DNA of 46,641 bases from Methanobrevibacter sp. (GTDB lineage Archaea > Methanobacteriota > Methanobacteria > Methanobacteriales > Methanobacteriaceae), in contig JAFUCN010000076.1 of the NCBI GenBank assembly GCA_017459665.1, forward strand, positions 1 to 46,641, written 5' to 3'. How positions within the stretch are numbered: the first letter of the stretch is position 1; each line of letters begins with the position of its first letter. The notes under the pieces are model-generated. The model ran no database searches, was not told the origin of the DNA, and saw nothing but the letters and a program-made list of their open reading frames with translations. The position numbers and the translations under genes were made by a program. Below are positions 1 through 46,641 of the stretch, one piece after another.

Positions 1-51
1 CTTGATATTTATGATGTTGTTGATTTAATACATTGTGTTAAATTAGATTAA
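1..51 (+). CDS. 3' end of a truncated gene
   Basis: The first frame is open from the window edge to a TAA at 49-51 and reads LDIYDVVDLIHCVKLD. Its T-rich codons match the restriction-modification genes that follow. Too little is present to name a product, and chance cannot be excluded because only 16 codons are visible. No stem-loop follows it; the next 180 bases are AT-rich and carry no gene that I can see. Confidence 0.3.
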   Translation, partial: LDIYDVVDLIHCVKLD

Positions 52-229
52 TTAAATTTAAAGAGCAAAGGATAATTTTAACATTTTCAAAAAATATTTA
101 TAGTATATTACTCAAATAATCATTTAAATTGCATTTAAAATCCTAAAAATAATCTATTTTTACTATAACTACTCCATAGTGTTTAAATTACTTATAAAAT
201 AGCATAAAATTAGTATTATCTTGTTTTAA

Positions 230-544
230 TATATTGTAACCCATAAAATATTAGACAGTGCCTTTAAGGATAATTTTAAATTAGTATCTTCTGTTTCATC
301 TCCTGAATCATTGGCTGATTTTTATTTTAATTTTCATTCTTGTAATTGGGATTATAAGTTTATTGTAAATCCTCAAGATTGGTTAAATATTTATTCGGAA
401 AATGAAATTGATTCAAATAACACTATGTATATTGATAATAATCAAACATTTGATGTTTCTTCACCAAATCAAACAAACTCATCAACATATTCTGTTGGGG
501 ATGTTGAAATAGTTAATTCGTCATCATTGAATGATGTAATTTAG
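230..544 (+). pseudogene. Unrecognised gene remnant, probably 5'-truncated
   Basis: The frame is open from about 230 to a TAG at 542-544 and has no ATG or GTG near its beginning. The only candidate start is TTG at 311, which lacks a Shine-Dalgarno sequence. The translated C-terminal part is rich in Asn, Ser, Thr and Asp (SSPNQTNSSTYSV), a low-complexity composition common in surface proteins of these methanogens, but no domain is recognisable. It looks like the surviving 3' end of a decayed gene at the border of an accessory region. A short genuine protein started at TTG 311 (77 residues) is the alternative. Confidence 0.3.
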
Positions 545-690
545 TATTTGAAGATGTGGATTGTTAGTTATAATAATCAACTGGGAAGCATTTGGATAGA
601 TTGTTATTTTTCATTTTGCCTGATTAGATTTCATTTGCTCTTCCCATATTTATTTTTATGTATGAAAGTCAATATAATATTATGTAATTT

Positions 691-2868
691 ATGATAGGTG
701 GGATTTTTATTACTAATTGGTTCAGCAGACAAAAAAAGGAATTTGACATTTCTTATAGGTTATCACGAAATATCACTTCTCTTGTACCATTTCATTTAAC
801 TTTAAATAAGAAAATCAGCTTGTTTAAAACAGATGGTTCGCATAATGAAGAATATTATAGGCAACAACTTGTTCATACTTTAATTGATAGTGGGATGTAT
901 TCTAAGGATTATATTGGTGCTGAAATTGAGTTTCCTAAAGGAAATAAAAATTCGGCGAATGTTAAAATTGATATTGCAATTTTTGATAATAAAGATTGGT
1001 TTGATTATTATAGTAAATGGCATCTTGATAAAGATTCAGATGCTCTTAATTGGTTAACACAGCATTTGATTTTTACAATTGAGGTTAAAAAGGAAGATTC
1101 TAAAAATATTCAGGATGTTTTTAATAATCAATTAAAGCCATATATGAAAATATCTGATAATAATGATGTTATTGGGGCAATTTATGATACTGGGAAATTA
1201 TATTTGTTTAAATCGGTGAATGGGGAAATTGTTCGTTATGATGATCTTTTAAATAATTCTGATGCTTCAAAAATGTTTGAAAAATTATCTTTAGATAAAT
1301 TTGATCCCTATATTAAATTTCCTAAGTTTGATTTAATCAAAAATAGTGGTTCTGTTGATAAAGCCAATAGGACATTAGATGATTTGGATATTATTTCTGG
1401 GAATAATCAACAGGTATTGGGAGATAATATTTCCAGTATTGTTAAAATTATGGATCAATTCTCTTTAAATAATCAAAGGGGTTATGAAATTCTTATTCAA
1501 ATTATTGCATTGAAAATTTATGATGATAGCAATAGTGAGTTGTATAATTCTAAATTGGATTTTTATGAAACAGATTCTGAAAGGGAGATTTTGAATTTTT
1601 ATATTACTGATTCTGAAAGAAAAACAATGGATTTGAATAATGATAATATTCAAAGTTTCATTAAACGGATGCAGGATTTATATTCTGCTGCTTCTTCAGA
1701 ATATGAACATGTTCTTAAACCGCAAAGTGATGAGACAATTTCCTGGAAAAAACAGGAGCATGTATCGGTTATTGGCGAAATTGTATATCAGTTACAGGAT
1801 TATTCTTTTATTAGGTCTGATAATAATGATTTATATCAGCTTGTTTTTTATAAGTTTGCTAATGAATTTTCAAAAACAGAAAATGCTCAATTTGTTACTC
1901 CATTGGATATTATTCAATTTTTAGTTGAAATTGTTAATCCTAAAAGACATGAGTCCATTATTGATCCGACTGCTGGAATTTCTGATTTTTTAGCGATTGC
2001 TTATTCGTATTCAAATAAAGAATTGAATGATAAGAATTTGTATGGTGTTGATAATGATGAATCAATGGTTATGCTTTCGCAGTTAAATATGTTATTGAAT
2101 GGTGATGGTAATGCAAATCTTGAGAAGGGGTCTTCGGTTTATGAAAAATTTAGCAATCAAAACAGACTGGTTAGATTGAATCCTAAACTTCATAAAAATG
2201 GAAATTGGGATGAGTGGAATGATCAAACTTCTTTAAAAAAATTTGATATTGTTTTAACTAATCCTCCTTTTGGAAAAAGTAGGAGTTATACTGAAAAGGA
2301 TGTTGGAAAGGATAATTTGGAATTATATGAATTGTGGAATATTATGAAGAAACCTAAAAATGGAACTCCAAAAATTGATCCTGGCTTAATATTTTTGGAA
2401 AATGCTTATCGTGTTTTAAAAGAAAATGGTAGGTTGGGGATAGTTCTTTCAAATTCCATTGCAGGTGTTGATAATTATAAATTTGCTAGGGAATGGTTAA
2501 TAGATAAAATGCGTATTGTTGCTTTATTTGATTTGCCGGAAGGGGTGTTTGCTGATACTAATGTTAATACTACGTTGGTTGTTGCTTATAAACCTTCTGA
2601 TATAAAGTTAGCTAAATTAAAAGAGAGTAATTATCAGATTTTTACTAATAAGATTAATAAAGTGGGTTATTCTATTAAAGTAAAAGACAGGGTTGCTAAT
2701 TTTATTTATAATTATAAACGTGATGAGAATCATGATTTTGTTGTTGATGAGTTTACTGGTGAATTAGTTAAAGATGAGGAATTTAAAAGTACTATTAAAG
2801 AGTTTAGGCGTTGGATTAATTCACAAGAAGAAGATTTGAAGGAGATTTTTGGTGATTTAAATGTCTAA
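691..2868 (+). CDS. Fused restriction nuclease / adenine-N6 DNA methyltransferase (BcgI-like or Type I-like RM subunit)
   Basis: A single 725-residue chain joins a nuclease-like N-terminus to an N6-adenine methyltransferase. Residues about 50-190 look like the HsdR N-terminal PD-(D/E)xK fold, with Asp94 in KIDIAIFD and Glu131-Val-Lys133 in TIEVKKE. The methylase follows: motif X QFVTP at 400-404, the AdoMet motif DPTAGISDFL from 425, and the catalytic NPPF at 524-527. Motif I departs from the usual DPxxGxGxFL, so activity needs testing. The specificity gene overlaps its stop by 8 bases, indicating translational coupling. No ATP-dependent translocase gene is visible, so this resembles Type IIB systems such as BcgI (A subunit with nuclease and methylase, B subunit for specificity) more than classical Type I. 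The start has no strong ribosome binding site. Confidence 0.8.
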   Translation: MIGGIFITNWFSRQKKEFDISYRLSRNITSLVPFHLTLNKKISLFKTDGSHNEEYYRQQLVHTLIDSGMYSKDYIGAEIEFPKGNKNSANVKIDIAIFDNKDWFDYYSKWHLDKDSDALNWLTQHLIFTIEVKKEDSKNIQDVFNNQLKPYMKISDNNDVIGAIYDTGKLYLFKSVNGEIVRYDDLLNNSDASKMFEKLSLDKFDPYIKFPKFDLIKNSGSVDKANRTLDDLDIISGNNQQVLGDNISSIVKIMDQFSLNNQRGYEILIQIIALKIYDDSNSELYNSKLDFYETDSEREILNFYITDSERKTMDLNNDNIQSFIKRMQDLYSAASSEYEHVLKPQSDETISWKKQEHVSVIGEIVYQLQDYSFIRSDNNDLYQLVFYKFANEFSKTENAQFVTPLDIIQFLVEIVNPKRHESIIDPTAGISDFLAIAYSYSNKELNDKNLYGVDNDESMVMLSQLNMLLNGDGNANLEKGSSVYEKFSNQNRLVRLNPKLHKNGNWDEWNDQTSLKKFDIVLTNPPFGKSRSYTEKDVGKDNLELYELWNIMKKPKNGTPKIDPGLIFLENAYRVLKENGRLGIVLSNSIAGVDNYKFAREWLIDKMRIVALFDLPEGVFADTNVNTTLVVAYKPSDIKLAKLKESNYQIFTNKINKVGYSIKVKDRVANFIYNYKRDENHDFVVDEFTGELVKDEEFKSTIKEFRRWINSQEEDLKEIFGDLNV

Positions 2869-4306
2869 TATAATTAATTTTAATCAGATTATTGATAATA
2901 ATTATTCTTTTTCTGCCAAGTTATATGAAACTCGTCAGGAAAGATATGTAAAGTCATGTAAACTTCGTGATTTTCTTATTTCTCCCGTTAAAAAGGGTAT
3001 TGAAATTGGTAGTGATGCATATACTTTGAATAAACAGTTTAGGTTTATAAGGACATCTAATATTCTTAAAACTTCTTTTTTGGTTGATGAGACTTCTTGT
3101 GTGGGTGTTCCAGAATCATTTTTTGAAAATCATGATTTGAATGAAAATTCTATTTTGATTGTTAAGGATGGGTCATTGGGAAATGTTGCATTTTTAGATA
3201 AAGATTATCAGTCTTTTATGATTTCTTCAGGTATTAATGTGTTAAATTGCAGACATCCTTTTTATGTTTTTTCAATTTTACAACATGAGTTGTTTAAAGA
3301 AAATTTTGAGTATAATGTGGCTTCAGGTTCGACAATTTCTCATGCTAAGGATATTTTTTTGGATTTTGATATTCCATTGCCTGATAACCAGGAGGTTATT
3401 GGTTTTGTTGAGAATATAATGGAATCAATTATTTTAAAAGAAAGATTGATTAGGGATAAAATTTTTTCATTAAATAATTATATTTCAGAATTATTGAATT
3501 TTAATGGTTTTGATAATATTGGAAATAGTTATCCTACATATTCTGATTTAATTTCAGTTAACAGATTGGATGCGGGGTATTATTCTAAAAAATCAATGTA
3601 TATTCGTAATTTAATCGAATCTTATGATGGTGGCTTTTTTTATTTATCTTCGGATAATTTGAAAGGTGGAAATACTCCTAAGATTAGATCAGAGCCTTCA
3701 AAAGATGAGTTGTCATATAAATGGATTGTTCCTGCTTATATTGATAGTAATGGGTTGAATTGTGATATTAATTCAATGGATTTTACAGGTAAAAATAATA
3801 TTGATGGGGATACTTGTTTGATAATTAATAGGACTTCAAAAAAAACGGATGGTCAGAGTGGGAAATATGTTGGTATTGCTTCATTTTATGATTATTCCTT
3901 TTTTGGTGAAGGTCATCATAATCAGGGTTTTTATCGTTTAGTGAATATGGATAAGGTGGATTTGATTACTATTGTTGCTATTTTAAATCATCCTATTTAT
4001 AGAGAATATTTTGGTGAAATTAGTGTTGGTTCAAAAATGAAAGAGATAAAAAAGTATAATTTAATTGAAATTCCTTTACCTGATTTTAGTAGGGATATTA
4101 AGAATAAAATAAAAGAATTGTATTTTAATGAATTGAAGTGGGATTTTTCAGATAATGGGAATTTCAAGGATTATGATAGAAATTGGTGTAGTGATGCAGG
4201 AATTTTTGATTTATATATTATGCTGAATAAACAGAAGGCGTTCTTGAATGAGGTTATAGAAAACATTTACAATAATGAATGGGTCGAATTAACGTTTGAT
4301 TATTGA
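2861..4306 (+). CDS. Restriction-modification specificity subunit (HsdS/BcgI-B-like)
   Basis: This 481-residue protein shows the two-halved plan of HsdS proteins: a first target-recognition region (about 20-170), a central helical spacer (about 175-215, IMESIILKERLIRDKIFSLNNYISELL), a second recognition region (about 225-420) and a C-terminal helix. The halves carry typical phrases such as NSILIVKDGSLGNVAFL and GNTPKIRSEPSKDELSYKWIVPAYI. It should choose the bipartite DNA site for the nuclease-methylase encoded just upstream, whose stop it overlaps. Codons are extremely T-rich (GGT, GAT, ATT), unlike the housekeeping genes further along, which suits acquisition by transfer. No terminator hairpin follows. 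Confidence 0.82.
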   Translation: MSNIINFNQIIDNNYSFSAKLYETRQERYVKSCKLRDFLISPVKKGIEIGSDAYTLNKQFRFIRTSNILKTSFLVDETSCVGVPESFFENHDLNENSILIVKDGSLGNVAFLDKDYQSFMISSGINVLNCRHPFYVFSILQHELFKENFEYNVASGSTISHAKDIFLDFDIPLPDNQEVIGFVENIMESIILKERLIRDKIFSLNNYISELLNFNGFDNIGNSYPTYSDLISVNRLDAGYYSKKSMYIRNLIESYDGGFFYLSSDNLKGGNTPKIRSEPSKDELSYKWIVPAYIDSNGLNCDINSMDFTGKNNIDGDTCLIINRTSKKTDGQSGKYVGIASFYDYSFFGEGHHNQGFYRLVNMDKVDLITIVAILNHPIYREYFGEISVGSKMKEIKKYNLIEIPLPDFSRDIKNKIKELYFNELKWDFSDNGNFKDYDRNWCSDAGIFDLYIMLNKQKAFLNEVIENIYNNEWVELTFDY

Positions 4307-4599
4307 TTATTTTTCATTTTTAATATGTCTTGATAGTTTTTTTTATTTTTACTTTTTCTAAATGTGTTGTTTGGGATGGTAAATATATATTATGTGATTT
4401 TTAACTTTGTGGGAGTGTGTTAGGGAGTTTAATCTCCTAGGTATTTTACTTTTGTTAATATTGTTGTTTTTGCGTTGTCTTTTAGTATTGTGCTTTGTGT
4501 CTTTGTGTTTTTGGTATTATTTTTGGTTGTTTTATTTGTCGGGTTTTGCATAGGATTTTGTATCCTTTTAGTTTGTCTGCGATTTCGTAGTATGTTGTC
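4307..4599. other. Gene-free spacer after the RM operon, T/G-rich on the plus strand
   Basis: The plus strand is nearly all T and G (the minus strand all A and C). On the minus strand two short open stretches continue from the antitoxin relic above: an ORF from ATG 4601 to a stop at 4482-4484 (39 codons), and in another frame codons reading LKDNAKTTILTKVKYLGD that end near 4430. Together they look like a frameshifted partner gene, but no family could be recognised. Multiple T-runs at 4316-4345 may terminate the RM transcript. Confidence 0.4.
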
Positions 4600-4607
4600 A
4601 TGTTTTT

Positions 4608-4952
4608 TTATACCTCTCCGGGTATTCCTTCTTTGATTAATTCTACTAGTATGGCGTTTACTTCGAATGTGTATAGTAGTAAGTCGTCTGCTATGTCTAC
4701 TGCATCTACTTTTGGGTGTTTTTTGACGTATTCTATGGTTTATTGTTTGTTTTGTATGTGGGGTATTTCTCTTAAGATGACAATTTCGTCATATGTTTTT
4801 AATTTTTCTCTGATGGCTTCTCTTACAAAGTCAGCGCTGTTTAGAAATAGTCCTTCGTTAATTAATTCGTTATTTCGGTTATGTTATTGTTCGGCTAATT
4901 TTGTGCTGACGCTTTTGCTTATTGGTTGTTGGATATTCATTTTGGATAACAT
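4608..4952 (-). pseudogene. Ribbon-helix-helix (ParD/CopG-like) antitoxin, broken by two in-frame stops
   Basis: Reading the minus strand from ATG at 4952 gives a continuous frame, interrupted only by TAA after KLAEQ and a second TAA after HIQNKQ. The readable part contains LNSADFVREAIREKLK, the signature second-helix pattern of ribbon-helix-helix DNA-binding proteins, then an acidic C-terminus (VDAVDIADDLLLYTFEVNAI) and a final TAA at 4608. Both stops follow CAA and could have come from C-to-T changes of further CAA codons. The plus-strand 120-codon frame over the same bases is only its shadow. A second ORF starts six bases past the stop, the usual spacing of a toxin partner, but is itself degenerate. 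Read-through of the stops is unlikely but not excluded. Confidence 0.6.
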
Positions 4953-5137
4953 GGTTGTATGATTTATATGTGAATATATAAAACTTTGTTCGTTTAAATT
5001 TATTTTGATGGTGGTTTGTAGTGTTTGTTTGGTGTTTTATTGTTTTGGAGGGTAAACATACTTTTATTCAAAAACAAAACTTTTAAGTATTATTTATTTT
5101 ACATTTATATTTATAGTGTGGTGATTTGGAGGTTTTT

Positions 5138-8137
5138 ATGGGAGTAAAATTTGTGTTGTTTTTTTTGATTGTTCTTTTTTTGGGTGTTGGTTGTGTGGGT
5201 GCAGCTGATTTTGATAATTTAATACATGGTGATGTTTTATTAGTGCATAATTCTTCTGATGGGAATATTTTGTCTTCTAGTGAGTTTTCATTGTCTGGTG
5301 GTAGTTTTGGTGATGTTCAGCGTGTTTTAGATGATGCGCGTGATGGTGATACTGTTTATTTGGATGGGGAGTTTTATTCTGAGGATAATTCTTCTTTGAT
5401 TAAGGTTAAAAAGAATGTTAGTTTGGTTTCTAGTTCTGGTGCTGTTTTTAATGGTTGTGGTCAGTCTGGTATTTTGTATATTTATCCCACATCTGTGGGT
5501 ACGGTTATTTCTGGTTTGACTTTTGTTAATGGTTATAGGGTTATTGCCAGTGCTGCTTATGTTGATTGCTGGAATGTTACTTTTAGGGATTGTGTTTTTG
5601 AAAATAATACTGGTTTTTGGAATGGTGGTGGAGCAATAGCAACAACATATGATCCAGTAAATGCTTCTGGTTTAACTGTTGAGTCATGTATTTTTAGGGG
5701 AAATACTGCACCTGTAAGTTCAGGTGCACTTGCTGCTTTTAGTACTGATTATAAAATAATTGATTGTGTTTTTGAAAACAATTATGTGGCAAATAATATG
5801 TCTCAATCCAATTTTGGAGGAGCATTAGTTGCCGGAAGTAACTTTGAAGGAGTAACGGGTATAGTTTCAAGGTGTACTTTTAGAAATAATTATGCGGTAT
5901 CTGGTAATGATGAGCTCAGTAATGGTGGTGCAGTAGACTTAAGACAAAAAGCCACTTTAAAAGATTGTGTTTTTGAAGGTAACTTTGCTGATAATGGCGG
6001 AGCAATAAGCTGCAGAGGAAACAATACAATAATAAACTGTACCTTTAAAAATAACAATGGAAACTATGGTGGTGCAGTTTTTATTAATGAAACAGCAGTT
6101 ATAGAAGATTCCAGTTTCATGGGTAATGATGCGTATGATGGTGGTGCGATTAATTGTTTAAATCATGGACAGATTATTGTTAGGGATTCTATTTTTAAGA
6201 ATAACAATGCTGAAAATAATGGTGGCGCAATAAGTGTAGGTGATGGTTTTAGTGTTGTTTTTGAAGATAATCTCTTTGAAAAATGCAGTGCTTTAAATGG
6301 TGGTGCAATAAACCTGCAAACAGAAAAATCATTAATTAATTCCAATAGTTTTACAAAAAACACAGCAAAATACAATGGTGGAGCTTTAAATATTCAAACA
6401 GAAGATGGATTACTAAAAAATAATAATTTTCAAAAAAACACTGCAGAATATGGGGGATCAACATATAATATTAACCAGTCTAATATTCGTGTAATAAATG
6501 ATGTTTATCAAAATAATAAGGCAAAAAACGGTAGTGCAATATATAATAATGGAATATTAAATGTTTTAAATACTAAATTCACTAATAATCAGGTGAAAAG
6601 TTTTAAATTACAATCAAAGGATTATACAATACAGAAAGGTAAAACATTAGTGGTGAAAGTATATTTGGAGTATGGTGATAATTATCCTGGAATTTACACT
6701 AACACTCCACTAACCGTAGATAATAGTAATGTTTCACTTTCAAATGGTGCTTTAAATCAGCAGATAACCTTAAAAATATCGAATAAAATTTTTAAATCAA
6801 AAACAAATAAATCGGGAATTGCAGTATTTAAAATACCTACAAGTAAACTTAAGATAAAAAAGTACACTGTTAACATAATTCATGATGAAAGCCTGATTTC
6901 AACAAACATTAAAAACATATTGCACATTACAGTTAAACAAAAGGCAAAACATAAACAGAAAACTGCTAAGAAAACAACCTCTAAAAAAACAAGTATAAAA
7001 GTTAAAAAAACTCACGCATATGTTAAGAAGACTGCTTTGAAAAAATCGAAGATTAAAACAATTAAAAAAGATAAAAGTAAATCAATATTTTCTAAAAAGG
7101 CCACAAATAAAAAAGGGAATGTTAATAATCAGAAGGATAATTGGTTAGTGGGTGGATATAAATATGTTGCTGATTTTTTAAATACTACTGTTTTTACTAT
7201 ACCTAATTATAAAAAAACGTTGGATAGTTGGGGTTGGACTGGAAGTGTGGTTGGTTTCTGTTTGGATTTTTTTATAGGAATCGATGAGAATGGAAAGTTA
7301 TCGGTTGGGGATTTGGCATTAACATTAATCTCAGTCTTTTGTGGTGTTGGATTAATATTAAGAGGAGCAAAAATAGGGTTAAAACTATTAAAGTATTCAA
7401 ATAAGATAATTAAATTCGCTAAAAAAAGCAAAATACTCACAAAAGCATTTAAATATTTAAATAAAGGAAAAAATTTCTTAATTTCTAAATTTCATTACTT
7501 TTCAAAAACTTACTTTAATAAAATTAGTACTAATATAAAAAAATTATGGAATGTATTGGAAAAAGGTGTTTCTTTAACTTCTAAGGTATTTGGGTGGTTG
7601 TCTAATCCTCCTAAAAAAATTGTATCTACTATTTTTAATCAGTTGATAAGTAAGTATAAGGATACGGGGAAAGTTTTCACGATTTTTCATAAGCAAGTTC
7701 ATGTTAAGACTCTTGTAAATAGTTTTGATAAATTTTTAAATAATCCTGCTAGAACTATTAAAGGAGCATTTTTCCCAAATTTTAATAAAATTAAAGAAAA
7801 TATCCATACTGCTTATAATTGGATAAATACTTCTTATAACCAAGGTAAAAAACGTGCATCTACTTTGTTTAATAAAGGCAAAAAATATCTGAAAAATAAA
7901 ATTTCTAATTCTAAAATTTTAAAAAATAAGAGGATTGTTAAACATGTGAAACCGATTTGGAATAATGTGAAAAAAGGTTATAGGAGATTCCGTTCAAATT
8001 CTAGAAAAATTGAAAAAAGAATCGTTAAACACTTACCGCCACGTGCAAAAAGTGTGTATCACACAGTTAAAAGAAATTTAAATAATAATTTTTTAAGACC
8101 AGCTAAAAGATTTATTAGAAGATTAAAATTTTGGTAA
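5138..8137 (+). CDS. Secreted adhesin-like protein: beta-helix, Ig-like domain, Lys-rich linker and basic pretoxin-like C-terminus
   Basis: The ATG at 5138 is chosen because GGAGG lies five bases ahead; an upstream TTG is unlikely. The 999-residue product begins with a signal peptide (VKFVLFFLIVLFLGVGCVGAAD). Residues about 55-485 hold about 13 copies of a Chlamydia-Pmp-type motif (FxxN...GGAI) that build a right-handed beta-helix. An Ig-like domain of adhesin type follows (about 490-595), then a Lys-rich linker (about 600-665). The last 330 residues differ: a hydrophobic pair of helices in GKLSVGDLALTLISVFCGVG, then a very basic helical tail ending RRLKFW. This layout of secreted stalk, pretoxin-like hydrophobic segment and variable basic tip resembles polymorphic toxins. 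The following acidic protein could be an immunity partner. Toxin activity is inferred from architecture; a plain adhesin or wall-binding protein is the alternative. Confidence 0.75.
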   Translation: MGVKFVLFFLIVLFLGVGCVGAADFDNLIHGDVLLVHNSSDGNILSSSEFSLSGGSFGDVQRVLDDARDGDTVYLDGEFYSEDNSSLIKVKKNVSLVSSSGAVFNGCGQSGILYIYPTSVGTVISGLTFVNGYRVIASAAYVDCWNVTFRDCVFENNTGFWNGGGAIATTYDPVNASGLTVESCIFRGNTAPVSSGALAAFSTDYKIIDCVFENNYVANNMSQSNFGGALVAGSNFEGVTGIVSRCTFRNNYAVSGNDELSNGGAVDLRQKATLKDCVFEGNFADNGGAISCRGNNTIINCTFKNNNGNYGGAVFINETAVIEDSSFMGNDAYDGGAINCLNHGQIIVRDSIFKNNNAENNGGAISVGDGFSVVFEDNLFEKCSALNGGAINLQTEKSLINSNSFTKNTAKYNGGALNIQTEDGLLKNNNFQKNTAEYGGSTYNINQSNIRVINDVYQNNKAKNGSAIYNNGILNVLNTKFTNNQVKSFKLQSKDYTIQKGKTLVVKVYLEYGDNYPGIYTNTPLTVDNSNVSLSNGALNQQITLKISNKIFKSKTNKSGIAVFKIPTSKLKIKKYTVNIIHDESLISTNIKNILHITVKQKAKHKQKTAKKTTSKKTSIKVKKTHAYVKKTALKKSKIKTIKKDKSKSIFSKKATNKKGNVNNQKDNWLVGGYKYVADFLNTTVFTIPNYKKTLDSWGWTGSVVGFCLDFFIGIDENGKLSVGDLALTLISVFCGVGLILRGAKIGLKLLKYSNKIIKFAKKSKILTKAFKYLNKGKNFLISKFHYFSKTYFNKISTNIKKLWNVLEKGVSLTSKVFGWLSNPPKKIVSTIFNQLISKYKDTGKVFTIFHKQVHVKTLVNSFDKFLNNPARTIKGAFFPNFNKIKENIHTAYNWINTSYNQGKKRASTLFNKGKKYLKNKISNSKILKNKRIVKHVKPIWNNVKKGYRRFRSNSRKIEKRIVKHLPPRAKSVYHTVKRNLNNNFLRPAKRFIRRLKFW

Positions 8138-8169
8138 AAATAAAAAATATATAGGAGAGTGATTATATT

Positions 8170-8979
8170 ATGCGTTTAGATAATTGTGATATTCCATCTT
8201 GGAAAATTGAAGCTTATGAGGAGATTTATGAGAATGATTTGAATAGGGTTAAATCATGGGAGAATGTTGCTCGTTTGGATGAGTTGATTGTTTTGCTTGA
8301 TTCGCTTATTGATGATGAGCGTTTTTTGAGTTTAGCCGCTGAAGAAAAAATAGGAGATGAAGAGTTTAAATATAATATTAAGAAGGTTCCTTTTCATTAT
8401 GCTGCTTCAAAGGCTTTCGGTTTTGTTGGATTATTGCCGTTGTATCTTCCTCGGTTGACAAAGAGATTGGTTGAGGTTAATGGTTTTATTGCTATTATGT
8501 CTATGGTTCAGTCTGCTTTTGTGGAGTACTCTGGTCATTATCTGACTGTTGAGGAAGATAAAATTATTAAATTATCTGACATTTTATATGCTTTGACTTT
8601 TTTTGTTGAAGATTTTGATAATAAGGGTAATTTATTCGTTGAACATGATTATGACTATTATTATGCCTTTTTTAAACGTTTACATAATTTGTATTGGGAA
8701 GATAAAACCGCAGAGAAATTAGATCATGATATTAATTATTTTTTCACAACAGTTCTCCAAATCAAAGATTGTTCACGATTATTTTCAAGGACATTTTTGT
8801 ATGCTAGTGTTTATTTGATGGGTTGTAATGCTTTGAAGTGTGGTCGTAGTAGTGTTAATTGTGAGGATGTTGTTGTGGCATATCTTACTTGCTTTAAGTT
8901 GCTTTTGAATGATTATCGTTTTTTGATTTATGATTTGTATGATGATGAGAAATGGTCTTGTAAGGAGAATTATCGATAG
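8170..8979 (+). CDS. Acidic cytoplasmic protein of unknown function, possible immunity partner of the upstream surface protein
   Basis: This 269-residue protein has no signal peptide or clear membrane span, is visibly rich in Asp and Glu, and begins 32 bases after the adhesin-like gene behind a GGAG ribosome binding site, so both probably share a transcript. The fold looks all-helical. Residues about 200-255 (FSRTFLYASVYLMGCNAL then VNCEDVVVAYLTCFKLL) resemble the helical lid of AAA+ proteins such as MCM, where a bundle ends in an EDV-A motif, but no Walker motif is present. I do not recognise the family. Its acidity beside a strongly basic C-terminal domain, and the tight spacing, fit an immunity role. 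A chaperone or regulator is equally compatible. Confidence 0.6.
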   Translation: MRLDNCDIPSWKIEAYEEIYENDLNRVKSWENVARLDELIVLLDSLIDDERFLSLAAEEKIGDEEFKYNIKKVPFHYAASKAFGFVGLLPLYLPRLTKRLVEVNGFIAIMSMVQSAFVEYSGHYLTVEEDKIIKLSDILYALTFFVEDFDNKGNLFVEHDYDYYYAFFKRLHNLYWEDKTAEKLDHDINYFFTTVLQIKDCSRLFSRTFLYASVYLMGCNALKCGRSSVNCEDVVVAYLTCFKLLLNDYRFLIYDLYDDEKWSCKENYR

Positions 8980-9034
8980 ATTATTTTTATAAGCTATTTT
9001 ACGAATTTTTAAGAAGAGAGTGTTTTTCTATTTG

Positions 9035-9055
9035 AAAATCTTATGAAAAGATTTT
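9035..9055 (+). terminator. Stem-loop after the acidic gene
   Basis: AAAATCTT and AAGATTTT form perfect eight-base arms around a five-base loop, 56 bases past the stop at 8979. The stem is all A/T apart from one pair, and a T-rich stretch follows. It probably ends the adhesin operon before the lysA promoter. Confidence 0.4.
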
Positions 9056-9163
9056 ATTTATTAAATGATGTTGATAATCTTATAAATTTCAGATTAGAAA
9101 TCCTAATTAATATTTTAAACGGAAAAATCCTTTCCTTCACTAGTTTTAAATAAAATCAAAAAC

Positions 9164-9196
9164 ATATTTAAATACATAATGTAACTTTTTTAGGAG
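9164..9196 (+). promoter_or_regulatory. lysA promoter and ribosome binding site
   Basis: ATATTTAAATAC at 9164-9175 is a fair archaeal TATA box and TAGGAG at 9191-9196 is a strong ribosome binding site eight bases before the ATG. With initiation about 25 bases after the TATA box the leader would be almost absent, so a more upstream box (TTTTAAATAAAA near 9144) may be the one used. Confidence 0.4.
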
Positions 9197-9204
9197 TTTT
9201 AATT

Positions 9205-10488
9205 ATGGATTTAAATATTAAAGTCAACGATAAAAACCACCTGGATATCGGTGGAGCAGATGCATGCGACATTGCAGAAGAATTTGGAACTCCAACCTAT
9301 GTAATTGATGAAAATAGGATTAGAGACAACTATAACAGATTTTATTCTGCATTTTCAAAATACTATCCTGATTTCAAAGTATTTTATGCATGTAAAGCCA
9401 ATACCAACCTTGCAGTTATGAAAATATTGGAATCTGAAGGTTGCTGTATTGATGCAGTATCTCCCGGTGAAGTCCACATTTCCAAAATGCTCGGATTTTC
9501 AGGAGATAGAATCTTATTTACAGGTAACAACATTACCAATGAAGAGTTAAAATTCGTTCATGATGAAGGAGCAGTCCTAAACATTGACTCCGTATCAGCA
9601 CTTAAAAGATTATCCAAAATAGTTGATCCTGAAGGATTAAAAATATCCTTTAGAGTAAACCCTATGGTTGGTGCAGGACACCACGACCACTGTATCACCG
9701 GTGGAGTAATGAGTAAATTCGGTATCATGGACAATGAGGCTGTCGAAGTTTATGAAATGGCAAAAGAATTAGGATTCAACCCTGTTGGAATGCACTCTCA
9801 CATCGGATCTGGAATCCTTGACCCGGAACCGTTCAAATTAGCTATTGAATCTACAATGGATATTGCAGGTAAAGTGCACGAGGAAGCAGGAATTGACTTT
9901 GAATTCGTTGATTTCGGTGGAGGTGTCGGTATTCCATACACTCCTGAAGAAAACATTGTTGATTTGGATAAATTTGCTGAAGTAAACGTCGGTTTATTTA
10001 AAGAAAAACTTGAACAATACGACATGGGAAATCCTACAATGTATCTTGAACCTGGAAGATACCTCGTCGGAGATGCAAGCGTACTTCTTGTAACCGTAAA
10101 CAGCGTAAAACAAAGTTACAGAAAATTCATAGGTGTAGATGCAGGTTTCCATACACTCTTAAGGCCTGCAATGTATGATTCATACCACCACATTGTTGTG
10201 GCCAATAAAATGGATGCGGAAAACACCCAGGAAGTTGATGTTGCAGGTAACGTATGCGAATCCGGTGACTTGTTTGCACGTGACAGGCCAATGCCTGAAG
10301 TTGAAGAAGGAGACATCTTAGGTATCCTAAATGCAGGTGCATACGGATTTACAATGTCTTCAAACTATAACTCAAGACCTCTAGCTTCTGAAGTACTTAT
10401 TTCAGACGGCGGTCCTATTTTAGTTCGTGAAAGAGAAACATTTGAAGACTTATATGCAAAACAAAGAATTCCACCACATTTAAAATAA
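9205..10488 (+). CDS. lysA: Diaminopimelate decarboxylase
   Basis: LysA removes CO2 from meso-diaminopimelate to give L-lysine, the last step of lysine synthesis; lysine is also a component of the pseudomurein wall in this order. The 427-residue length is standard. Lys64 in FYACKANTN is the PLP-binding lysine, HSHIGSG (197-203) and EPGRYLVGD are cofactor-contact motifs of fold-type III decarboxylases, and Cys351 in CESGD is the substrate-binding cysteine donated across the dimer. dapF begins nine bases after the stop, so the two genes that act in sequence are co-transcribed. Codon use is normal for a core gene. Confidence 0.96.
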
Positions 10489-10497
10489 GTTGATAAT

Positions 10498-11358
10498 ATG
10501 CTAGATTTAAAAGGATTAAAATTTTCAAAAATGCACGGAATAGGCAATGACTTTCCAATAATCGATGAAAGTAAAGGGGAAGTCATACCTGAAGCTGACA
10601 AAGCCGAAGCCTGCAGAATACTATGCCACAGAAACTTCGGAGTCGGAGGGGATGGTGTATTATTCGTTGAACCATCTGATGTTGCAGACATAGGATATAG
10701 AATGTTCAATCCCGACGGCAGTGAAGCTGAAATGTGTGGAAATGGTATAAGATGTTTTGGAGACTTTGTCTACAGAAAAGGTATTTTAAAACAAGAAAAA
10801 ATGACTGTTGAAACAAGAGCAGGAATTAAAACAATTGAAATTACCTTAGAAAACGATGAACCGGTATTGTTTAAAGTGGATATGGGTTTATCAACCTTTA
10901 AAACTCCTGAAATTCCAATGACTGCAGATGAAGATGAATTCCTGGATGGCGAGCTGGAAGTTTTGGATACTACATTTAACCTGACAGCCATCAGCGTGGG
11001 AAATCCTCATGCAATCATCTTTGTTGATGATGTGGATGAAGTTGACATTAACAAATACGGTCCAGCTATTGAAGCTCATGAAGTATTTCCTGAAAAAATC
11101 AACGTACACTTCGTAGAAGTCATTTCTAAAAACGAAGGTAAAATGATTACTTGGGAAAGAGGTGCTGGTGTAACACTTGCATGCGGTACCGGTGCAACTT
11201 CCACAGCTATTTCTGGCTTTAAGCTAGGTCTGTTTGATGAAAATATTCTATTGCACTTGCCTGGCGGCGACTTAAAATTCAATGTTTATAAAAAAGATGA
11301 TGCTCTTGGAGCCTTCATGGAAGGTCCTGCAGAGCTTGTCTATGATGGAGAATTCTAA
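10498..11358 (+). CDS. dapF: Diaminopimelate epimerase
   Basis: DapF interconverts LL- and meso-diaminopimelate by a PLP-independent two-cysteine mechanism and feeds LysA, encoded just upstream. The catalytic pair is visible: Cys80 in MCGNGIRCF and Cys229 in ACGTGATS. The N-terminal KMHGIGNDF motif is intact, and 286 residues is the usual length. A GTTGATAAT ribosome binding site precedes ATG 10498. A perfect inverted repeat lies over its stop codon and is described separately. Confidence 0.96.
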   Translation: MLDLKGLKFSKMHGIGNDFPIIDESKGEVIPEADKAEACRILCHRNFGVGGDGVLFVEPSDVADIGYRMFNPDGSEAEMCGNGIRCFGDFVYRKGILKQEKMTVETRAGIKTIEITLENDEPVLFKVDMGLSTFKTPEIPMTADEDEFLDGELEVLDTTFNLTAISVGNPHAIIFVDDVDEVDINKYGPAIEAHEVFPEKINVHFVEVISKNEGKMITWERGAGVTLACGTGATSTAISGFKLGLFDENILLHLPGGDLKFNVYKKDDALGAFMEGPAELVYDGEF

Positions 11359-11384
11359 TTCTCCAACTATCTATTTTTTCTGAC
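11346..11384 (+). terminator. Stem-loop over the dapF stop codon with T-run
   Basis: TGGAGAATT (11346-11354) and AATTCTCCA (11357-11365) are perfect nine-base arms enclosing two bases, with the TAA at 11356-11358 inside. CTATTTTTTC follows, giving a bacterial-style intrinsic terminator. It also closes the convergent minus-strand gene that ends at 11367. Confidence 0.65.
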
Positions 11385-11525
11385 TAATCCTAATGTGATG
11401 TCGATTACACCTAATAGGATTACAATTATAAGCCAAATGCTCAAATGGTTTCTGAGTATGGCAAATATTGCACCGAGAATTATAAGTGCAACTCCTGTTA
11501 AAATTGACATTTTCCATTGTTCCAT
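11367..11525 (-). CDS. Small two-helix membrane protein, 52 residues
   Basis: The minus-strand frame reads MEQWKMSILTGVALIILGAI through GLVRKNR. It contains two hydrophobic helices (about 7-24 and 29-47) joined by a short polar RNH turn, and has a basic C-terminus. A GGTGAT ribosome binding site lies five bases before the ATG at 11525, and the gene starts 14 bases after the methylase stop, so it is the last gene of this minus-strand group. No family is recognised. It is shorter than most annotation cut-offs and easily missed. The good ribosome binding site and the clean two-helix pattern argue that it is real. Confidence 0.65.
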   Translation of the reverse strand: MEQWKMSILTGVALIILGAIFAILRNHLSIWLIIVILLGVIDITLGLVRKNR

Positions 11526-11539
11526 TTCATATCACCTTT

Positions 11540-12124
11540 TCATATTTTGTAAGCGTTTATTAGCGTAATATCTTCAAAAAAGAAGTGTTCAGATTCGGCA
11601 ATTTCAGCTATAAAACCTAGTTTATCTAGTTTTTCAAGGGTTTCATCGTTGCCTGAAAGTGAAGACTGAATCAGCTGGACAATTCCACCATCATTTAAAT
11701 GATTTCCCACTTCATTTAAGAATAAATCAATAACTTTCCTACCATTTAATCCACCGTCGAATGCATAATTTAAAGTGTCATCTAAAACTTCACCTTCTTT
11801 GGTAGGTAGATATGGAGTATTAAATAAAATTACATCAAACTTTCTATTTTTCACAGGTTCAAACAGATTGCCGAATAAAATTTCAATATTTTCAATGTTG
11901 TTTGCTTCGAAGTTTTTTCTTGCAAGCTCGCAGGCATCAAAGTTGATGTCTGTAACTGTGATGTTATCGGTCAGTCTTGAAGCATACATTGCAACGATTC
12001 CGGATCCTGTTCCAATCTCAAGAACACTTTGACCTTCTGTAATTTCCAAATTATCGGCTAGCATGTAGCTGTCTTCAGCCGGAATGTAAACATTATCGTC
12101 AGTATTAATTATAAAATCAGACAT
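11540..12124 (-). CDS. HemK2/Mtq2-type release-factor glutamine N5-methyltransferase
   Basis: This 194-residue class I AdoMet methyltransferase shows motif I as VLEIGTGSGIVAMYA (about 34-48) and the catalytic motif as FNTPYLPTKEGE (about 103-114), a variant of the NPPY of HemK enzymes in which Thr replaces the first Pro. The short form without the bacterial PrmC N-domain matches archaeal and eukaryotic Mtq2, which methylates the Gln of the GGQ motif in the release factor. It follows rsmA with a five-base gap, in the conserved archaeal order L21e-Rpo4-DUF655-KsgA-HemK. The exact substrate is inferred from the family. Confidence 0.85.
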   Translation of the reverse strand: MSDFIINTDDNVYIPAEDSYMLADNLEITEGQSVLEIGTGSGIVAMYASRLTDNITVTDINFDACELARKNFEANNIENIEILFGNLFEPVKNRKFDVILFNTPYLPTKEGEVLDDTLNYAFDGGLNGRKVIDLFLNEVGNHLNDGGIVQLIQSSLSGNDETLEKLDKLGFIAEIAESEHFFFEDITLINAYKI

Positions 12125-12129
12125 AGAAA

Positions 12130-12999
12130 TCAGTTTAATATTGGGTCAATCTCTTTTGACAATAACAGTATCTCTTCAGGATGCATGGTAATTACCCTTC
12201 TTTTGAGATACTCGTTAATTTCGTCATTTTCAATCTCATTGATTCTGCTTTTCATCTCTTTTTTGTCAAGATTACATACAATGTGTCTTGAATCAATCAA
12301 GGCGTTTTTAATTTTTTTGTTCCTGTGCTGGAACAGTGCTTTTGTAAACTTTGAGTAAACATTGAAGTCTTCAGCAGCGATTTTATTCTCTTTTGGAGTC
12401 AGGCGGACAACGGTTGAATCGATTTGCGGCTTTGGAATAAAGCTCTCCTGGCTGACATCAGTTAACTTTTCAACGTCACATTTAAAATAAAGCATAGCGG
12501 AAAGCCTGGAATAGTTTTTAGTGCCGATTTTACCATTCATCCTGTCTGCAAATTCCTTTTGATACATCAGAATGGCCAAATCAAAATCATAATCTAAAAA
12601 TTTAAAGGTTATTGGTGATGAGATTTGATAAGGTAGATTTGAGATGATTTTGTTGAATTTTGGAAATTCAACTTTCATGGCATCATCATTAATAAGCTCT
12701 ACATTATCTATTTTTTCGTCTTTAATTCTTTTTTCTAAAATGCCGCAGATTTTACTGTCCTGTTCGATAGCAATTACTTTTCGAGCTTTTTTGGCAAGTT
12801 CAATTGTTAGTGTTCCGATTCCAGTTCCAATTTCTAAAATAACGTCATTTTTATCAATGTTTCCAAAGTTAATAATCTGGTCTCTTTTATTTTTATCAAT
12901 CAAATAATTCTGACCAAGATTCTTGTTTAACTTTATCCCATTCTGATTTAAAATGCTTTTAGTTATTTTAGATAGGGATTGGGAACTTTCACTAGTCAA
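12130..12999 (-). CDS. rsmA: 16S rRNA dimethyladenosine transferase
   Basis: KsgA/RsmA dimethylates two adjacent adenines near the 3' end of 16S rRNA during small-subunit assembly. Visible motifs are LGQNYLID near residue 28, the AdoMet loop ILEIGTGIGTLTIELA, and the catalytic NLPYQISSPITFKF. The start is TTG at 12999: a GTGATAAA ribosome binding site stands directly before it, the same arrangement as at the neighbouring genes, and no nearby ATG fits. It begins 11 bases after the DUF655 stop and is likely translated from the same mRNA. Confidence 0.94.
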   Translation of the reverse strand: MTSESSQSLSKITKSILNQNGIKLNKNLGQNYLIDKNKRDQIINFGNIDKNDVILEIGTGIGTLTIELAKKARKVIAIEQDSKICGILEKRIKDEKIDNVELINDDAMKVEFPKFNKIISNLPYQISSPITFKFLDYDFDLAILMYQKEFADRMNGKIGTKNYSRLSAMLYFKCDVEKLTDVSQESFIPKPQIDSTVVRLTPKENKIAAEDFNVYSKFTKALFQHRNKKIKNALIDSRHIVCNLDKKEMKSRINEIENDEINEYLKRRVITMHPEEILLLSKEIDPILN

Positions 13000-13010
13000 T
13001 TTATCACTTT

Positions 13011-13634
13011 TTAATTCCTAGGTCTTCTTGGGGCTTGAGTAAATATGTAATATCTGTTTTTTCCTCTTTTAGGAGTTGTTGTGTCGAGTTCTTGTTTTAC
13101 TCTATTTACAATCATTCCTGCAGGATCAGCTAATGCCGGAAGCCTTTCGGAAATGTCTTTGAAACTTTCGAAAGGTTTTTCTTCTCTTGCTTTAATAATG
13201 TCCCACATGTATTTTTTACCAATTCCAGGAATTAACTCTAGAGAGTGTTGTCTTGTACTAATAGCTTCTGTGGTATTGAAAAATTCTACAAATCTGTCTT
13301 CTTGTGCTTCAACAATGTCACGAATTGCATAGTCAAGTTCAATTCTACTTGTTGCAGTTAAATTTTCAAAATCTAATTTTCCTAAGACTCTGTATATTTT
13401 GTCTCTTTTTCCTTTTCCAATATATACTGTATCTTGGATTTCTAAATCAACACCATTTTTAGGAGCTAATTCTAATAAAGTGAATTGTTCTGTACCAATA
13501 GCTTGAGCAATAGGTTTGCCTCCGAATTTGGACATATCAGACTTAACATACCCACGGCTTAGGTAATCAAGCACAACAGCATTTTCTTCTTTTTTGACTG
13601 CTGGCATCTTTCCTTTTTTATTTTTGTTATCCAT
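13011..13634 (-). CDS. DUF655 protein, helix-hairpin-helix RNA/DNA-binding
   Basis: This is the archaeal DUF655 family, nearly always found between rpoF and ksgA. The N-terminal half is beta-rich (about 25-110). The C-terminal half carries a helix-hairpin-helix (LELIPGIGKKYMWDIIKARE, then FKDISERLPAL), as in nucleic-acid-binding ComEA/UvrC modules. The ATG at 13634 is preferred to the GTG at 13643 because GTGATAAAG stands just before it; this gives 207 residues. The function is unknown. Its neighbours suggest a part in rRNA maturation or in translation-coupled processing. It appears to have its own promoter, because a terminator-like hairpin lies between it and rpoF. Confidence 0.88.
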   Translation of the reverse strand: MDNKNKKGKMPAVKKEENAVVLDYLSRGYVKSDMSKFGGKPIAQAIGTEQFTLLELAPKNGVDLEIQDTVYIGKGKRDKIYRVLGKLDFENLTATSRIELDYAIRDIVEAQEDRFVEFFNTTEAISTRQHSLELIPGIGKKYMWDIIKAREEKPFESFKDISERLPALADPAGMIVNRVKQELDTTTPKRGKNRYYIFTQAPRRPRN

Positions 13635-13754
13635 CTTTATCACTCACTATTAGTTTTGTTATTATAGCTAAAATAAGCCATAATATATCTTATTTAATAA
13701 TTTTATTTTTTAAGTATAATAAAGATATCTAAAAAAAGAGAGTATTTTGTTAAA

Positions 13755-13789
13755 GATAATAAAAAAAGTGAATAGTTTGAAAACTATTC
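13755..13789 (-). terminator. Intrinsic-like terminator over the rpoF stop codon
   Basis: GAATAGTTT (13770-13778) and AAACTATTC (13781-13789) are perfect nine-base arms around two bases. On the minus strand the rpoF TAG falls in the first arm, and CACTTTTTTTATTATC follows. It would separate L21e-rpoF mRNA from the DUF655-rsmA unit. Confidence 0.65.
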
Positions 13790-14128
13790 TTCAACATCAT
13801 ATTGTTCTAAGAATTCAAGGATTTTTTCCATGTCTTCTTTGTCGGTTTTACCTGGTTCTTTAGCGAAAATTAGTCTCATGTCTGCTAAATCTTTAGGAAC
13901 CAAATCAACAATATGAACAGCGACTCTAGGTCTTAAACCGAATTCTCCTTGAAGTTTTTCAATGATTTCCTGTGAATCTTCAGCAGAATATCTTTTAAAC
14001 CTTGCAAGATGGTTTAATGTAAGATTCTGTTCGTAGTTTAATTCATTTTCTTCAGAAAACTCTTCAAGAACTTTTTTAACTTCAGCACCTGAAATAGGTT
14101 CGCTTTCAATAATTTCTTTTCCAATCAT
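13784..14128 (-). CDS. rpoF: RNA polymerase subunit Rpo4 (RpoF)
   Basis: This 114-residue protein is the archaeal counterpart of eukaryotic Rpb4. It pairs with Rpo7 to form the polymerase stalk used in initiation and termination. Characteristic phrases are SGAEVKKVLEEF near residue 13, LNYEQNLTLNHLARFKRYS, and the C-terminal HRDC-like segment VAVHIVDLVPKDLADMRLIF. It sits five bases after L21e, the conserved euryarchaeal arrangement. Confidence 0.93.
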   Translation of the reverse strand: MIGKEIIESEPISGAEVKKVLEEFSEENELNYEQNLTLNHLARFKRYSAEDSQEIIEKLQGEFGLRPRVAVHIVDLVPKDLADMRLIFAKEPGKTDKEDMEKILEFLEQYDVEE

Positions 14129-14133
14129 AGGAA

Positions 14134-14424
14134 TCAGTTTTGTAATTTTAAGTGGTCAGGTCTTACTATTAACTCTTTTGGTTTGTTTCCATCTTTTAAA
14201 GCGACAATGTATGCTTTTCCTTTTTGACCGATAACTTTCCCGGTTTTACCGTGGAATCTAGGAGCAGGTTGTCCTTTTTGGATGGATGGGTTAATAGTAA
14301 TGTGAACTAAATCTCCTTCTTCAAATATTTGGAGTCTGTTAGTAATAGGGTTAGTTCTTCCCGGTCTTTGTACTTTAGTCATTTTTTTTCTTGATCTACT
14401 TTTTAATCCTCTTGATCTTTGCAT
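14134..14424 (-). CDS. rpl21e: Large-subunit ribosomal protein eL21 (L21e)
   Basis: The 96-residue sequence is a typical archaeal L21e. It has a basic N-terminus ([14 protein letters not shown]), the [20 protein letters not shown] core, FHGKTGKV and the end [25 protein letters not shown] leader stands before the ATG. It heads the minus-strand L21e-rpoF transcript, and its upstream region holds a nested inverted repeat, described separately. Confidence 0.96.
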
Positions 14425-14460
14425 TATATAACCTCTTAATCAGTTCAGTCTGGGTATGAA

Positions 14461-14514
14461 TCTATGTTATCAGCGATCCAGTATTAAAAAGCCCATAAAT
14501 ACTAGTAACATAGA
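14461..14514 (-). promoter_or_regulatory. Nested inverted repeat in the L21e leader/promoter
   Basis: TCTATGTTA (14461-14469) is repeated in reverse as TAACATAGA (14506-14514). Inside it AGTATT (14480-14485) pairs with AATACT (14498-14503). On the minus strand this lies 37-90 bases before the L21e ATG and downstream of a possible TATA region near 14543-14558. It could fold in the mRNA leader, as in autoregulated ribosomal protein genes, or serve as an operator. Confidence 0.4.
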
Positions 14515-14668
14515 ATGTGAAAATAACAATTATCATCAGTGATATGATAATATTATAATTTTAGTTTAATGGTATTAATATACTTTTAGTTTTTTGCAGT
14601 TTTTAGGAAATTTTTCAATTTTTGAAAAATAATTAACTGATGGTTTTGGGTGTAGAAAAATGGTGTGT

Positions 14669-14694
14669 GAAGATAACTAGTTTTAGTTATCTTC
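14669..14694 (-). terminator. Stem-loop over the nrdD stop codon
   Basis: GAAGATAACTA and TAGTTATCTTC form perfect eleven-base arms around four bases, and the nrdD TAA lies at the loop. On the minus strand ACACACCATTTTTC follows, so the T-run starts a few bases past the stem. It is probably the nrdD terminator. Confidence 0.6.
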
Positions 14695-17001
14695 GAATCT
14701 TCTTCTGTCAATTAATTCTTGACGTTTACCTGGGTTCCATCCTCCAGATGCAGATTTTGCACGTCCAACTTGTTGAACGTATCCGGTAATCCTATCATAC
14801 CATTCTACATCTTCTTTTTCACCGCAGGTAGGGCATGTATTATTTAACCCTTTCATTAAAGTCTTACATTTAAGACAGAAACTTAATGCTGAACTATAAG
14901 CCCAGAATCCGATATCGGATTTTCTTGCAATTTTATTTGTTAAACTCATTAATGAATCTGGGTCGGAGTATGATTCTCCCATGAATGCATGGAAGATGTG
15001 TCCACCAGGAGTTAAACTGTGATATTGTTCTTCGATTTTGATTTTTTCAATTAAGGAAGCGCCTGTGTCTACTGGTACGTGTGAGGAGTTGGTGTAGTAG
15101 TTAGCATTTCCATCACCTTGTACGATAGCTTGGTCTCCGAATTGTTTTTTGTCGAGAGTTGCAAATCTGTATGCAGTAGATTCAGCAGGAGTTTGAAGAA
15201 CAGACCATCTAAGTCCGGTTTCTTCCTGTAATTTTTTAGCTCTTTGGTTGACGTATTCAAGACATTTTACACCGAACTTGTTAGCGTCAGGGTTTTCGAT
15301 ACCTTCTCCGAATAAGGATAATAACATTTCGTTAAGTCCAACAAAACCGAAGGATAAGGTTGAGTTTTGGATTCTGTAGTAAGAATCTTCTGCTACTTGC
15401 TGTTTTAAGAATGGTAAAATGTGGAAATCATTTAAACATTTTAATCCTTGTTCTCTTCTGAGCATTAAGGTTTCAACAGCCAAGTCCATGTATTCGTCTA
15501 AGTATTCGAATACTTGGGATTCGTCTTTGGATTGGTATCCGATTCTTGGGAAGTTTAAAGTAACGTATGCTAAGTTACCAGTTCTTAAACAGTCTTGATC
15601 CCAGTCGCCAGTCCAGGTGTCTTGTAAACAAGTTCTGCAACCCATGTAGTTTGCCATTTGGTTTCTGTATTCTGGGAACATGTTTACAAAGTATGATGAA
15701 CCGTATTTTGCAGATAATTCGTGGACTAATCTGATGTCGTCTTCGTATTCACTGGTCATTGTCTCTGGCCTTAAGGTGTAAATAGTATTAGGGAATAAGT
15801 GAGGTTTTCCTTCGTTGTCACCAGCAAGTAAAGTTTCAGTGAATGCTCTTTGGATTAATCTGGTTTCTTCTTCGAAATCTGCGTAAGTTCCAACTACTTG
15901 ACCTTTTGGTCCGTAAGCAGTTTCTTCTTTAAGGAAGTCAGGAACTCCGAATTCTAATGCCATACTGGTAAATGGAACTTGAGACCCACGAGCAGCGTAA
16001 GCCATGTTTAAGTTATAAACAAGCATTTGAACAGATTGTTTGATTTCATCGTAGGTTCTGCCTCTTGCAAATGGTGCGACAAATACGTTCCAGAGAGACA
16101 TTCCTTGTCCTCCAGACATGTTTTGTTGTGCTGCAAGCATGATTTCACCAGTGTGGTTCATTAAGGTTTCCATGTGGTTTGGTGCACCTGCAATGGAGGT
16201 GTGGTCACCGGTACCGTCTACTTTAAGACCGTATTTGATGAAGGTCCTGATATCATGTTGCATACAGTTGAGAGGTCTTCCTGCGAAGAATTCCAAATCG
16301 TGAATGTGAATGTCACCAGACATGTGAGCGTCAGCTAAGTGTGCAGGCAGCATTTTTAAAAGTGCGTATTGTTTTAATGCTTCGTCTGCTACATGTTTGT
16401 GAATACTTTCAGGGTTATGGATCATGTTTGCGTTATCTCTGTTACCGTTTTCAATTAAAGAGGTAATGTTGTATACAGGGATACCTAAACGGGTGTAACG
16501 GCTTCTTAAGTCTTCTAAACCGTATTCAATTAATTTTGTGTTAACCATTTCCCTAATCATTGGAGCGGTTAAGTATTCAACATTTAATTTTTTGAGTTCT
16601 TTCCAGGTTTCAGTTGCGATTTCAAAAGCAGTTTCTTGGCTTGCACCTGTTTCTTCAATTAAGGTGTTAGCGATTTTGGATAAGTCGAATGCTTCGATTG
16701 TGTCTCTGGAAGTACGTACTTTTAACTGGGTACTTGCTAAGTATTTGTTAGCAATTTCCGGGTCGATGTCTTCTAAACATTCATGTACAATCTTTTTGAT
16801 TTCTTTGGTTTTGATTCCATCATATAATTGACCCACGACAGTAGCTACAATTTTGTCGGATTCAAAGAATGGAGTCTCAACCATTACTAAAGATTTTAAT
16901 AGTTTTTCGTAACTGAATCTTTCTGTTATTCCGTTATTTTTTTCTACATTGATTTTAACGGATTCATTTAAATTTTTTCCTAATTCTGAAGTTCTTTCCA
17001 T
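14683..17001 (-). CDS. nrdD: Anaerobic (class III) ribonucleoside-triphosphate reductase
   Basis: NrdD reduces ribonucleoside triphosphates to deoxy forms in strict anaerobes, using a glycyl radical installed by the radical-SAM activase NrdG. The 772-residue protein begins with an ATP-cone domain (about 15-105) that senses ATP/dATP. It continues as the ten-stranded barrel and ends with a zinc site (Cys709, Cys712, Cys723, Cys726) ahead of RITGY, where Gly740 is the likely radical residue. No intein or internal break is seen. No nrdG is present in the window, so the activase must be elsewhere. Two identical palindromic operators flank its TATA candidates. Confidence 0.95.
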   Translation of the reverse strand: MERTSELGKNLNESVKINVEKNNGITERFSYEKLLKSLVMVETPFFESDKIVATVVGQLYDGIKTKEIKKIVHECLEDIDPEIANKYLASTQLKVRTSRDTIEAFDLSKIANTLIEETGASQETAFEIATETWKELKKLNVEYLTAPMIREMVNTKLIEYGLEDLRSRYTRLGIPVYNITSLIENGNRDNANMIHNPESIHKHVADEALKQYALLKMLPAHLADAHMSGDIHIHDLEFFAGRPLNCMQHDIRTFIKYGLKVDGTGDHTSIAGAPNHMETLMNHTGEIMLAAQQNMSGGQGMSLWNVFVAPFARGRTYDEIKQSVQMLVYNLNMAYAARGSQVPFTSMALEFGVPDFLKEETAYGPKGQVVGTYADFEEETRLIQRAFTETLLAGDNEGKPHLFPNTIYTLRPETMTSEYEDDIRLVHELSAKYGSSYFVNMFPEYRNQMANYMGCRTCLQDTWTGDWDQDCLRTGNLAYVTLNFPRIGYQSKDESQVFEYLDEYMDLAVETLMLRREQGLKCLNDFHILPFLKQQVAEDSYYRIQNSTLSFGFVGLNEMLLSLFGEGIENPDANKFGVKCLEYVNQRAKKLQEETGLRWSVLQTPAESTAYRFATLDKKQFGDQAIVQGDGNANYYTNSSHVPVDTGASLIEKIKIEEQYHSLTPGGHIFHAFMGESYSDPDSLMSLTNKIARKSDIGFWAYSSALSFCLKCKTLMKGLNNTCPTCGEKEDVEWYDRITGYVQQVGRAKSASGGWNPGKRQELIDRRRFEDN

Positions 17002-17047
17002 TTATAACACACCATTTTCCTAGTTTATTAAAATGTAAGTATAAAAT

Positions 17048-17065
17048 TTAGAGTAAGTTCTCTAA
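17048..17065 (-). repeat. Small inverted repeat in the nrdD leader
   Basis: TTAGAG (17048-17053) and CTCTAA (17060-17065) are six-base arms with six bases between, 47 bases before the nrdD ATG and within the predicted 5' leader. It is weak by itself, but it adds to an unusually structured promoter. Confidence 0.3.
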
Positions 17066-17101
17066 CTGTTATACTATCTGTAAAGACTTGTATAATTAAT
17101 C

Positions 17102-17174
17102 GTTCGTATTACTACGAACATCTATATAATACATAGTTTTTTATTGTATATAAATTGTTCGTCTTTAAACGAAC
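17102..17174 (-). promoter_or_regulatory. nrdD promoter with two GTTCGT-N6-ACGAAC operators
   Basis: Two palindromes share exactly the same plan, GTTCGT, six bases, ACGAAC, at 17102-17119 and 17157-17174. Their centres are 55 bases apart, close to five helical turns. On the minus strand a TATA box (TTTATATA, 17154-17147) abuts the upstream operator, and another candidate (ATTATATAG, near 17133-17125) lies ahead of the downstream one. Operators on both sides of TATA are typical of repression, perhaps with looping. The motif does not look like the bacterial NrdR box. Confidence 0.6.
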
Positions 17175-17197
17175 AAAATAAATATTATAATTTTGAG

Positions 17198-18238
17198 TCA
17201 TCCTTCTAATCTTTTAATATCCAAAATCATCTGATCAAAGTCTGATATGAAATTTTTATCTTGAGTAACTCTGAATTTTTCATATCTTTCTAAAACATGC
17301 TTTTTTGCTTCCTCAGCAGATATTTTACCTTTCCCAACCAATATGGGCATTCTTCTGAGTTTGATATAATCATCCAGTAATTCTTTCCAGTCTTTCATAC
17401 TCATCGGTATTTTTTCTTCTGCACGGGATTCAGCTAGATTTAAAAAACCTTCAACTAAACTATTTAATCTAGACAATTCCTTTTGATTTAGGTAATTTTT
17501 TGAAATAACAACATCACTTTGCAATATTTTGCCATTTGGTGATTTACTCCAGCTTGTTAATCCCATATGTGTTTTTTCAACATCACTGCGAGAGTCTATA
17601 ATCTCTGCTGCAGTTTGGTTACTTATTGCATATATTAGTTTGTTTTGAACTGTTGCGAAGAATTTTTGAGTAATTTCAGCATCTTTGTCATAATCATAAC
17701 TTGTTGCGTAAATGTCTGTAATTTTCTGATTGAATCTTCTTTCAGACGCTCTTATTTCTTGTATTATTTCAAGTAATTCATCAAAATAGTCTTCGGTGAA
17801 TCTTCCGCCTTTTTTAAGAAGTTCCTTATTAACTACAAATCCTTTTATCATATATTGTTTTAATATTTGATTTGCCCAACGACGAAAGTGGGTTGCCTCT
17901 TTACTGTTAATTCTGTAGCCTATTGATATCATTGCATCAAGATTATACCATTTTTGAGGCCTTCCACCTTTTTTAGAGTTTATCAACTCTGAGTTGATAA
18001 ACTCTGATTGGTCTTCAAATAATTTTTTAGAGGATATGCTAACTTCATTTTCATTTAATTCTTCATTTTCAATGATTTTTCTAAAATGTTTGGATATATT
18101 TTGAGAACTTGTTCCAAAAATCTCTGAAACTAATTTTTGACTTGCCCAAAGTGTTTCATCAGCAATCAAAAATTCTCCTTCAACATCTTGTTGTCTACCT
18201 TTATATAATAATTTCTCAATAAGTTTGAATTCTTGCAT
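17198..18238 (-). CDS. RhuM-family protein (virulence RhuM-like), function unknown
   Basis: This 346-residue protein matches the RhuM family named after a Salmonella SPI-3 gene. The N-terminal part has EGEFLIADETLWASQKLVSEIFG and VSEIFGTSSQNISKHFRKI, a helix-turn-helix-like segment. The GGRPQKWYNLDAMISIGYRI and HFRRWANQILKQYM motifs are also found in phage Bro/KilA-like proteins. The biochemical role is not known; such genes are scattered among bacteria and archaea and often mobile. A GAGGGGC ribosome binding site precedes the ATG. It lies between polC and nrdD, where I would not expect it, consistent with insertion. A 31-base perfect palindrome lies inside the coding region. Confidence 0.85.
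   Translation of the reverse strand: MQEFKLIEKLLYKGRQQDVEGEFLIADETLWASQKLVSEIFGTSSQNISKHFRKIIENEELNENEVSISSKKLFEDQSEFINSELINSKKGGRPQKWYNLDAMISIGYRINSKEATHFRRWANQILKQYMIKGFVVNKELLKKGGRFTEDYFDELLEIIQEIRASERRFNQKITDIYATSYDYDKDAEITQKFFATVQNKLIYAISNQTAAEIIDSRSDVEKTHMGLTSWSKSPNGKILQSDVVISKNYLNQKELSRLNSLVEGFLNLAESRAEEKIPMSMKDWKELLDDYIKLRRMPILVGKGKISAEEAKKHVLERYEKFRVTQDKNFISDFDQMILDIKRLEG
17975..18005. repeat. 31-base perfect palindrome inside the RhuM gene
   Basis: AGAGTTTATCAACTC (17975-17989), one central T, then its exact reverse complement GAGTTGATAAACTCT (17991-18005). In the protein it gives the near-repeat EFINS-ELINS at about residues 78-87. Fifteen paired bases would form a strong hairpin in the mRNA or a cruciform in DNA. 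Confidence 0.8.
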
Positions 18239-18331
18239 GTTTGCCCCTCAAGTTAACTAAGTAATTTAACATTTGGTAATGATTTATAATCCATGTTTGG
18301 CAAGAGCATTTGTTATCTAATATTTCAGCCC

Positions 18332-21300
18332 TCAGAAGAAAACATCCAGTGAACTTTGTTTTGATTTATCACTTTCAAACAGTGAATTGATACCGTATTC
18401 CTGAATTTCTAAACGTTGCTTTAGATAATGGGAAACAGGATATCTGTTAACAAGCTCCTGAGATATTTCGAGGTATTTTGTAACTGACCCTTTTGAAACT
18501 GAAAGGATTAAATTACCTCCGCATTTGCACTTTCCGGTAAGAGGCATTCTTCTGTATTTGGAACCGCATTTGGTACATCTTACTTTTTGCTTGGAAAATG
18601 CCCTTGAATTACCCATGATGTCCGGCAGGAAGTGAGAGGATAACACTTTTTCAACAACTCCTCTTTGATCAACGGCTCTGATACTTTCTGCAAGGGAGAT
18701 TTGAGCTTCAACCTTTTCTCTCATTGAAGGCAATCTCTTGTAAAGGCATACGGTCGGTCCTGCATGAATGTTTGATGTGTGGTGTGAAAACATAAGTCCC
18801 TCATATTGCTCAGGAGTTCCCAAATGCATTTCTACATTGTCAATGTATTCAAGAACCTCTGCAGGTTTAAGTGGGCTGTAGGTTTTTTCATAAAATTCAA
18901 CAGGGAACCTTTCAAAGATGTCCAGGTTGTGGGATTCGTCGTCTATCTCTTCAGGGTCAATTCTTGATGATAAAACTAAAGGAGCATCCATACTTCCTCC
19001 TCTAGTGTTCGGTAAGTATGATTTTGAAAAGTTAATCAAAGCATCCAAAAGTAACATTATCGCATCTTCGTCACTGTCACAGTTTCTACGTTTTGCTGAA
19101 TGGAAATACGGGTGAGCATAACATCCTAATGCTTTTGTGAACCCAACGATTCTTCCAAGCACTCCTGCAGATGTGTGCGGTGCAAGGCCTGCAACAAGAT
19201 GTCCAATCAGATCGCTTTTTTCTTTAACATTGTAAAACGGTTCCATGCCGTAGTATCTTGTAAGCTCATCATCAATAAACTGTGCAGTTCTAAGGAGGTA
19301 TTCTCCGCAATTGTCTGAAATTACAATGTCCTGAACTCTCAGTTCAATGATTTGATCTTCATTTTCAATAGGATTTCCGTAACAGTCTTTTTCATAACCC
19401 ATCTCAAGCAGCTTTTCAACTGTAACTCCAATTTCTTTTGGAATAAAGTGGGTCAACGGCAAATCTGTTGAGTCGTGACGTATTGTACCGTCCTTGAATG
19501 TAAACACTTCATTTTTGGCTCTAAGAATTCCTTTCTCAAGAGGTTCTGGCAATTTTGACTCGGAAATCATACCTATGACTCCCTTTACCTCGTCCACTCT
19601 TCTTACTTTAACGTTGTCTGATGCCTTTTTAAGCATTGCAGCAAGAGGGATGTTTTTTGTAGAAGGCTTTCCGATTTCTGTTGGAGAACCGCATTTAGGG
19701 CAAAGAGAACCGAATGAGCTGATTCCACATTCCGGATTTGTACATTTTCTTCTTGAAAGGTCAATTTTAATGTTTCCTTTCTTGGCTGCTGTTGCAACCA
19801 ATCTTCTGGAACCACCATTGTTTCCGATAGGGAATAGTCCATGGGGTGCAGGTCTCATCAATCTTTCTTTTGATTTTTCAGGCCTACCTACGCGAGTACC
19901 GATATAAGCGGGAGCCTTATTTATGATTTCAACAGGTGAAACATCATTTACAGCTTCCAGAGTGGTATCCTTTTGAGGCAATTTCTTGGATAATGTTATC
20001 AAAAGGGCATAGGAGTGGTCTTTATCGATAATGATTTTGCCGTCACGAACGGTATGCGGCACGCCAATGACTTCCAATGTCCTTTTAGGATATGATAAGT
20101 CCAGTTTGAGTTCACCGCCAGGTTTATAACCTGATTTTCCTTTCTCAATCAAATCTATCAGTGAATTCAAATCCTGAATTGTCACGTCATTGTAACAGTA
20201 AGTGTATTTCGGATGAAGCGGAATGTTATAGTCTTTAGAAAGTCCAAATGCTTCTGTTGAAGGCAAGTATTCATATTCAAGCTTATGTAAATCCAAATTG
20301 GTGCTCTCAGCATCGAATTTTTCGCTTCTCATCAGAAGCTGAATCCACCATTCTTCACACCATCCTGATGGGTATAAAGGTTGGTTGTTTCTTAAAAATT
20401 CTCCGAATGCAACAAGCATGTCTCCTAAAAACAGGATTTCAACAACATCCTTTTTGAGTTCACGAGCCTGTTTGACTGAATCTATAATCACAACATCACC
20501 ATTTTTGAGCTTAACGGTTGGACCTTCAATCGAATCGACAGGAACGACACAGTTACCTTTGCCGGGATATTCAATTTTCAATTGTGTACCGACAGCCAAA
20601 AACTCAAGCAACGCCATTGTTGCTGGATGGACTCCCATGGTAGCAAGACCGGTATTTCTGGAACGACCATATCTTAGTCTGAATCCTCCCTTTTCAGAAG
20701 GATAGCCTAAAATAGGTCTTCCACCGATGATATCCTGAATATATTTAGGTTCGCTGATTATATCAGAGTCGCCACCGTCATCGCTTCCGGAATCATCTGT
20801 TTTAGGTTTTGAATACTCTTCAAGCCAATCCCAATCAAGGCCTAACTTATTGGCGATTTTTTTAATCTTTTTGGATTTCTGGATAACTCCCTCAACCATC
20901 GCAAGCAAAGCTCCACCACGGATATTGTTTGTTTCAACACGTTCCAAATCCCTGTGTGACACTTCCACCTGATCGGTCTGTTCACCGGTTACCTCGACAG
21001 GAATGTGATTTGCAGCAAATCTCACTTCTTCTGGTGTTGGTGAGTACTGCAGGTTTGTAACTTCGGATTCGTATAGCTCAACTTCCTCTACATATCTTTC
21101 GATTTCATCTTCAATAGGTTTGAATTCCTCGATATTGATTGCTCTTCTGATTTTATCTCCTAAAAGCACAGCCAGTGCTGCTGCAGTACCACCTGCACTT
21201 CTGATAGGTCCTGCAAAATAAACTCCAATGTATTTTGTTCCATCAAAGTTCTGCTTGATTTTGACCTGTGATATTCCTTCAAGAGGAGCTGCTACAACAC

Positions 21301-21631
21301 CTTCGGTAAGGATAGCAAGTGCTGTCCTTAACCCCTGGTCGCATCTCTGTTCCTCATCCCATTCGGCCTTTTCACCTGTGAGTTCGAACTTTCCTGATGC
21401 GATTTCAGCAGCAATTTCAAAAGCTACAGATTCTCTGTCCATATCTGTTTCCAATTCTTTAATACGTTGAGCCACACCTTCAGGACCAACAAGCCCTTCT
21501 ACTCTTTCAGCTAAATCCTTTGCAAGAGGTACTTCAGTTTTTGTTTCAACATCCAAACCTTTAGATCTTGCCTCATTAGCTATCTCGTATAGGTGATGGG
21601 TTTCAGCTTCTAATCTATCAAAATAATCCAT
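18332..21631 (-). CDS. polC: DNA polymerase D large subunit (DP2)
   Basis: PolD is the replicative polymerase of Euryarchaeota; DP2 is the catalytic subunit and works with the small exonuclease subunit DP1. The protein has RSAGGTAAALAVLLGD near the N-terminus and RPILGYPSEKGGFRLRYGRS. It also has a zinc site (CTNPEC...CPKCGS), the conserved FHSAKRRNCDSDEDAIMLLLDALINFSK region containing the catalytic acids, and a C-terminal zinc site (CTKCGSKYRR...CKCGG). ATG 21631 is preferred over an upstream TTG because GGCGATT precedes it, giving 1099 residues. The length shows no intein. The C-terminal QSSLDVFF is a PCNA-binding (PIP-box) motif. Confidence 0.97.
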   Translation of the reverse strand: MDYFDRLEAETHHLYEIANEARSKGLDVETKTEVPLAKDLAERVEGLVGPEGVAQRIKELETDMDRESVAFEIAAEIASGKFELTGEKAEWDEEQRCDQGLRTALAILTEGVVAAPLEGISQVKIKQNFDGTKYIGVYFAGPIRSAGGTAAALAVLLGDKIRRAINIEEFKPIEDEIERYVEEVELYESEVTNLQYSPTPEEVRFAANHIPVEVTGEQTDQVEVSHRDLERVETNNIRGGALLAMVEGVIQKSKKIKKIANKLGLDWDWLEEYSKPKTDDSGSDDGGDSDIISEPKYIQDIIGGRPILGYPSEKGGFRLRYGRSRNTGLATMGVHPATMALLEFLAVGTQLKIEYPGKGNCVVPVDSIEGPTVKLKNGDVVIIDSVKQARELKKDVVEILFLGDMLVAFGEFLRNNQPLYPSGWCEEWWIQLLMRSEKFDAESTNLDLHKLEYEYLPSTEAFGLSKDYNIPLHPKYTYCYNDVTIQDLNSLIDLIEKGKSGYKPGGELKLDLSYPKRTLEVIGVPHTVRDGKIIIDKDHSYALLITLSKKLPQKDTTLEAVNDVSPVEIINKAPAYIGTRVGRPEKSKERLMRPAPHGLFPIGNNGGSRRLVATAAKKGNIKIDLSRRKCTNPECGISSFGSLCPKCGSPTEIGKPSTKNIPLAAMLKKASDNVKVRRVDEVKGVIGMISESKLPEPLEKGILRAKNEVFTFKDGTIRHDSTDLPLTHFIPKEIGVTVEKLLEMGYEKDCYGNPIENEDQIIELRVQDIVISDNCGEYLLRTAQFIDDELTRYYGMEPFYNVKEKSDLIGHLVAGLAPHTSAGVLGRIVGFTKALGCYAHPYFHSAKRRNCDSDEDAIMLLLDALINFSKSYLPNTRGGSMDAPLVLSSRIDPEEIDDESHNLDIFERFPVEFYEKTYSPLKPAEVLEYIDNVEMHLGTPEQYEGLMFSHHTSNIHAGPTVCLYKRLPSMREKVEAQISLAESIRAVDQRGVVEKVLSSHFLPDIMGNSRAFSKQKVRCTKCGSKYRRMPLTGKCKCGGNLILSVSKGSVTKYLEISQELVNRYPVSHYLKQRLEIQEYGINSLFESDKSKQSSLDVFF

Positions 21632-21788
21632 GGTAATCGCCAAAGTTACAAAATTAATTTAACATATAATATATTGATTTTCATGATATTAAAATTATTT
21701 GATAATACTTAAATATTGAAAAATTCAAATTTTAAGATGTATATTGTAGTTGAACTTTTTAATTATTATTGCTATTTTGGTGATATTA

Positions 21789-22859
21789 ATGTCTGACGAT
21801 AAACCAATAAACGCTATGTATGGCGGTAAAATAAAATTAGACTTAGATAAACTTAAAAATAAATCTGATAAAAAAGAAGAACCAGTCGAAGAGCCAGTTG
21901 AAGAACAAGTGGTTGAAGAGACTGTCGAAGAGACTGTTGAAGAAGTAGCTGAAGAAGAGGTTGCTGAAGAGGTTGTTGACGAACCTGAAGAAGTGGCCGA
22001 AGATGATGCTACTGAAGAGGTTGAAGAAGTTGCTGATGAGCCTGAAGAAGTGGTTGAAGAAGTCAGTGACGAACCTGCTGAAGAAGAAACTGTTGAAGAA
22101 GCTGAAGAACCTGCATGTGAAGAAGCTTCCGATAGTGATATTTCTAAAAAATTAGATGATTTGAAAAAGAAATTGGCTGAAAGAGAAAAGAAATTATCTA
22201 ATCAATCCAGCGAACTCAACTATTTAACCAATAAAATTATTCCTAAACTTAAAAAAGAGAATTCTGAGTTAAATGGTCTCAAAAAAGAATTAACTGATGC
22301 ACTTGAAAAAAGTACTAGAAAATACTTTGATCAATTGGACATCAATGCTGATTTAAGTAATCAAATAGGAAAATTAGGTGCTGAAGGAGCAGTTAATAAA
22401 GTAAGGGCAGATAAATTGGAAAATGAAATCGGCTCAATCAAAGAAGATTTAGAAGCTAAAATCAGCCAATATAAGGAAAAACTAGCTTCCATTAATGTTG
22501 ATGAAGTTAAAAATCAAAACAAAGAGTTAACTGCTGAAGTTGGTGATTTAAAAGAAAAACTAAGTGAAACCAGGAAAGAAAACATATCCCTTTCCGAAGA
22601 AGTTGATAAGTTAAGAGCTGAACTTATTGATCTTGGTAACTACAAAGATGAAGTTGACAGTCAAAACAAAAAAGAGATTACAGGTTATAAAGATGAAATC
22701 TCTTCACTTAAGACCCAACTCAAACTCAAGGAAAGTAGTTACGACAAACTATCTAATGAATCTAAAAAGACAATATCCGATTTACACAATCAGGTTAAAA
22801 AACTTGAAGATGAATTAGAAAAACAATCCAATAAAGGATTATTTAACAGATTTAAATAG
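21789..22859 (+). CDS. Acidic-repeat coiled-coil protein, function unknown
   Basis: The start is set at ATG 21789 because GGTGAT stands four bases before it; an upstream TTG frame would add 13 hydrophobic residues. This gives 356 residues. After MSDDKPINAMYGGKIKLDLDK comes a long Glu/Val-rich low-complexity stretch (about 30-115, repeated EEV and EETVEE units). A continuous Lys/Glu-rich coiled coil follows (about 120-345), then a basic end, GLFNRFK. The acidic region and the coil suggest a scaffold or a chromosome- or cell-division-associated factor, but no family is recognised. It is divergent from polC, with about 157 bases between starts. A stem-loop covers its stop codon. Confidence 0.8.
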   Translation: MSDDKPINAMYGGKIKLDLDKLKNKSDKKEEPVEEPVEEQVVEETVEETVEEVAEEEVAEEVVDEPEEVAEDDATEEVEEVADEPEEVVEEVSDEPAEEETVEEAEEPACEEASDSDISKKLDDLKKKLAEREKKLSNQSSELNYLTNKIIPKLKKENSELNGLKKELTDALEKSTRKYFDQLDINADLSNQIGKLGAEGAVNKVRADKLENEIGSIKEDLEAKISQYKEKLASINVDEVKNQNKELTAEVGDLKEKLSETRKENISLSEEVDKLRAELIDLGNYKDEVDSQNKKEITGYKDEISSLKTQLKLKESSYDKLSNESKKTISDLHNQVKKLEDELEKQSNKGLFNRFK

Positions 22860-22893
22860 ATGATAAATTCATCTATTTTCTATTCTTTTTTTT
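22854..22893 (+). terminator. Stem-loop over the coiled-coil gene stop, with T8
   Basis: AAATAGATGA (22854-22863) and TCATCTATTT (22869-22878) are perfect ten-base arms around five bases. The TAG at 22857-22859 lies in the first arm, and TCTATTCTTTTTTTT follows. Confidence 0.7.
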
Positions 22894-22896
22894 AAA

Positions 22897-23367
22897 ATGA
22901 CTCTAGATAGCTATTTCATGAAAGAGGCCATCAAAGAAGCCGAAAAATCTTTAGCCGAAGGTGGGATTCCAATTGGAGCAGTCCTGGTTAAGGATAATGA
23001 AATCATATCCAGAGGTCATAACAGATTGATTCAAAACGATTCTGTCTTGTTGCATGCCGAAATGGACGCACTTGAAAATGCAGGACGTTTGGACTATGAA
23101 GATTACATCAAATGCACATTATATACTACATTGTCGCCCTGTCCGATGTGTTCTGGGGCTGTAATTTTGTATAACATTCCCCGTGTTGTGATAGGTGAGA
23201 ATAAAACATTGATGGGTGCCGAAAATCTTTTAAAATGCAACGATGTGGAAGTTGTTGTGCTAAATGATATGAAATGCAGGGATTTATTTTTGGAATTTGC
23301 ATGCAACAATCCTGAAGTTTGGGACGGAGAACTTGAAAAGGTAGGAAATTCAACTGAGGTAAAATGA
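22897..23367 (+). CDS. Cytosine deaminase-like zinc deaminase (yeast FCY1-type)
   Basis: The 156-residue protein belongs to the cytidine/deoxycytidylate deaminase fold. Zinc is held by His53 (HAE, with catalytic Glu55), Cys82 and Cys85 in PCPMC. Overall wording such as GGIPIGAVLV, LYTTLSPCPMCSGAVILYNIPRVVIGEN and the C-terminal NPEVWDGE tail closely follows yeast cytosine deaminase, rather than TadA, the bacterial tRNA adenosine deaminase. The likely reaction is cytosine to uracil for pyrimidine salvage; tRNA or guanine deamination remain alternatives. Its last codons overlap the next gene by an ATGA, so the two are coupled. Confidence 0.85.
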   Translation: MTLDSYFMKEAIKEAEKSLAEGGIPIGAVLVKDNEIISRGHNRLIQNDSVLLHAEMDALENAGRLDYEDYIKCTLYTTLSPCPMCSGAVILYNIPRVVIGENKTLMGAENLLKCNDVEVVVLNDMKCRDLFLEFACNNPEVWDGELEKVGNSTEVK

Positions 23368-23744
23368 TGGAAATAATTGTAACTGATGAAAGAGATGTAA
23401 GATTTCAGGAATTCTGCGATTCCTTCGGGTGTGAAATTGATGAACCTCATGTAGTTCTGCTTTTGATGAACTTCAAAAAAGCTGTCGGTTGCACCAGCTT
23501 TAAGGTATATGATGCTGATTCAGCTGAAATAACCACTTTATTTTTAAATTCCTATGATAATCGTGAAAAGATTGCATATAAACTGATTAGGCAACTAGAA
23601 AAGATAGCAATGGACTATGAATTCAAAAGTGTTGTCGTTAGCTTTGACAGCAGGGAAGATATCCTAATAGAAATCTTTGAAAAACTAGATTATCAGTGGG
23701 TAGATGATTTTTTAATGAAAAAAGAGTTTAAAAGTTTAATTTAA
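23364..23744 (+). CDS. Probable GNAT-type acetyltransferase
   Basis: A 126-residue protein with the order of a GNAT domain: a central beta hairpin (AVGCTSFKVYDADSAEITTLFLN, about 36-58), a helix after NREKIAYKLIRQLEKIA (about 62-78), and a final strand (FKSVVVSF). The acetyl-CoA loop, usually RxxGxG, is here YDNREKI and is degenerate, so activity is uncertain. It starts inside the stop of the deaminase gene (ATGA); the second ATG, at 23367, is an alternative start. Its substrate is unknown. Confidence 0.6.
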   Translation: MMEIIVTDERDVRFQEFCDSFGCEIDEPHVVLLLMNFKKAVGCTSFKVYDADSAEITTLFLNSYDNREKIAYKLIRQLEKIAMDYEFKSVVVSFDSREDILIEIFEKLDYQWVDDFLMKKEFKSLI

Positions 23745-23755
23745 AAAATAAGATT

Positions 23756-23785
23756 AAAAGATTAAGCTTCTTGTCTTAATCTTTT
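23756..23785. terminator. Bidirectional stem-loop between convergent genes
   Basis: AAAAGATTAAG (23756-23766) and CTTAATCTTTT (23775-23785) are perfect eleven-base arms around eight bases. Read from either strand the stem ends in a run of T. It contains the lysS stop (23762-23764) and lies 11 bases past the acetyltransferase stop. Confidence 0.7.
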
Positions 23786-25345
23786 TACAACAAAGTCTTT
23801 GTCCAAGCTTAACAGGAATGATGCTGCTCTTGGGCCTTGTTTTTGACCGAGAATCATTTTGTAAATGGCCTGGAAACCTTTTTGTGGTTTTAATCCTTGA
23901 GATTCTAGGATTTCATACATTGCATCGTGCAATGCAGTCGCATCTGCAAACTCATTGTTTTCCATTAAATCAGCTAAATCGCTCAAGAATTGAGTTTGTT
24001 CATCTGTCAATGGTAATTTAGGAATATTTTTGGTTTGCACTTGGAATTTTACAAATTTAGGTGCATAAGTGTCCAACCAGTAAATTACGTTATTGACTCT
24101 TTCTCTGTATTGAGCTAATTCAGTTTCGGTTAAATCACCAAATTCTTTGTCTTTAAAGCTTTTGGTTAATTGTGAGTTCCTTTTAAGAATGTCAAAGATT
24201 TTTTCTAAATCGTCACCAGCAATCTGGTAAGCATTGACAAGGAATCTGAACGGTGGTCTGAAAGGTAGTGGACTACCTTCATTGATTTGAACTATTTCAT
24301 AAATTTCCTTGAATTTTCTTGCTTCTTTTTCAGATGGTGCTTCCACTTCACCATAGAATACTTTTTCAACAGTATCGAACTGGTCAATAAAGTCTAAGAA
24401 AGGCATTTTTGGTGAGAAATCTTTTGCTTTCATAGGTTTTGACCTGAATAAGTAGTAGTGAAGACTTTCAGCAGGACCAATTTTCAACCATTCTTCAGGA
24501 GCAAAGAATACTCCATGGGATTTACTCATTGCTTCACCGTCTAGTGTAATCCATTCGTATGGTACAGGATAAGGTGCAGGATAGTCAAAGATTTTTTCTG
24601 AAATGACACTGCTTACATCATATGATCCACCACTTGCAGCATGGTCTTTTCCGAACGGTTCGCAGGTTGTTCCGAATATTTTCCATCTTGCCGCCCATTC
24701 AACTCTCCAGGTAAGTTTTCCGTTACCGGTTTTAATGTCCATTTCACCTTCATGGCCGCATTCACATCTGTACTTTATGATGTCGCCATCGTAATCGTAA
24801 GCGTAAGTTGTATTTACTCTACCACATTCATCACAAATCGGGTTGTAAGGTAACCAGTCATCTGCTAGTGGTTCTCTTCTGTACTGGTTGAAGATTTCTT
24901 TGATTTTTTCAACTTTTTCAAGGGAAGTTCTGATGTAATCGTTATATACTCCGGATTTGTACATTTCAAAACCGGATTTGGTTTCCATTTCAATTCCATA
25001 ATCGTCCATTACGCTAAGTAAAGGTTTTTCAAAGTGTTCTACAAAGTTGGCGCAACAGCCATCAGGACATGGAATCATTGAATATGGCATTCCTAAGTAT
25101 TTATCATAGGATTCAGGTAAAGGATATGGAACTTTTCTAAGTGGGTCGTGGTCATCTGCAATCCATATTGTTTTAGCTTTTTTTCCTTTTTCTCTTAATT
25201 TCTTTCCAATTCCGTTAGCTACAAATATGTCGCAGGAGTTTCCAATGTGTATTGAACCAGAGATTGAAGTTCCACTTGCGATGATATGTTCTTCTACATC
25301 CATTTTACTTAATTCATTAGCTATGTTTTCAATCCAATGTGTCAT
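23762..25345 (-). CDS. lysS: Class I lysyl-tRNA synthetase
   Basis: This 527-residue enzyme charges tRNA-Lys with lysine. It is the class I form (LysRS1) typical of Euryarchaeota, not the class II bacterial form. The class I signatures are both present: HIGN in [11 protein letters not shown] near residue 33, and MSKSHG at 273-278. A zinc module (CDECGRVN...CECGHEG) sits between them. The ATG at 25345 follows a GGTGA ribosome binding site. On the minus strand a TATA box (TATAAAAC, around 25380-25373) lies just ahead, so the leader must be very short. Confidence 0.96.
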
Positions 25346-25451
25346 ATATTCACCGTTAATAATGATAAAATAAGTTTTATACTAGATTAATTTTTGTAAG
25401 TATTAATATAAAATATTATCTTATGGGATGGTTTGTAAATAAAAAAAGAAA

Positions 25452-25476
25452 AAATAGATTAAAAAATAATCTATTT
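25452..25476 (-). terminator. Stem-loop over the thiC stop codon
   Basis: AAATAGATTA (25452-25461) and TAATCTATTT (25467-25476) are perfect ten-base arms around five bases. The thiC stop lies in the arm, and on the minus strand TTTCTTTTTTTATT follows. Confidence 0.65.
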
Positions 25477-26769
25477 GATAAGGTCAGAATCTGATTGGTC
25501 TAACCATTCGTTAACGATTTTTACTGCACAGAAGTTACCGCACATGGTACAGGTGTCTTCTTCTTCAGGAGGTCTTTGATCTCTTTTTGCACGTGCAGCT
25601 TCAGGGAACATTGCACATTCGTATTGTGCTTCCCAATCAAGTTTTTTACGAGCTTCAGCCATTGCTAAATCTTGTGAACCATCAATTTGGCCGGTTGCTA
25701 AGTCTCCTGCATAAGCTCCGATTTTGGTTGCAATTACACCTTCCCTTACATCATCAGGGTTTGGAAGAGCTAAGTGTTCGGCAGGAGTTACATAACAGAT
25801 GAAGTCTGCTCCAGCTTTTGCAGAGGATGCTGCACCGATAGCTGATACGATGTGGTCGTAACCTGGTGCTACGTCACATACAATAGGTCCTAACATGTAG
25901 AATGGAGCGTTTGAACACATTTTCTTTTGAATCATTACATTTGTTGGAATTTCGTTAATTGGAATGTGTCCAGGTCCTTCAATCATACATTGTACTCCGG
26001 CTTCACGGGATCTGTCGATTAATTCTCCTAAAATGATCAATTCTTGGATTTGTGCCCTGTCTGTTGAATCAGCAATGGACCCTGCTCTCATACCGTTTGC
26101 AAGTGAAAGAACAACATCGTGTTCTTTTGCAATTTCTAAAACATAATCGAAGTTTTCATATAATGGATTTTCTTTTTCGTTTTCAACAATCCATCCGGAC
26201 ATGAATGAACCTCCTCTTGAAACAAGTCCGGTTACACGGCCTTGTCTTTTGAGTCTGGTTAATGTTTCGATGTTGATACTACTGTGGATTGCCATAAAGT
26301 CAATACCATCTTTTGCTTGTTTTTCGATGGTGTTGAATAAATCATCTTCAGTCATGTAAACTACAGAACCGTCTCTTCTGATACTTTCAATAGCTGCCTG
26401 ATAAACTGGTACTGACCCTACTGGTAAAGGAGACATATCCAATACTCTGTTTCTAATCACGTCTAAGTCTCCACCGATACTTAATTCCATTAAGCAGTCT
26501 GCACCGTTGTCTATTGCGATTTGTGCTTTTTTAACTTCTTCATCAAAGTCAACAATATCGGTTGAGGTACCGACTGTTGCATTGACTTTTGTTCTAAGTC
26601 CTGCACCAATACCTGCAGCTTCGATGTCTCTGTGTACGTTTCCAGGGATAACGATAGTTCCGTTAGCTACGGATTTTAATATAAAATCTTCTGAAACATT
26701 TTCTATTTTAGCAACATGTTTCATTTCATCGGTTAAAATACCTTTTTTTGCATCACTAATTTGTGTCAT
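25471..26769 (-). CDS. thiC: Phosphomethylpyrimidine synthase
   Basis: ThiC is a radical-SAM enzyme that rearranges aminoimidazole ribotide to the hydroxymethylpyrimidine phosphate part of thiamin. The C-terminal cluster motif is intact, with Cys407, Cys410 and Cys414 in CTMCGNFC. Typical phrases include [15 protein letters not shown] and [17 protein letters not shown]. At 432 residues it is the short archaeal form without the bacterial N-domain. The ATG follows GTGATAAA. No thiamin riboswitch (CTGAGA) was found ahead of it. Confidence 0.96.
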
Positions 26770-27013
26770 TTTATCACATCATTAATCAAATAAGATTTAA
26801 AACAGTCCAAAATATTTTATAAATTTCTCAATTTATTTTGATAATTTCTTATCTTTATTTTTTAGTATTTAAATTAGTAGGTTTGTTTGTTTTTTATTCA
26901 ATCTGTATTGAAATTATTAAAGTGATTTTTAAAAAATAGTCTTCTATAAAAAGTTATTTTAAAATTAAAGCAATATTGATAAAAATAAAGTAAAATTGAA
27001 AAAAAGAATAAAT

Positions 27014-27928
27014 TTAGTAAAATTCATCCATTCTTTCAAATGCTTCATCAAAGCTAGGCATATTTGTCTGACAGCCTTGATGTTCAACAATAAATGATGA
27101 AACTGATGATGCGAATTTGGCAGATTCCTCTAATGATTCACCATTTAAAAATCTTGATAAAAATCCTGCTCTGTAGGAATCTCCCGCTCCGGTTGGGTCA
27201 ACAGCATCCCTTGTAATAGCATCGATTTTTATTTTTTCTTCATTTGAATAGATTTCACTACCGTTAGCTCCGCAGGTCTTGACGATTATCTTTGGACCTA
27301 ATGCTCTAAGGCCGTCCAAATCAACTTCAAGAGCATTCAAAATCCTTTCGATTTCATGATGATTTCCGAAAAGGATAGTAGTGTTTTCAATTACATCTTT
27401 CAGTTTTTTTGTATCATACATTCCGAGGTCTTGGCCAGGGTCAAATGATACAAGCAATTCCTCATTTTTTGCTTCTTCTGAACATTTCCAGTTGAAGTTA
27501 GGGTCTCCGGTAGCCAAATGAATGGCCTGTGCATCCTTAATTGCAGAAGTTGGCACTTTGCTTTCTGCAAATTCACGGGCTGCACCCCAGTAGAAATAAC
27601 TGATTTGGTCTTCATTGTCATCGGTTAAAACAAATGCAGTAGGTGTTGCTTCACCAGGAACAATGATTAATGAGTCAGTATCAATGTCCAAATTTTGCAT
27701 ATGTTCGAAGTATTCAGTTTTTTTGAAATCTCCACCAACAGCGGAAACCAATGCAGTTTTTAAACCTAGTTTAGCTCCAACACAAGCAACATTTGCAGCA
27801 GCACCACCATTGAAGGTTTTCATATTTGTTATAGGTGCTGAAAAGTTTGCTTTTGGAAATTCAGGAACTCTAATAATATAATCATGAGCGGCATGACCAA
27901 TAGCCAGTAAATCATTCTTTTTTACCAT
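27014..27928 (-). CDS. PfkB-family sugar/nucleoside kinase
   Basis: This 304-residue ribokinase-family protein carries both family signatures: FNGGAAANVACVGAKLG near residue 39, and DPTGAGDSYRAGF near 238, with Asp as catalytic base and the GAGD anion hole. Within the family it most resembles the archaeal nucleoside kinase characterised in Methanocaldococcus (MJ0406), so phosphorylation of nucleosides such as inosine or cytidine is plausible; a sugar kinase is the alternative. The start codon follows GGCGAT. The upstream region contains two imperfect direct repeats. Confidence 0.88.
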   Translation of the reverse strand: MVKKNDLLAIGHAAHDYIIRVPEFPKANFSAPITNMKTFNGGAAANVACVGAKLGLKTALVSAVGGDFKKTEYFEHMQNLDIDTDSLIIVPGEATPTAFVLTDDNEDQISYFYWGAAREFAESKVPTSAIKDAQAIHLATGDPNFNWKCSEEAKNEELLVSFDPGQDLGMYDTKKLKDVIENTTILFGNHHEIERILNALEVDLDGLRALGPKIIVKTCGANGSEIYSNEEKIKIDAITRDAVDPTGAGDSYRAGFLSRFLNGESLEESAKFASSVSSFIVEHQGCQTNMPSFDEAFERMDEFY

Positions 27929-27992
27929 AATATCGCCTTTTAATCTATCAATTTAATATTGTGTTTTATCATTATTTAATGTTTTGAATGTG

Positions 27993-28041
27993 CACATCGT
28001 CGCTCATATGCAAATTCACAAAAACACATTGTCGCACATAT
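27993..28041 (-). promoter_or_regulatory. Pair of 17-base direct repeats ahead of the PfkB kinase
   Basis: CACATCGTCGCTCATAT (27993-28009) and CACATTGTCGCACATAT (28025-28041) differ at two positions and repeat every 32 bases, about three helical turns. They lie 65-113 bases upstream of the kinase ATG on the minus strand. This spacing suits an activator or repressor bound as two dimers on one DNA face. No related palindrome was found elsewhere except a loose GCGACATGT near 30408. Confidence 0.5.
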
Positions 28042-28092
28042 AGTTATTTTTAAAATTATTATAAATCTCATTTTTCCGAGAGCATTTGGCAT

Positions 28093-28962
28093 CTATTCCA
28101 TCGGTGTGAAGCCCTGTTTTCTGATGGCATTTTGGCCATCATTTAACAGATAATTAATCAATTCATCCACTTCAGGCTTATCCTCGTTTACTTTAACTAC
28201 GCTGATTACATGGCGGGTATCGAACTTCAGCAGTTCATTACCGTTGAAATAACTTGCATTTAAAAAGGTATGCAAGTTTTCAGAATTTCTAACAAGCTTA
28301 AAAGCATCAAATTGTGAATTTACAGTTTCTTTGATGTTATATTCAATATCGTAATGACTTAAACTGTTCCATGCAAGCCTCTGAGCAGATCCGTTGACAT
28401 TTACAAAGTCAAGTCCCTCCAAATCGGAAATGCTTTCTATCCGTTTTGAATTGGGACTTGATATCAAAACAAGATAATCGTAGGCAATAGGAATAAAGTT
28501 AATGTCCCTTTCAAAAGCGATTAAAGGGTCATCTAACGTAAGTATATCCACAACTCCTCTTTTTGCAAGCTCAAATGCATCTTCGTCGCTGCTGCTGTAG
28601 ATATTTATATTAAAATCAGTTGGAATACTTTCCAATAGTCCGGTGCTGATGTGTCCACCAACAATGTTAATGCTGTCTGTTTTTTCAATCTGAATTGCAT
28701 ATTTCCTAAACTCTTCAAGCAGTTTCAATCCTTCATCGGTAAGGAGAGTTCCGTTTCCAACTTTTCGGGTAATTTTTAAACCTAATTTTTCTTCTGCTTT
28801 CAGTAATCTTCTGTTGAATACAGTATGGGAAATATTTAATTCCTTTGCAGATTTTCTTTGAGATTTAGTTCTTGATAGGGACTCCAAGCTTTGATATAAC
28901 TTATAATCATAGATTTTGCCATCTATGTTCAAACTAATTAGCCCCTGACTATTAAGTTCCAT
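28093..28962 (-). CDS. One-component transcription regulator: LysR/ModE-type HTH plus binding-protein-like domain
   Basis: Residues about 15-85 form a winged helix of the LysR/ModE type (SQRKSAKELNISHTVFNRRLLKAEEKLGLKI, then TLLTDEGLKLL). Residues about 95-289 read as a periplasmic-binding-protein-like domain with no signal peptide (INIVGGHISTGLLESIP; LISSPNSKRIESISDLEGLDFVN; ending KQGFTPME), so a small ligand is probably sensed in the cytoplasm. The ATG at 28962 is preferred to TTG 28965. It is divergent from phosphohexuloisomerase and near fdhD and a metal-type ABC importer, so molybdate, tungstate or formate are ligands to test. That assignment is inference. Confidence 0.8.
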   Translation of the reverse strand: MELNSQGLISLNIDGKIYDYKLYQSLESLSRTKSQRKSAKELNISHTVFNRRLLKAEEKLGLKITRKVGNGTLLTDEGLKLLEEFRKYAIQIEKTDSINIVGGHISTGLLESIPTDFNINIYSSSDEDAFELAKRGVVDILTLDDPLIAFERDINFIPIAYDYLVLISSPNSKRIESISDLEGLDFVNVNGSAQRLAWNSLSHYDIEYNIKETVNSQFDAFKLVRNSENLHTFLNASYFNGNELLKFDTRHVISVVKVNEDKPEVDELINYLLNDGQNAIRKQGFTPME

Positions 28963-29019
28963 CAATTATATATAAAATTGTAATCATAATTAATAATATT
29001 GATTTTGGGATTGAATAAA
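28963..29019. promoter_or_regulatory. Overlapping divergent promoters (regulator / hxlB)
   Basis: Only 57 bases separate the two ATGs. ATTATATATAAAATTG at 28966-28981 is a TATA box that suits the plus-strand hxlB gene, with a start near 29000. An AT-rich block near 29000 would serve the minus-strand regulator. A protein bound here would affect both genes. Confidence 0.45.
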
Positions 29020-29610
29020 ATGGAAATAATGAAAACTTCTATCAAAGCTATTTTGAATAATATTGAAACTGCTCAGGACTTTTTGGACGAAAAGGCAATA
29101 GATGAATTTGAAGATATTATTATTGGCGCTAACAATGTTTTTGTAACCGGCGCAGGCAGATCTGGACTTGCTGCAAAAGCATTTGCAATGAGACTGATGC
29201 ATTTAGGTTTAAGGGCTTATGTTGTTGGTGAGACAATATCTCCAGCTATTAATGCTGACGACTGTATTGTAGCCATTTCAGGATCCGGTGAGACAAATAC
29301 CATAGTATCTGCTGCTAGAATTTCTAAAAATAGGGGGGCTAAAGTTTTAGCATTGACATCTTATCCGGAATCCACTTTAGGGCAATTGGCTGATAGTTAC
29401 ATTCTTGTTAAAGGAAGAACCAAAAAAGAAGTTGATGACGAAAACTATATGAAACGTCAAATCCATGGTAATTATACTTCCTTAACACCACTTGGAACCG
29501 CTTTTGAGTTAACCACATTAGTATTTTTAGATGCTATTGTTTCTGAGTTAATGGAAAAAATGGAACAGACCGAAAGCGACTTAAAAGCAAGACATACAGT
29601 TTTAGAATAA
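29020..29610 (+). CDS. hxlB: 6-phospho-3-hexuloisomerase
   Basis: PHI converts hexulose-6-phosphate to fructose-6-phosphate. In methanogens the ribulose-monophosphate pair runs in reverse to make pentose phosphates and formaldehyde. The protein is one SIS domain: VFVTGAGRSGLAAKAFAMRLMHLG near residue 42, SGSGETNT near 87, and ALTSYPESTLGQLAD. ATG 29020 is chosen over TTG 28999, giving 196 residues. The partner synthase (Hps, often fused to Fae) is not in the window. The stop codons of this gene and of fdhD share one hairpin. Confidence 0.92.
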   Translation: MEIMKTSIKAILNNIETAQDFLDEKAIDEFEDIIIGANNVFVTGAGRSGLAAKAFAMRLMHLGLRAYVVGETISPAINADDCIVAISGSGETNTIVSAARISKNRGAKVLALTSYPESTLGQLADSYILVKGRTKKEVDDENYMKRQIHGNYTSLTPLGTAFELTTLVFLDAIVSELMEKMEQTESDLKARHTVLE

Positions 29611-29640
29611 TTAATCGAAAATTATTCTATTTTTATTATT
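29603..29640. terminator. Stem-loop spanning the stop codons of hxlB and fdhD
   Basis: TAGAATAATT (29603-29612) and AATTATTCTA (29620-29629) are perfect ten-base arms around seven bases. The hxlB TAA (29608-29610) and the convergent fdhD TAA (29611-29613, minus strand) touch each other inside it. TTTTTATTATT follows on the plus strand. Confidence 0.65.
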
Positions 29641-30360
29641 ATAAATATTACAGCGTTGGCCTCTTAAGAATCCAACAAGAGTAATATTTCCTTTTTTTGC
29701 TATTTCATAACCTGAATTTGCAGGAGCAGCATTTGATGCAAGTATCGGAACGCCGGCTCTAGTCATTTTTATTACCATGTCTGCAGGCATTCTGCCACTG
29801 TAAATCACATATGATCTTGATAGGTCAAAACCGTGTAGGATACCATATCCGATTACCTTATCAACGGCAACGTGGCGGCTGACATCCTCTTTTACAACGA
29901 ACTCTCCGTCATGAACGATTCCAGCAACATGTGTTCCGCCGGTGGCCTGCCAGATTTCAGCATTGTTCTTTAGCTCTTCGATTCTCTCAATCAGCTCATG
30001 AACGTTAACCTGAAAATCGGATTTGACTGGATTCACTTCTTTTATTTTGCTTCTCCATCCTCCTGCGGAGTCGGAACAAAGCACTGTTTCATTTGTTTTA
30101 AGGAGCGTGTCATCAATTTCTGCTTTAATCTGATTACCCTCAATTTCAATTTTCTTAATGTCATCAAGTGATTTGACCATGTTCTCGTTAAATAAGTAGC
30201 CCACTGTAAACTCTTTAAGGGAATCTTCAATTGCAGACAAGCTACGGGATATGTTTCCATTAATTGTTAAAGTGATTGTTTCGTCTTTTACGACCTTTTC
30301 GATTGTATTTTTGGCAATATCATTTTTAAAATTTATAGCATCAATTTCTGTAATTTTCAT
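29611..30360 (-). CDS. fdhD: Formate dehydrogenase accessory sulfurtransferase FdhD
   Basis: FdhD passes sulfur to the bis-guanine-dinucleotide Mo/W cofactor and so activates formate dehydrogenase. Family motifs are GYLFNENMV near residue 50, ATGGTHVAGIV near 140, SRHVAVDKVIGYG, and SGRMPADMVIKMTRAGVPILASNAAP. In the flexible loop the usual two-cysteine motif reads LCSDSAGGW: only one cysteine remains. E. coli FdhD uses a CxxC pair, so the sulfur relay may run through one thiol here. 249 residues is normal. The start follows GGGGGAAAGT. Confidence 0.92.
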   Translation of the reverse strand: MKITEIDAINFKNDIAKNTIEKVVKDETITLTINGNISRSLSAIEDSLKEFTVGYLFNENMVKSLDDIKKIEIEGNQIKAEIDDTLLKTNETVLCSDSAGGWRSKIKEVNPVKSDFQVNVHELIERIEELKNNAEIWQATGGTHVAGIVHDGEFVVKEDVSRHVAVDKVIGYGILHGFDLSRSYVIYSGRMPADMVIKMTRAGVPILASNAAPANSGYEIAKKGNITLVGFLRGQRCNIYNNKNRIIFD

Positions 30361-30622
30361 ACTTTCCCCCTAATAATTTATAATTATATATGAACTTTGT
30401 TATAAATTGCGACATGTCTGATATTTTACATTATGAGTATTATTTTTGATGTAGTGCATTCAAATTTCGTTTTATTTATTTTTGCTCTTATTTTTAGTCA
30501 TTTGAAGTTATTTTGAATATTGATAATTGATTAAACGCTTTTTAGATATATTCTAATTTAGAAAATTATTTAAAATGTCATATACATATATTCTTATCGT
30601 ATTTAAATTAATTGTGGTTTTT

Positions 30623-31729
30623 ATGGATAAGAAAATTAAAGTAGTAATTTTATTATTAATTCTTTTGGTTATTGGTGGAGTTGCCACTCACCTGTTTTTA
30701 ACTCCTTCCACAGTGGAAACCGAAGGGTCTAAAAATATAACTGATATGATTGGCAGGTCAGTTGAAATACAGGCATCTGTCAATAATATTGTGGCTACAA
30801 GCCCTCCAATGACTACTGTTTTGTACATGATTGCTCCAGACAAGCTAAAAGCGGTCAACTTCCAATGGACAGATGATGAGTTAAAATATGTTCCAAGCCA
30901 ATATCAGAATTATCCTGTTGTTGGCGGTTGGTATGGTACACAAGACGGAAGTTATGAAGAGTTTATTGCTTCTGAACCTGATTTGATTATTGAATCAATC
31001 GATGAAGGTGGAGACGGTGACATGTCAACTGTTAAGGAACGTCAGGAAAAATTCGGAACAATACCTGTTGTTGCAGTAAGAGATACAACAAATGTTGAAA
31101 AAGTCGGCGAATCAATATTGTTTATGGGTGAGATTGTAGGAGCTCAGGATAAGGCAAAGCAACTCAATGATTTCAACAACAAGTATTTGGACATTGTCCA
31201 TGAAAGGTCATCCCAGCTATCAGACAGCGATAAGAGAACTGTTTATTATGCACAAGGTGATGACGGACTTCAGACCAATCCTTCACACTCCACTCACGGT
31301 CAGTTAATAGATTTGATTGGTGGAGTGAATGTTGCGGATTCACTTAATCAGGGAAATACCACTACAAGTGTTCAGGTATCCATGGAGCAGGTAATTAGCT
31401 GGAATCCTGATTTAATAATTACAAACGATGCAGAATTTTATGCAAAAGTTTATTCAGACTCTAACTGGGGCAAACTGGATGCTGTAAAAAATAAAGAAGT
31501 ATACTTATGTCCGCAATCTCCATTCAAATGGTTTGACAGGCCTGTTGGTGCAAACATGATTATAGGAGTTCCTTGGACTGCTAAGGTGATATATCCAGAC
31601 CAGTACAAAGATATTGACATGGTGGCTGCCACTCAAGAATTCTACAGCAACTTTTATCATATTGACTTAAGCAATGACGATATCAAGCAGATGCTGTTGG
31701 ATTCAGGACTTAAGGAATCGAATTTGTAG
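30623..31729 (+). CDS. ABC importer substrate-binding protein (FecB/BtuF-like)
   Basis: ATG 30623 is chosen because GTGGTTTTT precedes it and it directly opens the membrane anchor KKIKVVILLLILLVIGGVATHL. The mature part (368 residues in total) has the two-lobed class III binding-protein pattern: ITDMIGRSVEIQASVNNIVAT, EFIASEPDLIIES, a long linking helix, and SWNPDLIITNDAEFYAKV. The family carries iron chelates, cobalamin and, in some methanogens, molybdate/tungstate-like ligands. Next to an FmdE gene and fdhD, a Mo/W or cofactor-related substrate is a reasonable guess, but the ligand cannot be read from sequence. It is the first gene of a four-gene operon. Confidence 0.87.
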   Translation: MDKKIKVVILLLILLVIGGVATHLFLTPSTVETEGSKNITDMIGRSVEIQASVNNIVATSPPMTTVLYMIAPDKLKAVNFQWTDDELKYVPSQYQNYPVVGGWYGTQDGSYEEFIASEPDLIIESIDEGGDGDMSTVKERQEKFGTIPVVAVRDTTNVEKVGESILFMGEIVGAQDKAKQLNDFNNKYLDIVHERSSQLSDSDKRTVYYAQGDDGLQTNPSHSTHGQLIDLIGGVNVADSLNQGNTTTSVQVSMEQVISWNPDLIITNDAEFYAKVYSDSNWGKLDAVKNKEVYLCPQSPFKWFDRPVGANMIIGVPWTAKVIYPDQYKDIDMVAATQEFYSNFYHIDLSNDDIKQMLLDSGLKESNL

Positions 31730-31738
31730 ATGATAACT

Positions 31739-32752
31739 ATGAATGATGAGAATAAGGAAATTTTAAGTATTGTACTTTTAATTTTCCTTCCAATTGTTCT
31801 GTTTTTTGCATCTTTTTTACTTGGAAGATACCCAATCAGTCCGATTGATGTAATCAATACATTATTATGTCCGATATTTCCACAATTAGAAGTTTCACCT
31901 ACAATAACAACAATCGTTTTTGAAATAAGGCTTCCAAGAATTATAGCTGCAGTTGTAGTAGGGGCGGCATTGGCAATGGCGGGAGCTGCTTTTCAAAGCA
32001 TATTCAAAAACCCTCTTGTATCTCCGGATTTGCTTGGAGTATCAAATGGAGCAGGTTTTGGAGCAGCATTGGCAATTTTGATAAGTGGTGCAGGTGTCGT
32101 TACACAGATATTTGCTTTTATTTTTGGTATAATATCAGTATCAATTACTTATTTTATTTCAAGAGTATACAAGGCAGGAGGGATACTGATTCTGGTTTTA
32201 TCCGGTGTGGCTATTTCAGCATTCTTCAATGCGCTGATTTCAGCCATTAAATTTATAGCAGATCCGGATGATAAATTACCTGAAATCGTCTATTGGCTTA
32301 TGGGAAGTTTAGCATCCGTTAATATGGATAATCTAATCATGATTATTGTTCCAATTTTAATTGGTATGATTATACTGTTGTCCTTGAGATGGCAAATGAA
32401 TCTTCTTGCAATGGGTGATGAGGAAGCGCAATCCTTGGGTTTGAACCCTACAAGAGTCAGATTACTGATTATTGCTGGCTGTACATTACTTACTTCAGCA
32501 GCAGTATCAGTAAGTGGAATTATAGGTTGGATTGGTTTGGTAATTCCTCACATGACTCGTATGATTGTGGGGCCTGATAACAAGATATTAATTCCTGCAG
32601 CATTAAGCTTAGGAGCAAGCTTTTTACTTTTAATAGATAATATCTCTCGTGCAATGATTGCAATTGAAATTCCGATAGGTATTCTAACGGCGATTATTGG
32701 TGTTCCAATATTTTTATATCTACTTAAGAGGGGTTATTCAGAATGGTCATAG
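31739..32752 (+). CDS. FecCD-family ABC permease
   Basis: This is a hydrophobic protein of about 337 residues with the BtuC/FecCD pattern: LGRYPISPIDVINTLL near the N-terminus, the RLPRIIAAVVVGAALAMAGAAFQ signature, NPLVSPDLLGVSNGAGFGAALAI, and SGIIGWIGLVIPHMTRM before the last helices. About ten membrane spans are expected. ATG 31739 behind GATGATAACT is preferred over ATG 31730, which abuts the preceding stop. It overlaps the ATPase gene by ten bases, so translation is probably coupled. Confidence 0.92.
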   Translation: MNDENKEILSIVLLIFLPIVLFFASFLLGRYPISPIDVINTLLCPIFPQLEVSPTITTIVFEIRLPRIIAAVVVGAALAMAGAAFQSIFKNPLVSPDLLGVSNGAGFGAALAILISGAGVVTQIFAFIFGIISVSITYFISRVYKAGGILILVLSGVAISAFFNALISAIKFIADPDDKLPEIVYWLMGSLASVNMDNLIMIIVPILIGMIILLSLRWQMNLLAMGDEEAQSLGLNPTRVRLLIIAGCTLLTSAAVSVSGIIGWIGLVIPHMTRMIVGPDNKILIPAALSLGASFLLLIDNISRAMIAIEIPIGILTAIIGVPIFLYLLKRGYSEWS

Positions 32753-33546
32753 ACAACAAGCTATTTGAAGTTAGAAATATTTCATTTTCATATGATGATG
32801 AGGAAATATTTTCAGGTATCAGCTTTTCCATTGATAAGGGTGATGTATTATGTATTCTAGGTCCAAACGGGACTGGAAAAACCACACTGATAAAATGTCT
32901 CAATGGCCTGCATGATATAAGCTCCGGCGAGATTTTAATCAATGGCAAAAATATTAAAAAGTTATCTTTTAGAGAAATTTCAACCCATATAGGATATATT
33001 CCGCAGTCACATGTTCCATCATTTCCATTCAAGGTAATTGATGTGGTTGTCATGGGAAGGGCGCCATATCTTAACCTGACAGATTCTCCTAAAAAGGAAG
33101 ATATGGATATAGCGGTGAATGCTCTAAAAACTTTGGGAATCGAACATTTGCGAAATAAGGAATACACCAATCTAAGCGGTGGGGAAAGGCAGCTGGTATT
33201 TCTAGCAAGAATCTTGTGTCAGCAGCCGGATATCCTAATATTGGATGAGCCAACTTCACATTTGGACTTTGGAAATCAGATAAAACTTTTAGAGATTATT
33301 GATAATTTGGCGAAATCAGGTCTTTCAATTATAATGTCTTCACATTTTCCGGATCACGCATTTTTAAGCTCAAATAAGGTAGCCATAATGAAGAATAAAA
33401 GATTCATTGACTTTGGAACTCCTGATGATGTTGTAACAGAAAAGAACTTGAGAAATGCCTACTCAATCGAGGTTAAATTAATTGAACTTGATGATAAAAG
33501 AAAGGTATGTGTACCTTTAAAGACAAATTTAGAATTAGACTTATAG
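32743..33546 (+). CDS. ABC importer ATPase
   Basis: This 267-residue ATP-binding subunit has Walker A GPNGTGKTT (near residue 43), Q-loop GYIPQSHVPSFPF, signature LSGGERQ, Walker B ILILDEPTSHLD and a switch histidine in SSHFPDHA. It belongs to the FepC/BtuD class that pairs with FecCD permeases, and so powers the importer encoded immediately upstream. The fmdE ATG follows the stop by eight bases. Confidence 0.95.
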   Translation: MVIDNKLFEVRNISFSYDDEEIFSGISFSIDKGDVLCILGPNGTGKTTLIKCLNGLHDISSGEILINGKNIKKLSFREISTHIGYIPQSHVPSFPFKVIDVVVMGRAPYLNLTDSPKKEDMDIAVNALKTLGIEHLRNKEYTNLSGGERQLVFLARILCQQPDILILDEPTSHLDFGNQIKLLEIIDNLAKSGLSIIMSSHFPDHAFLSSNKVAIMKNKRFIDFGTPDDVVTEKNLRNAYSIEVKLIELDDKRKVCVPLKTNLELDL

Positions 33547-33554
33547 GTGATAAT

Positions 33555-34124
33555 ATGAATGAACAAGACTACGATGAACAATTAACTAAAGCAGCTAATT
33601 TTCATGGACATGTTTGTGGCGGAATTGCCATTGGAACTAAATTGGCAATGTATGGGCTTGAATTGCTTGGAATGCCTTTAAATGAAAGGCATAAAAATCT
33701 TATAGTATTTTTAGAAATCGACAGATGCATGTCTGATGCGGTTCAGTCTGTTACAGGTTGTTCTATGGGTAAAAGAACATTAAAACAGATGTATTACGGT
33801 AAATTTGCAGCTACATTTTACAATCAGGACACTGGTGAGGCATTAAGAATAACCGATGCTGATGCAAATAAAAAGTTCAAGGATGAGGAGACTAAAGAAG
33901 AGATGATTGCACGTTTCAGACGCACACCTCCCGAAGAATTATTCAAGGTTGATAAAGTTAAAATTGAATTGGGACCTGGAGACATGCCGGGCAAACCTTA
34001 TACCACAACATTCTGTTCAGTTTGTGGTGAGAAAGTATCTGATGGCCGTCATGTGCTAATGGGTGGAAAACCTGTTTGCATATCCTGTGCTGAAGGTTCC
34101 TACTACGAATTAATTGAAGATTAA
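33555..34124 (+). CDS. FmdE-family protein
   Basis: ATG 33555 is chosen because a perfect GGTGATAAT precedes it; an earlier in-frame start would lie inside the ATPase gene. The 189 residues comprise the FmdE domain (NFHGHVCGGIAIGTKLAMYG, then FLEIDRCMSDAVQSVTGCSMGKRTL) and a TraR/DksA-like C-terminal zinc finger (CSVCGEKV...CISC). FmdE genes accompany molybdenum formylmethanofuran dehydrogenase and also ABC metal importers. The conserved His-Cys motifs suggest metal or cofactor handling. The precise activity is unknown. It ends the importer operon. Confidence 0.87.
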   Translation: MNEQDYDEQLTKAANFHGHVCGGIAIGTKLAMYGLELLGMPLNERHKNLIVFLEIDRCMSDAVQSVTGCSMGKRTLKQMYYGKFAATFYNQDTGEALRITDADANKKFKDEETKEEMIARFRRTPPEELFKVDKVKIELGPGDMPGKPYTTTFCSVCGEKVSDGRHVLMGGKPVCISCAEGSYYELIED

Positions 34125-34125
34125 G

Positions 34126-34160
34126 ATTATAATTTCGATAATAATAATTATAATTTTTTA
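34126..34160 (+). terminator. A/T stem-loop after fmdE
   Basis: ATTATAATT (34126-34134) and AATTATAAT (34146-34154) form nine-base arms around eleven bases, starting one base after the stop. TTTTTTA follows. The stem is all A/T and therefore weak. Confidence 0.5.
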
Positions 34161-34330
34161 TTTTCATTTATTTTTCTTTTATTTCTTATTTAAAATCTTT
34201 TAATTTCTTTTTTATCTTTATAAACTACTAGATATTGCTCAATTCTTTTTTAAATTATTTCTACGATATGTTTATATATTCATGAGGTATAATTTAAATT
34301 ATATAATAATATATTTTATAGGTTGAAAAT

Positions 34331-34984
34331 ATGGATTTGATTGGAGGATATTTGCTAATAATTCTATTGTTATTTGCCGGCAATTTGGCATTGCTTTTGG
34401 GAAATTACAAAATTAGTAATGTAAAATTAGCTGTATTGTCTGCAATATCCTTTGCCGTATCATTTATTCTAATATATCTTTCAGCATACCTTAACACTTC
34501 ACTGATGTTATTGTTGGACTATTTTAGCTGCATATTTCTTTTATTTGCAGTTTTAATCTTTGCTGTGATGTGGGGTTATGTTAAGGATAAGCTTCAATTG
34601 AAACATTCCATTTATCTCATTTTGATTATTGCGGTTGTTTCAGTGGTGCTGTTTTCATCCCAATCAAATTTGACATTGTTTGATTCTATTGTATATTCAT
34701 TATTTGTGTTTATAGTATTATTTTTCGTTTATCAAATTACAAAACTGTTAATTCATGCCAAAAGGCCGTATTCAGTTATCATCAGTGAATTTATGTGTTT
34801 ATTTTCAGTATTGATGTTTATTTTTGCTTTAACATATGATTCTGCCAGACAACTTGACTATACAATGTTTAGTTCATTTCTGATTTTAACTCCGACTTAC
34901 CAATTAATCTATGTCGGTATTGGAATTTGTGTGGTATTGATTTTAGGTTTTGTTTTAAACGATAGTAAAGGAGGAAATTCATGA
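34331..34984 (+). CDS. Seven-helix membrane protein, probably DUF2162-like
   Basis: A 217-residue protein with about seven hydrophobic helices (roughly 5-24, 30-52, 58-80, 90-110, 115-136, 148-170, 182-208) and few charged residues inside them. I do not recognise it with certainty. Its place ahead of an ExbB-like and a DUF2149 gene matches a trio seen in Methanobacteriales, in which the first member is DUF2162. The next gene overlaps its stop (ATGA). It may be the transport or energised component of a proton-driven complex. Confidence 0.65.
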   Translation: MDLIGGYLLIILLLFAGNLALLLGNYKISNVKLAVLSAISFAVSFILIYLSAYLNTSLMLLLDYFSCIFLLFAVLIFAVMWGYVKDKLQLKHSIYLILIIAVVSVVLFSSQSNLTLFDSIVYSLFVFIVLFFVYQITKLLIHAKRPYSVIISEFMCLFSVLMFIFALTYDSARQLDYTMFSSFLILTPTYQLIYVGIGICVVLILGFVLNDSKGGNS

Positions 34985-35622
34985 TAATTCAGGGAACTGA
35001 GACATTAACTTCATTAATTCACATTATTTCAGAAAGTCTTTTAACTCCTGTTGTTGTTTTAATAGTTATTTCAATTGTAATTGTTATTCTTTCTTTTGGA
35101 GGATTGATTAATGAATTCATATCAAGAAAAGCTATTAGTTCTGCTGAGTTAGAGGAGTTAGTTAGGAAAGTTTCACTTTCTGGCAATGTTTCACAAATGA
35201 TAGGTGAAATCAAAGATAGTAATTTGTTTGAATATCAAAAAGATGTTTTAATTAGGATAGCTAATAATCACGATATCGGTTCTGAGGCAAGAAAAGCTTT
35301 AGCAAGTGATCTGATATCTGCTGAGGAAACTAAACTTATTAAAAAGACAAATAAAACCGATATCCTTGTTAGGGTGGGTCCGATTTTAGGTTTGTTAGGA
35401 ACTTTAATTCCGTTGGGGCCTGGTTTGGCAGCACTTGGAACCGGCGATATATCAACTCTTGCTCAATCATTAACAATCGCTTTTGATACAACAGTAACTG
35501 GTTTGTCTGTTGGTGCTTTAGCATATCTTGTTTCTAAATTTAAAAAGCAATGGTATGAATCTGAACTGATTAATCTTGAGACTGTAGCTGAGGCAGAATT
35601 GGAAACACTGAATAAATGGTGA
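34981..35622 (+). CDS. MotA/TolQ/ExbB-family proton channel protein
   Basis: This 213-residue protein has one N-terminal membrane helix (about 14-37), a cytoplasmic middle (about 40-125) and two closing helices. The conserved ExbB/TolQ sequence is clear: VGPILGLLGTLIPLGPGLAAL, then LAQSLTIAFDTTVTGLSVGALAYLVS. Such proteins form a pentameric channel that turns proton or sodium flow into force through an ExbD/TolR-like partner; the next gene supplies one. Its presence in an archaeon with no outer membrane is notable. Confidence 0.88.
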   Translation: MIIQGTETLTSLIHIISESLLTPVVVLIVISIVIVILSFGGLINEFISRKAISSAELEELVRKVSLSGNVSQMIGEIKDSNLFEYQKDVLIRIANNHDIGSEARKALASDLISAEETKLIKKTNKTDILVRVGPILGLLGTLIPLGPGLAALGTGDISTLAQSLTIAFDTTVTGLSVGALAYLVSKFKKQWYESELINLETVAEAELETLNKW

Positions 35623-35626
35623 GATT

Positions 35627-35926
35627 ATGCTTAGAAAAAGAAGACGAATTTCCGAGTCAGTTGACGATGATCCGATGGGGGGATTAAACAACCTTTCAGA
35701 TGCGATGCTGGTGCTTGCACTTGGTTTTTTGATATTCGCTATAATGGCTTTATCTGTTAATCCAGACATGATTTCGGAGTCAACATCTACACAAGACGTT
35801 TCAACAGCCGAAACATTCACTCAGAACTACACAGATGCCGGTGGGCTCGAAGATAGTGGTTATAGTGAAGTTGGTAAAGTTTATCAAGATCCAACAACGG
35901 GCGAACTCGTGATGGTTTCGGGTTAA
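35627..35926 (+). CDS. DUF2149 protein, ExbD/TolR-like partner
   Basis: A 99-residue protein with a basic N-terminus (MLRKRRRISE), the DUF2149 motif DDPMGGLNNLSDAMLVLALGF (about 14-36) and a single membrane helix; the rest lies outside. The Asp in NLSDAMLV, at the start of the helix, corresponds to the proton-carrying Asp of ExbD/TolR. The C-terminal part is Ser/Thr/Asp-rich and short. It starts four bases after the ExbB-like gene. Its family function is not established. Confidence 0.82.
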   Translation: MLRKRRRISESVDDDPMGGLNNLSDAMLVLALGFLIFAIMALSVNPDMISESTSTQDVSTAETFTQNYTDAGGLEDSGYSEVGKVYQDPTTGELVMVSG

Positions 35927-35957
35927 ACTTAATTATTAACCCTTATTTTTTATTATT
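35920..35957 (+). terminator. Stem-loop over the DUF2149 stop codon
   Basis: GGGTTAA (35920-35926) and TTAACCC (35936-35942) are perfect seven-base arms around nine bases. The TAA is part of the first arm, and TTATTTTTTATTATTTT follows. Confidence 0.65.
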
Positions 35958-36421
35958 TTAATTTTAATTGCTTAGTTTTATAATTTATTTTTAAAAATAT
36001 TTTTTTGTGTTATTTAAACGATTTTTTAATGATGTGAATATTATTAATGTTCATATTGATTTTTAACGATTTAAAATTAATTTCATATTGGACTTTTTTT
36101 GATTATTATATTATAAATAACTCGTTATAATTATATTTTATATTCATGTCGATTTCAATATAAATATTTGGAAAATACTATGATTTTAGCTTTTAATTTC
36201 TAAAAACAAGATTTTTTTATCGATATGCAATATATTTATCATGATTATTTATTATTTTTGGATTTAACGGCTTCTACTATTTAAATATTTCTTTTTGAGT
36301 CAAATAACAAAGCCTTTTTATATATAAAAACCAAAAATACTATCATAATACTCTGAACTATTATAAATTTGGTTTTCATTAGTATTATATAAAACAAAAA
36401 GGGATAAAAGAGGTTGATAGA
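35943..36421 (+). promoter_or_regulatory. fdhC: Long AT-rich control region of fdhC
   Basis: No gene is seen in about 480 bases. A palindromic TATA box, TTTTTATATATAAAAA, is at 36315-36330, and a second, AGTATTATATAAAAC, is near 36381. The ribosome binding site GAGGTTGAT is at 36410-36418. The stretch AACTCGTTATAATTATATTTTATA near 36119 weakly recalls half of a bacterial ModE site. The length suggests regulated expression. I see no clear palindrome that I would call an operator. Confidence 0.45.
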
Positions 36422-37225
36422 ATGAGTTCATTCAAAAGTCCAGTTGACACCGCAAAAGCTATTGCGGCAACAGCTGGTGCAAAAAATTCAGCAAATATCA
36501 TCAATGTAATCTTGCTTTCATTTTTAGCAGGTGCTTACATTGCATTTGGTGGATTATTAGCTGAAGTAGCTAGTGCAGGTATGATAGGTGCAGGTGCACC
36601 TCTCGGTTTAGAAAAATTCGTATTTGGTGCAGTGTTCCCTGTAGGTTTGATTATTGTTGTTCTCGCAGGATCTGAATTATTCACTGGTAACGTCATGTTC
36701 ATGACCTTAGGTGTTTTAGACGGTAAAGCTTCCGTTGGAGGCCTCGCTAAAAACTGGGTATTAAGTTGGGTTTTCAACTTCGTTGGTGCTTTATTCGTAG
36801 CATACGTTCTTGCTTTCATGGGAGGAATTATGCCTACCGATGCAAGTGCTCCAGCATATGCAATTACTGAAAAAGCTATTGGTGTTGCAACCGCTAAAGT
36901 TGGTATGACCTTTGAAGTAGCAATGATTAGAGGTATCGGATGTAACTGGTTAGTATGTTTAGCTGTATGGTTAGCTAACGCATCTGACGACATCATCGGT
37001 AAAATCTTTGGTATTTGGTTCCCAATCATGGCGTTTGTATGTATTGGATTTGAGCACAGTGTAGCAAACATGTTCTTCATACCATTAGGTATGTTCTTAG
37101 GTGCTGAAGGTGTAAACTGGGGTACTATTATCATTAACAATTTAATTCCAGTAACCATCGGTAACATTATTGGAGGAGCAATATTTGTTGCATGTATCTA
37201 CTGGTTCACTTATCTTAAAGAATAG
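36422..37225 (+). CDS. fdhC: Formate transporter (FNT family)
   Basis: FdhC brings formate into the cell as a growth substrate. The 267-residue protein has six membrane spans with FNT-family features: [16 protein letters not shown] near residue 34, the [20 protein letters not shown] loop, and [15 protein letters not shown] near 176. It precedes fdhA by 84 bases, which contain a stem-loop that may reduce read-through, so the transporter mRNA could be more abundant than the enzyme mRNA. Confidence 0.95.
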
Positions 37226-37246
37226 ACTAGTAAACTTTAAATTATT

Positions 37247-37279
37247 AGAAGCTTTTTAAAGCTTCTTCTAATTATCTTT
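37247..37279 (+). terminator. Stem-loop between fdhC and fdhA
   Basis: AGAAGCTTT (37247-37255) and AAAGCTTCT (37258-37266) are perfect nine-base arms around two bases, beginning 22 bases past the fdhC stop. The following T-run is short (TATCTTTTA), which suits partial termination or 3'-end protection. Confidence 0.5.
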
Positions 37280-37309
37280 TATAATATAAAATATTTTGGA
37301 GATTATAAA

Positions 37310-39475
37310 ATGGTTGAAATTAAATATGTTCCAACAATTTGTCCATACTGTGGTACTGGATGTGGACTTAACTTCGTTGTAAAAGACGGTAAGATTGTTG
37401 GTGTAGAACCTTTAAAAAGACACCCTGTAAACGAGGGTAAAGTATGTCCAAAAGGTAACTTTGGATATCAGTTTATTAATAGGGAAGACAGATTAACTAC
37501 TCCTTTAATAAAAGAAAACGGTGAATTTAGAGAAGCTTCTTGGGATGAAGCACTTGATATGGTTGCTAAAAAACTCAAAGAAGTATCTGACGAAGATCCA
37601 AACAAAGTTGGATTCTACGCATGTGCTCGTTCACCAAACGAAAACATTTACATTACTCAGAAATTAGCAAGAGTAGCTTGTCAAACTCAAAACGTAGACC
37701 ACTGTGCACGTATCTGTCACGGACCTACTGTAGCAGGTTTGGCTAACACTTTCGGTTCCGGTGCTATGACCAACGGATTCGACAGTATTAAAGAAGCAGA
37801 CTACATTTTCTGTATTGGTTCCAACAACATGGAAGCACACCCATTGTTTGGTCGTAAATTGATTCAAGCTAAACAAAACGGTGCTAAATTAGTTGTATTA
37901 GACCCAAGATTCACTCCTACTGCTAAAATCGCAGACGAATATGTTCAATTTGAAACCGGTACTGACGTAGCTTTAATGAACGCTATGATTAAAGTCATCA
38001 TCGACAAAGACTTACAAGATGATGAGTTTATTAAAAACAGAACCAAAGGTTACGAAGAAATGAAAGAAACCGTTCAAAAATACACTTTAGAAATGGCTTC
38101 TGAAATTACTGGTATTAAACCTGAAGTTATTGAACACTTAGCTGTAGAATATGCATCTGCAGATAAAGCAGCTATCGTATACTCATTAGGTATTACTGAA
38201 CACTCTCACGGTGCAGACAACGTTATGTCCACTGCAAACTTAGCAATGTTGACCGGTAACATTGGTAGACAAGGAACAGGAGTAAACCCATTAAGAGGAC
38301 AAAACAACGTACAAGGTGCTTGTGATATGGGTGCATTACCTTCTGATTACGTAGGATACAGAAAAGTTAAAGATCCAGAAACTACTGCATGGTTCAACGA
38401 TTACTACAGTGGATACGGATACGAAGTAAACTTACCAACCACTCCTGGTTTAACATTAGTTGAAATGATGAACGCTGCTCACGCTGGTGACTTAAAAGTA
38501 TTATACATCCACGGTGAAGACCCTGTACTTTCCGATGCAGATGTACAACACACAAAAGAAGCACTTGCTAACTTAGAAATGTTAGTTGTTCAAGAATGTT
38601 TCTTAACCGATACCGCACAATGTGCTGATGTAGTATTACCTGCAGCAGGTTGGGGTGAACAAGAAGGTACTTTCACAAGCGGTGAAAGAAGAGTACAATG
38701 CTTACACAAAGCACAAGAACCACCTGAAGGCGCATGGTTAGATTGGAAAATCATGGAAGAAATCGCAGTTAGAATGGGAGTTCCAAGAGAATTATTCCAC
38801 TACGAAACTTCTGAAGACATTTTCAATGAAATCAGAGAATGTGCTCCAATCATGGCTGGTATGAACCGTGAAAGATTAGACACTCCAGAAGCACTCCACT
38901 GGCCTTGCCCATCTGAAGATGACCCATGTCAACCATTAATGCACAAAGAAAAATTCGCACACCCTGATGGTTTAGGTGTCTTCCAAGCATTAGAACACAA
39001 AGGACCAGTTGAAACTGTAGATGAAGAATACCCATTATTATTAACCACTACAAGAGTATTGTTCCACTATCACGCAGCAATGACCAGAAGATGTGAAACC
39101 TTATCCAATGAGGTAAAAACTGGATTTATTGAAATCAACACTAAAGATGCTGAAGCAAGAGGAATTCTCAACGGTGAAGTAGTAAAAGCATTCTCTAGAA
39201 GAGGAGAAATCGCAATCCCTGCTCGTGTAACTGATGACATCAGAGAAGGTATTGTAAACATTCCAATGCACTTTGTAGAATGTGCAGCTAATGTATTAAC
39301 CAACTCCGATTCTTTCGACCCTAAATCTAAAATGGTTGAATTAAAAGCTTGTGCTATTCAAGTAGAAAAACTCCCTGAAAAATTAGAAATGAGAGGAGAA
39401 GTCTACAAAGATGGTACTGACACCGAAATCAAAGCTGAAAACATGTCAACTACTACCGTAAAAGTAGGAAAATAA
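37310..39475 (+). CDS. fdhA: Formate dehydrogenase alpha subunit (Mo/W-bis-MGD)
   Basis: FdhA oxidises formate to CO2 at a Mo- or W-pterin centre and passes electrons to FdhB. Residues 9-56 bind one [4Fe-4S] cluster (CPYCGTGC, then CPKGNFG). The active site [17 protein letters not shown] places Cys136 where E. coli FdhF has selenocysteine, so this is a cysteine enzyme. The dinucleotide-binding domains follow, with [26 protein letters not shown] and a C-terminal barrel. The 721-residue length is normal. The codons are richer in C than those of its surroundings, typical of a highly expressed gene. GGAG at 37298 is the ribosome binding site. Confidence 0.97.
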
Positions 39476-39492
39476 ATGAGGAGTAGATTTAA

Positions 39493-40698
39493 ATGAGCGC
39501 AAAAATTAACGATATGTACTACGCATACTCTGCTATTGATGATATCAAAGAAAAAGGAGAGTACGGTGGAGTAGTAACTACTATCATGAAATACTTATTA
39601 GAAGAAGGTATCGTTGACGGTGTTGTAGGTGTAACTCAAGGTCACGATATTTATGATGGTGTTCCAACCCTTGTAACTAATCCTGCTGATGTAATTAAAA
39701 CTGCAGGTTCCATTCACTGTGGTACTTTAAACATTGCTAAATTTGTATCCAAATACTTAGATGGTGCAAGAGACATGAAACTCGCTGTTGCTTGTAAACC
39801 ATGTGATGCAATGACCATCAGAGAATTAATGAAAAAAGGAAAAATCATCGAAGATAACGTAATTATGATTGGTGTTAACTGTGGTGGAACCATGTCACCT
39901 GTTCCTACCATGAACATGATTAGAGATGTATACGAACTCGATCCTAAAGACGTTATCAAAGAAGAAATCGCTAAAGGAAAACTCATCATGGAAACCGCTG
40001 AAGGGGAAAAAGGTTTCAAAATTGATGAATTAGAAGAACAAGGTATGGGTAGAAGAGAAAACTGTCAAAGATGTAATCTCAAAATCCCATCCAACGCTGA
40101 CTTAGCTTTAGGTAACTGGGGAGTTATCGGCGAATTAGCAGGTAAAGCTACTTTTGTTGAAGTATTCTCAGATAAAGGTGCTGAAGTTTTAGACAAAGTT
40201 ATTGAAGCTGGTTTAATTGAAACTGCAGAACCTATTGAAAAAGGTATCAAAATCAGAGAAAACATCAACAACTTCATGCTTAAAGAATCCCAAGCTAAGA
40301 AAGATGTTGATTACGCAGGCACTACTGGAGACATCATCGATGTATTCTACCAATACGAAGACGAATTCTCCAAATGTATGAAATGTTACGGTTGTCGTGA
40401 AGCATGTCCATTATGTTTCTGTGAAGACTGCTGTCTAGAAGCTGAAGGTCCTGAATGGGTACCTGGTGGATACACTCCTGCTGCTCCATTTTTCCACTTA
40501 ACACGTATGGTGCACATGGTTGACGCATGTACTAACTGTGGTCAATGTACTGAAGTATGTCCATGTGAAATTCCTGTAGCTAAAGTATGGAGTACTGTAA
40601 ACAACAAAGTAAGAGAAATCTACGGATACATCCCTGGTATGGGTAGTGATGATCCACTTCCATTCACAGATCATGTATCCAAAGCTAAATGGTTATAA
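39493..40698 (+). CDS. fdhB: Formate dehydrogenase beta subunit (F420-reducing)
   Basis: FdhB takes electrons from FdhA through iron-sulfur clusters and flavin and reduces coenzyme F420. The 401 residues contain the FrhB-like F420/FAD domain (VVTTIMKYLLEEGIVDGVVGV, then VACKPCDAMTIREL) and a C-terminal ferredoxin part with CMKCYGCREACPLCFCEDCC and CTNCGQCTEVCPC. It is co-transcribed with fdhA: the gap is 17 bases and holds a GAGGAG site. An intrinsic-type stem-loop ends the operon. Confidence 0.96.
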   Translation: MSAKINDMYYAYSAIDDIKEKGEYGGVVTTIMKYLLEEGIVDGVVGVTQGHDIYDGVPTLVTNPADVIKTAGSIHCGTLNIAKFVSKYLDGARDMKLAVACKPCDAMTIRELMKKGKIIEDNVIMIGVNCGGTMSPVPTMNMIRDVYELDPKDVIKEEIAKGKLIMETAEGEKGFKIDELEEQGMGRRENCQRCNLKIPSNADLALGNWGVIGELAGKATFVEVFSDKGAEVLDKVIEAGLIETAEPIEKGIKIRENINNFMLKESQAKKDVDYAGTTGDIIDVFYQYEDEFSKCMKCYGCREACPLCFCEDCCLEAEGPEWVPGGYTPAAPFFHLTRMVHMVDACTNCGQCTEVCPCEIPVAKVWSTVNNKVREIYGYIPGMGSDDPLPFTDHVSKAKWL

Positions 40699-40738
40699 TT
40701 GGGAGTTTTTCCCTATTATACACCTTTTCTTTTTTTTG
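40695..40738 (+). terminator. fdhB terminator: stem-loop over the stop codon and T8
   Basis: ATAATTGGGA (40695-40704) pairs with TCCCTATTAT (40710-40719) with one mismatch around five bases. The TAA at 40696-40698 is in the arm. ACACCTTTTCTTTTTTTT follows, giving a strong terminator. Confidence 0.7.
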
Positions 40739-40760
40739 AGTTTTGAAAATAACGTTGTTA

Positions 40761-40782
40761 TATATTTTTTCAAAAAAATATA
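40761..40782 (-). terminator. A/T stem-loop after moaA
   Basis: TATATTTTTT (40761-40770) and AAAAAATATA (40773-40782) are perfect ten-base arms, five bases beyond the moaA stop on the minus strand. There, the second half supplies the T-run. It is all A/T, so thermally weak. Confidence 0.4.
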
Positions 40783-40786
40783 GAAA

Positions 40787-41716
40787 TTAGGTGTTGAATG
40801 GTTCACGTCTGTTGATACCATTTACAAAAATTTCTTCTAGTTCTTCTTCACTTTCACCATTTCGGACATGTGAAATCAGTTCCACCAGATTATCGTTTCT
40901 AAGTAGGCAAGGTTTGATTTTTCCGTCAGGTGTTATCCTCAATCTGGAGCAATTTGCGCAAAAGGTACTGTTATCTACAGGTCTTACTATCTCGATTTCT
41001 CCACCGTCTATGTAATATTTTTTACGTCCCTGCATAAACTTACGTTCATGTACCTCATCAGCTATATCAGTTAACCTTTCTTCAATCATGTCTAACTTAT
41101 AATGATATTCAGCACTGAATTTGTCATCATCACAGTTTTCACTTTCAATGAGTTCAATCAGCTGAAGCACCATATTGTTCTCTTTACAGAAGTTGAACAT
41201 GTCCTTTACTTCATTCTGATTGATGTCCTTCATGATAACCATGTTGATTTTAACCGGATACATTCCAACCTCAACAGCTTTTAGGATTCCTGCCTTTGCA
41301 GATTCCAAATAATCCTTGTTGGTAATGTATTCATACGTTTCACGATTTAAGGTATCCAAACTTACATTTACACGATTTAAGCCAGCATCCTTTAGGTCTT
41401 GAGCATATTGTTCAAGATAAGTCCCATTTGTGGTCATTGAGATGTCCTTAAAGCCTAAACTAGCTATTTTTTCAACGACTTCGACAATGTCCTTCCTTAT
41501 TAAAGGTTCTCCGCCTGAAAGCCTAATCTTTTGAACACCGATGTTTTTTGCAACTTTGCAGATGGTGTATAGTTCATCAGCTGTCATTTCCTGTTTGGAT
41601 GAAACCATTCCATCATGATGACAGTATAGGCAGTTAACGTTACATCTGTTTGTTAATGTGATTCTAAGTGAAATGATTGGTCTTTGGTATTGGTCTTTGA
41701 TAAATTCGCCTGCCAT
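40787..41716 (-). CDS. moaA: GTP 3',8-cyclase, molybdopterin synthesis
   Basis: MoaA starts pterin cofactor synthesis by radical rearrangement of GTP. The radical-SAM cluster motif [12 protein letters not shown] is near residue 25, and the second, substrate-binding cluster motif [20 protein letters not shown] lies near residue 253. 309 residues is typical of the archaeal form, which lacks the bacterial C-terminal GG. It starts four bases after the mobB stop, so the two cofactor genes form one minus-strand unit whose promoter has an operator shared with the fwd operon. Confidence 0.94.
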
Positions 41717-41720
41717 ATTA

Positions 41721-42758
41721 TCAATCTTCCACAGTAATGCTTATTTTATTAATTTCTTCATCAACTTCTAAGGAACTAATAATTGCAAATATTGTCTCTT
41801 TTAAAATCCCTCTTGTAAACTTATTAATCTTCACGTCATGATTGTTGGTTTTGAGGGTGATTTGTGCATTCTCTAACTCTTCCCTAATTATATTTGCAAT
41901 TTCAACATCTATCCTTTTTACATTATTTTCAGTTTTAATGGATTTAATCATTCCTTTTATGGAACTTGAAACAATGTTTGTTGTAAATTCATTTATCTCA
42001 AGATTTTTATCATTGATTAGGATTTTGCATTTGCTGTTAATTTGTTCCTGTTTGGTGTTTTCATTTGGAATAACCACTTCAATTTTACCTATTTTTTCAA
42101 CGTCATACTCTTTGAGGTTTAATGTCTTTATGACGCCGATTAAACTTTGTTTTAGATAATCACTTACGAATCTGTTGAGGCCAACTACATGGCCGTCAAT
42201 TGACATATAACTATGGGTTTCATCCAAATCATTAGTCGTCAGGTTTCCGTCACGTATCTCTTTTGCAATGGCTTCACCATTGTTGAAACCGCAGTTGTTT
42301 GCAAATAATGTATCAACAATGTCGTGACCCCTCTCTTCTATCAAATCGGCAAGTTCGCGGACACCTTTTTCATCTATTGTAAATGAATTGACTTCTTTTA
42401 TTGTATATTCGTCTCTGACTTCAGGGGATGTAATTATTTTCGGATAGTTGTAGCTTTTATAGCCTTCGATGATTACAAAGTCAAATTCATCAAAGTGTTT
42501 CAATAGATACAATATCCTGTTTAGGTCATGTTCCTTTCTTGCGTTAAAAAAAGTGGTTGATCCAACACCAACAACCAGATTCGCTCCGGCTTGTTTGTGT
42601 TTCCAGGTATCAGTGTTTTCCTTATCCATTTCTATGGAATGGTGTGAATGTTTAATTGAAGCTACATTATATCCTCTTTTTGTCAGCTCTTCAATAACTT
42701 TCACAGTCAGTGATGTCTTTCCAGTATTTTTTTTACCTACAATAGATGCAATTTTCAT
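41721..42758 (-). CDS. mobB: MobB-type GTP-binding protein with three tandem C-terminal repeats
   Basis: Residues 1-160 are MobB, which aids guanine-dinucleotide attachment to molybdopterin. The P-loop is [10 protein letters not shown], followed by [21 protein letters not shown] and [14 protein letters not shown]. The remaining part is not found in bacterial MobB. It holds three related units at about 185-231, 246-287 and 302-344, each with a short strand, N-x-F, a long helix ending near GxIK[ST], and a closing strand (KIEVVI, RIDVEI, KISITV). Their function is unknown; they may bind pterin or a partner enzyme. Total length is 345 residues against about 170 for E. coli MobB. The start follows GGGGATTG. 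Confidence 0.88.
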
Positions 42759-42818
42759 GTCTCAATCCCCTTGATTAATTATATGTTTTTAGTAATAATT
42801 AATGATTTCTAAATAATG

Positions 42819-42837
42819 ATGTGTAGTTACTACACAT
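42819..42837. promoter_or_regulatory. Operator O1 in the mobB-moaA promoter
   Basis: ATGTGTAGT-T-ACTACACAT is a perfect 19-base palindrome 61 bases upstream of the mobB ATG. It shares seven of nine bases in each half with O2 or eight of nine with O3 in the fwd promoter. AT-rich TATA candidates for the minus strand lie just downstream (42790-42815). Confidence 0.65.
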
Positions 42838-43074
42838 TTTTTTGGAAGACCTAAAAATTTAGCAAATTTTGCTTATTTTTCGTCATTTTTTAATAATTTT
42901 TTATATTTTTTTATTACTATTTTTTAGGAAAAAGCCGATATAAACAAAAATAAATATCGATAAGTAATATTAAAAATACTATTAAAGAGCAATTATTAGT
43001 TATTAAATTTATTTAATAAATATAAGTTTGTTTTATTCGAAAATATTTAATTTATATCTTTTTCAAAAAATTTT
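42838..43074. other. AT-rich spacer between divergent units
   Basis: No gene is seen here. The region has short palindromes, AGCAAA-T-TTTGCT at 42861-42873 and CGATAT...ATATCG at 42936-42959, and several poly-T runs. They may be part of the control region shared by mobB and the fwd operon, or chance in sequence this rich in A and T. Confidence 0.4.
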
Positions 43075-43171
43075 TTGTGTAGTATTCACACAGTAATATA
43101 TAAGTCTTGTGTCTTGAGTCTAGTAGGCAAATATATTTATATAAGTAAACATATGTGTAATCATTACACAT
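43075..43171 (+). promoter_or_regulatory. fwd operon promoter with operators O2 and O3
   Basis: O3, ATGTGTAAT-C-ATTACACAT (43153-43171), is a perfect palindrome directly ahead of the coding start. O2, TTGTGTAGTATTCACACAG (43075-43093), is an imperfect copy whose left half TGTGTAGT equals O1. TATA candidates are TAATATATAA (43094-43103), touching O2, and AAATATATTTATATAAG (43129-43145), which would start transcription at about O3. A protein on O3 would block initiation, suggesting autoregulation by the HTH protein. Confidence 0.65.
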
Positions 43172-43181
43172 GGTGGTTCAA

Positions 43182-43634
43182 ATGCCAAAACATATTGCAT
43201 CTGGTTTGAAATATTTGGCTGCGGTCAAGTTGAAAGATGCTGGTGAAAGTCACCAGGCAATTGCTAATGAGTTGGGTGTTGACAGGTCTACCATATCACA
43301 TTATTTGAATGGTAGCAACTTATCTTGGAACTCTATTGACGTTGCAAGAACAATCACTGAGCTAACTCCTAGGGATTTCTTGGTAATGGCTGAAGCAGTA
43401 TTCGATGAACCAGAACAGAGTCGAAAAATTGTGAATATTTGCAGAGAAAGAGATTTCGAAGTAACTATAGCGGATTCTTGTATTGGTTGCGGCTTATGTG
43501 TAAATGCATGTTCAATGAAAGCTATTAAGTTAGAATCATTAAAGGCACATGCAGACTCCAGACAATGTTGCGGTTGTCAGCTTTGTGAAGATGAATGCCC
43601 AACTAATTCTATAAAAATTTTGGAGATTGAATGA
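43182..43634 (+). CDS. HTH DNA-binding domain fused to a 2[4Fe-4S] ferredoxin (possible FwdH-position regulator)
   Basis: ATG 43182 is preferred to ATG 43170, which lies within operator O3, because GGTGGTTCAA stands before it; this gives 150 residues. Residues about 5-45 form an HTH (AVKLKDAGESHQAIANELGV, then DRSTISHYLNG). The C-terminal half binds two clusters: Cys100, 103, 106 and 110, and Cys129, 132, 135 and 139, with an extra Cys130. A DNA-binding head with two low-potential clusters suggests sensing of redox state, iron or metal supply. As first gene of the fwd operon it occupies the place of FwdH in Methanothermobacter and may be that subunit; a dual role is possible. The next gene overlaps its stop (ATGA). 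Confidence 0.85.
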   Translation: MPKHIASGLKYLAAVKLKDAGESHQAIANELGVDRSTISHYLNGSNLSWNSIDVARTITELTPRDFLVMAEAVFDEPEQSRKIVNICRERDFEVTIADSCIGCGLCVNACSMKAIKLESLKAHADSRQCCGCQLCEDECPTNSIKILEIE

Positions 43635-44731
43635 TGATTAGAAATTTAAAAGAGGTTAACGACAATAACTTTGACATTACAAGGTCAGCTGAAGAAGTCA
43701 GAAACTTGTCTTTCAATGACCAAGTTTGTTTAGGTTGTGGAATTTGTGAATCCACTTGTCCTGTTGAAGCAATTACATTGAATGCAATTGCTGTGGATGC
43801 TCGTCACAGACTTTCTAACGACATCTATTTCAGTGGACACGAAAAGATTGCTCAAAACTTCCATGATGACTTTGATGTTCAAAGAGTAAGCATTGACGAA
43901 AGTAAATGTGTATTATGTGGTATGTGCAGTGGTTTATGTCCTGTTGATGCATTAGTATTGACTATCGATGACATACCAATAAGAGAAATCGAAGCATATC
44001 CTCACTACAACGCTTTCTCAGAAATTGACGATGATGAATGTATCTACTGTAAAAGATGTGAAGTTGCATGTCCTCGTGATGCAATTGTCATAGAAAGAGT
44101 TTTACCAAGTCGTGCAGACTTAGTAACTGGTGAAATTGAAGTAAATGAAGATGATTGTATTTACTGTGGAGTATGTCAAGAATTATGTCCTGCAGAAGCT
44201 ATAGTTGTTGATAACGAAACTGGAAAAGAATCTATTGTAATCGATACAGAAAAATGTGTATACTGTCTCGTATGTAAAAAATCTTGTCCTACCAACGCTA
44301 TCAAAGCACTTTGTAGAGCTTGTTCTTACGGAGAATACGACTTAGACCCAGCTAAAGCTGTTGTAACTGGAAACTCAATTATTGACCCAGAACTTTGCGT
44401 ATACTGTGGCTGGTGTGAAGGCGTATGTCCTACTGACGCAGCAAAACACAAAAAACCATTTGAAGGTAGTATTGAAGTAGATCAAGAAAAATGTCAAGCT
44501 TGTGGAGCTTGTGTCGATATTTGTAGTTGTAATGCATTAGCATTCCCAGTATCATCTGGTCCTGGTTCCAGAATGGAACATGTCATTGCTAACAATGATT
44601 ACTGTGTAAAATGTAAAGCATGTGCAAAAGCATGTCCTAATGGTGCAATTACAGTTAAAAGAACAGAAATTGACCACACTCCAATTCAATCAGCAACTTG
44701 GAATGAAGCTTTAGACGCTATTAAAGACTAG
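43631..44731 (+). CDS. fwdF: Polyferredoxin of formylmethanofuran dehydrogenase
   Basis: FwdF wires electrons into the formylmethanofuran dehydrogenase complex, the first step of CO2 reduction. The 366 residues contain eight CxxCxxCxxxC motifs, beginning CLGCGICESTCP and ending CVKCKACAKACP, enough for eight [4Fe-4S] clusters. The seventh reads CQACGACVDICSC, with Ser in place of the usual Pro. It overlaps the upstream HTH-ferredoxin gene and is followed by fwdG at eight bases. Confidence 0.93.
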   Translation: MMIRNLKEVNDNNFDITRSAEEVRNLSFNDQVCLGCGICESTCPVEAITLNAIAVDARHRLSNDIYFSGHEKIAQNFHDDFDVQRVSIDESKCVLCGMCSGLCPVDALVLTIDDIPIREIEAYPHYNAFSEIDDDECIYCKRCEVACPRDAIVIERVLPSRADLVTGEIEVNEDDCIYCGVCQELCPAEAIVVDNETGKESIVIDTEKCVYCLVCKKSCPTNAIKALCRACSYGEYDLDPAKAVVTGNSIIDPELCVYCGWCEGVCPTDAAKHKKPFEGSIEVDQEKCQACGACVDICSCNALAFPVSSGPGSRMEHVIANNDYCVKCKACAKACPNGAITVKRTEIDHTPIQSATWNEALDAIKD

Positions 44732-44739
44732 GTGATTAT

Positions 44740-44970
44740 ATGGAACTTAAAGTTAATCAAGATAATTGTTTAGGTTGCGGGATTTGTGTAATCGCTTGTC
44801 CTGTTAACGCATCTATCAGTCCGGAAAATGCTGGTGGTAATGGTGCAAAGACTGAAGAAGTAATTATGATGGTAGAAAACGGTTTTATTAAACTTTTCTC
44901 ACCTGAAAAATGTGAATTGTGTGGAACATGTCAAATGTTTTGCCCAGTAAATGCTATATGGTTAGAATAG
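44740..44970 (+). CDS. fwdG: Small 2[4Fe-4S] ferredoxin subunit
   Basis: The 76-residue protein has two cluster motifs, CLGCGICVIACPVN and CELCGTCQMFCPVN, separated by a longer loop (about 22-52). It links the polyferredoxin to the catalytic subunits of formylmethanofuran dehydrogenase. GGTGAT stands directly ahead of the ATG. The size and place in the fwdFGD order match the tungsten enzyme of Methanobacteriales. Confidence 0.92.
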   Translation: MELKVNQDNCLGCGICVIACPVNASISPENAGGNGAKTEEVIMMVENGFIKLFSPEKCELCGTCQMFCPVNAIWLE

Positions 44971-44982
44971 GGGGTAAAATTT

Positions 44983-45552
44983 ATGCATTATGCTAATACT
45001 TATTTAGAAAAACCTGTAGTACCTGATGTAAAAATTACTGGTGAAGGAACAACTAAAGTACTCAAATGTATGTTAAACACAGGATCTGACATCTATCAAG
45101 GTGCATGTAAGAAAAGAGGATCCACCTTAAAACAAGAGTACAAAAACGCTTCTGGTACCTGTTACATGGACCCTAGGGACATGGCAAAATTAGGTGTAAA
45201 CAACTGGGATACTGTACTTGTAAAAACCGATTTCGGTGAAGTAGTTGTAAACTGTGCAGTTTCAAGAGATGCACCTCACGAAGGAACAGTATTCATTTGT
45301 AAAGGTCCATGGGCTAACACTATTGTAAGCCACGACACTTACTGTTGTTCTGACCCTACTTACAAAGGTATTCGTTGTACTGTAGAAAAAACTGATAGAA
45401 AAGTATTACTCATGGCTGACTTAATGAGATGGGTATACAAAAAATACGTTGATGAAGAAGATGACGATGTTGTTGAAAACATGGAATCTTTAGGTGAAAG
45501 ACCTGTTTATCACGGACGTAAATGGGAGGAGTTGATTGACCATGACTTATGA
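44983..45552 (+). CDS. fwdD: Formylmethanofuran dehydrogenase subunit D
   Basis: FwdD is the molybdopterin-dinucleotide-binding barrel that completes the active site with FwdB. Typical phrases are [19 protein letters not shown] near residue 28, [21 protein letters not shown] and [24 protein letters not shown]. At 189 residues it is longer than the roughly 130 residues I know for Methanothermobacter; the extra part is an acidic tail ([18 protein letters not shown]). Its stop overlaps fwdB by eleven bases, so the two are translationally coupled. GGGGGT precedes the ATG. Confidence 0.93.
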
Positions 45553-46641
45553 GCCACCTATAACTGATTACGATTACATTGTTGAAAACTGTACCTGTGC
45601 ATTCTGTGGTTGTAACTGTGACGATTTAGACTACTTAGTTAAAGATAATCACGTTGTTGCAGTAAGACACGCATGCAGATTCGGTGCAAGTAAAATTATG
45701 GAAGATATGGATCAAAGATTAATTGTTCCAATGATTAGGGATGAAAACGGAGAACTTATGGAAGTAGATTGGGATACTGCTTTAGACAAAGCTGCTGAAT
45801 ATATTGCTAATTCCATCAGACCAGTATTCTACGGATGGTCTGAAACTTCTACTGAATGTATGAAAGAAGGTGTAGCATTAGGTGAATACATCGGTGCTGT
45901 ATTAGATAACCAAGCTACTATCTGTCACGGTCCTTCTCTCCAAGCTGTACAAAACGCAGGTTACCCTATTCAAACTTTAGGGGAAGTTCAAAACAGAGCG
46001 GACATGGTTGTTTACTCTGGAAGTAACGCAATGAACTCTCACCCAAGACACATGGCAAGATACGCTGTATTCTGTCGTGGATACTTCAGACAAAGAGGAA
46101 GATTCGACAGAACTGTTGTTACTATGGATCCAAAATTCTCCGATACTGCAAAATGTTCAGACAAATGGATTGGATTCGAACAAAACGGAGACTACGGTTT
46201 CTACAATGCTATTAGAGCAGTTCTCAGAGGAAAAGAATTATACCAAGATGTAATTTCTGGAATTCCTAAAGAAGATATTTATGAATTAGCAGAAGAAATG
46301 AAAAGCGCTGAATTCGGTGTTCTCTTCTTCGGTTTAGGTTTAACCCACACTTTATCAAAACAAAGAAACATTGATATTGCAATTAAAATGGTACAAGACT
46401 TAAACAAATACAGTAAATGGGGTCTTACTCCAATGAGGGGTCACTTTAACGTAAACGGATTCAACATTTTCATGGCATTCGAATGTGGATTTGCTTTCGG
46501 TGTTGACTACTGTAGAGGTTACCCAAGATATATGTTAGGTGAAACCAACACTATCGATTTATTAGTCAGAAAAGAACCAGATTGTTTCATGGTTATTGCA
46601 GCTGACCCTGGTGCTCACTTCCCTAACGGAGCAAACCAACA
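45542..46641 (+). CDS. fwdB: Formylmethanofuran dehydrogenase subunit B, 3'-truncated by the window
   Basis: FwdB is the pterin-W/Mo subunit that reduces CO2 to formate, which is then joined to methanofuran by FwdA. The frame is open from ATG 45542 to the window edge (366 codons). The N-terminal [4Fe-4S] site reads [12 protein letters not shown], and the metal ligand is Cys128 in [15 protein letters not shown]; cysteine rather than selenocysteine is typical of the tungsten form. Later motifs include [14 protein letters not shown] and [14 protein letters not shown]. Codons are C-enriched, as in fdhA, consistent with strong expression. The rest of the operon (normally fwdA and fwdC) is expected beyond the edge. 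Confidence 0.93.

Follow-up and report, generated by a model that had tools for sequence, protein, structure and literature searches.

Twin conserved palindromes at two putative tandem nrdD promoters of Methanobrevibacter are predicted sites of the redox regulator MsvR

Described systems and the nrdD locus

MsvR, a thiol-redox transcription factor of methanogens with HTH and V4R parts, has been described as autoregulatory, and it in Methanothermobacter also controls fpaA (Isom et al., 2013; PMC3729527). The MsvR box reported upstream of msvR genes is a partial inverted repeat, TTCGTA-N4-TACGAA, with the relaxed form TTCG-N7-9-CGAA, and in Methanosarcina acetivorans PmsvR two such boxes (A and B) lie just upstream of TATA, box B being thought to block the BRE (PMC3729527). 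MthMsvR acts in vitro as a repressor of fpaA and of its own promoter by excluding the general factors. The motif alone is insufficient, as MaMsvR did not bind at rpoK (PMC3729527). The main text of that paper does not mention nrdD, and no description of nrdD as an MsvR target was found in the literature examined. Two palindromes upstream of a ribonucleotide reductase (RNR) gene and overlapping its promoter are likewise known from the NrdR boxes of bacterial RNR operons, which differ in sequence and have spacers of 14–17 or 24–27 bp, corresponding to whole helical turns (PMC12051234).

The window, i.e., the whole stretch of 46,641 nucleotides of Methanobrevibacter DNA that was analysed, was found to contain the following features around the nrdD promoter region.

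14683–17001, minus strand: nrdD, anaerobic (class III) ribonucleoside-triphosphate reductase, 772 aa (TIGR02487, 553 bits; PF13597, 558 bits; ATP-cone present)
17048–17065, minus strand: conserved leader hairpin TTAGAG-AACTTA-CTCTAA in the nrdD 5′ UTR, with a five-pair stem
17090–17099, minus strand: TATA-like element TTAATTATAC of the putative proximal nrdD promoter, from sequence and conservation
17102–17119, no strand: proximal palindrome GTTCGTATTACTACGAAC
17146–17154, minus strand: TATA-like element TTTATATAC of the putative distal nrdD promoter, from sequence and a conserved column block
17157–17174, no strand: distal palindrome GTTCGTCTTTAAACGAAC
17198–18238, minus strand: RhuM-family gene (PF13310, 321 bits), with polC/DP2 on one side and the nrdD operators on the other

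In these strict anaerobes dNTPs are supplied by NrdD, an oxygen-sensitive glycyl-radical enzyme whose control in archaea is poorly known. A second, divergent NrdD-like open frame of 673 aa was present in the same genome (G000:C52:19835-21655) and showed 31% identity to the NrdD of the window.

Both palindromes, GTTCGT-N6-ACGAAC, were exact and located within the 196-bp nrdD upstream spacer. As the preliminary description had reported, they share their half-sites and spacer length, and their starts are 55 bp apart. No other exact match occurs in the 1.82-Mb genome, and the reversed control gave none; from the base composition of the window, approximately 6e-6 matches per 196-bp spacer and 0.05 per genome would be expected by chance. 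A genome scan allowing two mismatches gave 53 matches compared to 170 with the reversed control, and is uninformative for that reason.

Read in the nrdD sense, the distal promoter has the order GACGAACAA-TTTATATAC and the proximal promoter TACGAACGA-TTAATTATAC, so that a TATA-like element follows each palindrome after a few bases; the predicted transcript starts are at about 17124 and 17067. It had been proposed that one palindrome touches a TATA box while the other sits at a likely start site. Instead, both palindromes directly precede TATA-like elements; the proximal one also coincides roughly with the expected start of the distal promoter, probably the basis of the earlier reading. Across the genus, both boxes were found directly before TATA-like elements with the 3′ arm in the BRE position. 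The gap between box and TATA was mostly constant (the commonest value in 24/30 distal and 29/43 proximal cases), whereas the box-to-box distance in the own genus (g1) was 55, 56, 57, 58, 59, 60, 78, or 79 bp from start to start. This combination fits two independent operators, each serving its own promoter, better than an NrdR-like phased pair. NrdR was rejected as the nrdD regulator, since the spacing of 55–60 or 78–79 bp is out of helical phase and no match to NrdR (TIGR00244) above the cut-off was found in the own genome (81% complete) or in 36 relatives of the genus; the earlier statement that the motif differs from the NrdR box was thus upheld.

Conservation of the boxes and relation to MsvR

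Exact copies of the palindrome were found in 26 of 37 genomes of the own genus, with a nearly empty reversed control, and the exact matches that were fetched lay upstream of nrdD, barring a few elsewhere. When only the arms (TTCG...CGAA) were fixed, the proximal box was present in 44/44 and the distal box in 31/44 aligned main-clade promoters; as these promoters were chosen for carrying the motif, selection accounts in part for the 100% at the box core. The scan of spacings 4–12 is free of such selection. Between the arms of the nrdD boxes in the aligned promoters N8 was always found, and the left GTTCG arm was as conserved as the right one. Besides, at least one box was present in 20/20 further nrdD upstream regions from the own genus. 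In all, nearly every readable nrdD promoter of the genus carried one or two TTCG-N8-CGAA boxes, and one genome (G012) showed the left half of a box only. The preliminary description had named conservation in sister species as a test of its regulatory claim; orthologous promoters in the genus carry the same boxes, and the claim was not refuted. As judged from this comparison, the sites are real, conserved operators of nrdD.

Within and beyond the genus, one nrdD box was found in M. smithii PS and two in M. ruminantium M1 (TGTTCGTAACAAGTCGAATG and CTTTCGTATGATATCGAACA), and most other genomes read from the M. ruminantium genus had one or two. A single box was present in 2/4 genomes of g20 and 2/2 of g17, and none at the nrdD promoters read from the termite/insect-gut genera (g19, g21, g22, g24, g25, and g27). 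Single or differently arranged ACGAAC half-sites were found at nrdD in Methanosphaera, g18, g29, and Methanothermobacter. In two Methanosphaera nrdD upstream regions (L290 and L293), two ACGAAC half-sites formed direct repeats approximately 19–20 bp apart.

Comparison with the published box showed the proximal nrdD site to be an exact MsvR box (TTCGTA-N4-TACGAA). The distal site fits the relaxed form (TTCG-N8-CGAA), its inner positions deviating with two mismatches from the strict form. A motif unlike anything known is thus not supported, and neither is the proposed regulator dedicated to nrdD; MsvR, whose published box is matched, also regulates its own gene and, in Methanothermobacter, fpaA. 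With the known redox factor MsvR as the most likely regulator, the proposal of a dedicated regulator was only partly right. In the M. thermautotrophicus PmsvR/fpaA region and M. acetivorans PmsvR the same dyad is placed at BRE/TATA with msvR in the same genome, whereas here the predicted target is nrdD, with two separate full dyads, each having its own TATA, and the sites are predicted. The kind of site is thus already known; new is nrdD as a conserved, predicted MsvR-box target.

The sole V4R protein of the genome is an MsvR of 256 aa with HTH and V4R parts, scoring 306.6 bits against the NCBIfam MsvR equivalog NF053755 (cut-off 220). Its sequence is 43–44% identical to that of Methanothermobacter MsvR and retains both the V4R cysteines and the HTH segment GKSKSTVS; it shows the CX2CX3P form, which Isom et al. 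attributed to other MsvR homologues (PMC3729527). V4R proteins were present in all g1 genomes searched, and no solved structure matched MsvR at E 0.01 or below.

Half-sites identical to those of the nrdD boxes were also found at msvR itself. In many species of the own genus, TACGAAC directly precedes the TATA element of the msvR promoter and a conserved ACGAACaGTTCGTa follows downstream, an arrangement that lacks the strict TTCG-N7-9-CGAA. The Methanothermobacter-like msvR promoter reads GTTCGTATGTCATCGAATG...TACGAAC-TAATATATA, and its core, TTCGTA-N4-ATCGAA, equals the core of the proximal M. ruminantium nrdD box. In g17 and for L066, which have a nrdD box, a half-site was present at msvR as well (L173 and L182). 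In parallel to their box-less nrdD, the termite-gut genera had readable msvR promoters without half-sites.

In M. ruminantium M1, msvR directly follows fprA2, which is 65% identical to Methanothermobacter fpaA, and of 14 GTTCGTA half-sites found in the examined 300 kb, four lie in the fprA2 and msvR promoters; no such half-site was found at fprA1. RNA-seq of M1 under lauric acid showed nrdD (log2 1.47), fprA2 (3.58), fprA1 (1.37), and rbr2 (1.27) all to be up (PMC5816558). Lauric acid does not constitute a defined redox stress and fprA1 rose without having a half-site, so the co-induction of nrdD and fprA2 is supportive only.

Predicted control of nrdD and alternative readings

Our main reading is that the twin palindromes are MsvR sites at two tandem nrdD promoters, through which MsvR would repress nrdD under thiol-redox control, as extrapolated from the studied MsvR proteins (probability about 0.72). 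The CGAA arm shares the register of CCGAAA before TTTATATA at cdc48, and the ACGAAC arm partly overlaps the BRE; with the arm in this register, a bound dimer would cover the BRE. Reduced MsvR would thus sit as a dimer on each box, just upstream of TATA, and exclude TFB/TBP, and on the proximal box it may also stop transcripts arriving from the distal promoter. On oxidation of its V4R cysteines, MsvR would be altered or released and nrdD would rise, together with msvR and, in M. ruminantium, with fprA2 (F420H2 oxidase). Several points weigh against this reading: the different half-site arrangement at msvR in the own genus, the insufficiency of the motif at rpoK, the partial coincidence of the ACGAAC arm with the BRE, the box-less nrdD of termite-gut genera that retain MsvR, and the rise of fprA1 without a half-site.

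The presence of MsvR boxes at nrdD points to a link between redox stress and DNA synthesis in these archaea. More tentatively, we propose that in gut Methanobrevibacter, which are without NrdR, MsvR may have become the main regulator of anaerobic RNR. Thiol redox would then set DNA precursor synthesis via two promoters that are each gated separately, and the regulon would be small (msvR, nrdD, M. ruminantium fprA2, and perhaps a distal cdc48 promoter). A known regulator and exact candidate nrdD sites in M. smithii, M. ruminantium, and rumen relatives make the link between redox and DNA synthesis testable in cultured strains.

Archaeal activators can also use a site just upstream of BRE/TATA. 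The position of the boxes would therefore also suit MsvR as an activator that recruits TBP/TFB, or as a factor with a dual role, and each box holds its distance to its own TATA; the overlap of the box arm with the BRE register speaks against this, as do the in vitro repression by MthMsvR of its own promoter and fpaA and the proposed blocking of the BRE by box B in M. acetivorans (PMC3729527), and we regard activation or a dual role as unlikely.

Next in order of likelihood, and likewise improbable, the boxes could be operators of another, uncharacterised regulator, e.g., one sensing dNTPs, with a half-site resembling that of MsvR. Full palindromes in the genus are nearly confined to nrdD while msvR is arranged otherwise, and the termite-gut genera retain MsvR with the same HTH segment although their nrdD is box-less, both of which would suit such a regulator. 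However, the match to the published box is exact, the same half-sites occur at the msvR and fprA2 promoters, and in the termite-gut genera the half-sites are missing in parallel at nrdD and msvR, which favors MsvR.

It is very unlikely that the conserved arms represent an extended BRE/TATA core promoter without any regulator. The CGAA arm does share the BRE register before TATA in Methanobrevibacter core promoters, as at cdc48, and in nrdD promoters of the Methanovirga type a lone ACGAAC arm stands before TATA. On the other hand, the left GTTCG arm lies outside the BRE, is equally conserved and is always eight bases from the right arm, features that do not belong to a core promoter, and hardly any dyads occur in the genome outside nrdD. 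The conserved left arm in particular disfavors this reading.

Least credible of all is a role of the palindromes as RNA hairpins or terminators. Stem pairing is possible, and transcripts from the distal promoter would include the proximal copy, but the five outer pairs keep one sequence and do not covary, unlike those of the leader hairpin, the inner pairs of the distal site are mostly broken (pair 6 complementary in 12/31, pair 7 in 2/31), and no relevant Rfam match was found for the palindromes.

The leader hairpin itself showed covariation in 29 sequences, with 10 cells changed on both sides and 0/500 shuffles as high. Its stem pairs are GAGAG/CTCTC, and GATAG/CTATC in a second group; it was absent from species with a short nrdD leader.

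Other sites and neighboring genes

A search for GTTCG-N8-CGAAC in the 37 g1 genomes gave 66 sites compared to 19 for the reversed control. The only recurrent site seen outside nrdD was located approximately 310 bp upstream of cdc48. In six genomes (L152, L154, L155, L159, L160, and L162) the full palindrome TTCG-N8-CGAA was found just after the upstream gene, followed by a TATA-like AAATATTAAA, and in other species the right arm was kept while the left arm was degenerate. The cdc48 gene of the own genome was cut by the contig end. These sites are suggestive of cdc48 as a possible second target.

The RhuM-family gene was rejected as a target of the boxes, as its stop codon precedes the distal box by 24 bp and the boxes are also present in relatives lacking this gene there; in the relatives examined, polC directly precedes the nrdD operators with no RhuM gene between. 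A palindrome approximately 190 bp upstream of another RhuM gene (G031) is similar, but was a single case and was taken as chance. In many relatives (L022–L080), a conserved stretch, CAAATGCTCTnGGACA, was found after the polC stop codon and before the distal box.

Follow-up and report, generated by a model that had tools for sequence, protein, structure and literature searches.

Formylmethanofuran dehydrogenase (Fwd) performs the first and energetically hardest step of the route from CO2 to methane, and Methanobacteria are the main methanogens of the rumen and gut; to our knowledge few regulons have been described in this class, where the control of Fwd and HdrA is largely obscure. The 46,641-bp stretch of Methanobrevibacter DNA analysed here (the window) raises the question of whether fwdH, the first gene of its fwd operon, encodes a subunit of the enzyme or a regulator of it. 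An earlier note on this DNA had proposed an autoregulated iron-sulfur HTH protein, and from the sequence this remains the best reading. fwdH (43182-43634, + strand, with an open frame from 43170) is followed on the same strand by fwdF (43631-44731, the polyferredoxin subunit and second gene of the operon; NCBIfam NF042909, 430.6 bits), fwdG (44740-44970, a 2[4Fe-4S] ferredoxin subunit assigned by operon order), fwdD (44983-45552, assigned by the conserved order fwdH-F-G-D-B) and fwdB (45542-46641, the catalytic Mo/W subunit, truncated by the window end, for which orthologues were found). The order fwdH-F-G-D(-B) was seen in the window and at 20 loci of other genera. Divergent from fwdH, on the - strand, lies mobB (41721-42758; Pfam PF03205, 106 bits; TIGR00176, 120 bits), followed downstream by moaA (40787-41716) as a conserved pair, and positions 36422-46641 form a Mo/W-enzyme island in which a formate transporter, fdhA, fdhB, moaA, mobB and fwd stand side by side.

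Two perfect 19-bp palindromes with one consensus, reported in the earlier note, were read directly from the window and are present: O1 (ATGTGTAGT-T-ACTACACAT, in full ATGTGTAGTTACTACACAT; 42819-42837), which lies in the mobB promoter 61 bp upstream of the gene and is also a putative distal fwdH operator (-362), and O3 (ATGTGTAAT-C-ATTACACAT, in full ATGTGTAATCATTACACAT; 43153-43171), which lies between the second of two TATA-like boxes and the fwdH ribosome site. The third, imperfect copy was likewise found at its place (O2, TTGTGTAGTATTCACACAG; 43075-43093), with a TATA-like box directly downstream and with a core that is a perfect palindrome in several relatives. No strand is assigned to any of the three, and their putative operator core is TGTGTA-N5-TACACA, with half-sites one helical turn apart. 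AT-rich intergenic DNA readily yields palindromes, with 0.43 perfect 9+1+9 palindromes expected in the window from its base composition (33.9% GC), and the sites could in principle be functionless relics or chance inverted repeats; three such palindromes were observed, two of which (O1 and O3) have one common consensus. The third of these (TATCAACTCTGAGTTGATA, 17981-17999) bears no relation to the operators and falls inside a gene of the RhuM family (17198-18238). Pattern searches of the whole 1.82-Mb draft genome (81% complete) returned O1 and O3 as the sole matches with up to two mismatches, and five places with up to three.

The sites proved strongly conserved at orthologous promoters and not scattered over genomes. 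In 102 non-redundant fwdH upstream regions, drawn from genomes that are related and hence not independent of each other, 237 sites scoring at least 11/14 were observed against 6.45 expected from shuffled sequence, with positions peaking at -27/-28, -105/-106 and about -352 of fwdH; O3 stands at -28, O2 at -106 and O1 near -350. On the same related genomes, O2 (scoring at least 11/14) was retained most often (82/101 regions), with O3 found in 69/101 and O1 in 68/95; among control windows of the same DNA, a site was present in 0.14% of those 9 positions wide and in 1.4% of those 70 positions wide. The O2-O3 spacing of 77-78 bp is constant from Methanobrevibacter to Methanothermobacter-type genomes, which carry ATGTGTGATTAACACACAT at the place of O3, and in 28 same-genus genomes O1 forms an island of 17/19 invariant columns within poorly alignable AT-rich DNA. 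Every exact core match was at the fwd locus in 25 genomes of other genera, and for two neighbouring families, represented by 11 genomes, every one was at fwdH. O3 varies in form, being reduced to a half-site (ATTTTATATCATTACACAT) in some genomes and missing its left arm in many, and one genus is without a good O3. Tandem operators 24 bp apart were observed at -387/-411 of fwdH in genus g23, with O3 weak or missing (L079 6791-6833, L081 6782-6824, L277). Outside hdrA, treated below, off-locus sites were rejected as targets, being single occurrences or inside reading frames; the recurrent ones of group g29, which are intergenic and beside a small heat-shock-like or TPR-like gene, were rejected too, as was the recurrent one of Methanothermobacter-type genomes, which is inside a coding frame. 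With positions fixed class-wide while the flanks diverge, and with the motif nearly absent elsewhere in genomes, the likelihood that these are chance or relic repeats is negligible.

That the first gene after O3 encodes an HTH fused to two [4Fe-4S] sites was borne out by Pfam, by two CX2CX2CX3C motifs and by a structural model. The product is 150-154 residues long, with probable translation from 43182 rather than 43170, as judged by a ribosome site, GGTGG, at 43172. The ferredoxin (Fer4) match exceeded the curated Pfam cut-offs, and HTH domains scored slightly below theirs. Counting residues from 43170, the HTH helices occupy residues 28-47 (43251-43310, + strand; recognition helix DRSTISHYLNG) and the ferredoxin domain residues 95-154 (43452-43631, + strand; ligands C104/107/110/114 and C133/136/139/143), and R39, S40, T41, S43, H44, Y45 and all eight cysteines are invariant in 39 sequences sampled class-wide. 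An AlphaFold2 model built with these 39 sequences (mean pLDDT 92.6) has a six-helix N-terminal domain with the HTH (helices at 28-35 and 39-47) and a C-terminal ferredoxin-like domain; a first model from 24 sequences had a poor ferredoxin half (mean pLDDT 65.7). Foldseek matched the C-terminal half to ferredoxins and gave, with the first model, weak XRE/lambda-repressor-like HTH matches (E of at least 0.6). FwdH was found in 112/152 genomes of the phylum set, covering the three families that make up the order and the only further family in the class, as a single-copy gene save in two metagenome assemblies, and two peptide patterns searched against genomes of 84,980 species matched almost only Methanobacteria. 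Same-genus genomes in which FwdH seems to be missing have just a distant polyferredoxin in place of fwdF as well, so an assembly gap is the likely cause of the apparent absence.

The earlier note had also allowed that the protein might be a structural subunit, and this found no support in solved structures: the PDB holds no match to the HTH half of FwdH, whereas FwdF of solved Fwd complexes was matched (chains 5t5i_F and 9sw6_H), by Fe-S motifs only. Beyond its ferredoxin motifs FwdH has no matching chain in those complexes, and the structural reading is disfavoured. A DNA-binding HTH, conserved cluster ligands and a conserved palindromic operator together suggest that FwdH likely works like an Fe-S cluster transcription factor.

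The arrangement of O1 points to two uses for one site. With a directly divergent mobB, the distance of the single O1 is about 60 bp to that gene and about 352 bp to fwdH. Four genomes have mobB about 190 bp farther away and carry a pair of copies, the first 60 bp from mobB and the second at -353 of fwdH. A pair, about 110 bp from mobB and at -353 to -362 of fwdH, is likewise present when an extra polyferredoxin gene separates mobB from fwdH. Genera without an adjacent divergent mobB often keep the distal site at -349 to -365, or have it paired at -387/-411. Because two copies exist where mobB has moved away, O1 is read as dual-purpose, a putative mobB site and a distal element of fwdH itself. 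The link between molybdopterin and fwd genes drawn in the earlier note thus stands for Methanobrevibacter together with near relatives; outside this group, fwdH alone appears to be served by the sites. The extra gene of some Methanobrevibacter genomes, with operator copies on its flanks, encodes a FwdF-like polyferredoxin 37-39% identical to FwdF (L085 7021-8019, L086 6879-7874, L097 7517-8512). A second conserved element, CGATATAAA-N9-YATATYG, was seen between O1 and O2 (42936-42959 in the window). About 10 genomes of the genus have it at -246 of fwdH, and a different genus has it at -326 to -329; it may represent an additional promoter or be bound by some other regulator.

Within Methanobrevibacter a further target, overlooked when only fwd and mobB-moaA were proposed, was found at hdrA. 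Off-locus sites with two mismatches in four genomes were located in the hdrA promoter, and of 31 hdrA promoters in the genus, 28 have a site that differs from the core at no more than two positions. It stands at -116 to -121 or at -73 to -75, and the window's own genome is among those that have it (GTGTGTTCTTACTACATAT, locus L135). Relaxing the core gave about 17 off-locus matches in the genus, eight of them at hdrA, compared to three same-genus matches in all for a reversed control pattern. The hdrA site is imperfect, with core mismatches, and lies downstream of a TATA-like box; a comparable hdrA site was not evident in most other genera. HdrA hands bifurcated low-potential electrons to Fwd, which makes the target list functionally coherent, and the Methanobrevibacter regulon likely consists of fwd, mobB-moaA and hdrA.

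The direction of control was considered from the layout of the fwdH promoter. Two TATA-like boxes sit between O2 and O3 on the + strand: box 1 (TAATATATAAG, 43094-43104), which abuts O2 and is conserved class-wide in the ungapped alignment, and box 2 (TATATTTATATAAG, 43132-43145), upstream of O3 and conserved in the same alignment. As there are two, the placing of O3 on the transcription start is uncertain; use of box 2 would put O3 at the predicted start site, as the earlier note had it, and use of box 1 would put it at about +40. Repression by FwdH of its own operon is favoured, with somewhat better than even confidence, because a TATA-like box shortly precedes both O3 and the hdrA site. The position of O2 on the upstream side of box 1 is compatible with activation or repression, and FwdH might instead be an activator that recruits basal factors from O2, with O3 or O1 tuning the response. 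O2 is the site kept most widely and is followed at once by a TATA-like box, and one genus with a weak O3 has retained O2 and a doubled O1, as an activator would allow; protein bound at O3 or at the hdrA site would however block the promoter, and we regard activation as rather unlikely. Another account makes O3 an RNA hairpin in the fwdH leader by the ribosome site and not a DNA operator. O3, alone of the sites, could form such a stem immediately ahead of GGTGG (-9.4 kcal/mol for the window's own sequence), and it would be transcribed if box 1 is used, but the motif occurs also at O1, O2, hdrA and in tandem pairs far from start codons, the left arm of O3 is gone in many genomes, the fold is not conserved, and Rfam gave no family at threshold. 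A hairpin role is very improbable.

As to which protein binds them, FwdH is not the only HTH regulator linked to the locus. A LysR/ModE-like protein (28093-28965) is the nearest other candidate, and if it were the binder FwdH would be only an accessory Fe-S enzyme subunit. Its gene was present in 29/29 class genomes tested, often within tens of kb of fwd, and in the window several Mo/W-related genes lie between it and fwd. Close to it were also observed fdhD, an ABC transporter with a Peripla_BP_2 protein, and an FmdE-domain protein (33507-34124). The test case is a group of Methanosphaera-like genomes (g26, the genus being inferred from gene content), in which fwdG-D-B-A are kept, with FwdB 57-60% identical, and FwdH and FwdF, both present in most of the class, are both missing (seven genomes, L349-L355). 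No operator was found in 8-9 kb around fwd in these seven genomes, and genome-wide there was one weak match among the five genomes tested, at the level of the control pattern. FwdH is favoured as binder because genomes lacking it also lack the sites while the LysR/ModE-like gene stays, the joint loss of FwdF meaning that FwdH is not the sole variable. The LysR/ModE-like gene persists, near fwd, in these genomes where the sites are missing, a phylogenetic pattern that does not fit it as binder; moreover an HTH whose recognition helix is invariant is part of FwdH itself, for which the solved chains of Fwd complexes offer no match. We rate binding by this or another factor as improbable, and consider it highly probable that FwdH itself binds the palindromes. 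A proposed base-residue covariation (operator TGTGTG with D38N) was rejected, as M. curvatus has N38 yet TGTGTA-type sites, and the recognition helix of FwdH is too invariant for binder and site to be matched in this way.

Taken together, we propose that FwdH is probably an Fe-S DNA-binding regulator of fwd, of mobB-moaA and, in Methanobrevibacter, also of hdrA, acting via the 19-bp palindrome. FwdH would bind this palindrome, probably as a dimer, at O2 and O3 on either side of the TATA-like boxes in front of fwdH, and at O1, which would serve mobB and, from a distance, fwdH. Bound FwdH would repress fwdHFGDB, mobB-moaA and, in Methanobrevibacter, hdrA. The ferredoxin domain may be the sensor: the sites would be released when the two [4Fe-4S] clusters within it change in integrity or in reduction state, so that Fwd, the cofactor genes and the electron donor HdrA would rise together as low-potential electrons or the supply of Fe-S demanded. 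Given its ferredoxin domain, the natural signal for FwdH is redox state or Fe-S integrity, and we lean slightly towards its sensing one of these; of the signals named in the earlier note, tungstate found no support and redox or Fe-S status is the more plausible. More tentatively, and with less than even confidence, the bacterial-type 2[4Fe-4S] ferredoxin sensor might equilibrate with the low-potential electron pool shared by FwdF and HdrA, feedback from this electron supply setting the level of the CO2-fixing Fwd-Hdr machinery, with a long-range operator pair (about 325 bp) as part of the arrangement.

In Bacteria, IscR, FNR, NsrR and SoxR combine an HTH with cluster ligands and palindromic operators to control redox or Fe-S genes. 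FwdH differs from them in having a bacterial-type 2[4Fe-4S] ferredoxin domain as its putative sensor and falls outside their families by Pfam, with no Rrf2/IscR, FNR/CRP or MerR/SoxR domain among its best 25 Pfam families. Nor does it have the make-up of ModE/TunR-type proteins (a LysR-like HTH with an oxyanion-binding domain), carrying a ferredoxin domain instead. MsvR responds to redox through cysteines, and its family and targets are other than those of FwdH. It is described as a redox-responsive regulator of methanogens (PMC3729527). An fwd promoter is bound in Methanosaeta harundinacea by FilR1 (PMC3991700), which is a two-component response regulator from another archaeal order than FwdH. 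The Methanothermobacter protein Tfx (Hochheimer 1999, cited in PMC3087415) is an HTH protein encoded beside a formylmethanofuran dehydrogenase operon and binding its DNA; there the operon is the molybdenum fmd operon, Tfx transcription is repressed by tungstate and binding is downstream of the promoter. FwdH has no Tfx domain match, neither the Tfx HTH nor its C-terminal domain being among its best 25 Pfam families.

FwdH itself appears in a table as a member of the tungsten operon fwdHFGDACB of Methanothermobacter (PMC3087415), where it is the same gene, first in the operon, and is assigned no regulatory role; orthologues were found in all families of the class that were searched. A survey of metagenome genomes also names this gene, and a figure annotation in earlier literature gives the same domain architecture in words, likened here to FwdH by its description, without operator or target. 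No earlier description of a FwdH operator or regulon was found in the literature searched, outside which lies much older methanogen work; the architecture has been annotated before, and the operator and regulon appear new. The analysis yields for Methanobacteria a named candidate regulator, a precise putative operator and a short target list, and suggests that FwdH be reclassified from enzyme subunit to regulator.
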